Below, one piece after another: positions 1 through 35,346 of a DNA stretch of 35,346 bases (position 1 is its first letter; each line of letters begins with the position of its first letter). The notes below the pieces were generated by a model. The model had not been told where the DNA came from, did not search any database, and saw only the letters and a program-made list of their open reading frames with translations. The DNA comes from Neisseriaceae bacterium TC5R-5 (GTDB taxonomy: Bacteria > Pseudomonadota > Gammaproteobacteria > Burkholderiales > Chromobacteriaceae), in assembly GCA_020830965.2 (NCBI GenBank), contig JACCFC020000029.1:689-36034 (forward strand). The letters are read 5' to 3'. Both the position numbers and the translations under genes were made by a program.

Positions 1-80
1 ATTCGGTAGCGTTTTGGGACGGGCTTGGTCATGCTGCTATCTTACCAAGCCGCGGTGCGCCGGATTTGTGCAACAACGCC
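1..80 (-). mobile_element. 5' end of an IS5-family (IS903-like) insertion sequence, reading out of the window
   Basis: The first 80 bases are the reverse complement of the IS end found at 35198-35346, with only about five differences. They hold the terminal sequence and the first 32 bases of the transposase gene (start codon at 32, - strand, reading MTKPVPKRYR). The outer tip reads GGCG where the other copy reads GGCT, so this copy is slightly diverged. Only the 5' end lies in the window, so a target duplication cannot be checked. Family assignment rests on the transposase N-terminus seen more fully in the right-hand copy. Confidence 0.8.
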
Positions 81-483
81 TACTTGAAGCCATACAGCTT
101 GTTGAAATAATATAATCTACTAACCTTATGCCGAACTCCGCCTGATGAAAGTAGTTTGCCTGCTCAATCAGAGTTAAGCTTTACCTGTTTGTTTATATTG
201 ATTTAATCCAAGAATATATTTGTGTGACTTGTTGCTAAGTTTTTGTTTTGTTTAAATATAAAATTATGATGCCCTTCAAAATAATGTTTGAACTTGAACA
301 CGAAAACCTGATTAAAATCCAGAGCTAATGAAAGGGGTTTGCAGACACCTGCTCAGAGCGAGCCAGCCAGAGTATGGCCAGCAATTTCTTACCCCGCATC
401 AGAGGATTGACGCTATGCTGAGCGCGCTGGCGGCGAGCTTGGAGTAACGTTGGAATGCTCACCAAACCCGCATGTAGGTTTTA
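81..483. other. Intergenic stretch between the IS end and the first inverted-repeat element
   Basis: About 400 bases without a clear gene. The left part (about 110-320) is AT-rich with no recognisable promoter or hairpin. The right part (about 328-447) has coding-like composition and holds one short reading frame listed separately. I see no RNA gene here. Confidence 0.4.
328..447 (+). CDS. Possible 39-residue ORF or C-terminal gene scrap
   Basis: An ATG at 328 opens a 39-codon frame beginning MKGVCRHLL and ending SALAASLE, closed by TAA at 445-447. The residue composition (QPEYGQQF, TPHQRIDAML) looks like real coding sequence and is richer in GC than the upstream DNA. There is only a weak purine stretch before the ATG and no recognisable domain. 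It sits between an IS end and an inverted-repeat element, so it may equally be the C-terminal remnant of a larger gene, for example a transposase. I do not recognise the family. Confidence 0.25.
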   Translation: MKGVCRHLLRASQPEYGQQFLTPHQRIDAMLSALAASLE

Positions 484-556
484 GAGCCGCTAACAAACCC
501 CCTGATCCAGCGTTGCGCCTCAGCTCAGCTACTCTTTGAGGTTTTGTTAGCGGCTC
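484..556 (-). repeat. Short inverted-repeat element (MITE-like), internally deleted copy
   Basis: A 73-bp element with terminal inverted repeats (GAGCCGCTAACAAA and its complement), flanked on both sides by TTA (481-483 and 557-559), which looks like a 3-bp target duplication. It matches the 112-bp elements at 3550-3661 and 29828-29939 in the opposite orientation, but lacks about 39 bp of their centre. There is no coding capacity. Size, terminal repeats and TAA/TTA duplication fit a non-autonomous element moved by an IS5-type transposase; the parent IS is not in the window. Confidence 0.75.
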
Positions 557-635
557 TTAGAGTAGATTTAAAAATAATGAATTTAAGCTATTGATTTAAA
601 AAGTATGTTTCGCTTTATTTCAGAGGGGAAGCAAA

Positions 636-1064
636 ATGAAGTCATTCCTTAACAAGTTGGTGGCCCTGCTGCTATTTAGTATGGTTAGCGCTGTGGTGTT
701 GGCCGATAGTGCAGTCGGTGTCTGGAAAACCATAGACGACGAAAGCAAGCAGCCCAAGGCATTGGTACAGATTATCGACACTAATGGTGAGTTGAGCGGC
801 AAGATCATCAAACTGTTTGCCAAGCCGGACGCGCGTTGCGAGCAGTGCGAGGGAGATAAGCAGGGTAAGCCGGTGTTGGGTATGCAGATTTTGTGGGGCT
901 TACGTGCCGATGGAGCGGCAGCCTGGTCTGACGGCAGTATTCTGGACCCTCATAATGGCAAGACTTATCGAGTCAGTCTTAAACTGCAGGACGATGGTCA
1001 AACCCTGCGCGTGCGCGGCTATATCGGCCCCTTCTATCGGACGCAATTGTGGCAACGGCAGTAA
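636..1064 (+). CDS. Secreted DUF2147 family protein
   Basis: 142 residues with an N-terminal signal peptide of about 24 residues (KK near the start, hydrophobic core, cleavage near VLADS). The mature part opens with VGVWKTIDDESKQPKALV, continues with GKPVLGMQILWGL and a DPHNGKTY stretch, and ends in YIGPFYRTQLW; this is the pattern of the DUF2147 family of small periplasmic proteins, whose function is unknown. A CEQC pair near residue 65 could form a disulfide or bind metal. A good ribosome site (AGGGGAAG) precedes the ATG. The end overlaps the GTG start of recG by 16 bases, so the two genes are probably co-transcribed and translationally coupled. No functional link to RecG is known to me. 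Confidence 0.85.
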   Translation: MKSFLNKLVALLLFSMVSAVVLADSAVGVWKTIDDESKQPKALVQIIDTNGELSGKIIKLFAKPDARCEQCEGDKQGKPVLGMQILWGLRADGAAAWSDGSILDPHNGKTYRVSLKLQDDGQTLRVRGYIGPFYRTQLWQRQ

Positions 1065-3142
1065 ACGACGAAGCTACAGCAGCGTTGTGGCCAGCCACTC
1101 TCCCCGGCGATGCGGCTAATCAGCCATTGACGGTGGCCCCGGCGCTGGCGAAAAAACTCGAAAAACTGGGCATTCGCCGCCGCTTCGACTTTATCCTGCA
1201 CCTGCCCTTACGTTATGAAGACGAAACTCATCTGTTTCCGATTGTGGATGCGCCCTATAACCGAGTGGTGCTGGTAGAGGGGGAAGTGACCGCACAACAA
1301 GTGCAGTATCAGCCGCGCAAGCAGTTAGTTGCGACACTGGCAGATGGCAAGGGTGTGCTGCAACTGCGTTTTATTCATTTTTATCCCAGTCAGATCAAAC
1401 AACTCACCGTGGGTAACCGTATTCGGGCGCTGGGTGAAGTTCGTCGCGGTTTTCATGGTGATGAAATGGTGCATCCGAAAATCCGTGAAGTTGTGCCGGA
1501 CATGCCGCTGGCAGATAGCCTGACGCCGATTTACTCCACGGTGAATGGCCTGAACCAACCTACTTTGCGTAAACTGGTGCAGGCGCAACTACACAGCCTG
1601 CCACTGGATGACACACTACCTGTCAGCCTGCTGGACAAGCTGCAACTCGATAGCTTTGCCACTGCAGTACAACTATTGCACCAGCCGACGCCGGACTATA
1701 GCGCCGCTCAACTGAGCGATCCGCAGCTCTCTGCCTGGCAGCGGCTGAAGTTTGACGAATTATTGGCGCAGCAACTATCGATGCGCCTAGCCTATCGCTC
1801 ACGACGTCAGGGGGCGGCGGCAGTGATGCACAGTAAGGGAGAGTTAGTTGCCCGCTTGATGGCAAGCCTGCCCTTCGCACTGACCCGTGCTCAGCAACGA
1901 GTGCTGGCAGAGATCAGCACCGACCTACAGCAGTCGCACCCGATGCACCGTTTATTACAAGGTGATGTCGGCAGCGGTAAAACCATCGTCGCCGCACTGT
2001 CAGCCTTGCTGGCGATTGAGGCCGGCTATCAGGTGGCCTTGATGGCACCGACCGAAATCCTGGCCGAGCAGCATTACTTCAAGCTCTCCAGCTGGCTACA
2101 GCCTTTAGGTATACGCGTCAGCTGGTTATCCGGCAGTCTCACTAAAAAACAAAAACAAGCGGCGATTGCCGAGATCAGCAGCGGTGAGGCCAGCCTGGCC
2201 ATTGGCACCCATGCGCTATTTCAGCACGGGGTTGAGTTTGCCCGTCTGGGGCTGGTCATTGTCGATGAGCAACATCGTTTTGGTGTTAGCCAGCGGCTGG
2301 CCTTACAAGCGAAGGGTGGGGAATCGCACCAGTTAATGATGTCGGCTACGCCCATCCCCCGCACACTGGCGATGAGTTTTTATGCCGACCTAGATGTTTC
2401 GGTGATCGACGAACTGCCGCCGGGGCGTACGCCGGTGGTAACCAAGTTGATTAATAGTCAGCGGCGCGACCAGATCATCGCTCACGTCGATAAAACCTGT
2501 GCAGAAGGCCAACAGGTGTATTGGGTGTGCCCATTGATTGAAGAGTCGGAAACGCTGCAACTGCAAACCGCCGTCGATACCCATCTGCAACTCAGCGCTG
2601 AGCTGGCACCCTTACAGGTTGGCCTGCTACATGGCCGGATGAAGCCGGATGAAAAAGCCGCCATCATGAGCGCTTTTGCCGCTAATCAGCTGCAAGTGCT
2701 AGTGGCGACTACGGTGATAGAAGTTGGCGTGGATGTGCCGAATGCGAGTCTGATGGTGATTGAACACGCCGAGCGTATGGGCTTATCACAATTGCACCAG
2801 CTACGTGGTCGGGTAGGGCGTGGTAGCGCAAAAAGTATCTGTGTGCTGATGTTTGAACCGCCGTTGTCAGAGTTGGCCAAGGCCCGTCTGAAGGTGATTT
2901 ACGAAAATACCGATGGTTTTGAAATTGCGCGGCAGGATTTGCAGATTCGCGGGCCGGGCGAGTTTTTAGGTGCCAGACAAAGCGGCCTGCCTATGTTGCG
3001 CTTTGCCGACCTGGAAGAAGATATTGCGCTGCTCGAAGCCGCTCGCGAATGGGCGCCTTTATTATTAGAACGTTTCCCGGAGGCGGCAGATGCTCATTTG
3101 CTGCGCTGGCTGGCTGGGCGTGAGCATTTTTTGAAAGCTTAA
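1049..3142 (+). CDS. recG: ATP-dependent DNA helicase RecG
   Basis: 697 residues, the usual length for RecG (about 690). RecG is a superfamily 2 double-strand translocase that remodels stalled forks and branch-migrates recombination intermediates. The N-terminal half carries the wedge/OB-fold region (about 60-160). Helicase motifs follow in order: Walker A GDVGSGKT at 305-312, DEQH at 406-409, SATPIPRTLA from 432, and the motif VI stretch QLRGRVGRG from about 584. The C-terminus carries the RecG-type IRGPGEFLGARQSG segment. The start is taken as GTG at 1049, giving MATAVNDEATAALW; it lies inside the end of the DUF2147 gene. No terminator is visible just after the stop; the following DNA is strongly AT-rich. 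Confidence 0.97.
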   Translation: MATAVNDEATAALWPATLPGDAANQPLTVAPALAKKLEKLGIRRRFDFILHLPLRYEDETHLFPIVDAPYNRVVLVEGEVTAQQVQYQPRKQLVATLADGKGVLQLRFIHFYPSQIKQLTVGNRIRALGEVRRGFHGDEMVHPKIREVVPDMPLADSLTPIYSTVNGLNQPTLRKLVQAQLHSLPLDDTLPVSLLDKLQLDSFATAVQLLHQPTPDYSAAQLSDPQLSAWQRLKFDELLAQQLSMRLAYRSRRQGAAAVMHSKGELVARLMASLPFALTRAQQRVLAEISTDLQQSHPMHRLLQGDVGSGKTIVAALSALLAIEAGYQVALMAPTEILAEQHYFKLSSWLQPLGIRVSWLSGSLTKKQKQAAIAEISSGEASLAIGTHALFQHGVEFARLGLVIVDEQHRFGVSQRLALQAKGGESHQLMMSATPIPRTLAMSFYADLDVSVIDELPPGRTPVVTKLINSQRRDQIIAHVDKTCAEGQQVYWVCPLIEESETLQLQTAVDTHLQLSAELAPLQVGLLHGRMKPDEKAAIMSAFAANQLQVLVATTVIEVGVDVPNASLMVIEHAERMGLSQLHQLRGRVGRGSAKSICVLMFEPPLSELAKARLKVIYENTDGFEIARQDLQIRGPGEFLGARQSGLPMLRFADLEEDIALLEAAREWAPLLLERFPEAADAHLLRWLAGREHFLKA

Positions 3143-3305
3143 GAGTAATGCGGAAATGCTATTAATTTAATGTAGAATTTTTCATTAATTTATTGTTTTT
3201 ATTTATTTTATCTGAAAAATAAAACCATCTTTGCTGTAAGGTTTATGTTAATGTATTGGCATGAAGTAGATATTCTTCTATTTTTAAATGTCTGAAAGGA
3301 AATGA

Positions 3306-3533
3306 ATGATGAAAAAGTTCACATTTCTCGCCATTGCATTAAGTCTGATGTCTATTTTGTCTACCTCTGCGCAGGCTGGCTTGGCTAAAGGAGTTTGGGT
3401 GCTTAGTGCTACAGTTCCTAGTGGCGTGTATGTGTATTGCAATTGGGCGCGATTAAATAATCTTAATGGTGTCTACTATATGGAATACACCACCACGGTG
3501 GGGCTCTTTGCTTGCCCGAAACCAGCTATTTAA
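3306..3533 (+). CDS. Small secreted protein, function unknown
   Basis: 75 residues (74 if the second ATG is used). The N-terminus (MMKKFTFLAIALSLMSIL) is a clear signal peptide with likely cleavage after STSAQA, leaving about 50 mature residues with two cysteines (one in YCNW, one in FACPK) that could form one disulfide. AGGA lies 5 and 8 bases before the two ATGs. The gene stands alone in AT-rich DNA after recG and is immediately followed by a 112-bp inverted-repeat element. I do not recognise a domain; a small exported or surface protein is all that can be said. Confidence 0.6.
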   Translation: MMKKFTFLAIALSLMSILSTSAQAGLAKGVWVLSATVPSGVYVYCNWARLNNLNGVYYMEYTTTVGLFACPKPAI

Positions 3534-3549
3534 ATTGTTTTAGCGCTAA

Positions 3550-3661
3550 GAGCCGCTAACAAAACCTCGAAGAGTCCCTGAGCTGAGGCGCGCCGATGCA
3601 GACAGTACCAGTAGTACGGCAAGGAGACGCAACGCTGGATCAGGGGTTTTGTTAGTGGCTC
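3550..3661 (+). repeat. 112-bp inverted-repeat element (MITE-like), full-length copy
   Basis: The terminal inverted repeats begin GAGCCGCTAACAAAACC and end with its near complement (one G-to-A change, GTTAGTGGCTC). The element is flanked by TAA at 3547-3549 and 3662-3664. The interior matches the copy at 29828-29939 over its whole length. It lies between the stops of two convergent genes, where its ends could also fold as a hairpin. No reading frame of note is inside. Confidence 0.8.
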
Positions 3662-3800
3662 TAAGAGGCCACGAAAAGCCGAAGGTAAATGAGTAAGTTT
3701 AATCGCACCCACTGCCTACCTTTGTGGCCTAATTAATTGTTGATGACCGCTTTTGCTTGGTATCTAAATCGTTATTGCGCTATTAATTTTTAATATCACC

Positions 3801-5207
3801 TTACTGCACACGAATCATCACTTCCGCTCGTGCTTTAAAACTACCAGGTGTCACCGTTTTTCCTGCTATCTTGCCAAATGTTGCAGTAAGGCTTTTGCGA
3901 TAGACTTTATTGCCATCTACCGTACCTGTTTGTGATGCCCCATCTAGCACGGCTTGCCAACCATAGCTTCCCCAGGCAAATGGAACTAGCTGACCATCGC
4001 TTTGCTTCCTTAATGTAACGGACACTCCCTGTGCCACTCCTGCACTGCCGTAATTATCCGAGATTAAGCTGGCTACCCCGCTAGCCGTGGTACTGACACT
4101 CACAATGCCTATTGAATCAAGCCCTTTTTGTACCGGTATCGTTACAGCCATCGCCGTTCCCCCGGTAAGATCTGCACTACTCGAGAAGGAAGCCAAACCC
4201 GCTACATTAGGTTGACAGGTGAAATCAATATCAATCGGTGAGCTGACTGTCTGGCCATTGTTTAACTGTGCCCCGGTCATGCTAGGAAAGCGCACATAAG
4301 GTGTGACATTATCAATTTTGCAACTAGATGAGCGTCGAATACTAAGCCTATCGGTGTACTTAATTGAGGCAATATAAGCATCGGTAAGATGATCCGGGTA
4401 CCATTGAGAGGCATCACGTCCATCATATTGAACCCCACCATTATTACCAATGCCAGGGCCGAAAAATGAAATATAACCGGATGCATAGTTGTAGTTTATA
4501 TCACCGGTACCTGCTTGAGCATTACGCCCATCCCCGCCAACCTGGCCAGGATTTGAGATGGATAAAGCTTCATTAGGAACGCGAATGAGCTCAATCTTAA
4601 CAGGGGTGAAATCTTTGACTTTTACCAAAATCCAACCCTGACTATCTCTATCCAAATTTGTCATTTGGCGCTTTTGCCAGTTAATAGAAAAGTATTTACC
4701 GTCTTTAACATTAGTCAAGCGTGCGACCACCCCTTGATACACCGTGCGATAGCCACCGGAAACGCCATAATTCAAACCGTCTTCATACAGGCCGGTTAGT
4801 GCAAATGGATTGTTAGTGTAGTATTCATAAAGCAAATTGGCATCTTTGGCTTGGCACCGAAATAATACCTGATCGGCATCGTAGCCATTATCAGCCAATG
4901 ATGTTGCTGGCGAAATGGCACTCGCAATGATTGAACCCTGCGGTTGGAAGCTAACATTATTAATATTGATAGTAGAGGGTAAGCCTTCAAACCCACCATT
5001 ACTCCAACTTTGAGTCTTCCATGATTTGTATATTCCTTTGCCCGGTTCGGTATACAGCACATTTGTCGGGGATAATTTTGAGTTATCCGCCTTGATGGCA
5101 TAGCATGTTGCGCCAACGTACGTCGATACCATGAGCAAAGGCGCTACTTTAACCAGTAACAGCCAGCAATGACCTAAGTTTTTGATATTGCTAAGTGAAA
5201 TTGCCAT
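3801..5207 (-). CDS. Fimbrial adhesin-like protein (tip adhesin type)
   Basis: 468 residues. A long signal sequence (about 33 residues, hydrophobic LLLVKVAPLLMVSTYVGA) precedes a mature start at TCYAIKAD. The N-terminal 300 residues would be a receptor-binding or lectin-like region with many aromatic and glycine residues. From about residue 300 (CKIDNVTPYVRFPSM, then IDIDFTCQPNV) the sequence has the character of a chaperone-usher pilin domain, ending in KTVTPGSFKARAEVMIRV, which resembles the C-terminal strand recognised by pilus chaperones. A good ribosome site (AAGGAAG) precedes the ATG on this strand. No chaperone, usher or major pilin gene is adjacent, so it is an orphan; it might use pilus machinery encoded elsewhere. 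The flanks are AT-rich and one side carries a mobile repeat, suggesting transfer. Confidence 0.65.
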   Translation of the reverse strand: MAISLSNIKNLGHCWLLLVKVAPLLMVSTYVGATCYAIKADNSKLSPTNVLYTEPGKGIYKSWKTQSWSNGGFEGLPSTININNVSFQPQGSIIASAISPATSLADNGYDADQVLFRCQAKDANLLYEYYTNNPFALTGLYEDGLNYGVSGGYRTVYQGVVARLTNVKDGKYFSINWQKRQMTNLDRDSQGWILVKVKDFTPVKIELIRVPNEALSISNPGQVGGDGRNAQAGTGDINYNYASGYISFFGPGIGNNGGVQYDGRDASQWYPDHLTDAYIASIKYTDRLSIRRSSSCKIDNVTPYVRFPSMTGAQLNNGQTVSSPIDIDFTCQPNVAGLASFSSSADLTGGTAMAVTIPVQKGLDSIGIVSVSTTASGVASLISDNYGSAGVAQGVSVTLRKQSDGQLVPFAWGSYGWQAVLDGASQTGTVDGNKVYRKSLTATFGKIAGKTVTPGSFKARAEVMIRVQ

Positions 5208-5550
5208 CTGCTTCCTTGTTTGTACTTTGTTTTTTAATAAAAAATAATCTTTATGTGCTTATTGCTAAATCGTAGCAGTGATTATCTATTTTTTTAAAAA
5301 CAGCAAAATAGGAATAGTCTCATTTTTGATTGTTAATGATTGTATTGTTGATTTTGTGAGGAAAAATAGCCTATTCGGGTTTGGCTCCATATTTATAAAG
5401 GGCAGGCCATGGTGACGGAGGAGGGTAGGGGGTTGTGCCGGGGAAGATGCTTCCCAGATGCTGCTGTGGCGAACGAGTGGGGGCTAGGTCGCCGTCTGCT
5501 GTCGGCGCCAACTATGATAGAATCGCGCGCACCTCCATTTAAAATCATCT
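5208..5550. other. Intergenic region between divergent genes
   Basis: The left part (5208-5400) is AT-rich and must hold the promoter of the adhesin-like gene, but no clear pair of boxes stands out. The right part (5405-5510) is abruptly GC-rich and contains a small hairpin GGGAA-GATGC-TTCCC near 5437-5455. A TATGAT at 5513-5518 is a plausible -10 box for the gene at 5551. A long frame through this region (5409-5627) has no ribosome site or protein-like composition and I do not accept it. Confidence 0.4.
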
Positions 5551-5946
5551 ATGAAAAAATCTTCGCTGCTGGTGTTTGTCTTGCTGATACTGGTGTTGCC
5601 AGTGCAGGCCGCGCGGCTTCTGCCTGAGGATATCAAGGCCGGTACTATTCGAAATGTTGCTGATGCCAGCATTGAATTTGTGAAAAAGGATCGTAGTCTG
5701 CTGGAAACGCTGACCGGCATCTTTATTCGCTCCAATCGACAATTTCCGCTTGCACCGGGTTTGCGTATTTTTGATCAAAATAACCGCTTCCTGTTACGTG
5801 GTCAGTTAGCGGGCTTAGAAGGCCAGGCGGTGGCGGTGGGTTTTAATATGCAGGGGCAGATTAATCGTGTTTGGGTATTGTTGCCTGAGGAAGTAGAGCA
5901 ACTGACGCAGCGCGAAGCGGATTTGGCCGCCAGGCAAACGCAGTAA
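5551..5946 (+). CDS. Conserved-looking secreted protein, function unknown
   Basis: 131 residues. The N-terminus MKKSSLLVFVLLILVLPVQA is a classical signal peptide with an AXA-like cleavage site, giving a mature protein starting ARLLPEDIK. The middle (FPLAPGLRIFDQNNRFLLRG) and the C-terminal half (AVAVGFNMQGQINRVWVLLP) look like a small beta-rich fold. No cysteines in the mature part. It ends 54 bases before miaB on the same strand. The residue pattern is typical of small periplasmic proteins next to housekeeping genes, but I do not recognise the family. Confidence 0.7.
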   Translation: MKKSSLLVFVLLILVLPVQAARLLPEDIKAGTIRNVADASIEFVKKDRSLLETLTGIFIRSNRQFPLAPGLRIFDQNNRFLLRGQLAGLEGQAVAVGFNMQGQINRVWVLLPEEVEQLTQREADLAARQTQ

Positions 5947-6000
5947 TTCGAGTAAGCGCTTGAGCAGATAGCGCCGTTAATTTTCTGGAATAAAATTTTA

Positions 6001-7335
6001 ATGAAAAAAGTGTATGTAAAAACTTTTGGCTGTCAGATGAATGAATATGACTCTGACAAAATGATCGATGTGCTCTCCGGTGCGGAAGGTATGATCAAGA
6101 CCGAGCTGCTCGAAGAGGCGGATGTGGTGCTGTTTAATACCTGCAGTGTGCGTGAGAAAGCACAGGAAAAAGTTTTCTCCGATTTGGGCCGGGTGCGGGC
6201 CTTGAAAGAAGCCAATCCTGATTTGATTATCGGGGTAGGGGGCTGTGTGGCCTCGCAAGAGGGTGAGACTATTGTCAAACGTGCTCCCTATGTGGACGTG
6301 GTGTTTGGCCCGCAAACCCTGCATCGTTTACCGGAGTTATTGCGTAATCGCGCCAGCAGTGGCCGCCCGCAAGTGGATATTTCCTTCCCCGAAATCGAAA
6401 AGTTTGACCATATTCCCCCGGCTAAAGTGGATGGGGTTGCCGCCATGGTGTCGGTGATGGAGGGCTGTTCCAAATATTGCTCCTTCTGCGTTGTCCCCTA
6501 TACCCGGGGTGAGGAAGTGTCGCGCCCATTTGATGATGTTCTTACTGAGGTTGCCGGTCTGGCGGCGCAGGGGGTGAAGGAAATCACCTTGTTGGGGCAG
6601 AACGTCAATGCCTATCGTGGAGTGATGGCCGATGGTGAGTTGGCCGACTTTGCTCTGTTGTTGGAGTATGTGCACGAGATTCCCGGTCTGGAGCGCCTGC
6701 GTTTTACCACCAGCCATCCACGTGAGTTCACGCAACGTATTATCGATTGCTACGGTAAATTACCCAAGCTGGTGTCACACTTGCATCTGCCGATACAAAG
6801 TGGCTCTGATCGGGTGCTAAACGCGATGAAGCGCGGCTATACCGCCCTAGAGTACAAATCCACTATTCGTAAACTGCGGGCTTTGCGCCCCGATCTATGC
6901 TTGTCGTCCGATTTTATTGTGGGTTTTCCCGGTGAAACCGAGCAGGAATTTGCGGCCACGCTGAAACTGGTCAAGGACCTGGAGTTTGATTTCAGTTACG
7001 TCTTTATTTACAGCCCGCGCCCAGGGACGCCAGCGGCAAATCTGCCGGATGATACGCCTTATGCTGATAAGCAGCGGCGCCTGGCTGCCTTGAATGAGGT
7101 GGTGGACGCGAAGGGATTTGAAATTAATCGCGCGATGGTTGGTACGGTGCAACGAGTGCTGGTGGAGAATGTGTCGAAAAAAGACCCTAATATGCTGGCG
7201 GCGCGTACCGCGAATAATCGTATCGTCAATTTTGTTGGTCAGCCGCGCTTGGTGCATCAAATGATTGATGTGCGTATTACCGAAGCTCGTGCGCGCACCT
7301 TATTGGGTGAAGTGGTGACGCAGGAAAGCGCTTAA
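6001..7335 (+). CDS. miaB: tRNA-2-methylthio-N6-dimethylallyladenosine synthase MiaB
   Basis: 444 residues, full length. MiaB is a radical-SAM methylthiotransferase that converts i6A37 to ms2i6A37 in tRNAs reading codons that begin with U. The three N-terminal cysteines binding the auxiliary iron-sulfur cluster are at 11 (FGCQMN), 48 (NTCSVRE) and 82 (GGCVAS). The radical-SAM CxxxCxxC is at 156, 160 and 163. The last 60-70 residues form the TRAM RNA-binding domain. The ATG at 6001 gives the standard [18 protein letters not shown] opening. It leads the block miaB-phoH-ybeY-corC-lnt, an arrangement common in gamma- and betaproteobacteria. Confidence 0.97.
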
Positions 7336-7393
7336 GTGTTTTTATTCTATTTACACACCGGGTCTGGTGTTTCTCTTTATCGTAGAAAGCCGC

Positions 7394-8365
7394 ATGACAA
7401 CTCTTGCCGCCGAATCTCTTAGTTTTAAGCCAGTTGATAATGCGCGTCTGGCGCGTGTTTGTGGGCCGTTGGATGAGCATCTGAAACAAATCGAAGTAGG
7501 ATTGGACGTCACGGTACAGCGTCGCGGTGAGCACTTCCGGGTGCAGGGTGAGCAGGCCAGGCTGGCGGTAAATGCTTTGAGCCGCTTGTATCTGCAGGCC
7601 TTGAGTCAGGACTTGTCGATTGATGATGTGCAGCTGTGTCTGGTGGAAGTGCGTCAATTGTTGGCAGAACCCGTGCCACAGTTGGAGGACTCTCCGGTGC
7701 TGATGACGCGGCGTGGCGAGCTGCGCGGACGTACCCCAAGGCAAGCGCGTTATATCAAGGCGATTCAGCAGCATGATATTACCTTTGGAATTGGCCCGGC
7801 TGGTACCGGCAAAACCTATCTGGCGGTAGCCTGCGCCGTGGCGGCGATGGATCAGGATGCGGTTAAGCGTATTGTCCTGGTGCGCCCGGCGGTTGAGGCA
7901 GGTGAAAAACTAGGGTTTTTGCCGGGTGATCTGGCACAAAAGGTTGATCCTTATTTACGTCCTTTGTACGACGCCTTATATGATTTGATGGGCTTTGATA
8001 AGGTGACGCGATTGTTTGAAAAAGGCCTGATCGAAATTGCTCCGCTAGCCTATATGCGTGGCCGTACCCTAAATCATGCGTTCATTATTCTGGATGAGGC
8101 GCAAAACACCACGCCGGAACAGATGAAGATGTTTCTTACCCGCATCGGCTTTGGCTCCAAGGCGGTGATTACCGGCGATGTAACACAGATTGATCTGGCT
8201 CGCCATCAGAAAAGTGGCTTGGTTGAGGTCGAGGCTATTCTGCGCGCGGTTCGAGGTATTCATTTTCACCATTTTCAAAGCGAAGACGTTGTGCGCCATC
8301 CGCTGGTGCAAAGAATTGTCGACGCCTACGATCAGCATCAGAGTCAGCACAATGAAAAAAGCTAA
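7394..8365 (+). CDS. ybeZ: PhoH-like ATPase (YbeZ)
   Basis: 323 residues from the ATG at 7394 (MTTLAAESLSF); an in-frame GTG at 7367 would add nine residues but the extension is not family-like. It is a P-loop ATPase of the PhoH/YbeZ group, thought to work with the endonuclease YbeY in RNA metabolism. Walker A GPAGTGKT is at 134-141 and Walker B ILDEAQN has its aspartate at 234. The N-terminal part is the small RNA-binding-like domain usual for YbeZ. The stop overlaps the ybeY start by 14 bases, which supports co-translation of the two partners. Confidence 0.95.
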   Translation: MTTLAAESLSFKPVDNARLARVCGPLDEHLKQIEVGLDVTVQRRGEHFRVQGEQARLAVNALSRLYLQALSQDLSIDDVQLCLVEVRQLLAEPVPQLEDSPVLMTRRGELRGRTPRQARYIKAIQQHDITFGIGPAGTGKTYLAVACAVAAMDQDAVKRIVLVRPAVEAGEKLGFLPGDLAQKVDPYLRPLYDALYDLMGFDKVTRLFEKGLIEIAPLAYMRGRTLNHAFIILDEAQNTTPEQMKMFLTRIGFGSKAVITGDVTQIDLARHQKSGLVEVEAILRAVRGIHFHHFQSEDVVRHPLVQRIVDAYDQHQSQHNEKS

Positions 8366-8858
8366 GCGTAATGCGGTGCTGCCGCGCTTGGCAGCACGTT
8401 TGTCTTTAACCGTGGTCGCGCAGTGTGCTGGCGAGAATCTGCCAGGGCTCAAGGATTGGCAGCGCTGGTGTCTGGCGGCTTTGCAGCCGGGCGTGCAACA
8501 GGCACAGGTGAGCATTGTGCTGCTTGATGCCGTAGAGGGGCGTACATTCAATCAGCAGTATCGCGGTAAAGACTACGCGACCAATGTATTGAGCTTTCCA
8601 CTGCATGATGAGTCTGCAGGTGGCGGGCAGCCCTTATTGGGCGACTTGGTATTCTGTGTGCCGGTGGTGGCTGCGGAAGCCAGTGAGCAGGGTAAGACTT
8701 TGTCGGCGCATTACGCTCATCTGGTGGTACATGGTATCTTGCATTTGCAGGGCTTCGATCATGAAGAAGAAGGTGAGGCCGAAATGATGGAAAAACTTGA
8801 AAGCAATATCGTCAAACGGCTAGGATATGCCGACCCCTATCTTGAGGAGCAGTGCTAA
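8352..8858 (+). CDS. ybeY: Endoribonuclease YbeY, rRNA maturation factor
   Basis: 168 residues from the ATG at 8352 inside the end of the PhoH gene; a longer upstream opening of the same frame overlaps PhoH too far to be real. YbeY is a zinc-dependent single-strand endoribonuclease acting in 16S rRNA 3' processing and ribosome quality control. The zinc signature HGILHLQGFDH is present, with H127, H131 and H137. The ATNVLSFPL segment near residue 77 is also family-typical. The gene is followed after three bases by corC. Confidence 0.95.
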   Translation: MKKAKRNAVLPRLAARLSLTVVAQCAGENLPGLKDWQRWCLAALQPGVQQAQVSIVLLDAVEGRTFNQQYRGKDYATNVLSFPLHDESAGGGQPLLGDLVFCVPVVAAEASEQGKTLSAHYAHLVVHGILHLQGFDHEEEGEAEMMEKLESNIVKRLGYADPYLEEQC

Positions 8859-8861
8859 GGC

Positions 8862-9722
8862 ATGGAAGACCCCAGTAAACCGCGACCGAGTTGGCTTGAA
8901 CGCTTATCTGCCATGTTGCTGCGCGAGCCGGAAGATCGCGAAGAGTTAATCGAGTTGTTACACAACGCATTTGAACGTAATTTGCTGGATGCCGAAGCGC
9001 TGGGCATGATTGAAGGTGTGCTGGAGGTTAGCGAGCAAACGGTACGAGATGTGATGATTCCACGCAGCCAGATGCATGTGATCAGCAGCAAAGACCCGAT
9101 TGAACGTTTTTTGCCTATGGTGATTGATTGTGGCCATTCCCGTTTTCCGGTGATTGGTGACAGTAAAGATGATGTCTTAGGTGTGTTACTGGCAAAAGAG
9201 TTGTTGCGTTACTTCCACAATCCCGCGCAGTTTGATTTACAAGCCGTGTTACGTCCCGCCGTGTTTGTTCCTGAATCGAAACCCCTGAATGTGTTGTTGC
9301 GTGATTTTCGCGCCATTCACCACCATATCGCTGTGGTTGTGGATGAGTACGGCGGGGTATCTGGTCTGGTGACGATTGAAGATGTGATCGAGCAGATAGT
9401 GGGGGATATCGAGGATGAGTACGATACCGAAGACGATGCGGAAAATATCGTGTCAGTGCGTGGTGAGCAGCGTTATCGGGTGAAGGCACTGACTGAGATT
9501 GAGGATTTTAATCATTATTTCGATACCGAATTTGCCGATGATGAAGTGGATACGGTGGGAGGGCTGGTGATTTCACTATGCGGTTATCTGCCCAAGCGTG
9601 GAGAATCGGTGACGAGTGCCGGTTTGCGTTTTACGGTTTTGCGTGCTGATAGTCGTCGTGTAGAAAGTGTGTTGGTAGAAAAAATACAAGCAGGTAATCT
9701 TCAAATCAGCACTGCCGAGTGA
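8862..9722 (+). CDS. corC: CorC/YbeX-type CBS-domain protein
   Basis: 286 residues. It is a cytoplasmic protein with an acidic N-terminus, a tandem CBS pair (about 70-190; first repeat begins RDVMIPRSQMHVI, second carries VVDEYGGVSGLVTIEDVIEQIVGDI) and a C-terminal CorC_HlyC domain (about 205-280; DFNHYFDTEF and DTVGGLV). There is no DUF21 membrane domain, which separates the YbeX/CorC group from membrane-bound homologues. The family was linked to magnesium and cobalt efflux and, by its operon, to ribosome function. AAGG lies just before the ATG. It sits between ybeY and lnt as in many proteobacteria. Confidence 0.93.
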   Translation: MEDPSKPRPSWLERLSAMLLREPEDREELIELLHNAFERNLLDAEALGMIEGVLEVSEQTVRDVMIPRSQMHVISSKDPIERFLPMVIDCGHSRFPVIGDSKDDVLGVLLAKELLRYFHNPAQFDLQAVLRPAVFVPESKPLNVLLRDFRAIHHHIAVVVDEYGGVSGLVTIEDVIEQIVGDIEDEYDTEDDAENIVSVRGEQRYRVKALTEIEDFNHYFDTEFADDEVDTVGGLVISLCGYLPKRGESVTSAGLRFTVLRADSRRVESVLVEKIQAGNLQISTAE

Positions 9723-9773
9723 TGGTTGTTTCTATGGGTACCGTTCGTTAAATGCGAAGGATGGTCTGTGTTG

Positions 9774-11333
9774 ATGGCAACAGATCATTTTCGCGATCAT
9801 TCCGTCACCATACGGTGGCAATCACATATTGTCTTAATCATGCGTAATGTTCTGTTGCTATTGGCGGCAGCCTTGGCGGGTAGCCTGACGCTGTTTGCCT
9901 TTGCGCCTTATCGTTTGTACTGGTTGATGCCGCTAACGCTCGCAGCACTGCTGACTCTGGCGCAATATCGCCCGCAGCGGGCGTTTTGGCTAGGCTATGT
10001 CTGGGGTTTGGCTGCCTATACCACTAATTTTCACTGGATTTACAACAGCCTGCACGATATCGCCGGTTTACCTGCCTGGATTGCGTTGCCGCTAGTATTC
10101 TTGCTACCCGCCTATCTGGCTTTGTATCCCGGCCTGGTATTGTGGTTGACCATGCGCTGGCTACAACAGCCATGGCAGCGTTGCTTATTGCTGTTTCCAG
10201 CGCTATGGGTGTTGGGCGAATGGCTGCGCAGCTGGGTGATGACTGGCTTTCCTTGGGCGGCAGTGGGTTATTCGCAAATAACGGAAAGCCCATTAGCCGG
10301 CTATACGGCAGTGGGTGGGATTCATCTGGTTAGTTATTTGGTCGCCTTGTTAGCGGGAGCGCTGACGATGTTGCACGGTAGCAGCAAGTTGCTACGTGCT
10401 GGTGTACTGCTGGGGGTCATATTGCTGCTGGGGGGGGGGCAATGGTTGAAAGCGGTGAATTGGACACAGCCGTTAGGTGAGCCAGTACAGGTAGCGCTGG
10501 CACAGGGTAATATCCCACAGCAATTAAAATGGTCGCCAGAAAATCTGGAAATGTCGTTGCGGGTTTATTATCAGATGGTGGCGACGACCAAGGCGGATAT
10601 GATGATCTTGCCGGAAACGGCTTTGCCGCTGTTTCTGGATGATCTGCCCTCTGGCTATCTAACCATGCTGACGGATGCTGCTCGTCGCTCCAATATGGAA
10701 CTGGTGACCGGCGTGCCGCGCCGTCAGGATGGTCTGTCTTACCTGAATGCTGCGGTAGCCTTGACCACACCGGGGCAGCCCTATTATGCCAAAGACCACC
10801 TGGTGCCATTTGGAGAGTTTATTCCCCTGCCTAGTGTGATTGGTTGGATTTATCAATTCATGCAGATGCCAATGTCGGGGTTTAGTCGGGGTGGGCCGAA
10901 TCAGTCTCCCTTAGTATTGGCCAAGCAGAGAGTGGCATTTAACGTCTGTTATGAAGACAGCTTTGGAGAAGAACTGATTGGTCCGGCGGCACGAGCCACG
11001 ATGCTGGCGAATATCAGCAATCTGGCTTGGTTCGGTAAAAGCACGGCGATGAGTCAGCATTTGCAGCTTTCACAAGCACGGGCGCTGGAAAATGGGCGTT
11101 ATATGTTACGAGCTACCAATAATGGCATGACCGCTATTATCCAGCCTAATGGCGAAGTGGCCGCCATTGCTGCACCATTTACCCGCCAGGTTTTGCAGGG
11201 GGCGGTACAGGGACGACAGGGTTTAACCCCGTATATGCGCTATGGTAATTACCCATTGTTGCTGTTACTGATTGTGTTGTTATTGCCGCTGACTGCCATG
11301 TGGGCGGTGCAGCACAGTTCACGCTGGCAATGA
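9774..11333 (+). CDS. lnt: Apolipoprotein N-acyltransferase
   Basis: 519 residues from ATG 9774. Lnt adds the third acyl chain to the N-terminal cysteine of lipoproteins in the inner membrane. The N-terminal half has several membrane segments (LLLLAAALAGSLTLFAF onward) and the C-terminal half is a nitrilase fold with the catalytic E281 (LPETALP), K340 (KDHLVPFGEF) and C392 (NVCYEDSF). A last membrane segment lies near the C-terminus. The start is uncertain: GAAGGA at 9756-9761 suits GTG 9768 or ATG 9774, while ATG 9840 (MRNVLLLL) lacks a ribosome site but gives a compact N-terminus. A run of nine or ten G at 10431-10439 lies inside the gene and could be slippage-prone. Confidence 0.95.
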   Translation: MATDHFRDHSVTIRWQSHIVLIMRNVLLLLAAALAGSLTLFAFAPYRLYWLMPLTLAALLTLAQYRPQRAFWLGYVWGLAAYTTNFHWIYNSLHDIAGLPAWIALPLVFLLPAYLALYPGLVLWLTMRWLQQPWQRCLLLFPALWVLGEWLRSWVMTGFPWAAVGYSQITESPLAGYTAVGGIHLVSYLVALLAGALTMLHGSSKLLRAGVLLGVILLLGGGQWLKAVNWTQPLGEPVQVALAQGNIPQQLKWSPENLEMSLRVYYQMVATTKADMMILPETALPLFLDDLPSGYLTMLTDAARRSNMELVTGVPRRQDGLSYLNAAVALTTPGQPYYAKDHLVPFGEFIPLPSVIGWIYQFMQMPMSGFSRGGPNQSPLVLAKQRVAFNVCYEDSFGEELIGPAARATMLANISNLAWFGKSTAMSQHLQLSQARALENGRYMLRATNNGMTAIIQPNGEVAAIAAPFTRQVLQGAVQGRQGLTPYMRYGNYPLLLLLIVLLLPLTAMWAVQHSSRWQ

Positions 11334-11380
11334 ACTGGCCAGCTTAAATTATCGAGTTTCTCAATCATGGTTGTTTGCTT

Positions 11381-13651
11381 ATGAGTTTGCTATCCGTCCA
11401 AGATCTGGAAAAGGGGTTGTGGGGGTCGGTTGATCTCTTGCGTGATCAGGTTGATCTGTATGACTTTAAAAATCAGGTGTTCGGCCTGTTTATGCTGAAG
11501 CGGTTGAATGATGTGTTTGTCGAGCGTGTCGCTGCGCTGGTTGCAGCAGAAGGGATGAACCGCAAGAAAGCCGAGGCAGCCATCCAGCTACAATATGGGG
11601 CTTTCCCGCAAGAGGCACGCTGGCCAGGTTTGCAAGAGCGCAAGAAGGGTATTGGCGAGGCGCTGGATAAGGCCGTAGCGGCCTTGGAGCAAGCACAAGC
11701 AGCGCTGTCTTTGGGGCTGAGCGCAGTGAGCTTTGCCGGACACAAGCGCTTGAGTGATGAGGTGCTGCATCCGCTAATGTGTCATTTTGGGCAATTGTCC
11801 TTGGCCGATAGTCAACTGGAGCAGCCGGATAAATTAGGTGATGTTTGCGAGCAACTGATCCGGCAATATGCCGATGCCAGTGGCCGCCGGGGCAGCCTGT
11901 TGCTGACGCCCAAACCACTGACACAATTACTATTAAGTTTATTAGCGCCTGAGCCGGGTCAGAGTGTGTATGACCCTACCTGTGGTACCGCCGGTATTTT
12001 GCTGGATGCCGCACGTTATGTGGCGGCACAGCAGGGTGGCTTGCTGGCCAATGGTCAACCCAATCTGCAATTGTTCGGGCAGGAAAAACTGGCTAGCACC
12101 TGGAGCTTGGCCAGACTCTGCTTTCATCTGCATCAGTGGCCGGCAGATATTCGGCTAGGCGATAGTCTGGTTAGCCCCTTGCATGTTGATGCCGAAGGGC
12201 TGTTACAAACTTTCGATCGTGTGGTCGCACGGCCACCCTTTGGTGTGCCGGCTTGGTGGACGCCATTGGAAACCCCACTGGAGCCGAATAAGCGTCGTCC
12301 GAAGAAACTGAAAATTCCTGACTATAAACGTGTACGCGATCCGTATCGGCGTTTGCTCTACGGCATCCCGCCACATGCCAGTGCTGACTTTGCCTTTGTG
12401 CAGCATATGCTGGCCAGTCTGAAGCCAGATGGTCGCATGGTGGTGATGTTACCCAGCGATATCTTATCGCGCCGCGGGGAGGAAGCGAAAATCCGCTCGC
12501 GCCTTTTGTTTGGCCATCGTCATTGGCCGGGGGATCTGCTGGAAACCGTCATTGCCTTACCCCCCGCTTTGTTTTACGGCTCGGCGGCTGCCAGCTGTGT
12601 ACTGGTTTTTTGCAATAACAAGCCCGCACATTTGCAACAAAAAGTGATTTTTATCGATGCCAGCCGTGAGTTTGCCAAAGGCAAGGCACAAAATGGCCTG
12701 CGTCCGCCGGACATCGAACACATTGTCACGGCGTATCGGGGAGTGGTCAGCACGCAAACTGAAGAGCAACAATATTGCCGTTTGGTTGGTCTGGAAGAAA
12801 TTCGCCAGCACGACGGTAAATTGGATGTGGCTCGTTATATTGATAATGGCGAAGCACGGCCGCTGGTCGATAGCGAGGGACTGCAAAGCGAGCTAAGCGG
12901 TTTGCAAGAGGAAGAGCTGGCAGTGGATGAACGTTTACAGTCCTATCGCGATGAGCAAGGCTGGCAGTTGGCTGTTCAGGAGACCGACACGGTGTTGGCG
13001 CTGCTTGATGACAAGCTGGAATTACTGGCCGCACAGTTGGCTGCCCGCTACCAGTTGCTGCCGATGCAATTGGATAGCTGGTTTTGTCGTGGCGTGGGCA
13101 TACGGCGGCTGGGTAAATGGCAAGCACATACCGCATTTAAGCCATCCCCATTAGGGGTGGTGCCGGCCAATTGGGAGCTACGTCCCTTGGGTGAACTGAG
13201 CCAGTTACTGAGTACCGAGTTACTGGCATCGGCAATGGCGGGTGATATGAGCGATAGTCAGCCCTTGCCAGCCGCCACCTTCTGTTACCACTCGCAACAA
13301 CTGCTAGAGCAGGGTTTGTTGCTGCAGAATGAAGTAGAAGAGTCACTGCCTGATGCCGATAGAGTGGTGTTTGCTATCGATCAAGAGAGTCTGTTACCAG
13401 CTTATTTGTACTGGTATAGCCGCAGCACGATTTGGCAGCGTAGCCTATGCCGGATAGGGGCGGATCTGGAAGGGGCCGAGATCAGCTATACCCAGTTGGC
13501 CACCGTGTTATTGCCTTTGCCACCAATGAATGAACAGCGCAAGTTGTTAACTGAGCTGGAGCCATTACAAGCATCCTTACAGGCTTTGCAACAGCAAGTG
13601 GAGCAATGTCAGCTTTGGCGTCAGCAGTTGATGGAGAGTTTGCCTGAATGA
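11381..13651 (+). CDS. HsdM-like N6-adenine methylase with HsdS-like C-terminal half; catalytic motif altered
   Basis: 756 residues from ATG 11381 (an upstream TTG at 11375 is less likely). Residues 1-130 resemble the helical HsdM N-terminus (KNQVFGLFMLKRLND). Residues 150-450 are an N6_Mtase domain: LLTPKPLTQLLLSLL, then the SAM-binding stretch DPTCGTAGIL from D198. The catalytic NPPF is replaced by R284-P-P-F (codon CGG), so adenine methylation is doubtful. After a charged linker, residues 590-756 look like half an HsdS specificity subunit (GVVPANWELRPLGELSQL, and PLPPMNEQRKLL near 711-722, then a coiled coil). No HsdR or other restriction gene is nearby. It overlaps glycerate kinase by four bases and follows lnt by 47, so it sits in a housekeeping block. 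It may be a degenerate solitary methylase or a DNA-binding protein. Confidence 0.75.
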   Translation: MSLLSVQDLEKGLWGSVDLLRDQVDLYDFKNQVFGLFMLKRLNDVFVERVAALVAAEGMNRKKAEAAIQLQYGAFPQEARWPGLQERKKGIGEALDKAVAALEQAQAALSLGLSAVSFAGHKRLSDEVLHPLMCHFGQLSLADSQLEQPDKLGDVCEQLIRQYADASGRRGSLLLTPKPLTQLLLSLLAPEPGQSVYDPTCGTAGILLDAARYVAAQQGGLLANGQPNLQLFGQEKLASTWSLARLCFHLHQWPADIRLGDSLVSPLHVDAEGLLQTFDRVVARPPFGVPAWWTPLETPLEPNKRRPKKLKIPDYKRVRDPYRRLLYGIPPHASADFAFVQHMLASLKPDGRMVVMLPSDILSRRGEEAKIRSRLLFGHRHWPGDLLETVIALPPALFYGSAAASCVLVFCNNKPAHLQQKVIFIDASREFAKGKAQNGLRPPDIEHIVTAYRGVVSTQTEEQQYCRLVGLEEIRQHDGKLDVARYIDNGEARPLVDSEGLQSELSGLQEEELAVDERLQSYRDEQGWQLAVQETDTVLALLDDKLELLAAQLAARYQLLPMQLDSWFCRGVGIRRLGKWQAHTAFKPSPLGVVPANWELRPLGELSQLLSTELLASAMAGDMSDSQPLPAATFCYHSQQLLEQGLLLQNEVEESLPDADRVVFAIDQESLLPAYLYWYSRSTIWQRSLCRIGADLEGAEISYTQLATVLLPLPPMNEQRKLLTELEPLQASLQALQQQVEQCQLWRQQLMESLPE

Positions 13652-14793
13652 AAATCGTCATCGCACCCGATTCCTATAAAGAAAGCCTGACCGCCATGCA
13701 AGTGGCTAGCGAAATCGAAGCAGGATTTCGCGAAATTTTTCCCGATGCCGAGTACTGCAAGATGCCGATGGCAGACGGGGGGGAGGGTACAGTGCAGGCG
13801 ATGCTGGATGCTAGCGATGGGCAGTGGCAACAGCTCAGCGTTACTGGCCCTTTAGGCCAGGTCGTGTCGGCATTTTACGGACTGACCGGCGGCACGCACA
13901 TGGCCGTGATAGAAATGGCGGCAGCCAGCGGGCTGGCATTGGTGCCGCTGGCGCAACGCAACCCTTTGCTGACGACCAGTCGTGGCACGGGGGAGCTGAT
14001 TTTAGCGGCATTGGATGCAGGAGCGTGGCATTTTGTGTTGGGTATTGGTGGTAGTGCCACCAATGATGGTGGGGCTGGCATGCTGCAAGCCTTAGGCATC
14101 GGTCTGCTCGATGAGGCCGGTGAGTCATTGGGGCCCGGTGGCGCGGAACTGGCTCGATTAGCACGTATTGATTTATCAGGTCTGGATAGCCGCTTATCGC
14201 ATTGCCGTTTTGATGTGGCCTGTGATGTCAGCAATCCCCTGTTGGGTCCGCAGGGTGCATCGGCAGTATTTGGCCCACAGAAGGGGGCTGACTCGCAGAT
14301 GGTGGCTCAGCTGGACGCTGCTCTGGCGCACTTTGCTCATATTATTGTTCGCGACTTAGGGGTGGAGGTAGCCCATATACCGGGGGCGGGTGCTGCTGGT
14401 GGTATGGGCGCGGCCTTATTGGCTTTTCTGCATGGCCGTTTGCGTTCCGGCAGCGATATCATTGCCGAAGCCATTGGCTTGGATGCAGCGGTACAGGGTG
14501 CGCAACTGGTGTTGACCGGAGAAGGCCGTATTGACAGTCAAAGCATACAAGGGAAGACGCCGATTGGTGTGGCGCGTGTGGCTCAGCGTTATGGTGTGCC
14601 TGTGATTGCGCTGGCCGGTGGTTTGGCGAGGGATAGGGCCGTGGTGCATCAATATGGTTTGGATGCAGTGTTTGGCGCAGTCTGCCAACCATGCTCCGTG
14701 GTAGACGCGATGGCGGAGGCTGCGTTCAATGTCCGTAGCGCGGCACGCAATATTGCCGCTACGCTTAAGTTAGGGATGGGCTTAGCTAACTAA
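13648..14793 (+). CDS. glxK: Glycerate kinase (GlxK/GarK family)
   Basis: 381 residues, normal length. It phosphorylates D-glycerate, probably to 2-phosphoglycerate, feeding glyoxylate or glucarate breakdown products into glycolysis. Family marks seen: the N-terminus MKIVIAPDSYKESLTA, MADGGEGTVQAML near 48-60, the GGSATNDGGAGMLQALG loop near 134-150, GAAGGMGAALLAF near 250, and TGEGRIDSQS near 290. The ATG overlaps the stop of the HsdM-like gene (ATGA), so translation is coupled. No glyoxylate carboligase or tartronate semialdehyde reductase is adjacent. The exact paralogue name (GlxK or GarK) cannot be fixed from sequence alone. Confidence 0.92.
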   Translation: MKIVIAPDSYKESLTAMQVASEIEAGFREIFPDAEYCKMPMADGGEGTVQAMLDASDGQWQQLSVTGPLGQVVSAFYGLTGGTHMAVIEMAAASGLALVPLAQRNPLLTTSRGTGELILAALDAGAWHFVLGIGGSATNDGGAGMLQALGIGLLDEAGESLGPGGAELARLARIDLSGLDSRLSHCRFDVACDVSNPLLGPQGASAVFGPQKGADSQMVAQLDAALAHFAHIIVRDLGVEVAHIPGAGAAGGMGAALLAFLHGRLRSGSDIIAEAIGLDAAVQGAQLVLTGEGRIDSQSIQGKTPIGVARVAQRYGVPVIALAGGLARDRAVVHQYGLDAVFGAVCQPCSVVDAMAEAAFNVRSAARNIAATLKLGMGLAN

Positions 14794-14809
14794 AGCCATG
14801 TATCAGCTT

Positions 14810-14853
14810 AAAGCCGCGGCTCAGGTGCTTTTCGAGCTTTTGTTAGCGGCTTT
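14810..14853 (+). repeat. Degenerate end of the inverted-repeat family; possible glxK terminator
   Basis: AAAGCCGC (14810-14817) and GCGGCTTT (14846-14853) are exact complements around a 28-base loop. The right half, through TTTTGTTAGCGGC, matches the right end of the element at 484-556, and GGCTCAGGTGCTTTTCGAG resembles its interior, so this looks like a decayed, shortened copy. Lying 16 bases after the glxK stop, it may also stop transcription, though no clean T-run follows. The rest of the gap up to 15092 holds a small hairpin (GCCACT/AGTGGC at 14923-14941) and no gene. Confidence 0.5.
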
Positions 14854-15092
14854 GAAGGGTACGGTCATTAAAAACGGTGGTATAGCTTTAGCCTAACAGA
14901 GTGAAAGCAAATACTGGGTGTAGCCACTATCATACAAGTGGCGAGCTAAATATCCGTTTGGTTTGATCTGGAATGGCTTAAAAGCCCTGCCTATTAGATG
15001 TGTTATTATCAGCACCTTGATAATGAATCTGCCACAACATACTTATGCCGTGATTGTCCTTATTTATATAAACGGCCATTAAACGGGAAAAA

Positions 15093-15716
15093 ATGGATAT
15101 TCTGCAGACACTTATCGAAGTCTTTACCAGCTACGGTTATCTGGCTGTTTTTGTAGTATTGCTACTCTGTGGTTTTGGTGTACCAATTCCAGAAGATATT
15201 ACCTTGGTAGCTGGGGGAATTATCTCCGGTTTGGGCTATGCCAATGTACATTGGATGTTTGCGGTAGGGATGGTTGGTGTACTGCTTGGTGATACTTTTA
15301 TGTTCACTATTGGGCGGGTGATGGGAGATAAAGTATTAAACTTTCGTCCGGTTGCCAGAATCCTAACCCCGCAGCGTTTTGCTGCTGTGCAAGAGAAGTT
15401 TGAAAAATACGGTAATTGGGTGTTGTTTGTTGCGAGGTTTCTGCCCGGCTTGCGCACGCCTATTTTCATTACGGCCGGGATGACCTGCCGCGTGCCATTT
15501 TGGCGTTTCCTGTTGATGGATGGCTTTGCTGCTTTGATTTCGGTGCCCGTGTGGGTTTATCTCGGTTATTACGGTGCAGCGAATCATGAGTGGCTGATCA
15601 AGATGATACATCGTGGACAAACCGGAATTCTTATCGCGATGGCGGTTTTGTTTGCGGTAATAGGGGTAATTTGGTGGCGACGTAAACGCAGCCAAAGACA
15701 GCATATGCACAAGTAG
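15093..15716 (+). CDS. DedA family membrane protein
   Basis: 207 residues with several hydrophobic segments. The DedA (SNARE-associated/VTT) hallmarks are present: an N-terminal re-entrant region with CGFGVPIPEDITLVAGG near 27-43, and the second motif FVARFLPGLRTPIFITAGM near 113-131. DedA proteins sit in the inner membrane; members are implicated in undecaprenyl phosphate or lipid flipping and in membrane potential maintenance. The C-terminus is a basic tail rich in R, K, Q and H. The gene stands alone and is followed by a strong hairpin shared with the convergent FKBP gene. Which DedA paralogue it is cannot be told. Confidence 0.9.
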   Translation: MDILQTLIEVFTSYGYLAVFVVLLLCGFGVPIPEDITLVAGGIISGLGYANVHWMFAVGMVGVLLGDTFMFTIGRVMGDKVLNFRPVARILTPQRFAAVQEKFEKYGNWVLFVARFLPGLRTPIFITAGMTCRVPFWRFLLMDGFAALISVPVWVYLGYYGAANHEWLIKMIHRGQTGILIAMAVLFAVIGVIWWRRKRSQRQHMHK

Positions 15717-15733
15717 TAGTGCGGATGTATTCA

Positions 15734-15761
15734 AGAACGGGTCGTGTTAACGACCCGTTCT
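15734..15761. terminator. Bidirectional terminator between dedA and FKBP gene
   Basis: An 11-bp perfect inverted repeat, AGAACGGGTCG and CGACCCGTTCT, with a six-base loop, lies between the convergent stops. A T-rich stretch (CTACTTTATTT) follows on the + strand and an A/T stretch precedes, so it can serve both genes. Confidence 0.8.
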
Positions 15762-15768
15762 ACTTTAT

Positions 15769-16095
15769 TTAGCCTACCTTGAGCAGTTCAACTTCAAATA
15801 CTAAAGTAGCATTCGGTGGGATGACACCACCAGCACCACGAGCGCCATAGCCCAACTCTGCCGGAATGGTTAGCTTGCGTTTTCCACCTTCCTTCATACC
15901 CTGAACACCTTGATCCCATCCTTTGATGACATAGCCAGCACCCAGAGGAAAACTAAATGGCTGCGACCGATCCTGGCTGGAGTCAAACTTGGTGCCATCG
16001 CTTAGCCATCCTGTGTAGTGGACGGTAACTTCCTTTCCTGTTTCGGCTAGCGCCCCTTCGCCCAAAGCCAGTTCTTCAATGATTAATTCACTCAT
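15769..16095 (-). CDS. FKBP-type peptidyl-prolyl cis-trans isomerase
   Basis: 108 residues, a single minimal FKBP domain without signal peptide, so cytoplasmic. Typical features: [18 protein letters not shown] near 24-41, [48 protein letters not shown] and the closing VFEVELL. The aromatic and aspartate residues lining the active site (Y27, F37, D38, W60-type tryptophan in KGWDQG) are present. It would speed prolyl isomerisation in protein folding. GAGGAAA precedes the ATG. A TACAAT about 40-45 bases upstream on the - strand is a plausible -10 box. Confidence 0.95.
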
Positions 16096-16265
16096 GCTCT
16101 TTCCTCTGTTCGGTTAAATGTCTACCTGTGCCATTGTAGCAGTGCAATCCGAGCCTTGTGCAAGGCCGTGAAGTGTGGGAGCGAGGTTGGCGAGAACAGG
16201 ATTTTCCCTGGGAATAGATTACTGACGGCCATTTTGAAATGAATGTGCAATGATTGGTTTTTTTA

Positions 16266-16486
16266 AATAATGTTCAGGCCGACTTGAGCGTCGCTGATCT
16301 GCTGACCCTGATTCGTCCACAGTTGCTTAAACACTCCCAAGCTGCGCTGCTGGCACGTTTTCAGATCTTGTTCTGACCACTGCATCTAGTGAGTTTTTGA
16401 ATTGGCGCTTGTTGCATGGCAAAGTGCCGCAGAGTGTGCAGTTTGTCTGGGGTGATGAAACCGGGCTGGTGATCAGCCTGGCGTGA
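16266..16486 (+). pseudogene. Frameshifted C-terminal gene remnant
   Basis: Two coding-like stretches lie in different frames. The first (about 16266-16376) reads ADLSVADLLTLIRPQLL, then HSQAALLARFQILF and TGA. The second (about 16376-16486) reads ASSEFLNWRLLHGKVPQSV, then FVWGDETGLVISLA and TGA. Joined by a one- or two-base indel near 16370, they would give one continuous C-terminus of about 70 residues. Upstream is AT-rich and has no start, so it is a truncated and shifted fragment. I do not recognise the family. It sits between the FKBP promoter region and the efflux gene. Confidence 0.5.
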
Positions 16487-16586
16487 TCAAGGCAGGAGTG
16501 CCGTGGTGCCTACTGCGTTTTGGCAGTGCGGGAGCAGCAAATTTATTAACTTTTCGGAAATGCTTGACCACTACAGCGAGAAAATA

Positions 16587-17975
16587 ATGCATAACAAAAT
16601 GTTACCCGGCATCCTATTAACGATGAGCCTGGTGGCCTGTCAGTCAACACCTTATCAGCGCCCATCATTGCAAACCCCATTAGATTGGCAACAAAGTAGT
16701 CTGTCAACAGCCAGTCAAACGGTAGCGCCGGATCACTGGTGGCAGGGCTTTGCCGATCCAGTGTTGTTGCACTTGCTGGAACAGGTGAGAGTAAGCAACC
16801 CGGATTTGGAAACCGCTTTGCTCAATGTGCGTAAAGCACAGTTGGCGGCCGGTTTGGCCGATAGTGATGCCCGCCCTTCGTTGAGCGGGACAGTCAGTGT
16901 CAGCCGAGGTCGGCCGGTAGATAAGGCGGCTGAATGGAGTAATAGTTCAACTAGCAGCCTGAGTACCAGTTATGAGCTCGATTTATGGGGGCGGGTGGCT
17001 GCTGTTCAGCGTTCGGCCAATGAACGCTTTATTGCCAGCTGCTATGATGAAAAGGCGGCACGCCTGTTATCGGATAGTACGGTCGCCAGCGTGTATTGGG
17101 AGATTGCGGCACTGAAAGCGCGTATCGTTTTGGCTGACGCTAATCTGGACAAGGCGCAACAAGTGCTGAAGTTGACCCGTTCGCGGCATCAAGCGGGGGC
17201 TATTGGCGAACTGGATGTGCTGCAAGCAGAGCGAGTACTACTGGAACAGCAAAATAGTCGACGTGACTTACAAGTGGATTTGCAACAACAACACAATGCG
17301 CTGGCCTTGTTACTGAATCAGCCGCTGGCGCAACCATTGCCCGATATCGCTGAACTGACACTCACGCCGGTGATGCAGCCCATTGTGGCGGGTTTACCTA
17401 GTAGCCTGCTGGAACGGCGCCCGGATCTGATGGCTGCCGAAGCACGTTTACGCGCTGCTCTGGCCGATGTTGATCAAAGCAAGGCAGCGTTTTTCCCGGT
17501 GTTCAGCCTCACCGGTAGCTTGGGAACCAGCAGTACTAGCCTGGGTAATTTATTGCAAAATCCGTTGCTGGCTTTGGGTGGCGGTGTCAGTTTGCCGTTC
17601 TTGCAATGGCAGCAGCAAAGCTTGCTGCTTAAATCCAGTCAGGCGGACTACCAACTGGCGGTGGTTAACTTCCGTAAGTCTCTCTATGCCGCTTATCAAG
17701 AAGTGGATAATGCCCTAAACAGTCGTGCGCGTTTCGCAGAGAATGCCCAGCGTCAGTTTGATAGTTTAGATCTGAGTCGGCGTGACGAAGTGCTGACCCA
17801 TCGTCGTTATCTGGCTGGCGAAGTTGATATGCAAAGTTGGCTTACGGCTAGTGAAAGTAGAAGGCAAGCAGAAGAAAGTGTTCTGAATCTGCGTCTGGCA
17901 CAACTGAAGAATCTGGCTGATTTATACAAAATCCTAGGAGGCGCGCCGCTAGGTGTGGTCAGCACCAGCGAATAA
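16587..17975 (+). CDS. NodT/OprM-type outer membrane efflux lipoprotein
   Basis: 462 residues from ATG 16587; longer openings of the frame would bury the signal peptide. MHNKMLPGILLTMSLVAC is a lipoprotein signal with lipobox LVAC and lipidated C18. Two OEP (outer membrane efflux) repeats follow: DHWWQGFADPVLLHLLEQV, then a helical hairpin; SSLLERRPDLMAAEARLRAA near 267-286 is the classical OprM/NodT signature. It would form the trimeric outer-membrane duct of a tripartite pump. No membrane-fusion protein or inner-membrane pump is next to it, so its partner must lie elsewhere. The following GMC oxidoreductase gene starts about 150 bases downstream. Confidence 0.9.
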   Translation: MHNKMLPGILLTMSLVACQSTPYQRPSLQTPLDWQQSSLSTASQTVAPDHWWQGFADPVLLHLLEQVRVSNPDLETALLNVRKAQLAAGLADSDARPSLSGTVSVSRGRPVDKAAEWSNSSTSSLSTSYELDLWGRVAAVQRSANERFIASCYDEKAARLLSDSTVASVYWEIAALKARIVLADANLDKAQQVLKLTRSRHQAGAIGELDVLQAERVLLEQQNSRRDLQVDLQQQHNALALLLNQPLAQPLPDIAELTLTPVMQPIVAGLPSSLLERRPDLMAAEARLRAALADVDQSKAAFFPVFSLTGSLGTSSTSLGNLLQNPLLALGGGVSLPFLQWQQQSLLLKSSQADYQLAVVNFRKSLYAAYQEVDNALNSRARFAENAQRQFDSLDLSRRDEVLTHRRYLAGEVDMQSWLTASESRRQAEESVLNLRLAQLKNLADLYKILGGAPLGVVSTSE

Positions 17976-18123
17976 ATAAGCTAAATCACAGCAGTTTGAT
18001 TCTAGCTGTAATGAGCTCGCTGCCGTTAGTTTGTGTTTATGCCATTGGTGTTTTTTGCGTATTGCGCTATGCTCAATGTACCGGGTAATCATCCTTTCCC
18101 GTATGCCCAAGGAGAGCACAAAT

Positions 18124-19719
18124 ATGTTTGATTACATCGTTGTGGGAGGCGGCTCGGCGGGTAGTGTATTGGCAGCGCGACTCAGTGAAGACCCCAAGAT
18201 TAAAGTGTGTTTGCTAGAAGCGGGCCCTCCGGCGCAGAGTGTGCAGATCGATTGCCCGGCAGGTATGGCCATGATTGCCAGACTGGGTGGATTTAACTGG
18301 GCATTTCACACCGAGCCGCAAGCAGGCCTGCAAGGACGTCGTGGTTTTCAACCGCGTGGCAAGGTGCTGGGTGGTTCCAGCTGTATCAACGCGATGATTT
18401 ATGTCCGTGGTCAGCGAGAAGATTACGATCATTGGGCTGCGCTAGGAAATACCGGCTGGGCTTATGAGGATGTCTTGCCCTATTTCAAACGATCCGAGCA
18501 TAACGAGCGTGGCGCAGATGCCTGGCATGGTACTGGTGGGCCATTAAATGTTAAAAACCTGTCTGAACCCAATCCTTTCAGTCTGCACTTTCTTGAAGCT
18601 GCCATCGATGCTGGTTTAGTCCCCAATCAAGACTTTAATGGCCCACAACAGGAAGGGGTAGGGCTGTATCAGCTTACGCAGCAAGCCGGTGAGCGCCATC
18701 ATATTGCCAAGGCCTATCTGGCTGACTGCCAAAATCGAAGCAATCTGCAGATTATTACTGAGGCACAAGTTAGCTGTGTACTGGTGCAGCAACGATGCGC
18801 AGTAGGCGTAGAGTATCGGCAGCGCGGTGTGCTGCATCAGATCAATGCCAACGGCGAAGTGCTGCTCTGTGCCGGAGCGTTACAGTCCCCACAGCTATTA
18901 ATGCTATCCGGTATCGGCCCGGCCGAACATCTCCAACAGTATGGTATTACCGTGCAGCATCATCTGCCGGGCGTTGGTGCAAATCTGCACGACCATCCTG
19001 ATGTGGTGCAAGTGGTGGATGTACCTAGGTCTCACGAGCTGTTTGGTCTTTCGCCTAAAGGCATAGTACGGTTGTTGCGAAGTGCCTGGCAATGGCGGCA
19101 AAGCCGAACAGGCTTGCTTACTAGCAACTTTGCCGAAGCGGGTGGTTTTATCCGTAGTCAGCCAAGTGAAGGCCGTCCTGACCTGCAACTGCATTTTGTG
19201 GTTGGCAAACTCGCCGATCATGGCCGTAAAACTTTATGGGGCCATGGTTATTCGGCTCATGTCTGTCTGTTGCGGCCATTAAGTAGAGGCCGTATTACGC
19301 TGGCAAGTAATAATCCGCAACAAGCCCCACGCATTGATCCAAACTTTCTGGGAGAGCAGGACGATGTAGACCGGTTGGTGCGTGGATTTAAACTATTACG
19401 CTATGTGCTGTCACAAGCACCACTATCCCGCTACGGAGGCTGTGAGCTATTTGAAAGTAGGCTGGCACAAACCGATGCTCAGATCGAACTCTTTGTGCGC
19501 CAACACACTGACACTATTTATCACCCAGTAGGTAGCTGCCGCATGGGGCTTGGCGAACTGGATGTGGTGGATGCCAGACTGCGTGTACATGGTATACAAG
19601 GCTTGCGTGTTGTGGACGCTTCTATCATGCCGCAAATAGTTAGCGCGAATACTAATGCGCCAACGGTGATGATCGCCGAAAAAGCGGCAGATATGATTCG
19701 TTCCGATGGGGCCAGATAG
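18124..19719 (+). CDS. GMC family FAD-dependent oxidoreductase (choline/alcohol dehydrogenase type)
   Basis: 531 residues from ATG 18124, chosen because AAGGAGA lies just upstream and the FAD-binding motif then starts at once (MFDYIVVGGGSAGSVLAARL). GMC signature 1 is seen in GKVLGGSSCINAMIYVRGQ near 79-97, and signature 2 in GALQSPQLLMLSGIGP near 251-266. The C-terminal active site has HPVGSCRMG with H467, and SANTNAPTVMIAEKAADMI. It oxidises an alcohol group, probably of an alkanol or polyol, handing electrons to a quinone or oxygen. No betaine aldehyde dehydrogenase is adjacent, so a choline role is not supported. Standing alone, substrate unknown. Confidence 0.92.
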   Translation: MFDYIVVGGGSAGSVLAARLSEDPKIKVCLLEAGPPAQSVQIDCPAGMAMIARLGGFNWAFHTEPQAGLQGRRGFQPRGKVLGGSSCINAMIYVRGQREDYDHWAALGNTGWAYEDVLPYFKRSEHNERGADAWHGTGGPLNVKNLSEPNPFSLHFLEAAIDAGLVPNQDFNGPQQEGVGLYQLTQQAGERHHIAKAYLADCQNRSNLQIITEAQVSCVLVQQRCAVGVEYRQRGVLHQINANGEVLLCAGALQSPQLLMLSGIGPAEHLQQYGITVQHHLPGVGANLHDHPDVVQVVDVPRSHELFGLSPKGIVRLLRSAWQWRQSRTGLLTSNFAEAGGFIRSQPSEGRPDLQLHFVVGKLADHGRKTLWGHGYSAHVCLLRPLSRGRITLASNNPQQAPRIDPNFLGEQDDVDRLVRGFKLLRYVLSQAPLSRYGGCELFESRLAQTDAQIELFVRQHTDTIYHPVGSCRMGLGELDVVDARLRVHGIQGLRVVDASIMPQIVSANTNAPTVMIAEKAADMIRSDGAR

Positions 19720-19854
19720 CGAATGACATTGAAGGTGACAGTGTGTTGCATTTGAGCAGTCTAGTTGCTCGTTAGATTGCCCAGTAGTATTGAGCTAACA
19801 TCATTAGTGTGATGGTTAGTAAGCCATTATTCTACTTAATAGAAAGAGTAAACA

Positions 19855-20454
19855 ATGAATACACAATTCTTGACATTGAGCCAGGCTCGTCGAACGATTT
19901 ATGCCCTGAACAAACAAACGCCGATTAGCCATGACGCTATCGAGAATCTGATCAAAGAAGCGATCAAACACAGCCCTTCGGCCTTCAATTCGCAAAGTTC
20001 ACGTGCTGTTATTCTGCTGGGCAGTGCCCATGAACAATTGTGGGACTTGACCGAAGACGCATTGCGTAAAATTGTCCCCGCCGAAAAGTTTGCTCCTACT
20101 GAAGGCAAAATGGCTGCATTCCGTGCCGCTGCCGGTACGGTTCTGTTCTATGAAGATCAACAAGTGATCAAAGGACTGCAAGCGCAATTTGCCGCCTATG
20201 CCGAACATTTTCCGACTTGGTCGCTGGAAGCTTCCGGTATGGCGCAATTCTCAGTGTGGACCGCGCTGGCAGAAAACAAAGTAGGTGCTTCACTGCAACA
20301 TTACAACCAATTGATTGAAGCTGCGATCCAGGCTAAATGGCAAATCCCGGCTGATTGGATACTGCGTGCACAAATGCCGTTTGGTGGCCTTGCCCAGGCC
20401 GCTGGCGATAAGACATTTATCGATGATAGCGAGCGTTTTAAAGTATTTAAATAA
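19855..20454 (+). CDS. Nitroreductase family protein (Frm2/Hbn1-like)
   Basis: 199 residues. The start region SQARRTIYALNKQTPIS with a conserved R-R-[ST]-x-Y and the HSPSAFNSQSSRAVILLG segment are typical of the small Frm2/Hbn1-like branch of the FMN-dependent nitroreductase fold. The middle PTWSLEASGMAQFSVWTALAE and LGASLQHYN-like motif (here VGASLQHYN) are also family marks; the closing FGG-based segment MPFGGLAQAAGDK follows. Family members reduce nitro or quinone groups or act in lipid signalling; bacterial function is not settled. It is cytoplasmic, single, and followed by a good terminator. Confidence 0.9.
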   Translation: MNTQFLTLSQARRTIYALNKQTPISHDAIENLIKEAIKHSPSAFNSQSSRAVILLGSAHEQLWDLTEDALRKIVPAEKFAPTEGKMAAFRAAAGTVLFYEDQQVIKGLQAQFAAYAEHFPTWSLEASGMAQFSVWTALAENKVGASLQHYNQLIEAAIQAKWQIPADWILRAQMPFGGLAQAAGDKTFIDDSERFKVFK

Positions 20455-20482
20455 CACTTCGCGCCCTAAATCACAGCATTCA

Positions 20483-20514
20483 AAGCCAGCTCCAGTCCGA
20501 GCTGGCTTGTTTTA
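20483..20514 (+). terminator. Rho-independent terminator of the nitroreductase gene
   Basis: A 10-bp perfect stem (AAGCCAGCTC and GAGCTGGCTT) with loop CAGTCC, followed by GTTTTATT, lies 28 bases after the stop codon. Confidence 0.85.
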
Positions 20515-20631
20515 TTGCAACAAACCACCTTCAAATCGAATAAAAGGCGGCTTTCTCAACATTAGCGATAGAGTTATACCGGCTTTGTGTGGTAAAAATG
20601 GCTACCACTGATAATGAATTTGTCATGAGAT

Positions 20632-20714
20632 GGCTTTGTGAGTCATCCGCTTGGTCCATTTCACCTACCCTCTTGGTGCCGGATAAAAACCACAGGCGGG
20701 TGACTCACAAAGCC
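20632..20714. repeat. 83-bp inverted-repeat element of unknown kind
   Basis: Left arm GGCTTTGTGAGTCATCCGC (20632-20650) and right arm (20696-20714) are complementary over about 19 bases with one mismatch, around about 45 bases. Outside the arms, CATGAGAT and TGATAA on the left reappear inverted on the right (ATCTCATG, TTATCA), spaced differently, hinting at an older and larger inverted structure. No reading frame inside. It is unrelated in sequence to the GAGCCGCTAAC family. A MITE-like or REP-like element is possible. The remainder of the gap 20515-20860 shows nothing else. Confidence 0.55.
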
Positions 20715-20853
20715 GCTATCTTCTGTTAAATCCGGCAAATCTCATGGGTCTTATCATTAGGGCCAAGTTATTTGGATAAGTGCTAGGCTGTGCAGTAATT
20801 GAGCTGTGTGTATTCGATTGGAGGTAAAAGTAAGCGGGGTGTTATAGAAAATT

Positions 20854-20901
20854 TTAAAAGCAAAAAGCCAACTTATAAAAAGTTGGCTTTTTGCTTTTAA
20901 A
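20854..20901 (-). terminator. Long perfect hairpin, terminator of tRNA-fMet copy 1
   Basis: A perfect stem of 21-22 bp with a five-base loop ATAAA. The core is AAGCCAACTT/AAGTTGGCTT with A- and T-runs on either side, so it can end transcription on both strands. It begins a few bases beyond the tRNA 3' end. The same core stem follows the second tRNA copy. Confidence 0.85.
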
Positions 20902-20906
20902 TTACT

Positions 20907-20983
<77 letters not shown>

Positions 20984-20998
20984 ACAGAGAGGACGCAT

Positions 20999-21025
20999 AG
21001 TATAGCGCTATATGTTTAGGGTCAA
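20999..21025 (-). promoter_or_regulatory. Probable promoter of tRNA-fMet copy 1
   Basis: On the - strand TTGACC (21020-21025) and TATACT (20999-21004) are separated by 15 bases, shorter than the ideal 17. The -10 ends 15 bases before the tRNA 5' end. Confidence 0.5.
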
Positions 21026-21426
21026 GTAGTTTTTAGAAAAACTGAATTTTGTTGATTGCTAGCCTGATCTTGTAATGACAGATTTATTTGATTTTTATTG
21101 ATACAAATTTTGTAAGTACAAAATCAAGCATCTATAGTGAGGATATCAACATCGCAGGGAGGGGTTCGAATGCGTCAATACGCTAGTATCCAGCAGCCTT
21201 GCAGTTTTTTCTGGCGTTAGGATCACACCTTAATGGGTGCCAATACCTAAAACGCTTAAGTGAGCGTCTAAGACAGATGCAGATTACCAAGGTACAGCTG
21301 ATCTGGCAGACTCAAGCAAATAAGAGTAGATAATTATCGCGAGACCTTAGGAACGATATGATTCAGTTCCTTTTCAAGTTCATCATTGAACTGACGGTAA
21401 GTCATTACCGGTTATATACTTTTTGC
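21026..21426 (+). other. Long gap with several hairpins and very short ORFs
   Basis: No ordinary gene is visible. Three tiny frames have start codons, two with good ribosome sites: 21170-21220 (16 codons, preceded by GGAGGGG), 21277-21333 (18 codons, MQITKVQLIWQ), and 21358-21450 (30 codons, MIQFLFKFIIEL, preceded by AGGAA). Perfect small hairpins occur in series: ACGCT/AGCGT near 21252, AGTTCA/TGAACT near 21377, CGGTAA/TTACCG near 21395. It could be a structured RNA, a leader, a peptide locus or decayed DNA. Confidence 0.3.
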
Positions 21427-21587
21427 TTAGTTTGGAATTGTATGCTGTAAGTATGTTTTGTTCTTGTTGTTTATTTTGCAGCGTCGTTGTTGTCTATTTT
21501 TGAGTGTTAGGCTGCAAAAGCGAATGTTTATTTCTCCGTTGTCCTGTAGTTGCAGTAAGGGGGCGTCCCGCAAGGGGCGCCTTTTTT
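21427..21587 (+). ncRNA. Candidate small RNA ending in a strong terminator
   Basis: There is no gene to be served by the terminator at 21562-21587, so something non-coding is probably transcribed into it. Inside lies an 8-bp perfect stem TTTGCAGC/GCTGCAAA closing a U-rich loop of about 27 bases. A -10-like TATACT at 21415-21420 with a weak CTGACG 18 bases upstream would start the RNA near 21427, giving about 160 nt. It does not match 6S, tmRNA, RNase P or SRP RNA by eye. A frame at 21458-21715 runs through the terminator and is not convincing. Confidence 0.4.
21562..21587 (+). terminator. Strong rho-independent terminator
   Basis: GGCGTCCC and GGGGCGCC pair over 8 bp (one G-U) around the stable tetraloop GCAA, followed directly by six T. 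No protein gene ends just upstream on this strand. Confidence 0.85.
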
Positions 21588-21862
21588 CGTCGCCCACAGC
21601 TTCTTGCTGGGGCGAAATAACAAAAAGCAATAAGAACAGCAAAAACAATCATTCGAGTCTTGTCGCAAACTCGGTTAACATGCTGTGCCTCTTTCTGCCT
21701 GATAGTGCATGTTGAGTAGGCATTTGACGAAAGGATTTACAGAATATGGCGATCTGTAGTGGTCTCTTTTCGCTCGCTTGTATGAGTTACACAATGCGAA
21801 AACCATTTGCCAGCATGCCGTTCGTCATTTTTCAATTTTTTAAATAATGAACTGAAAATAAT

Positions 21863-22645
21863 ATGTCTTCACCTAATCTGACTGCCGAAAAGGTTCTGTC
21901 GGTTCATCATTGGAACGACACGCTATTTAGTTTTACTTGCACACGTGATGCAGGTTTGCGTTTTATCAATGGCCAGTTCGTAATGATTGGTCTGGAAGCA
22001 GCCGGTAAACCGTTAATGCGGGCTTATTCTATTGTTAGTTCCAACTATGAAGAACACTTAGAGTTTTACAGCATCAAGGTGCAGGACGGCCCGCTGACCT
22101 CTCGCCTGCAACATCTCAAGGTTGGCGATACTGTGATGATCAGCAAAAAGCCAACAGGTACATTGGTGCAAGATAATCTGCTACCTGGTAAGAATTTATA
22201 CCTATTTTCCACCGGGACAGGTCTTGCCCCTTTCATGTCGATTATCAAAGACCCTGAAGTCTATGAACGCTATGACAAAATTATTTTAACCCATGGTGTT
22301 CGCTGGGTTAGTGAGTTGGGTTATCACGACTACATCAGCCAAGAACTGCCGGAAAATGAATATTTCGGTGAAATGGTGAAAGAAAAACTAATTTATTACC
22401 CAACGGTCACTCGTGAGCCATTCCGTTACCAGGGACGTCTTACCGATCTGATCACCAGTGGCAAGTTATGTGCTGATATTGGTTTGCCACAACTTAACCC
22501 CGAGCATGACCGTGCCTTGTTATGCGGTAGCCCATCTATGTTGCATGATTTGTGTGAGATTTTGAATGGTCTTGGCTTCAAAGAATCTCCACGTATGGGA
22601 GAACCGGCAGACTATGCTATCGAACGTGCTTTTGTTGAAAAGTAA
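21863..22645 (+). CDS. fpr: Ferredoxin/flavodoxin-NADP+ reductase
   Basis: 260 residues, the normal size for bacterial Fpr. It moves electrons between NADPH and ferredoxin or flavodoxin. FAD-binding motif RAYSIVSSN is near 53-61; the FAD pyrophosphate segment KVGDTVMISKKPTGTL follows; the NADP nucleotide motif GTGLAPFMSI is near 117-126; LLCGSPSMLHDLCEIL and the C-terminal DYAIERAFVEK complete the family pattern, with a C-terminal extension after the usual YxxE-like end. The ATG at 21863 gives MSSPNLTAEKVLSVHHW, typical of betaproteobacterial homologues. The 275 bases upstream, after the RNA terminator, must hold its promoter; TTGACG at 21723 is a possible -35 box. Confidence 0.95.
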   Translation: MSSPNLTAEKVLSVHHWNDTLFSFTCTRDAGLRFINGQFVMIGLEAAGKPLMRAYSIVSSNYEEHLEFYSIKVQDGPLTSRLQHLKVGDTVMISKKPTGTLVQDNLLPGKNLYLFSTGTGLAPFMSIIKDPEVYERYDKIILTHGVRWVSELGYHDYISQELPENEYFGEMVKEKLIYYPTVTREPFRYQGRLTDLITSGKLCADIGLPQLNPEHDRALLCGSPSMLHDLCEILNGLGFKESPRMGEPADYAIERAFVEK

Positions 22646-22667
22646 GGCCAAATTTTGATGTGATAAT

Positions 22668-22707
22668 AGTGGGGCTGCTGATGGTAATGCATCGTGCCAG
22701 CCCCACT
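22668..22707. terminator. Hairpin between convergent fpr and sodC
   Basis: A 10-bp perfect stem AGTGGGGCTG/CAGCCCCACT with a 20-base loop lies between the two stops; no strong T-run on the + strand, so termination strength is uncertain. Confidence 0.6.
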
Positions 22708-22735
22708 TCCACTGCCTATCTATGATGATAGCGCG

Positions 22736-23242
22736 TCAGATGACTCCACAGACTACACGGGCACCGCCGCCGCCCAGCATGGCGGGGTGGTCACTATGAT
22801 TGTCCCCTCCAGCATGAATCATAAGCGAGTGACCATTTAAGTCGTTTATAGTCAAACGAGGAGCCAGAACCGGGTAGCTAGCTGTTCCGTCGGCAGCAAT
22901 GTACAGCGCAGGTAGATCTCCTTTGTGTCCGTTACCATAGGGCCCGGCATGATTGCCGGTCTTATCCGGGTCCCAGTGCCCGCCTGCTGCTGCACCCGCA
23001 GTGGCAACGTCTTTTACCAGAGCTGCGCCGCAAGAGGGGTGCTCATGTAAATGAAAGCCATGAATGCCCGGAGTAAGTCCAGTTAGCCTGGGGGTAAATA
23101 GCACACCGTAGGGCGTTTCTTCAATACTGATGCTACCTGCCGAGTGAGTAATACCACTAGCGTCGAGGAAGTTCATTTCAACAATCTGAGCACTCACTAG
23201 GCTGGAGAGGCAGAAGAGGGGGATGAGGCTTAACCGTAACAT
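22736..23242 (-). CDS. sodC: Periplasmic Cu/Zn superoxide dismutase
   Basis: 168 residues with a signal peptide ([18 protein letters not shown]). It turns superoxide into peroxide and oxygen in the periplasm. Metal ligands are visible: H64 and H66 ([10 protein letters not shown]), H89 (GGHWDP), H98, H106 and D109 (GNGHKGDLP), and H143 ([16 protein letters not shown]). C71 and C165 can make the conserved disulfide. The closing [12 protein letters not shown] is family-typical. Divergent from mdfA and convergent with fpr. A GGAG lies about 11 bases before the ATG on this strand. Confidence 0.96.
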
Positions 23243-23354
23243 TTATTTGAAATCTCCATGAGAAGTGTATTGGTACATGATAAGGGGGCCTACTGTACCT
23301 TTTTATTACACACTTGCTACTGGCTATTCGGGCAGGAGCAAATGGGTTCGGATT

Positions 23355-23383
23355 TTGCCAGGTGGATGGTGACAAGGTAGAAT
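23355..23383 (+). promoter_or_regulatory. Probable sigma-70 promoter of mdfA
   Basis: TTGCCA (23355-23360) and TAGAAT (23378-23383) are spaced by exactly 17 bases, about 75 bases before the chosen mdfA start. Confidence 0.5.
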
Positions 23384-23458
23384 ACGCGCCCCTACCAGCC
23401 TAAAGTGTCTGTTTGCGATCTTTGGCAGGCATTACTTAAATTAAGGCTTCTGTCCCGC

Positions 23459-24688
23459 ATGTTTTCCCCCTATCTTAAACTTAGTCGCGCGAATTTCTTG
23501 TTCCCGCTGGCTTTGGTCCTGTTCGAATTTTCGGTTTATATTTGCAATGATATGGTGCAGCCGGCCATGCTGGTGGTGACCCGTGAGTTTATGGTAGACA
23601 GCTCCTGGGTGCCCTTATCGATGACCGCTTTTTTGGTGGGTGGCGCTTCCTTGCCTTGGCTGGCCGGGCCATGGTCCGATAGAGTCGGGCGCCGGCCAGT
23701 CTTGCTCGCGGGGGTGGCTTATTTTACCTTGACCTGTCTGGCCACTTATCTGGTCGACTCCATTCATACCTTTATGCTGCTGCGAATCTTGCAGGGCATT
23801 GGTCTGTGTTTTATCAATACCGTCGGTTACGCCGCCGTGCAAGAAGCATTCGAAGAAAAAGTTGCCGTGAAAACCATGGCGCTCATGGCCAATATCGCTC
23901 TCATTGCACCCTTGCTTGGGCCATTAGCCGGAGCGCTCTTATTGGATTTGGCGCCGTGGCGTACCAGCTTCCTATTGATTGCAATGTTGTCGTTCATTGC
24001 CTTGCTAGGTTTGTTCTGGAAAATGCCAGAAACGATCAAGCCCAGCAGAGAAAAATTGTTGTTATCGGTGATTCTTCGGGATTACTGGCAAGTATTCAGC
24101 CAGCGGCGGTTTATGCTATCCGCAGCGCTAATTCCATTATTGGCCTTGCCTTTATTGGGCTGGATTGCGCTATCTCCGGTATTTTTGATTGAAGATTTAG
24201 CCATGACTTCCGTACAGTATGGCTGGATGCAACTACCGGTCTTTACCGGCTTAATTGCCGGGAATTTGATCTTGGCACTGGTGGCGGAACGCTGGCCATT
24301 GGGGCGCTCAGTATTACTGGGCATGTGGCCGATTGTACTTGGTCTGCTCTTATTGCTGGGGGGAGTGTATTACTCATCTTTCCCACAGTATTACCTGATG
24401 GCGGGGATGAGTCTGATGGCTTTGGGTGAGGGTCTGGCCTTTGGCGTACTTTACCGTTTTGCCTTGATGTCCTCTGATGTGGCGGGCAAAGGCACCATCG
24501 CTGCCAGTATGAGCATGTTAGGGATGGCTGGCTATGCGCTAGGGTTGGAGCTATTTCGCTGGGCTTACTTGCACGGCGGCATGCTCGGCTTTGCACTGCT
24601 GTGCTGTGTGTTTTCTCTTAGTTATATTCTGCTTGCCCGGCGCAGTGTAGGTGTGGTCATGGCTGAACGTGCTGAACAGGCTCTATAA
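23459..24688 (+). CDS. mdfA: MdfA-like multidrug MFS transporter
   Basis: 409 residues from ATG 23459, matching the length of E. coli MdfA (410); a longer opening of the frame at 23405 is unlikely. Twelve hydrophobic segments. In membrane segment 1, LVLFEFSVYICNDMVQPAML keeps the acidic pair known from E. coli MdfA (E26 and D34). Motif A appears as GPWSDRVGRRPVLLAGV, and LMANIALIAPLLGPLAGALL is motif C-like. It would export lipophilic cations and uncharged drugs in exchange for protons. The gene lies between sodC (divergent) and metG (about 40 bases downstream, same strand). Confidence 0.9.
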   Translation: MFSPYLKLSRANFLFPLALVLFEFSVYICNDMVQPAMLVVTREFMVDSSWVPLSMTAFLVGGASLPWLAGPWSDRVGRRPVLLAGVAYFTLTCLATYLVDSIHTFMLLRILQGIGLCFINTVGYAAVQEAFEEKVAVKTMALMANIALIAPLLGPLAGALLLDLAPWRTSFLLIAMLSFIALLGLFWKMPETIKPSREKLLLSVILRDYWQVFSQRRFMLSAALIPLLALPLLGWIALSPVFLIEDLAMTSVQYGWMQLPVFTGLIAGNLILALVAERWPLGRSVLLGMWPIVLGLLLLLGGVYYSSFPQYYLMAGMSLMALGEGLAFGVLYRFALMSSDVAGKGTIAASMSMLGMAGYALGLELFRWAYLHGGMLGFALLCCVFSLSYILLARRSVGVVMAERAEQAL

Positions 24689-24730
24689 TTCGCCGCTTCA
24701 GATTGCTTAATCTAAATTAGGGAAGGTCTT

Positions 24731-26794
24731 ATGACTAAACGCAAGATTCTGGTAACCAGTGCACTACCTTATGCCAATGCAGGATTGCACTTGGGGCATA
24801 TGCTGGAGCAGATTCAAACCGATATCTGGGTGCGTTTTCAGAAGATGCGTGGCCATCAGTGCTATTACGTCTGTGCGGATGATACCCATGGCGCGCCAAT
24901 TATGCTGGCGGCGGAAAAACAGGGCATTTCACCGGAACAGCTGGTAGAAAGCGTGCGTGAGCTTCATTTGGCCGATTCGCGTGGCTTTTTGATTGGCCAT
25001 GATAATTACTACAGCACCAATAGCCCGGAAAATAAGGCATATGCCGAACAGGTTTATCTTGCTCTGCAGGCGGATGATAAAATTGCCGTACGCACGATAG
25101 AGCAACTGTTCGATCCGGAAAAACAGATGTTTCTGCCGGATCGCTTCGTTAAAGGCGAATGCCCTAAATGTGGCGCACAGGATCAATATGGCGATAACTG
25201 TGAAGTATGTGGCGCCACCTATAACCCAACTGAGTTAAAGAATCCTTATTCCGCCGTCTCAGGTGCCAAGCCTGTGCTGAAAACCTCCGAGCATTACTTT
25301 TTCCGTCTGGGAGAATGTGTCGAGTTTTTGAAACAGTGGACTACCGGCAGTGCGCTACGCGCCGATGGTATGCAGCAAGCCCATCTGCAGCCGGAAGCAC
25401 TCAATAAAATGAACGAATGGATTGCCGGCGGCTTGCAAGACTGGGACATTAGCCGCGATGCGCCTTATTTTGGTTTTGAAATCCCCAATGCTCCAGGTAA
25501 GTATTTTTATGTCTGGCTGGATGCCCCTATCGGCTATATGGCTAGCTTTAAAAACCTGTGTGATCGGCAGGGGCTGCATTTCGACGACTGGTTCGGGGCT
25601 GAATCTGATGCCGAAATGTATCATTTTATCGGCAAAGATATTTTGTATTTTCACGCTTTATTCTGGCCGGCGATGTTGAAATATGCTGGTTTACGTGTAC
25701 CGAGCGGGGTATTTGCCCACGGCTTTTTAACCGTGGATGGGCAAAAAATGTCCAAATCACGCGGTACTTTCATCCAGGCCAAGAGCTATCTGGATTGTGG
25801 TTTGGACCCGGAATGGATGCGTTACTACATGGCGGCCAAATTGAATGGTCGTATCGAAGATATTGATTTAAACCTAAGTGATTTCGTTGCGCGGGTGAAT
25901 GCCGACTTGGTAGGCAAATTTATCAATATCGCCAGCCGCTCTGCAGGTTTTATCACCAAGCGTTTTGCTGGACAACTCGCTGCCGATGTGGCGGATAAAG
26001 CCATACTGGCGCAGTTGCAAGCGGCAGCAGAGTCGCTGGCGGCAGCCTACGAAACACGTGAGTATGCACGTGCACTGCGCGACATCATGGCCTTGGCAGA
26101 TGTGGTGAATGTTTATGTTGATGCCAATAAACCATGGGAACTGGCTAAACAGGCTGGACAGGATGCGCGTTTACAAGAAGTCTGTACCGTACTGATTAAT
26201 GCTTTCCGCTTGTTAAGTCTTTACTTAAAACCTGTGCTGCCCAAGCTGGTAGCGGGAGTTGAAGCCTTTCTCGATATTCCGCCCCTAGTGTGGAGCGACG
26301 CCGACAGCCTGTTGCTGGGGAAGAAAATTAATGCGTATCAGCACTTGATGCAGCGCGTTGATCCCGCCCTGATTGATAAACTAATAGAAGCGAATATACA
26401 AAATATGCAACAAATTAACAGTGATAACTTAGCTACACAGCAGTTTGAGCCGGTGGCTGCAACCATCAAAATTGATGACTTCAGCCAGCTTGATTTACGG
26501 GTTGCTCAGGTACTAGCCTGCCAGCTTGTCGAGGGCTCAGACAAGTTGTTGCAATTTACCGTTGATCTAGGCTTTGAGCAGCGCAATATCTTTTCTGGTA
26601 TTCGCAAAGCCTATCCGGAGCCCGATAAGCTGGTTGGTCGCAAAGTGATTGTGGTCGCTAATCTGGCCGAGCGTAAAATGCGCTTTGGGGTGTCGCAAGG
26701 CATGATTATTTGTGCGTCCGGACAGGATGACAGTGAAGGTTTGTTTCTGCTGGATGTCGACCAGGGTGCCAAGCCAGGTATGCGTATAGCTTGA
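24731..26794 (+). CDS. metG: Methionyl-tRNA synthetase
   Basis: 687 residues, full length with the C-terminal tRNA-binding domain. It charges both initiator and elongator tRNA-Met. HIGH-type motif HLGH is at 20-23, KMSKS at 339-343, and the zinc knuckle cysteines at 144, 147, 157 and 160 (CPKCG and CEVCG). The C-terminal OB-fold (about 575-687: [20 protein letters not shown], then [20 protein letters not shown]) serves dimerisation and tRNA binding. GGGAAGG precedes the ATG. The gene lies between the two initiator tRNA genes of the window. Confidence 0.97.
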
Positions 26795-26873
26795 CCGATT
26801 TATCGTTAATTATATCCTCTGATCTACAATATTTTTTTATGACAACTGTCCTTTAGGATGGTTGGATGATTGG

Positions 26874-26909
26874 ACCCCGGCTGCCATAGTGTTAGCTCGG
26901 GGTTTTTTC
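26874..26909 (+). terminator. Terminator downstream of metG
   Basis: ACCCCGGCT and AGCTCGGGGT pair with one bulge around about 13 bases, followed by TTTTTT. It lies 80 bases after the metG stop. Confidence 0.75.
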
Positions 26910-27069
26910 ATTACTAACGAGTTAAATATTAATCTTATTGTCATTTTTTGCTCTTATAGTGATGATAGCGCTGCTTAGACTTAGATGGCTGTGGTGGAAC
27001 TTTGTCAGTTGTACTGCGTCTTTAAATAAAATCACGTTGTAAATTATGAAAAAAAGAAAAGAGGAAATC

Positions 27070-27255
27070 ATGAAGATCTCTCAATTAAAACCAGGTCATA
27101 AAATCTTTGAGTATCTGGCAGGTGGGGCAACCATGTATTACGAAGTAGTCAGCATACGGCAGGTTGGCAAAATGTTTGAAGTAACATTTAAGTCCAGCTT
27201 GGGCCTTGCTAGTGCCCTCTATCCAGGTAACGGCTTCATTCAAGCTGCCGGCTAA
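27070..27255 (+). CDS. Small protein of unknown function
   Basis: 61 residues from ATG 27070, chosen for the strong AGAGGAA ribosome site; an upstream in-frame ATG at 27046 would place that site inside the gene. The sequence MKISQLKPGHKIFEYLAGG, then MYYEVVSIRQVGKMFEVTF, suggests a compact beta-barrel of the kind seen in small nucleic-acid-binding or KOW/SH3-like proteins, but that is only a resemblance. No signal peptide or membrane segment. It has its own perfect terminator, so it is probably expressed as a single-gene unit between metG and tRNA-fMet copy 2. Confidence 0.6.
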   Translation: MKISQLKPGHKIFEYLAGGATMYYEVVSIRQVGKMFEVTFKSSLGLASALYPGNGFIQAAG

Positions 27256-27276
27256 GCAAGCGCAAAGAGTCAAACA

Positions 27277-27318
27277 AAAAAACGCCGCTCACTAATGCTA
27301 AAGTGAGCGGCGTTTTTT
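27277..27318 (+). terminator. Perfect rho-independent terminator of the small gene
   Basis: A 17-bp perfect stem with core ACGCCGCTCACT/AGTGAGCGGCGT, an eight-base loop, and A- and T-runs on both sides; usable in both directions. Confidence 0.9.
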
Positions 27319-27347
27319 ATCGAGTGCAATTATATTAGGATAATTGC

Positions 27348-27376
27348 TTGACTGCAGTCCATTCACCTTGTATAGT
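27348..27376 (+). promoter_or_regulatory. Promoter of tRNA-fMet copy 2
   Basis: TTGACT (27348-27353) and TATAGT (27371-27376) are spaced by 17 bases; transcription would start near 27383, about 29 bases before the mature tRNA. Confidence 0.75.
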
Positions 27377-27411
27377 TCGACTCCTCAGCAGCACAGCAAG
27401 AAAATTCATGG

Positions 27412-27488
<77 letters not shown>

Positions 27489-27504
27489 AAAAATTTAAAT
27501 GCGC

Positions 27505-27533
27505 AAGCCAACTTTCTACAAGTTGGCTTTTTG
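27505..27533 (+). terminator. Terminator of tRNA-fMet copy 2
   Basis: AAGCCAACTT and AAGTTGGCTT form a 10-bp stem around TCTAC and run into a T-stretch. The stem core is the same as after copy 1, so the duplication of the tRNA unit covered its terminator. Confidence 0.85.
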
Positions 27534-27624
27534 CTGTTCTATACCCCATCTGCAGTTCACGAAGAATCAACTTTCAGTGTAGACGGCGTGTTTGTTCATA
27601 GAGATTTCATACTCTTCCCTGATA

Positions 27625-27891
27625 TTAAAGATTAAGCACTATGAGGCCGGGGCGTACTATGTCATTAGTGCGTAGCCGCGCGTCTGTTTCAATGCGTTGA
27701 AGAATTGATCGAAATTCGGTGGTGATAAGATGAAACCGACACGGTTGGTTTTGGCTGGCTCTATTGTTGGCATAAAATTCAGCCAAGAACAGAGGGTTGC
27801 TAGGGGTTGGTGTGTCAATGATTGCTAGGACAGGCCAGTCTTGATGGAGTAAGGTTTGTAAGCCAGTTATGGCGTTTGCGTTTAAAATAAT
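27625..27891 (-). pseudogene. Start-less coding remnant on the - strand
   Basis: An open frame of 88 codons runs from just after an in-frame stop (27892-27894) to TAA at 27625-27627. Its translation is convincingly protein-like: LLHQDWPVLAIIDTPTP, LAEFYANNRASQNQPCRF and RSILQRIETDARLRTND. There is no ATG, GTG or TTG with a ribosome site at its beginning, so it looks like the truncated C-terminal part of a gene. I do not recognise it. It occupies the place between tRNA-fMet copy 2 and the sensor kinase, exactly where a response regulator gene would be expected. The DNA 27534-27624 shows nothing else. Confidence 0.5.
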
Positions 27892-27903
27892 TTATTCGAA
27901 TCA

Positions 27904-29367
27904 ATGACCGAATTTTTTAAAGAAATAAAGCATCAGCCCAAAGTATGGCCTGCTAGCCTGCGACTGCGCTTATTACTTAGCCTGCTATTACCTTTGGCGG
28001 CGATGCTGATGCTGGATGCCTGGTTCACTTATAGCCGGGCGTTGCATGCGGCTAACACAGCATTTGATCGTATGTTGTCTACCTCGGCACGGGCGATTGC
28101 AGATGGTGTGACAGTAAATAATGGTCAGGTCAGTGTGGATATCCCGTATTTTGCCCTACAAATGTTTGAGAGTAATGCTGCGGGGAAAGTGTTTTATCGT
28201 GTGAGTAGCAGTAGCGGTAAGACGCTGACGGGGTATGCTGACCTACCATTGCCTGCAACTTGGTCAAACAGGCAGCGATTGCCATCTTATGGTGATATTA
28301 ACTATCAGGATAATACCCTGAGGCAAATCGTGATACGCCAGTCGGTACGTGATTTGTTAACTTTGCGGGATCAGGATATTTGGGTGCAGGTGGCGGAAAC
28401 ACCGGAGCTGCGCCAAGAACTGGCGCGTAGTCTATTGTGGGGCTCACTGCTACAAGAAAGTCTATTGGTATTGATGGTATTGGCGATCGTGTTGTTTGCT
28501 ATCAGTCGCGGTTTGCGGCCATTGCGGCATTTGTCCAGAGAGCTGGCGCGGCGTAAGGAAAATGAATTTGAACAGCTGAGTGTGGCGCATCTGCCTAGCG
28601 AACTGATGCCGCTGGTGCAGGCGCTGAACCTGCATAGTGAGCGTGTGCAGCGTTTGGTCGCGGCACGGCGCCGTTTTATTGATGATGCTGCCCATCAATT
28701 GAAAACGCCGCTGGCGGTGATGCAGACCCAGGCCGAGCTGGGATTACGCGAATCATCGTTGCCTGCTGTGCAGCAGCAACTGCGTAAATTATTGGATACG
28801 TTGAAAAGCAGCAGTCATGGTGTGCAGCAATTGCTGCAAATGTCGCGGCTGGAGCCGGATAACGGTCAGGCGATTATGCTTGCGCGTTTGAATCTGGATT
28901 TGCTGGTGCAGAATAGTGCGCTGGATTGGGCGACACTGGCTCATCAGCAAGGCGGCGAGTTGGGTTATGAGGGTGTTGCCGATTTGTGGGTAGATGGGCA
29001 CGCCGGTTTATTGCAGGAGTTATTGAATAATTTACTCGATAATGCCTTGCGTTACCGGCGGCCAGATGGCCGTGTCAGTATCAATATCACGACAGGCCGT
29101 TATCCGCTGCCTTGGCTGCAAGTCAGTGATAATGGTCCCGGTATTGCTGCCAGCGAACGTGACCAGGTCTTGAAGCGTTTTTATCGCTTGGGCAACAGCA
29201 CTGTGCCGGGCAGTGGTTTGGGGCTGGCCATTGTTAAAGAGATTGCCTTGCGCCATGGTGCTAGCCTGCAGTTGTCCGATAACCCGCAGGGCGGGCTATC
29301 AGTACGGCTGAATTTTCCTCTACCAGTGGAGGGCTCGCTCAGGCCATCTGCTTGCGGTACTGAATGA
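27904..29367 (+). CDS. Sensor histidine kinase (TctE/QseC-like)
   Basis: 487 residues. Two membrane segments (about 20-42 and 178-200) enclose a periplasmic 2CSK_N-type sensor domain, where AFDRMLSTSARAIADGV is characteristic of TctE-like kinases. HAMP-like linker, then HisKA with FIDDAAHQLKTPLAVMQTQ and H264, then HATPase_c with N-box NLLDNALRY, G1 DNGPGIA and G2 GSGLGLAIV. It would autophosphorylate on H264 in response to a periplasmic signal, possibly a carboxylic acid. The gene normally follows its response regulator, but none is in the window; a gene remnant on the other strand precedes it. Its 3' end overlaps the convergent GNAT gene by 29 bases. Confidence 0.92.
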   Translation: MTEFFKEIKHQPKVWPASLRLRLLLSLLLPLAAMLMLDAWFTYSRALHAANTAFDRMLSTSARAIADGVTVNNGQVSVDIPYFALQMFESNAAGKVFYRVSSSSGKTLTGYADLPLPATWSNRQRLPSYGDINYQDNTLRQIVIRQSVRDLLTLRDQDIWVQVAETPELRQELARSLLWGSLLQESLLVLMVLAIVLFAISRGLRPLRHLSRELARRKENEFEQLSVAHLPSELMPLVQALNLHSERVQRLVAARRRFIDDAAHQLKTPLAVMQTQAELGLRESSLPAVQQQLRKLLDTLKSSSHGVQQLLQMSRLEPDNGQAIMLARLNLDLLVQNSALDWATLAHQQGGELGYEGVADLWVDGHAGLLQELLNNLLDNALRYRRPDGRVSINITTGRYPLPWLQVSDNGPGIAASERDQVLKRFYRLGNSTVPGSGLGLAIVKEIALRHGASLQLSDNPQGGLSVRLNFPLPVEGSLRPSACGTE

Positions 29368-29779
29368 AGCCGCTTTTATCGGCAAGCTGATCATACAACT
29401 GCATGGCTTGCTGATTGCTTTCATGTGTGAGCCAGTAAACGCGTGAGGCGCCCGCTTGCTCGGCATGGGCATAAACATGTTCAATCAATGCCCGTCCTAC
29501 GCCTTGGCCACGTTGCCCGGGCCGGGTGAACAGATCCTGCAAATACACATAGTCACCGGTAGTCCAACAACTGCGATGAAAAATATAGTGCACCATGCCT
29601 ACCAACTCGCCGTGAAGTTCCGCCACGGCGCAATGCATGGGCTGTTGCGGGTCAAGAAAACGCTGCCAGGTCTGTTCGCTGATTTCCTGCGGAATATCGG
29701 TTTGATAAAAGGTTTGATAGCCTTGCCATAGTGTTAACCATTGTGCGAAGTCAATGGCTTGGATAAGACGAATCTGCAT
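29339..29779 (-). CDS. GNAT family N-acetyltransferase
   Basis: 146 residues from the ATG at 29779 (AAAGGAAA just upstream); a longer opening of the frame is not supported. The acetyl-CoA loop is seen in LFTRPGQRGQGVGRALIEHV near 89-108 (Q/R-x-x-G-x-G/A type). YIFHRSCWTTGDYVYLQDL precedes it as the beta4 region, and WLTHESNQQAMQLYDQLADK with GFIQYRKQM closes the fold. It transfers an acetyl group to an amine of an unknown substrate. Its stop lies 29 bases inside the convergent sensor kinase gene. An inverted-repeat element lies 49 bases upstream. Confidence 0.9.
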   Translation of the reverse strand: MQIRLIQAIDFAQWLTLWQGYQTFYQTDIPQEISEQTWQRFLDPQQPMHCAVAELHGELVGMVHYIFHRSCWTTGDYVYLQDLFTRPGQRGQGVGRALIEHVYAHAEQAGASRVYWLTHESNQQAMQLYDQLADKSGFIQYRKQMA

Positions 29780-29827
29780 ACAGGTTTCCTTTATTGAAAC
29801 TGAGGGGTGACCAGAGCAAGCCACTAA

Positions 29828-29939
29828 GAGCCGCTAACAACACCTCGAAGCGTTCCTGAGCCGAGGCACACCGCCGCAGACAGTAGCAGTAGTAAGGCAA
29901 GGAGGCGCAACGCAGGATCCGGGGGGGTGTTAGCGGCTC
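29828..29939 (+). repeat. 112-bp inverted-repeat element (MITE-like), full-length copy
   Basis: Same length and orientation as the copy at 3550-3661. Starts GAGCCGCTAACAACACC and ends GTGTTAGCGGCTC; the terminal changes on the two sides compensate each other (AACACC with GGTGTT), so pairing is kept. Flanked by TAA at 29825-29827 and 29940-29942. It lies between the GNAT start and the multicopper oxidase stop, so it may also end oxidase transcription. Confidence 0.8.
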
Positions 29940-29953
29940 TAAGCAGGTAAGGC

Positions 29954-31483
29954 TTATTTAACCTGTAATTGCGCCATCATACCTTGTCCTTCATGTTCCA
30001 GAATATGGCAGTGGTACATCCAGACTCCTTTTTGGGTATGTACGGTTTTCAGGTGAACGGTTTCATAAGGTCGTAGATTGATGGTGTCACGTCGCGCTCG
30101 GTATGTTGCTGGGATGGTCTGTTTGTCGAGAACGGAGTCCAGCACTTCAAACTGCGTTCCATGCAGGTGAAAAGGGTGATCCATATGTGAGTTGTTAAAA
30201 ACCTCCCAGATCTCTACCTCGCCCAAATGGCTTTCTAGATCAATGCGATTCATGTCGAAGCTTTTGCCATTTACCAGAAACTGCATCTGATGTTTGCCGC
30301 CTTCCATGCTCATCGTTTCATTAAACTCGACTTTTTTGTGGGCCGTCGCCGGGCCTAGTTCCGGCAGCTTGCGTAAATGTTGTGGTGTAACAGGAAGCGG
30401 GCCTGCAACAAAGTGCAATTGGGCCAGCGTTCTATCTTTCTCTGGTTCCACTCCCCCCATTTTTTCGCGGTTATAGCTTAGTGCTTGAAGGCTGGTGTGG
30501 CGCATTTGCCCATCGCCTACCAAAATTTCGATACGTTGAGCTGGGGCCAGCACAATCTCCTGCATGGTAACCGGCTGTTCCAGCAGACCACCATCTGTGC
30601 CAACCAGAGAGAAAGCCATACCAGGGATATGCAGCTGTAAATAGCGTGCGCTACAGGCATTCCAGATACGCAGGCGTTGTTTGCCGACAATAGTTATTAC
30701 CGGCTCGCGTTGTCCGTTTACCAGTGCAAACTGGCCTTCGCGGCCATTCATCCAGTCTAGTGCGGTGTTATCTGGGATTTGTGCGCTTTCTGTGAGCCTG
30801 AGGTCAGAAATAGCCAGATGCTGTTCGGAGAAGGCCGTTAAGGGGTCGTCTTTGCTGCGCACAATAAACAGACCAGCCAGGCCGCGATAGACCTGCTCAG
30901 GGGTATCACCGTGCGGGTGAGGGTGATACCAGTAAGTGCCGGCAGACCCTTTAGGTAAGGTGAAGCGATAGAGTCGTTCCGCACCAGCAGCCACGGCGTG
31001 ATGCGGCCCTCCATCTTGATCTGCCGGTACTGGTAGGCCGTGCCAATGGATAGTCGTTGCCTGCGCTAGTTGATTAATCAAACGGATTTCTACGGTGTCA
31101 CCTTCAAATGCTTCAATCAAGGGGCCGGGCAGTTGTTGGTTATATGCCCATACTGTGGTTTGTTTGCCAGGTACTAATTCAATATCAACGGGCTGTGCGG
31201 TCAGAGTGGCTGAGAAATGGCCTATGGCATGACTGTTGTTTGCCAGTTGGGATAAGGGCTGTAGGGCGGAGCCTTTGGGCAGTGCCGATTCTGCCAAGAG
31301 GGGGGACTCTGCTACCACTTTCAGGCTTGAGCTGGGTGTGACCATCTGCGCCATATCATGGCTCATGTTGTGATCCATTGCCATGCCTGTGGCCATAGCA
31401 GTTTTGCTTTGGCTAAAGCCTGTTGGAAGCAGGTAAATTAACGGTAGTGCACTGATATTGTTAAGAAACTCTCGACGATCCAT
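29954..31483 (-). CDS. Multicopper oxidase, Tat-exported (CueO/CopA-like)
   Basis: 509 residues. The N-terminus MDRREFLNN carries a twin-arginine motif followed by a weak hydrophobic stretch, then a methionine/histidine-rich segment (about 30-47: MATGMAMDHNMSHDMAQM). Three cupredoxin domains hold the copper sites: HWHG 146-149, HPHPHG 187-192, HPFHLHGTQF in domain 3, and HCH 491-493 with H497 and M502. It would oxidise Cu(I) to Cu(II) in the periplasm. CAGGAAA lies 8 bases before the ATG. It follows the CueR-like gene on the same strand after 83 bases with no operator of its own that I can see. Confidence 0.93.
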   Translation of the reverse strand: MDRREFLNNISALPLIYLLPTGFSQSKTAMATGMAMDHNMSHDMAQMVTPSSSLKVVAESPLLAESALPKGSALQPLSQLANNSHAIGHFSATLTAQPVDIELVPGKQTTVWAYNQQLPGPLIEAFEGDTVEIRLINQLAQATTIHWHGLPVPADQDGGPHHAVAAGAERLYRFTLPKGSAGTYWYHPHPHGDTPEQVYRGLAGLFIVRSKDDPLTAFSEQHLAISDLRLTESAQIPDNTALDWMNGREGQFALVNGQREPVITIVGKQRLRIWNACSARYLQLHIPGMAFSLVGTDGGLLEQPVTMQEIVLAPAQRIEILVGDGQMRHTSLQALSYNREKMGGVEPEKDRTLAQLHFVAGPLPVTPQHLRKLPELGPATAHKKVEFNETMSMEGGKHQMQFLVNGKSFDMNRIDLESHLGEVEIWEVFNNSHMDHPFHLHGTQFEVLDSVLDKQTIPATYRARRDTINLRPYETVHLKTVHTQKGVWMYHCHILEHEGQGMMAQLQVK

Positions 31484-31566
31484 AGGTTTTTCCTGGTAGG
31501 TGCTTACAAAGTGATCAAGCCAGCCACTGGCTGAGTTTGTGCGGACTGGCGGCGTTGCCTGGTCTC

Positions 31567-32007
31567 TCAGTGCCGATCGGATAGCTTATCGAGAATTGCA
31601 CAATCGGGTTGTTGATTGCCGTGACAATCCTGTGCCAGTTGTTGCAGGGTGTCGCGCATGACCTGCATCTCAGCAATCATTTGTTCTAACTTATCCACTT
31701 GTGCCAAGACCAGTTGTTTGACCTCGGCACTGGCGCGTTGCGGGTTAGCCCATAAGTTCAGCAAGGCGGCAATCTGTTCCATAGAAAATCCGAGTGCGCG
31801 TGTCTGTTTTAGTAAGCACAGCATCTGGATGCTCTGATTGCTGTACAGGCGGTAATTTGCTCGACTGCGCGTGGCTGGGGGAATTAAGCCTATCGATTCG
31901 TAGTAGCGAATCATTTTCGCGCTGACGCCACTGATTTTGGCGGCATGGCTAATCTCATGAAGACCCGGCTCGCTGTTACCGGGTGAGGCTTTGCTTAGTA
32001 ATGTCAT
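31567..32007 (-). CDS. cueR: CueR-like MerR family copper-responsive regulator
   Basis: 146 residues. Winged-helix N-terminus with ISHAAKISGVSAKMIRYYESIGLIPPATRS and YRLYSNQSI, then the dimerisation helix, then the metal loop DCHGNQQPDCAIL with C128 and C136 spaced seven apart, as in E. coli CueR (C112/C120). That spacing marks a Cu(I)/Ag(I)/Au(I) sensor. It has about 14 extra N-terminal residues compared with E. coli CueR. AAGGAA precedes the ATG. The CueR box in the window lies before copA, not before this gene, so the regulator probably acts on copA from a distance. The upstream 230 bases are very AT-rich. Confidence 0.92.
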   Translation of the reverse strand: MTLLSKASPGNSEPGLHEISHAAKISGVSAKMIRYYESIGLIPPATRSRANYRLYSNQSIQMLCLLKQTRALGFSMEQIAALLNLWANPQRASAEVKQLVLAQVDKLEQMIAEMQVMRDTLQQLAQDCHGNQQPDCAILDKLSDRH

Positions 32008-32234
32008 TACTATTCCTTTTTATTCATATTGTTTTGTCATTATTTTTATATATAAAATTGCCGTTAATATTTTTTAAAAAATATGTTTATTTTCAAGAGA
32101 GTGAAAATGAATAAACAATTCATTTAAATTAAAATGCATAAAGAAATTTCTTAAATTATAAAATAAGATTAGGAATTTTCCTGTATAGTTTCGATTCATT
32201 AGATCAATCAATACTTAATTAATTATTAATCATT

Positions 32235-32630
32235 ATGAATATAAAAAATCAAAAGCAGTCTCTCTTTGTTCGTTTCCTGTTTGCATTTAGTTTGTTTTCC
32301 TTGTCTTCTGTTCTGTGGGCTGCTGGTGGTTCCGTCAGTTTTCACGGGAGAGTGGTGACCGGGCCATGTTATCTTTCTACTCAACTTGATCAAGATGCCC
32401 GCCAAATCAATATCAAGGTGAATGAGTGCCATAGTCCGGTCAAGGTTCAGGCTGCTACGGCTACCACTGCAACGCTACTACCCGTTGCTCGTCATAATGA
32501 GGCCGGTGAAATGATAGGTAAGGCCAAACTGGCTGGCTATAAATTGAATGCTAAAAGCGTAGACCAGACTTTTCATATTGACATCCCTAAACAAAGACGT
32601 GGCGGTCAAATCATTGTTAGCTATTATTAA
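32235..32630 (+). CDS. Pilin-like secreted protein (short chaperone-usher type)
   Basis: 131 residues. Signal peptide with [20 protein letters not shown]; the mature start [17 protein letters not shown] resembles the first strand of type 1 fimbrial subunits (G-x-[IV]-x-F-x-G-x-[IV]...C), the second cysteine comes in NECHSP, and the C-terminal GGQIIVSYY matches the usual closing strand. It is shorter than true pilins (about 160-180), and its central part is reduced. Divergent from cueR and convergent with copA, whose 3' end it overlaps by 14 bases. No chaperone or usher nearby. AT-rich upstream DNA (32008-32234) must hold its promoter. Confidence 0.55.
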
Positions 32631-35070
32631 TGCCTGTCTGAGCAGGTTGATCGCTTTTAGCGCGCCAGCGGCGCAATAACAAAGCATTGGTGACGACGCT
32701 AACACTACTGAAAGCCATCGCCGCACCAGCCAGCATCGGATTCAGATAGCCTAGTGCTGCGAGTGGTATTCCCACCAAGTTGTAGAAAAAAGCCCAGAAT
32801 AGATTCTGCTGGATTTTGCGATAACTGCGTCGAGAAATGTCGATCGCATCAGCAACCAATGTCGGCCGACCACGCATCAATGTAATGCCAGCGGCTTGCA
32901 TGGCTACATCAGTACCACTGCCCATTGCCATTCCCACATCTGCTGCTGCTAGTGCCGGTGCATCATTCACACCATCTCCCACCATGGCTACGCGCCCATA
33001 GCGTTGGCGCAGTTTTTCTATTTCACTTGCCTTATCTTGTGGCAGTACCTCAGCACGTATTTCGTCGATATTTAAAGCCTTGCCAACGCGCTGTACGCTA
33101 CCGCTATTATCGCCACTAAGCAGCACAGTATGGAGTCCTAAAGCTTGTAAGCGTGCAATGGCGCTGGCAGCGTCGGCTTTTAGCTGATCGGCAAAGGCAA
33201 GCATGGCGAGTACTTGTACGTCATTTGTGACATCTAGTAAGCAGGACACGCTATAACCTTGTGCTTCCCATTCGGTGCGGCGTAGTTGTAGTGGTGTCAA
33301 ATCGGCTCCTAGGGCCTGTGCCCAGCTTAGGCTACCTAGACGTAACTGACGTTCTGCCACTGTGGCTGATATACCGCAGCCGGCGGTTACCTCAATATGA
33401 TCAGCACGTTGATAGTGAAGCCCCTGTTGTGTTGCTGCAAGTAATACCGCCTTGGCTAATGGGTGCTCACTACCGGCTTGTAATGCTGCGGCCTGAGCCA
33501 GGCACTGCTGTTCGTTTAGATCGCCCAACGCTTCCAGTGCGATTAGACGTGGTTTACCTTCGGTTAAGGTACCGGTTTTATCAAAGGCTACTACGCGTAC
33601 TGAATGTGCAATTTCCAGTGCTTCGGCATCCTTGATCAAGATGCCATACCGCGCAGCGGTACCGGTGCCGACCATAATCGCAGTAGGGGTTGCCAAGCCC
33701 AAGGCACAAGGGCAGGCAATGACTAGTACCGCTACCGCATTGAGCAAGCCTCCTTCCCAATTACCAACGAATAGTCCCCAAGCTAGCAGCGTCAGCAGCG
33801 CTAGCAAGATAATCACCGGCACAAATATACTGCTGACTTTATCCACTAGGCGCTGAATGGGCGCTTTTTTGGCTTGGGCCGATTCCACTAGGCGAATGAT
33901 TTGTGCTAGTACCGTTTCCGCGCCGATAGCGGTAGTTTCCACTAGCAATAGACCCTCGCCATTCATTGCGCCGCCGCTGAGCTGATCCCCAGGCTGCTTG
34001 AGTACTGGTAGACTCTCGCCGCTAATCAGCGATTCATCCACCTGCGAGCGACCTTCACGCACTCGGCCATCTACCGGGATGCGTTCCCCCGGTTTGATCA
34101 CCACCAGATCACCTAGTCGTACTGCGCTGATGGGTAGTTCTATTTCTCGTCCCTCACGTTGCACCCGTGCTCGTTCCGGCCGCAAAGCGGCTAACAGGCG
34201 AATCGCTGCCGAAGTTTGGCGCTTGGCGCGCTGCTCCAACCATTTGCCTAACAGGACCAGCGTGATAATCACACTGGCGGCTTCAAAATAGAGGTGTGTG
34301 GTGTCACCACCGGAATTTAATAAGTGAAATACCGATAACCCGTACGCGGCACTGGTACCGAGTACCACTAGCAAGTCCATATTGCCGACACCGGCACGCA
34401 GTGCCCGCCAGCCGCTGCGATAGAAGTGCGCCCCTAGCCAGAACTGCACTGGCGTGCTGAGCAGCCATTGCCACCAGCCAGGCAGCATCCAGTGTTGACC
34501 AGCCATCTCGGCGAACATCGGCAGGACGAGTGGTAGCGATAGCAGGGCCGCCACCAGTATCGGCCACCAGGGTGCGCTGGTTGCTTGCTTGGCAGTGGAA
34601 GATTGCTCATCGATCAGTCGAGCCGGGTAACCAGCCTGCCCGAGCGCGGCAATCAGCGTACTGCTGTGCAGATCGCTACCCGTTAGTACTGCTTGTTCAG
34701 TCGCCAGATTGACGCTGGCAGTCTCTACGCCCGTTTGTGCTAATAAGACTTTTTCTACCCGTCCCACACAAGAACCACAAGTCATGCCGCTAATGGCTAG
34801 CATGATGGTTTGTGCTGCCGTGGTGTCGCTGATTAGTGGTTGGGCCTGATACCCTGCTTTGTTCACTGCCTGATACAAAGTCGTTGCCAGGACACTGGCG
34901 CTGGCGGACACGCGCGCGGTTTCGCTGGCCAGATTAACGGCAACAGTTTGTACGCCGGGAATGGCCTGTAATACTTTTTCCACACGGCTGACACAAGAGC
35001 CACAGCTCATGCCGGTAATGGCAAATTGGTATTCAACGAGCTCATTGTTGTTGCTGGCTGAGGAAGACAT
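32617..35070 (-). CDS. copA: Copper-exporting P1B-type ATPase CopA
   Basis: 817 residues from the ATG at 35070, which has AAGGGA upstream. A longer frame opening at 35109 is rejected because that ATG forms part of the promoter -10 box. Two heavy-metal-associated domains: GMSCGSC (C23, C26) and GMTCGSC (C98, C101). Then eight membrane segments with the copper-transport CPC at 453-455, phosphorylation site DKTGT at D497, and the hinge [10 protein letters not shown]. The end has the GxxxxSSxSVVxNALxLRRW pattern common to CopA. It pumps Cu(I) out of the cytoplasm. Controlled by a CueR box; it shares 14 bases at its end with the convergent pilin-like gene. Confidence 0.96.
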
Positions 35071-35104
35071 GTTATTCCCTTGTCTGATACTTGAGTGATG
35101 AGAC

Positions 35105-35135
35105 ATCATGAACCTTCCCTTACTAGGAAGGTCAA
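35105..35135 (-). promoter_or_regulatory. CueR-type copA promoter with palindromic operator
   Basis: On the - strand the -35 TTGACC (35130-35135) and -10 CATGAT (35105-35110) are 19 bases apart, the overlong spacing of MerR-family promoters. Between them lies the palindrome ACCTTCC-N7-GGAAGGT (35112-35132), nearly the same as the E. coli copA operator. The start of transcription should be near 35098, 28 bases before the copA ATG. Confidence 0.9.
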
Positions 35136-35197
35136 GCAGAAATAGGATTTTTTTGCGGATCTATCGCACTCGGTGAATTATCGGAGACACGTGCTTA

Positions 35198-35346
35198 GGG
35201 CTTTGTTGCACAAATCCGGCACACCGCGGCTTGGTAAGATAGCGGCATGACCAAGCCCGCCCCAAAACGCTACCGAACGACCAACTGGAACGCCTACAAC
35301 CAAGCCCTGATCCTGCGCGGCTCTCTGTCAGTCTGGCTGGACACGA
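35198..35346 (+). mobile_element. 5' end of an IS5-family (IS903-like) insertion sequence, running off the window
   Basis: The IS tip begins GGGCTTTGTTGCACAAATCC near 35198. About 50 bases later the transposase gene starts. The same sequence in reverse lies at 1-80. The 3' end of the element is outside the window, so target duplication cannot be seen. Confidence 0.8.
35247..35346 (+). CDS. IS5-family transposase, N-terminal fragment (cut by window edge)
   Basis: Thirty-three codons are visible, beginning MTKPAPKRYRTTNWNAYNQA and continuing ILRGSLSVWLDT. This opening (K-x-Y-x-x-x-N-W-x-x-Y-N-x-A-L-x-x-R-G-S-L-x-x-W) is characteristic of the IS903 branch of IS5-family DDE transposases. The catalytic part lies beyond the window. 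Confidence 0.85.
   Translation, partial: MTKPAPKRYRTTNWNAYNQALILRGSLSVWLDT

Follow-up and report, generated by a model that had tools for sequence, protein, structure and literature searches.

The window, by which we mean the whole 35,346-nucleotide stretch of DNA analysed, encodes a protein in which HsdM of Type I restriction-modification systems is fused to half of an HsdS and the catalytic motif is lost. We observe the fusion, the loss of the motif in all six species that carry it, the grouping of the six in a single clade, purifying selection among five of them and a strongly acidic recognition segment (TRD). Judging from its sequence, we think it fairly probable that the protein is a non-methylating, dimeric pseudo-methyltransferase that retains SAM or SAH binding and works through contacts with proteins. 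Among the literature matches listed, with most subscription papers outside their scope, we saw no account of an HsdM-half-HsdS protein that is catalytically broken yet retained.

HsdM is fused to half of an HsdS

The reading frame is open throughout, from an ATG at 11381 to a stop at 13649-13651, and encodes 756 amino acids. Pfam searches, HsdS alignments and the sequence itself bear out the original prediction of an HsdM/half-HsdS fusion with RPPF and a CGG codon at residue 284. HsdM_N is followed by N6_Mtase, in the order of the HsdM family (Table 1), and the score of the fusion against the NCBIfam hsdM equivalog TIGR00497 is 140.5 bits, below the cut-off of 242.75. From about residue 530 onwards the window copy has no Pfam Methylase_S match at E<=0.01, and the C terminus of one orthologue matches Methylase_S at E=0.01, below the gathering score. 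The same part matches the HsdS of a sister Type I system in genome G001 (E=4e-14 by BLAST against a two-sequence set), PADLOC Specificity_I models at residues 644-753 (E=1.4e-10) and 533-605 (E=5.8e-9) and, weakly, three solved HsdS chains (E 3.7e-6 to 1.8e-5). Aligned to the G001 HsdS, it comprises the central coiled coil with a system-specific linker, a TRD1-like segment and the second coiled coil. The layout is thus that of an M-half-S protein (HsdM, HsdS coiled coil, one TRD, second coiled coil), with the fold of the TRD not resolved in the structural model.

The AlphaFold model of the fusion has a mean pLDDT of 80.5 and a pTM of 0.66, so that the placement of the domains is uncertain. Most of the M domain is modelled with confidence and has the M fold. 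Block means are moderate to good over the two long helices (68-89 for residues 532-570 and 72-87 for 716-753) and poor over the TRD (42-68 over 601-710), so the model cannot decide on site-specific DNA reading. Foldseek returned PacII M1 (7VRU), the m6A subunit of a non-canonical Type I system, as the top solved fold match (TMt 0.86), and PacII M1 is also the top sequence match to residues 1-293 and 319-517. Unlike the fusion, it has NPPF and AGEF intact and is part of an M1M2S complex (PMC9613975).

Similar single chains have been built in the laboratory. The engineered CC398-1 M-half-S protein likewise carries HsdM, one TRD and a conserved region in one chain, and is described as active, methylating ACCN5GGT, whereas the natural fusion is without the catalytic Asn and has an acidic TRD; a laboratory-built HsdM-half-HsdS fusion is also reported to dimerise (PMC6158711). 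The engineered EcoKI MS fusion joins HsdM and HsdS in a single chain as well, but it contains a full HsdS and is functional in restriction-modification, unlike the natural fusion (PMC3510504). Activity and dimerisation of the laboratory-built HsdM-half-HsdS proteins show that such an architecture can work, and the natural protein would probably form dimers too. Of the residues at the M-M interface of PacII, D25 is kept in the fusion, but R252 aligns with Leu259 in every one of the six copies, so dimerisation may differ.

Table 1. Features of the fusion gene and its surroundings, in window coordinates.
Feature	Position	Strand	Evidence
Pseudo-methyltransferase gene, HsdM fused to half HsdS, 756 aa	11381..13651	+	ORF, Pfam, orthologues
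Leader/start element GGTTGTTNGCTTATGASTTTGC, common to window and five orthologues	11369..11390	+	Pattern search
HsdM_N domain, residues 9-136	11405..11788	+	Pfam E=4e-14
N6_Mtase domain, residues 148-490	11822..12850	+	Pfam E=2.3e-68; fold of PacII M1
Degenerate GEFY pocket motif, residues 172-175 (SLLL in window, GAFS in orthologues)	11894..11905	+	Alignment
Motif I SAM loop DPTCGTAG, residues 198-205, largely retained	11972..11995	+	Sequence and alignment
Broken motif IV ARPPF, residues 283-287 (AQLPF in five orthologues)	12227..12241	+	Alignment
D360, Asp in 6/6 fusions, Gly in 40/40 aligned canonical HsdMs	12458..12460	+	Alignment
Long helix 532-570, HsdS central coiled coil	12974..13090	+	HsdS alignment and model
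TRD-like segment (residues 597-710), shortened and strongly acidic, net charge -11	13169..13510	+	Charge comparison; low model confidence
Long helix 716-753, HsdS distal coiled coil	13526..13639	+	HsdS alignment, solved HsdS chains, model
lnt, upstream neighbour in window (not so in five orthologues)	9726..11333	+	Pfam/neighbour reading
Glycerate kinase (glxK), ATGA overlap with fusion at 13648-13651	13648..14793	+	Sequence and Pfam

The catalytic pocket is broken and the SAM side is largely kept

Functional Type I m6A/m4C methyltransferases are expected to carry NPP[FY] at motif IV, and all six fusions depart from it. In the window residue 284 is Arg, encoded by CGG at 12230-12232, a codon that differs from both AAC and AAT at all three positions. 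We surveyed motif IV in 175 HsdM-like rows (duplicates included), of which 12 are the six fusions and 2 do not cover the column. The Asn is found in 0/6 fusions versus 161/161 readable non-fusion rows, again with duplicates included. Likewise, the AGEF/AAEF pocket motif is absent, the corresponding residues being GSLL in the window and GGAF in the orthologues.

The loss extends beyond these two motifs. We examined 73 HsdM columns with a conservation of at least 90% among 40 canonical rows. All six fusions keep 48 of them, 10 are lost in some and 15 in all six, although one of the 15 (column 305) falls in an insertion and is doubtfully aligned. Departures from these columns number 18-22 per fusion, compared with a median of 2 and a highest value of 19 when a canonical row is set against the rest; the distant canonical rows L002 and L020 show 16 and 19 departures, yet keep the Asn. 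The residues lost in all six include N284, E173, Y175 and S288, and F174 is additionally lost in the window copy. Retained in the fusions are the aromatic F287 and, on the SAM side, D198, P199, G202, G233, Q234, E235, T176 and P177. Derived residues common to all six are C156, Y163, A204 (in place of the motif I Gly), C247 and D360.

Counted on the alignment, positions 173, 174, 284 and 287 correspond to E170, F171, N276 and F279 of PacII M1. The PacII pocket mutants F171A and N276A/F279A are reported to be impaired in methylation, and N285, the counterpart of this Asn in the m4C subunit of PacII, forms a hydrogen bond with the amino nitrogen of the target (PMC9613975). Replacing the N of the TspGWI NPPY motif by A almost completely abolished modification (PMC3968444). 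The original prediction that methylation should fail is thus supported, and methylation by the fusion very probably does fail.

The SAM loop was also predicted to be largely kept, and DPTCGTAG agrees with this. Part of the loop that touches SAH in PacII (M1 164-174) is altered in the fusion. We considered a broken SAM loop and did not adopt it: GTAG differs from GTGG, but the other SAM-side residues are kept. EcoKI HsdM has a similar loop. SAM binding would follow from the retained residues, and a SAM-binding role for the fusion is possible.

The kept SAM-side residues and F287, together with the purifying selection described below, could also suit a fusion that still methylates with Gln or Arg in place of Asn, or one that uses an RNA or protein substrate. 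The Asn is, however, present in every readable relative examined, the second pocket motif is broken as well, the N to A change in TspGWI left almost no modification (PMC3968444), and the use of two different replacement residues argues against one new chemistry. We regard continued methylation as very unlikely.

The recognition segment is shortened and strongly acidic

The TRD-like segment has a net charge of -8 to -13 in the six fusions. As controls we used 53 TRD segments from a set of 91 HsdS-like ORFs of the loci retrieved, each cut at a coiled-coil motif; their mean charge is +1.6 (sd 3.2, minimum -4, maximum 12) and none is at or below -6. The two TRDs of the sister HsdS have charges of +2 (TRD1) and -3 (TRD2, mildly acidic). 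The HsdM part of the fusions (+2 to -13) is no more acidic than that of five canonical HsdMs (-8 to -26), indicating that the acidity is local to the TRD. Where the sister TRD1 has the basic stretch GSVRVRIYY, the alignment places LEGAEISY for the window and VEGAEFGF for four orthologues, and compared with that TRD1 the segment is shorter by about 21 residues in the window and by 12-13 in the orthologues. Net charge bears only indirectly on DNA binding.

Such a shrunken and acidic TRD weakens the idea, put forward in the original prediction, of a sequence-specific DNA-binding regulator or epigenetic reader, in which a dimer would bind a palindromic split site via its two TRDs without methylating it. 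The layout does resemble that of the engineered M-half-S fusion, which recognises a palindromic split site (PMC6158711), and the TRD-like segment is in frame in 6/6 fusions. Against this stand a charge that lies outside the -4 to +12 of the 53 controls, the acidic or neutral residues in place of the basic stretch, the shortening and the lack, in nine genomes, of a second copy of the leader element within 2 mismatches. We consider a reader of this kind unlikely, and site-specific DNA reading has probably been lost.

The fusion probably arose once, and five copies are under purifying selection

Full-length orthologues, 52-54% identical to the window copy, are present in 5/18 other genomes of the genus examined, so that the carriers, including the window genome, number 6/19. 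A family search of 61 genomes detected a full-length fusion in none of the 42 outside the genus, one of which (G058) has a canonical relative. The window genome gave the only full-length match among 399 genomes sampled from the order and among 369 sampled from the class; the five other carriers are evidently outside these samples, which therefore show rarity, not absence. Matches in plasmids (E<=1e-30) and phages (E<=1e-20) cover 80% of the query in 0/732 and 0/30 records, respectively. In a scan of genome contigs the best 80 of 569 relatives contain no fusion, and their best segments are at most 38% identical. Seven long HsdM ORFs of the order (722-835 aa) were checked and have no Methylase_S match at E<=0.01. 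A 579 aa ORF at locus L122, picked up by a regular expression, was set aside, as it had no PADLOC match and did not truly resemble the ORF it was compared with.

Among canonical HsdMs, the closest that we found belong to genomes G001, G058 and G404 (the L117/L118/L124 subfamily) and are 48-50% identical over fusion residues 4-528; unlike the fusion, they have NPPF and GEFY. Each is accompanied by a separate downstream ORF with a 4-base overlap, which Pfam identifies as HsdS in G001 and BLAST as HsdS-like in G058; in G001 hsdR and a YgjP-like gene follow. In a tree of 42 HsdM parts, made from 46 rows after four long ones (L002, L020, L128 and L130) were dropped, the fusions form a clade (100/100) and group with the three sister HsdMs (100/100), with 0.67 changes per column on the stem before the fusion clade. 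A quicker tree of all 46 rows recovered the same two groups (SH-aLRT 100). In an lnt tree of the 19 genus members, rooted by midpoint only and with the lnt of the window on a long branch, the six carriers lie on one side of one branch (100/99). The simplest history would be a single fusion event and a single loss of catalysis, both preceding the divergence of the six species, with the product then kept in all six.

The expectation that RPPF would be conserved across genera next to lnt and glxK failed three times over: one species has R at this position and five have Q (AQLPF in every orthologue), carriers were found in a single genus, and the neighbours differ. Close homologues with NPPF, which were named as the sign of a single decayed copy, exist in the sister canonical subfamily and not among the orthologues. 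A single decayed copy is rejected, since the Asn is missing in the five orthologues too and purifying selection is evident.

Among the five orthologues (window copy excluded) dN/dS is 0.088-0.292, with a median of 0.185, and they are under purifying selection, which supports the original suggestion that the protein has been kept for something. Control medians for neighbouring genes are 0.159 (MCP), 0.151 (LysR), 0.122 (ALDH) and 0.042 (MetQ); the fusion is slightly less constrained than these, yet far from neutral. Between the window and the orthologues whole-gene synonymous change is saturated in 5/5 pairs, which leaves selection on the branch of the window copy poorly measured; for the N-terminal domain alone, dN/dS is 0.10-0.17 at a dS of 1.4-2.4. 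The C-terminal part is the least conserved (pN 0.40-0.44 versus 0.20-0.22 in the N-terminal domain).

The long stem and the fast evolution of the C-terminal part would suit a functionless, decaying relic of a Type I system. However, the gene is intact in 6/6 species despite saturated synonymous sites between the two lineages, dN/dS among the five is low, the five derived residues are found in all six copies, and the gene persists in the window genome although this is smaller by about 1.5-1.8 Mb than the genomes of the other five carriers. A relic is therefore extremely unlikely.

The carriers also differ in composition and size. The window has a G+C content of 50% and its genome measures 3.5 Mb, while the five sister carriers have 64-67% around the gene and genomes of 5.0-5.3 Mb, a marked shift inside one genus.

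Neighbours and leader of the gene

In the window the fusion begins 47 nt after lnt, and the predicted ATGA overlap with glycerate kinase is present. The housekeeping-operon setting was seen in the window genome only. The lnt regions of 12 other genus members have no glycerate kinase (>=40% identity) beside lnt, and 5/5 orthologues are flanked by a divergently oriented MCP gene on one side and a convergently oriented aldehyde dehydrogenase gene on the other; MetNIQ-like genes lie further out. In 4/5 orthologue genomes the fusion and lnt share a contig, about 29-33 kb apart, and in G002 they lie on different contigs. Since its neighbours differ between the two lineages, a function linked to lnt or glycerate kinase is unlikely for the gene, and we reject a conserved lnt/glxK operon role.

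No restriction subunit was predicted nearby, and a Pfam scan of 19 other window ORFs, shorter and overlapping ones excluded, turned up neither HsdR nor any further Type I gene. Neither hsdR nor a separate hsdS was found among 10 ORFs around one orthologue, and the other four have an identical gene order. Within these scans the fusion thus lacks the linked hsdR and separate hsdS of a Type I restriction-modification system.

An orphan of this kind might serve in anti-restriction or act as a dominant negative, joining or titrating other Type I subunits or mimicking DNA with its acidic TRD. Structures of Type I enzymes in complex with the DNA mimics Ocr and ArdA have been solved, and another contig of the window genome carries a Type I system. 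The HsdM of that genome is, however, just 27% identical to the fusion; a sister HsdM together with a full-length HsdR match is found only in G001 among the six carriers (G002 has partial HsdR matches), and retention in all six does not track a cognate system. We hold this explanation to be improbable.

The leader element spans 22 bases around the start codon and has 0-1 mismatches at the gene in each carrier. It is near-identical across saturated divergence and by eye contains no evident Shine-Dalgarno sequence. It had no match in the 3 non-carriers searched (of 13). Across the nine genomes we found one further match, with 3 mismatches, in G005, and a reversed-pattern control also gave one, in G000, the window genome. 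A regulon controlled through the leader element is thus unsupported.

Other Type I loci

In genome G001 a second, different pseudo-methyltransferase fusion lies at L117:11437-13257 (- strand), upstream of the canonical hsdM-hsdS-hsdR set. It joins the C-terminal half of N6_Mtase to Methylase_S, reads VVPPF at motif IV and by eye has no SAM loop. It had no match at E<=1e-25 in 300 genomes of the order, in a search without a positive control genome. On contig C85 of the window genome, positions 3694-10738 (- strand) of locus L119 have the Type I order hsdM, hsdS, a 408 aa ORF (AAA_13, E=2.2e-12) and hsdR, an arrangement reminiscent of the prrC anticodon-nuclease locus. Neighbouring hsdM pairs, one with NPPF and one with NPPY, were seen at L012, L121, L131, L132, L134, L135, L140, L141, L145, L147, L151 and others, as in published m6A/m4C non-canonical Type I systems (PMC9613975).

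Discussion

We propose that the protein started as an hsdM-hsdS pair of the subfamily that still has NPPF in G001 and G058, and that an in-frame HsdM-half-HsdS fusion would have formed in the common ancestor of the six species. The catalytic pocket and, probably, the DNA-reading face of the TRD would have been lost next, an order that we infer. The fold of HsdM would have been retained, along with most residues of the SAM loop and both of the coiled-coil helices that half-HsdS proteins use to dimerise. The product would be an (M-half-S)2 pseudo-methyltransferase that no longer methylates, still binds SAM or SAH and works via protein contacts. Its partner and purpose are guesswork on our part: it may regulate in response to SAM, or it may serve as a decoy for other complexes that handle or restrict DNA.

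In eukaryotes, some methyltransferases that are catalytically dead, such as METTL14, are known to have regulatory roles. We suggest, tentatively and with more doubt than conviction, that the fusion is a Type I restriction methyltransferase turned by domestication into a chromosomal pseudo-methyltransferase: a dimeric clamp that binds SAM and whose former recognition domain, now acidic, touches either a protein partner or the clamp's own DNA cleft. If this is true, one lineage of bacteria has turned a defence enzyme into a regulator. If real, the protein would be a warning that annotation as a member of the HsdM family does not imply a methylation mark, and it would offer a clean case for asking what restriction enzymes can be reused for.
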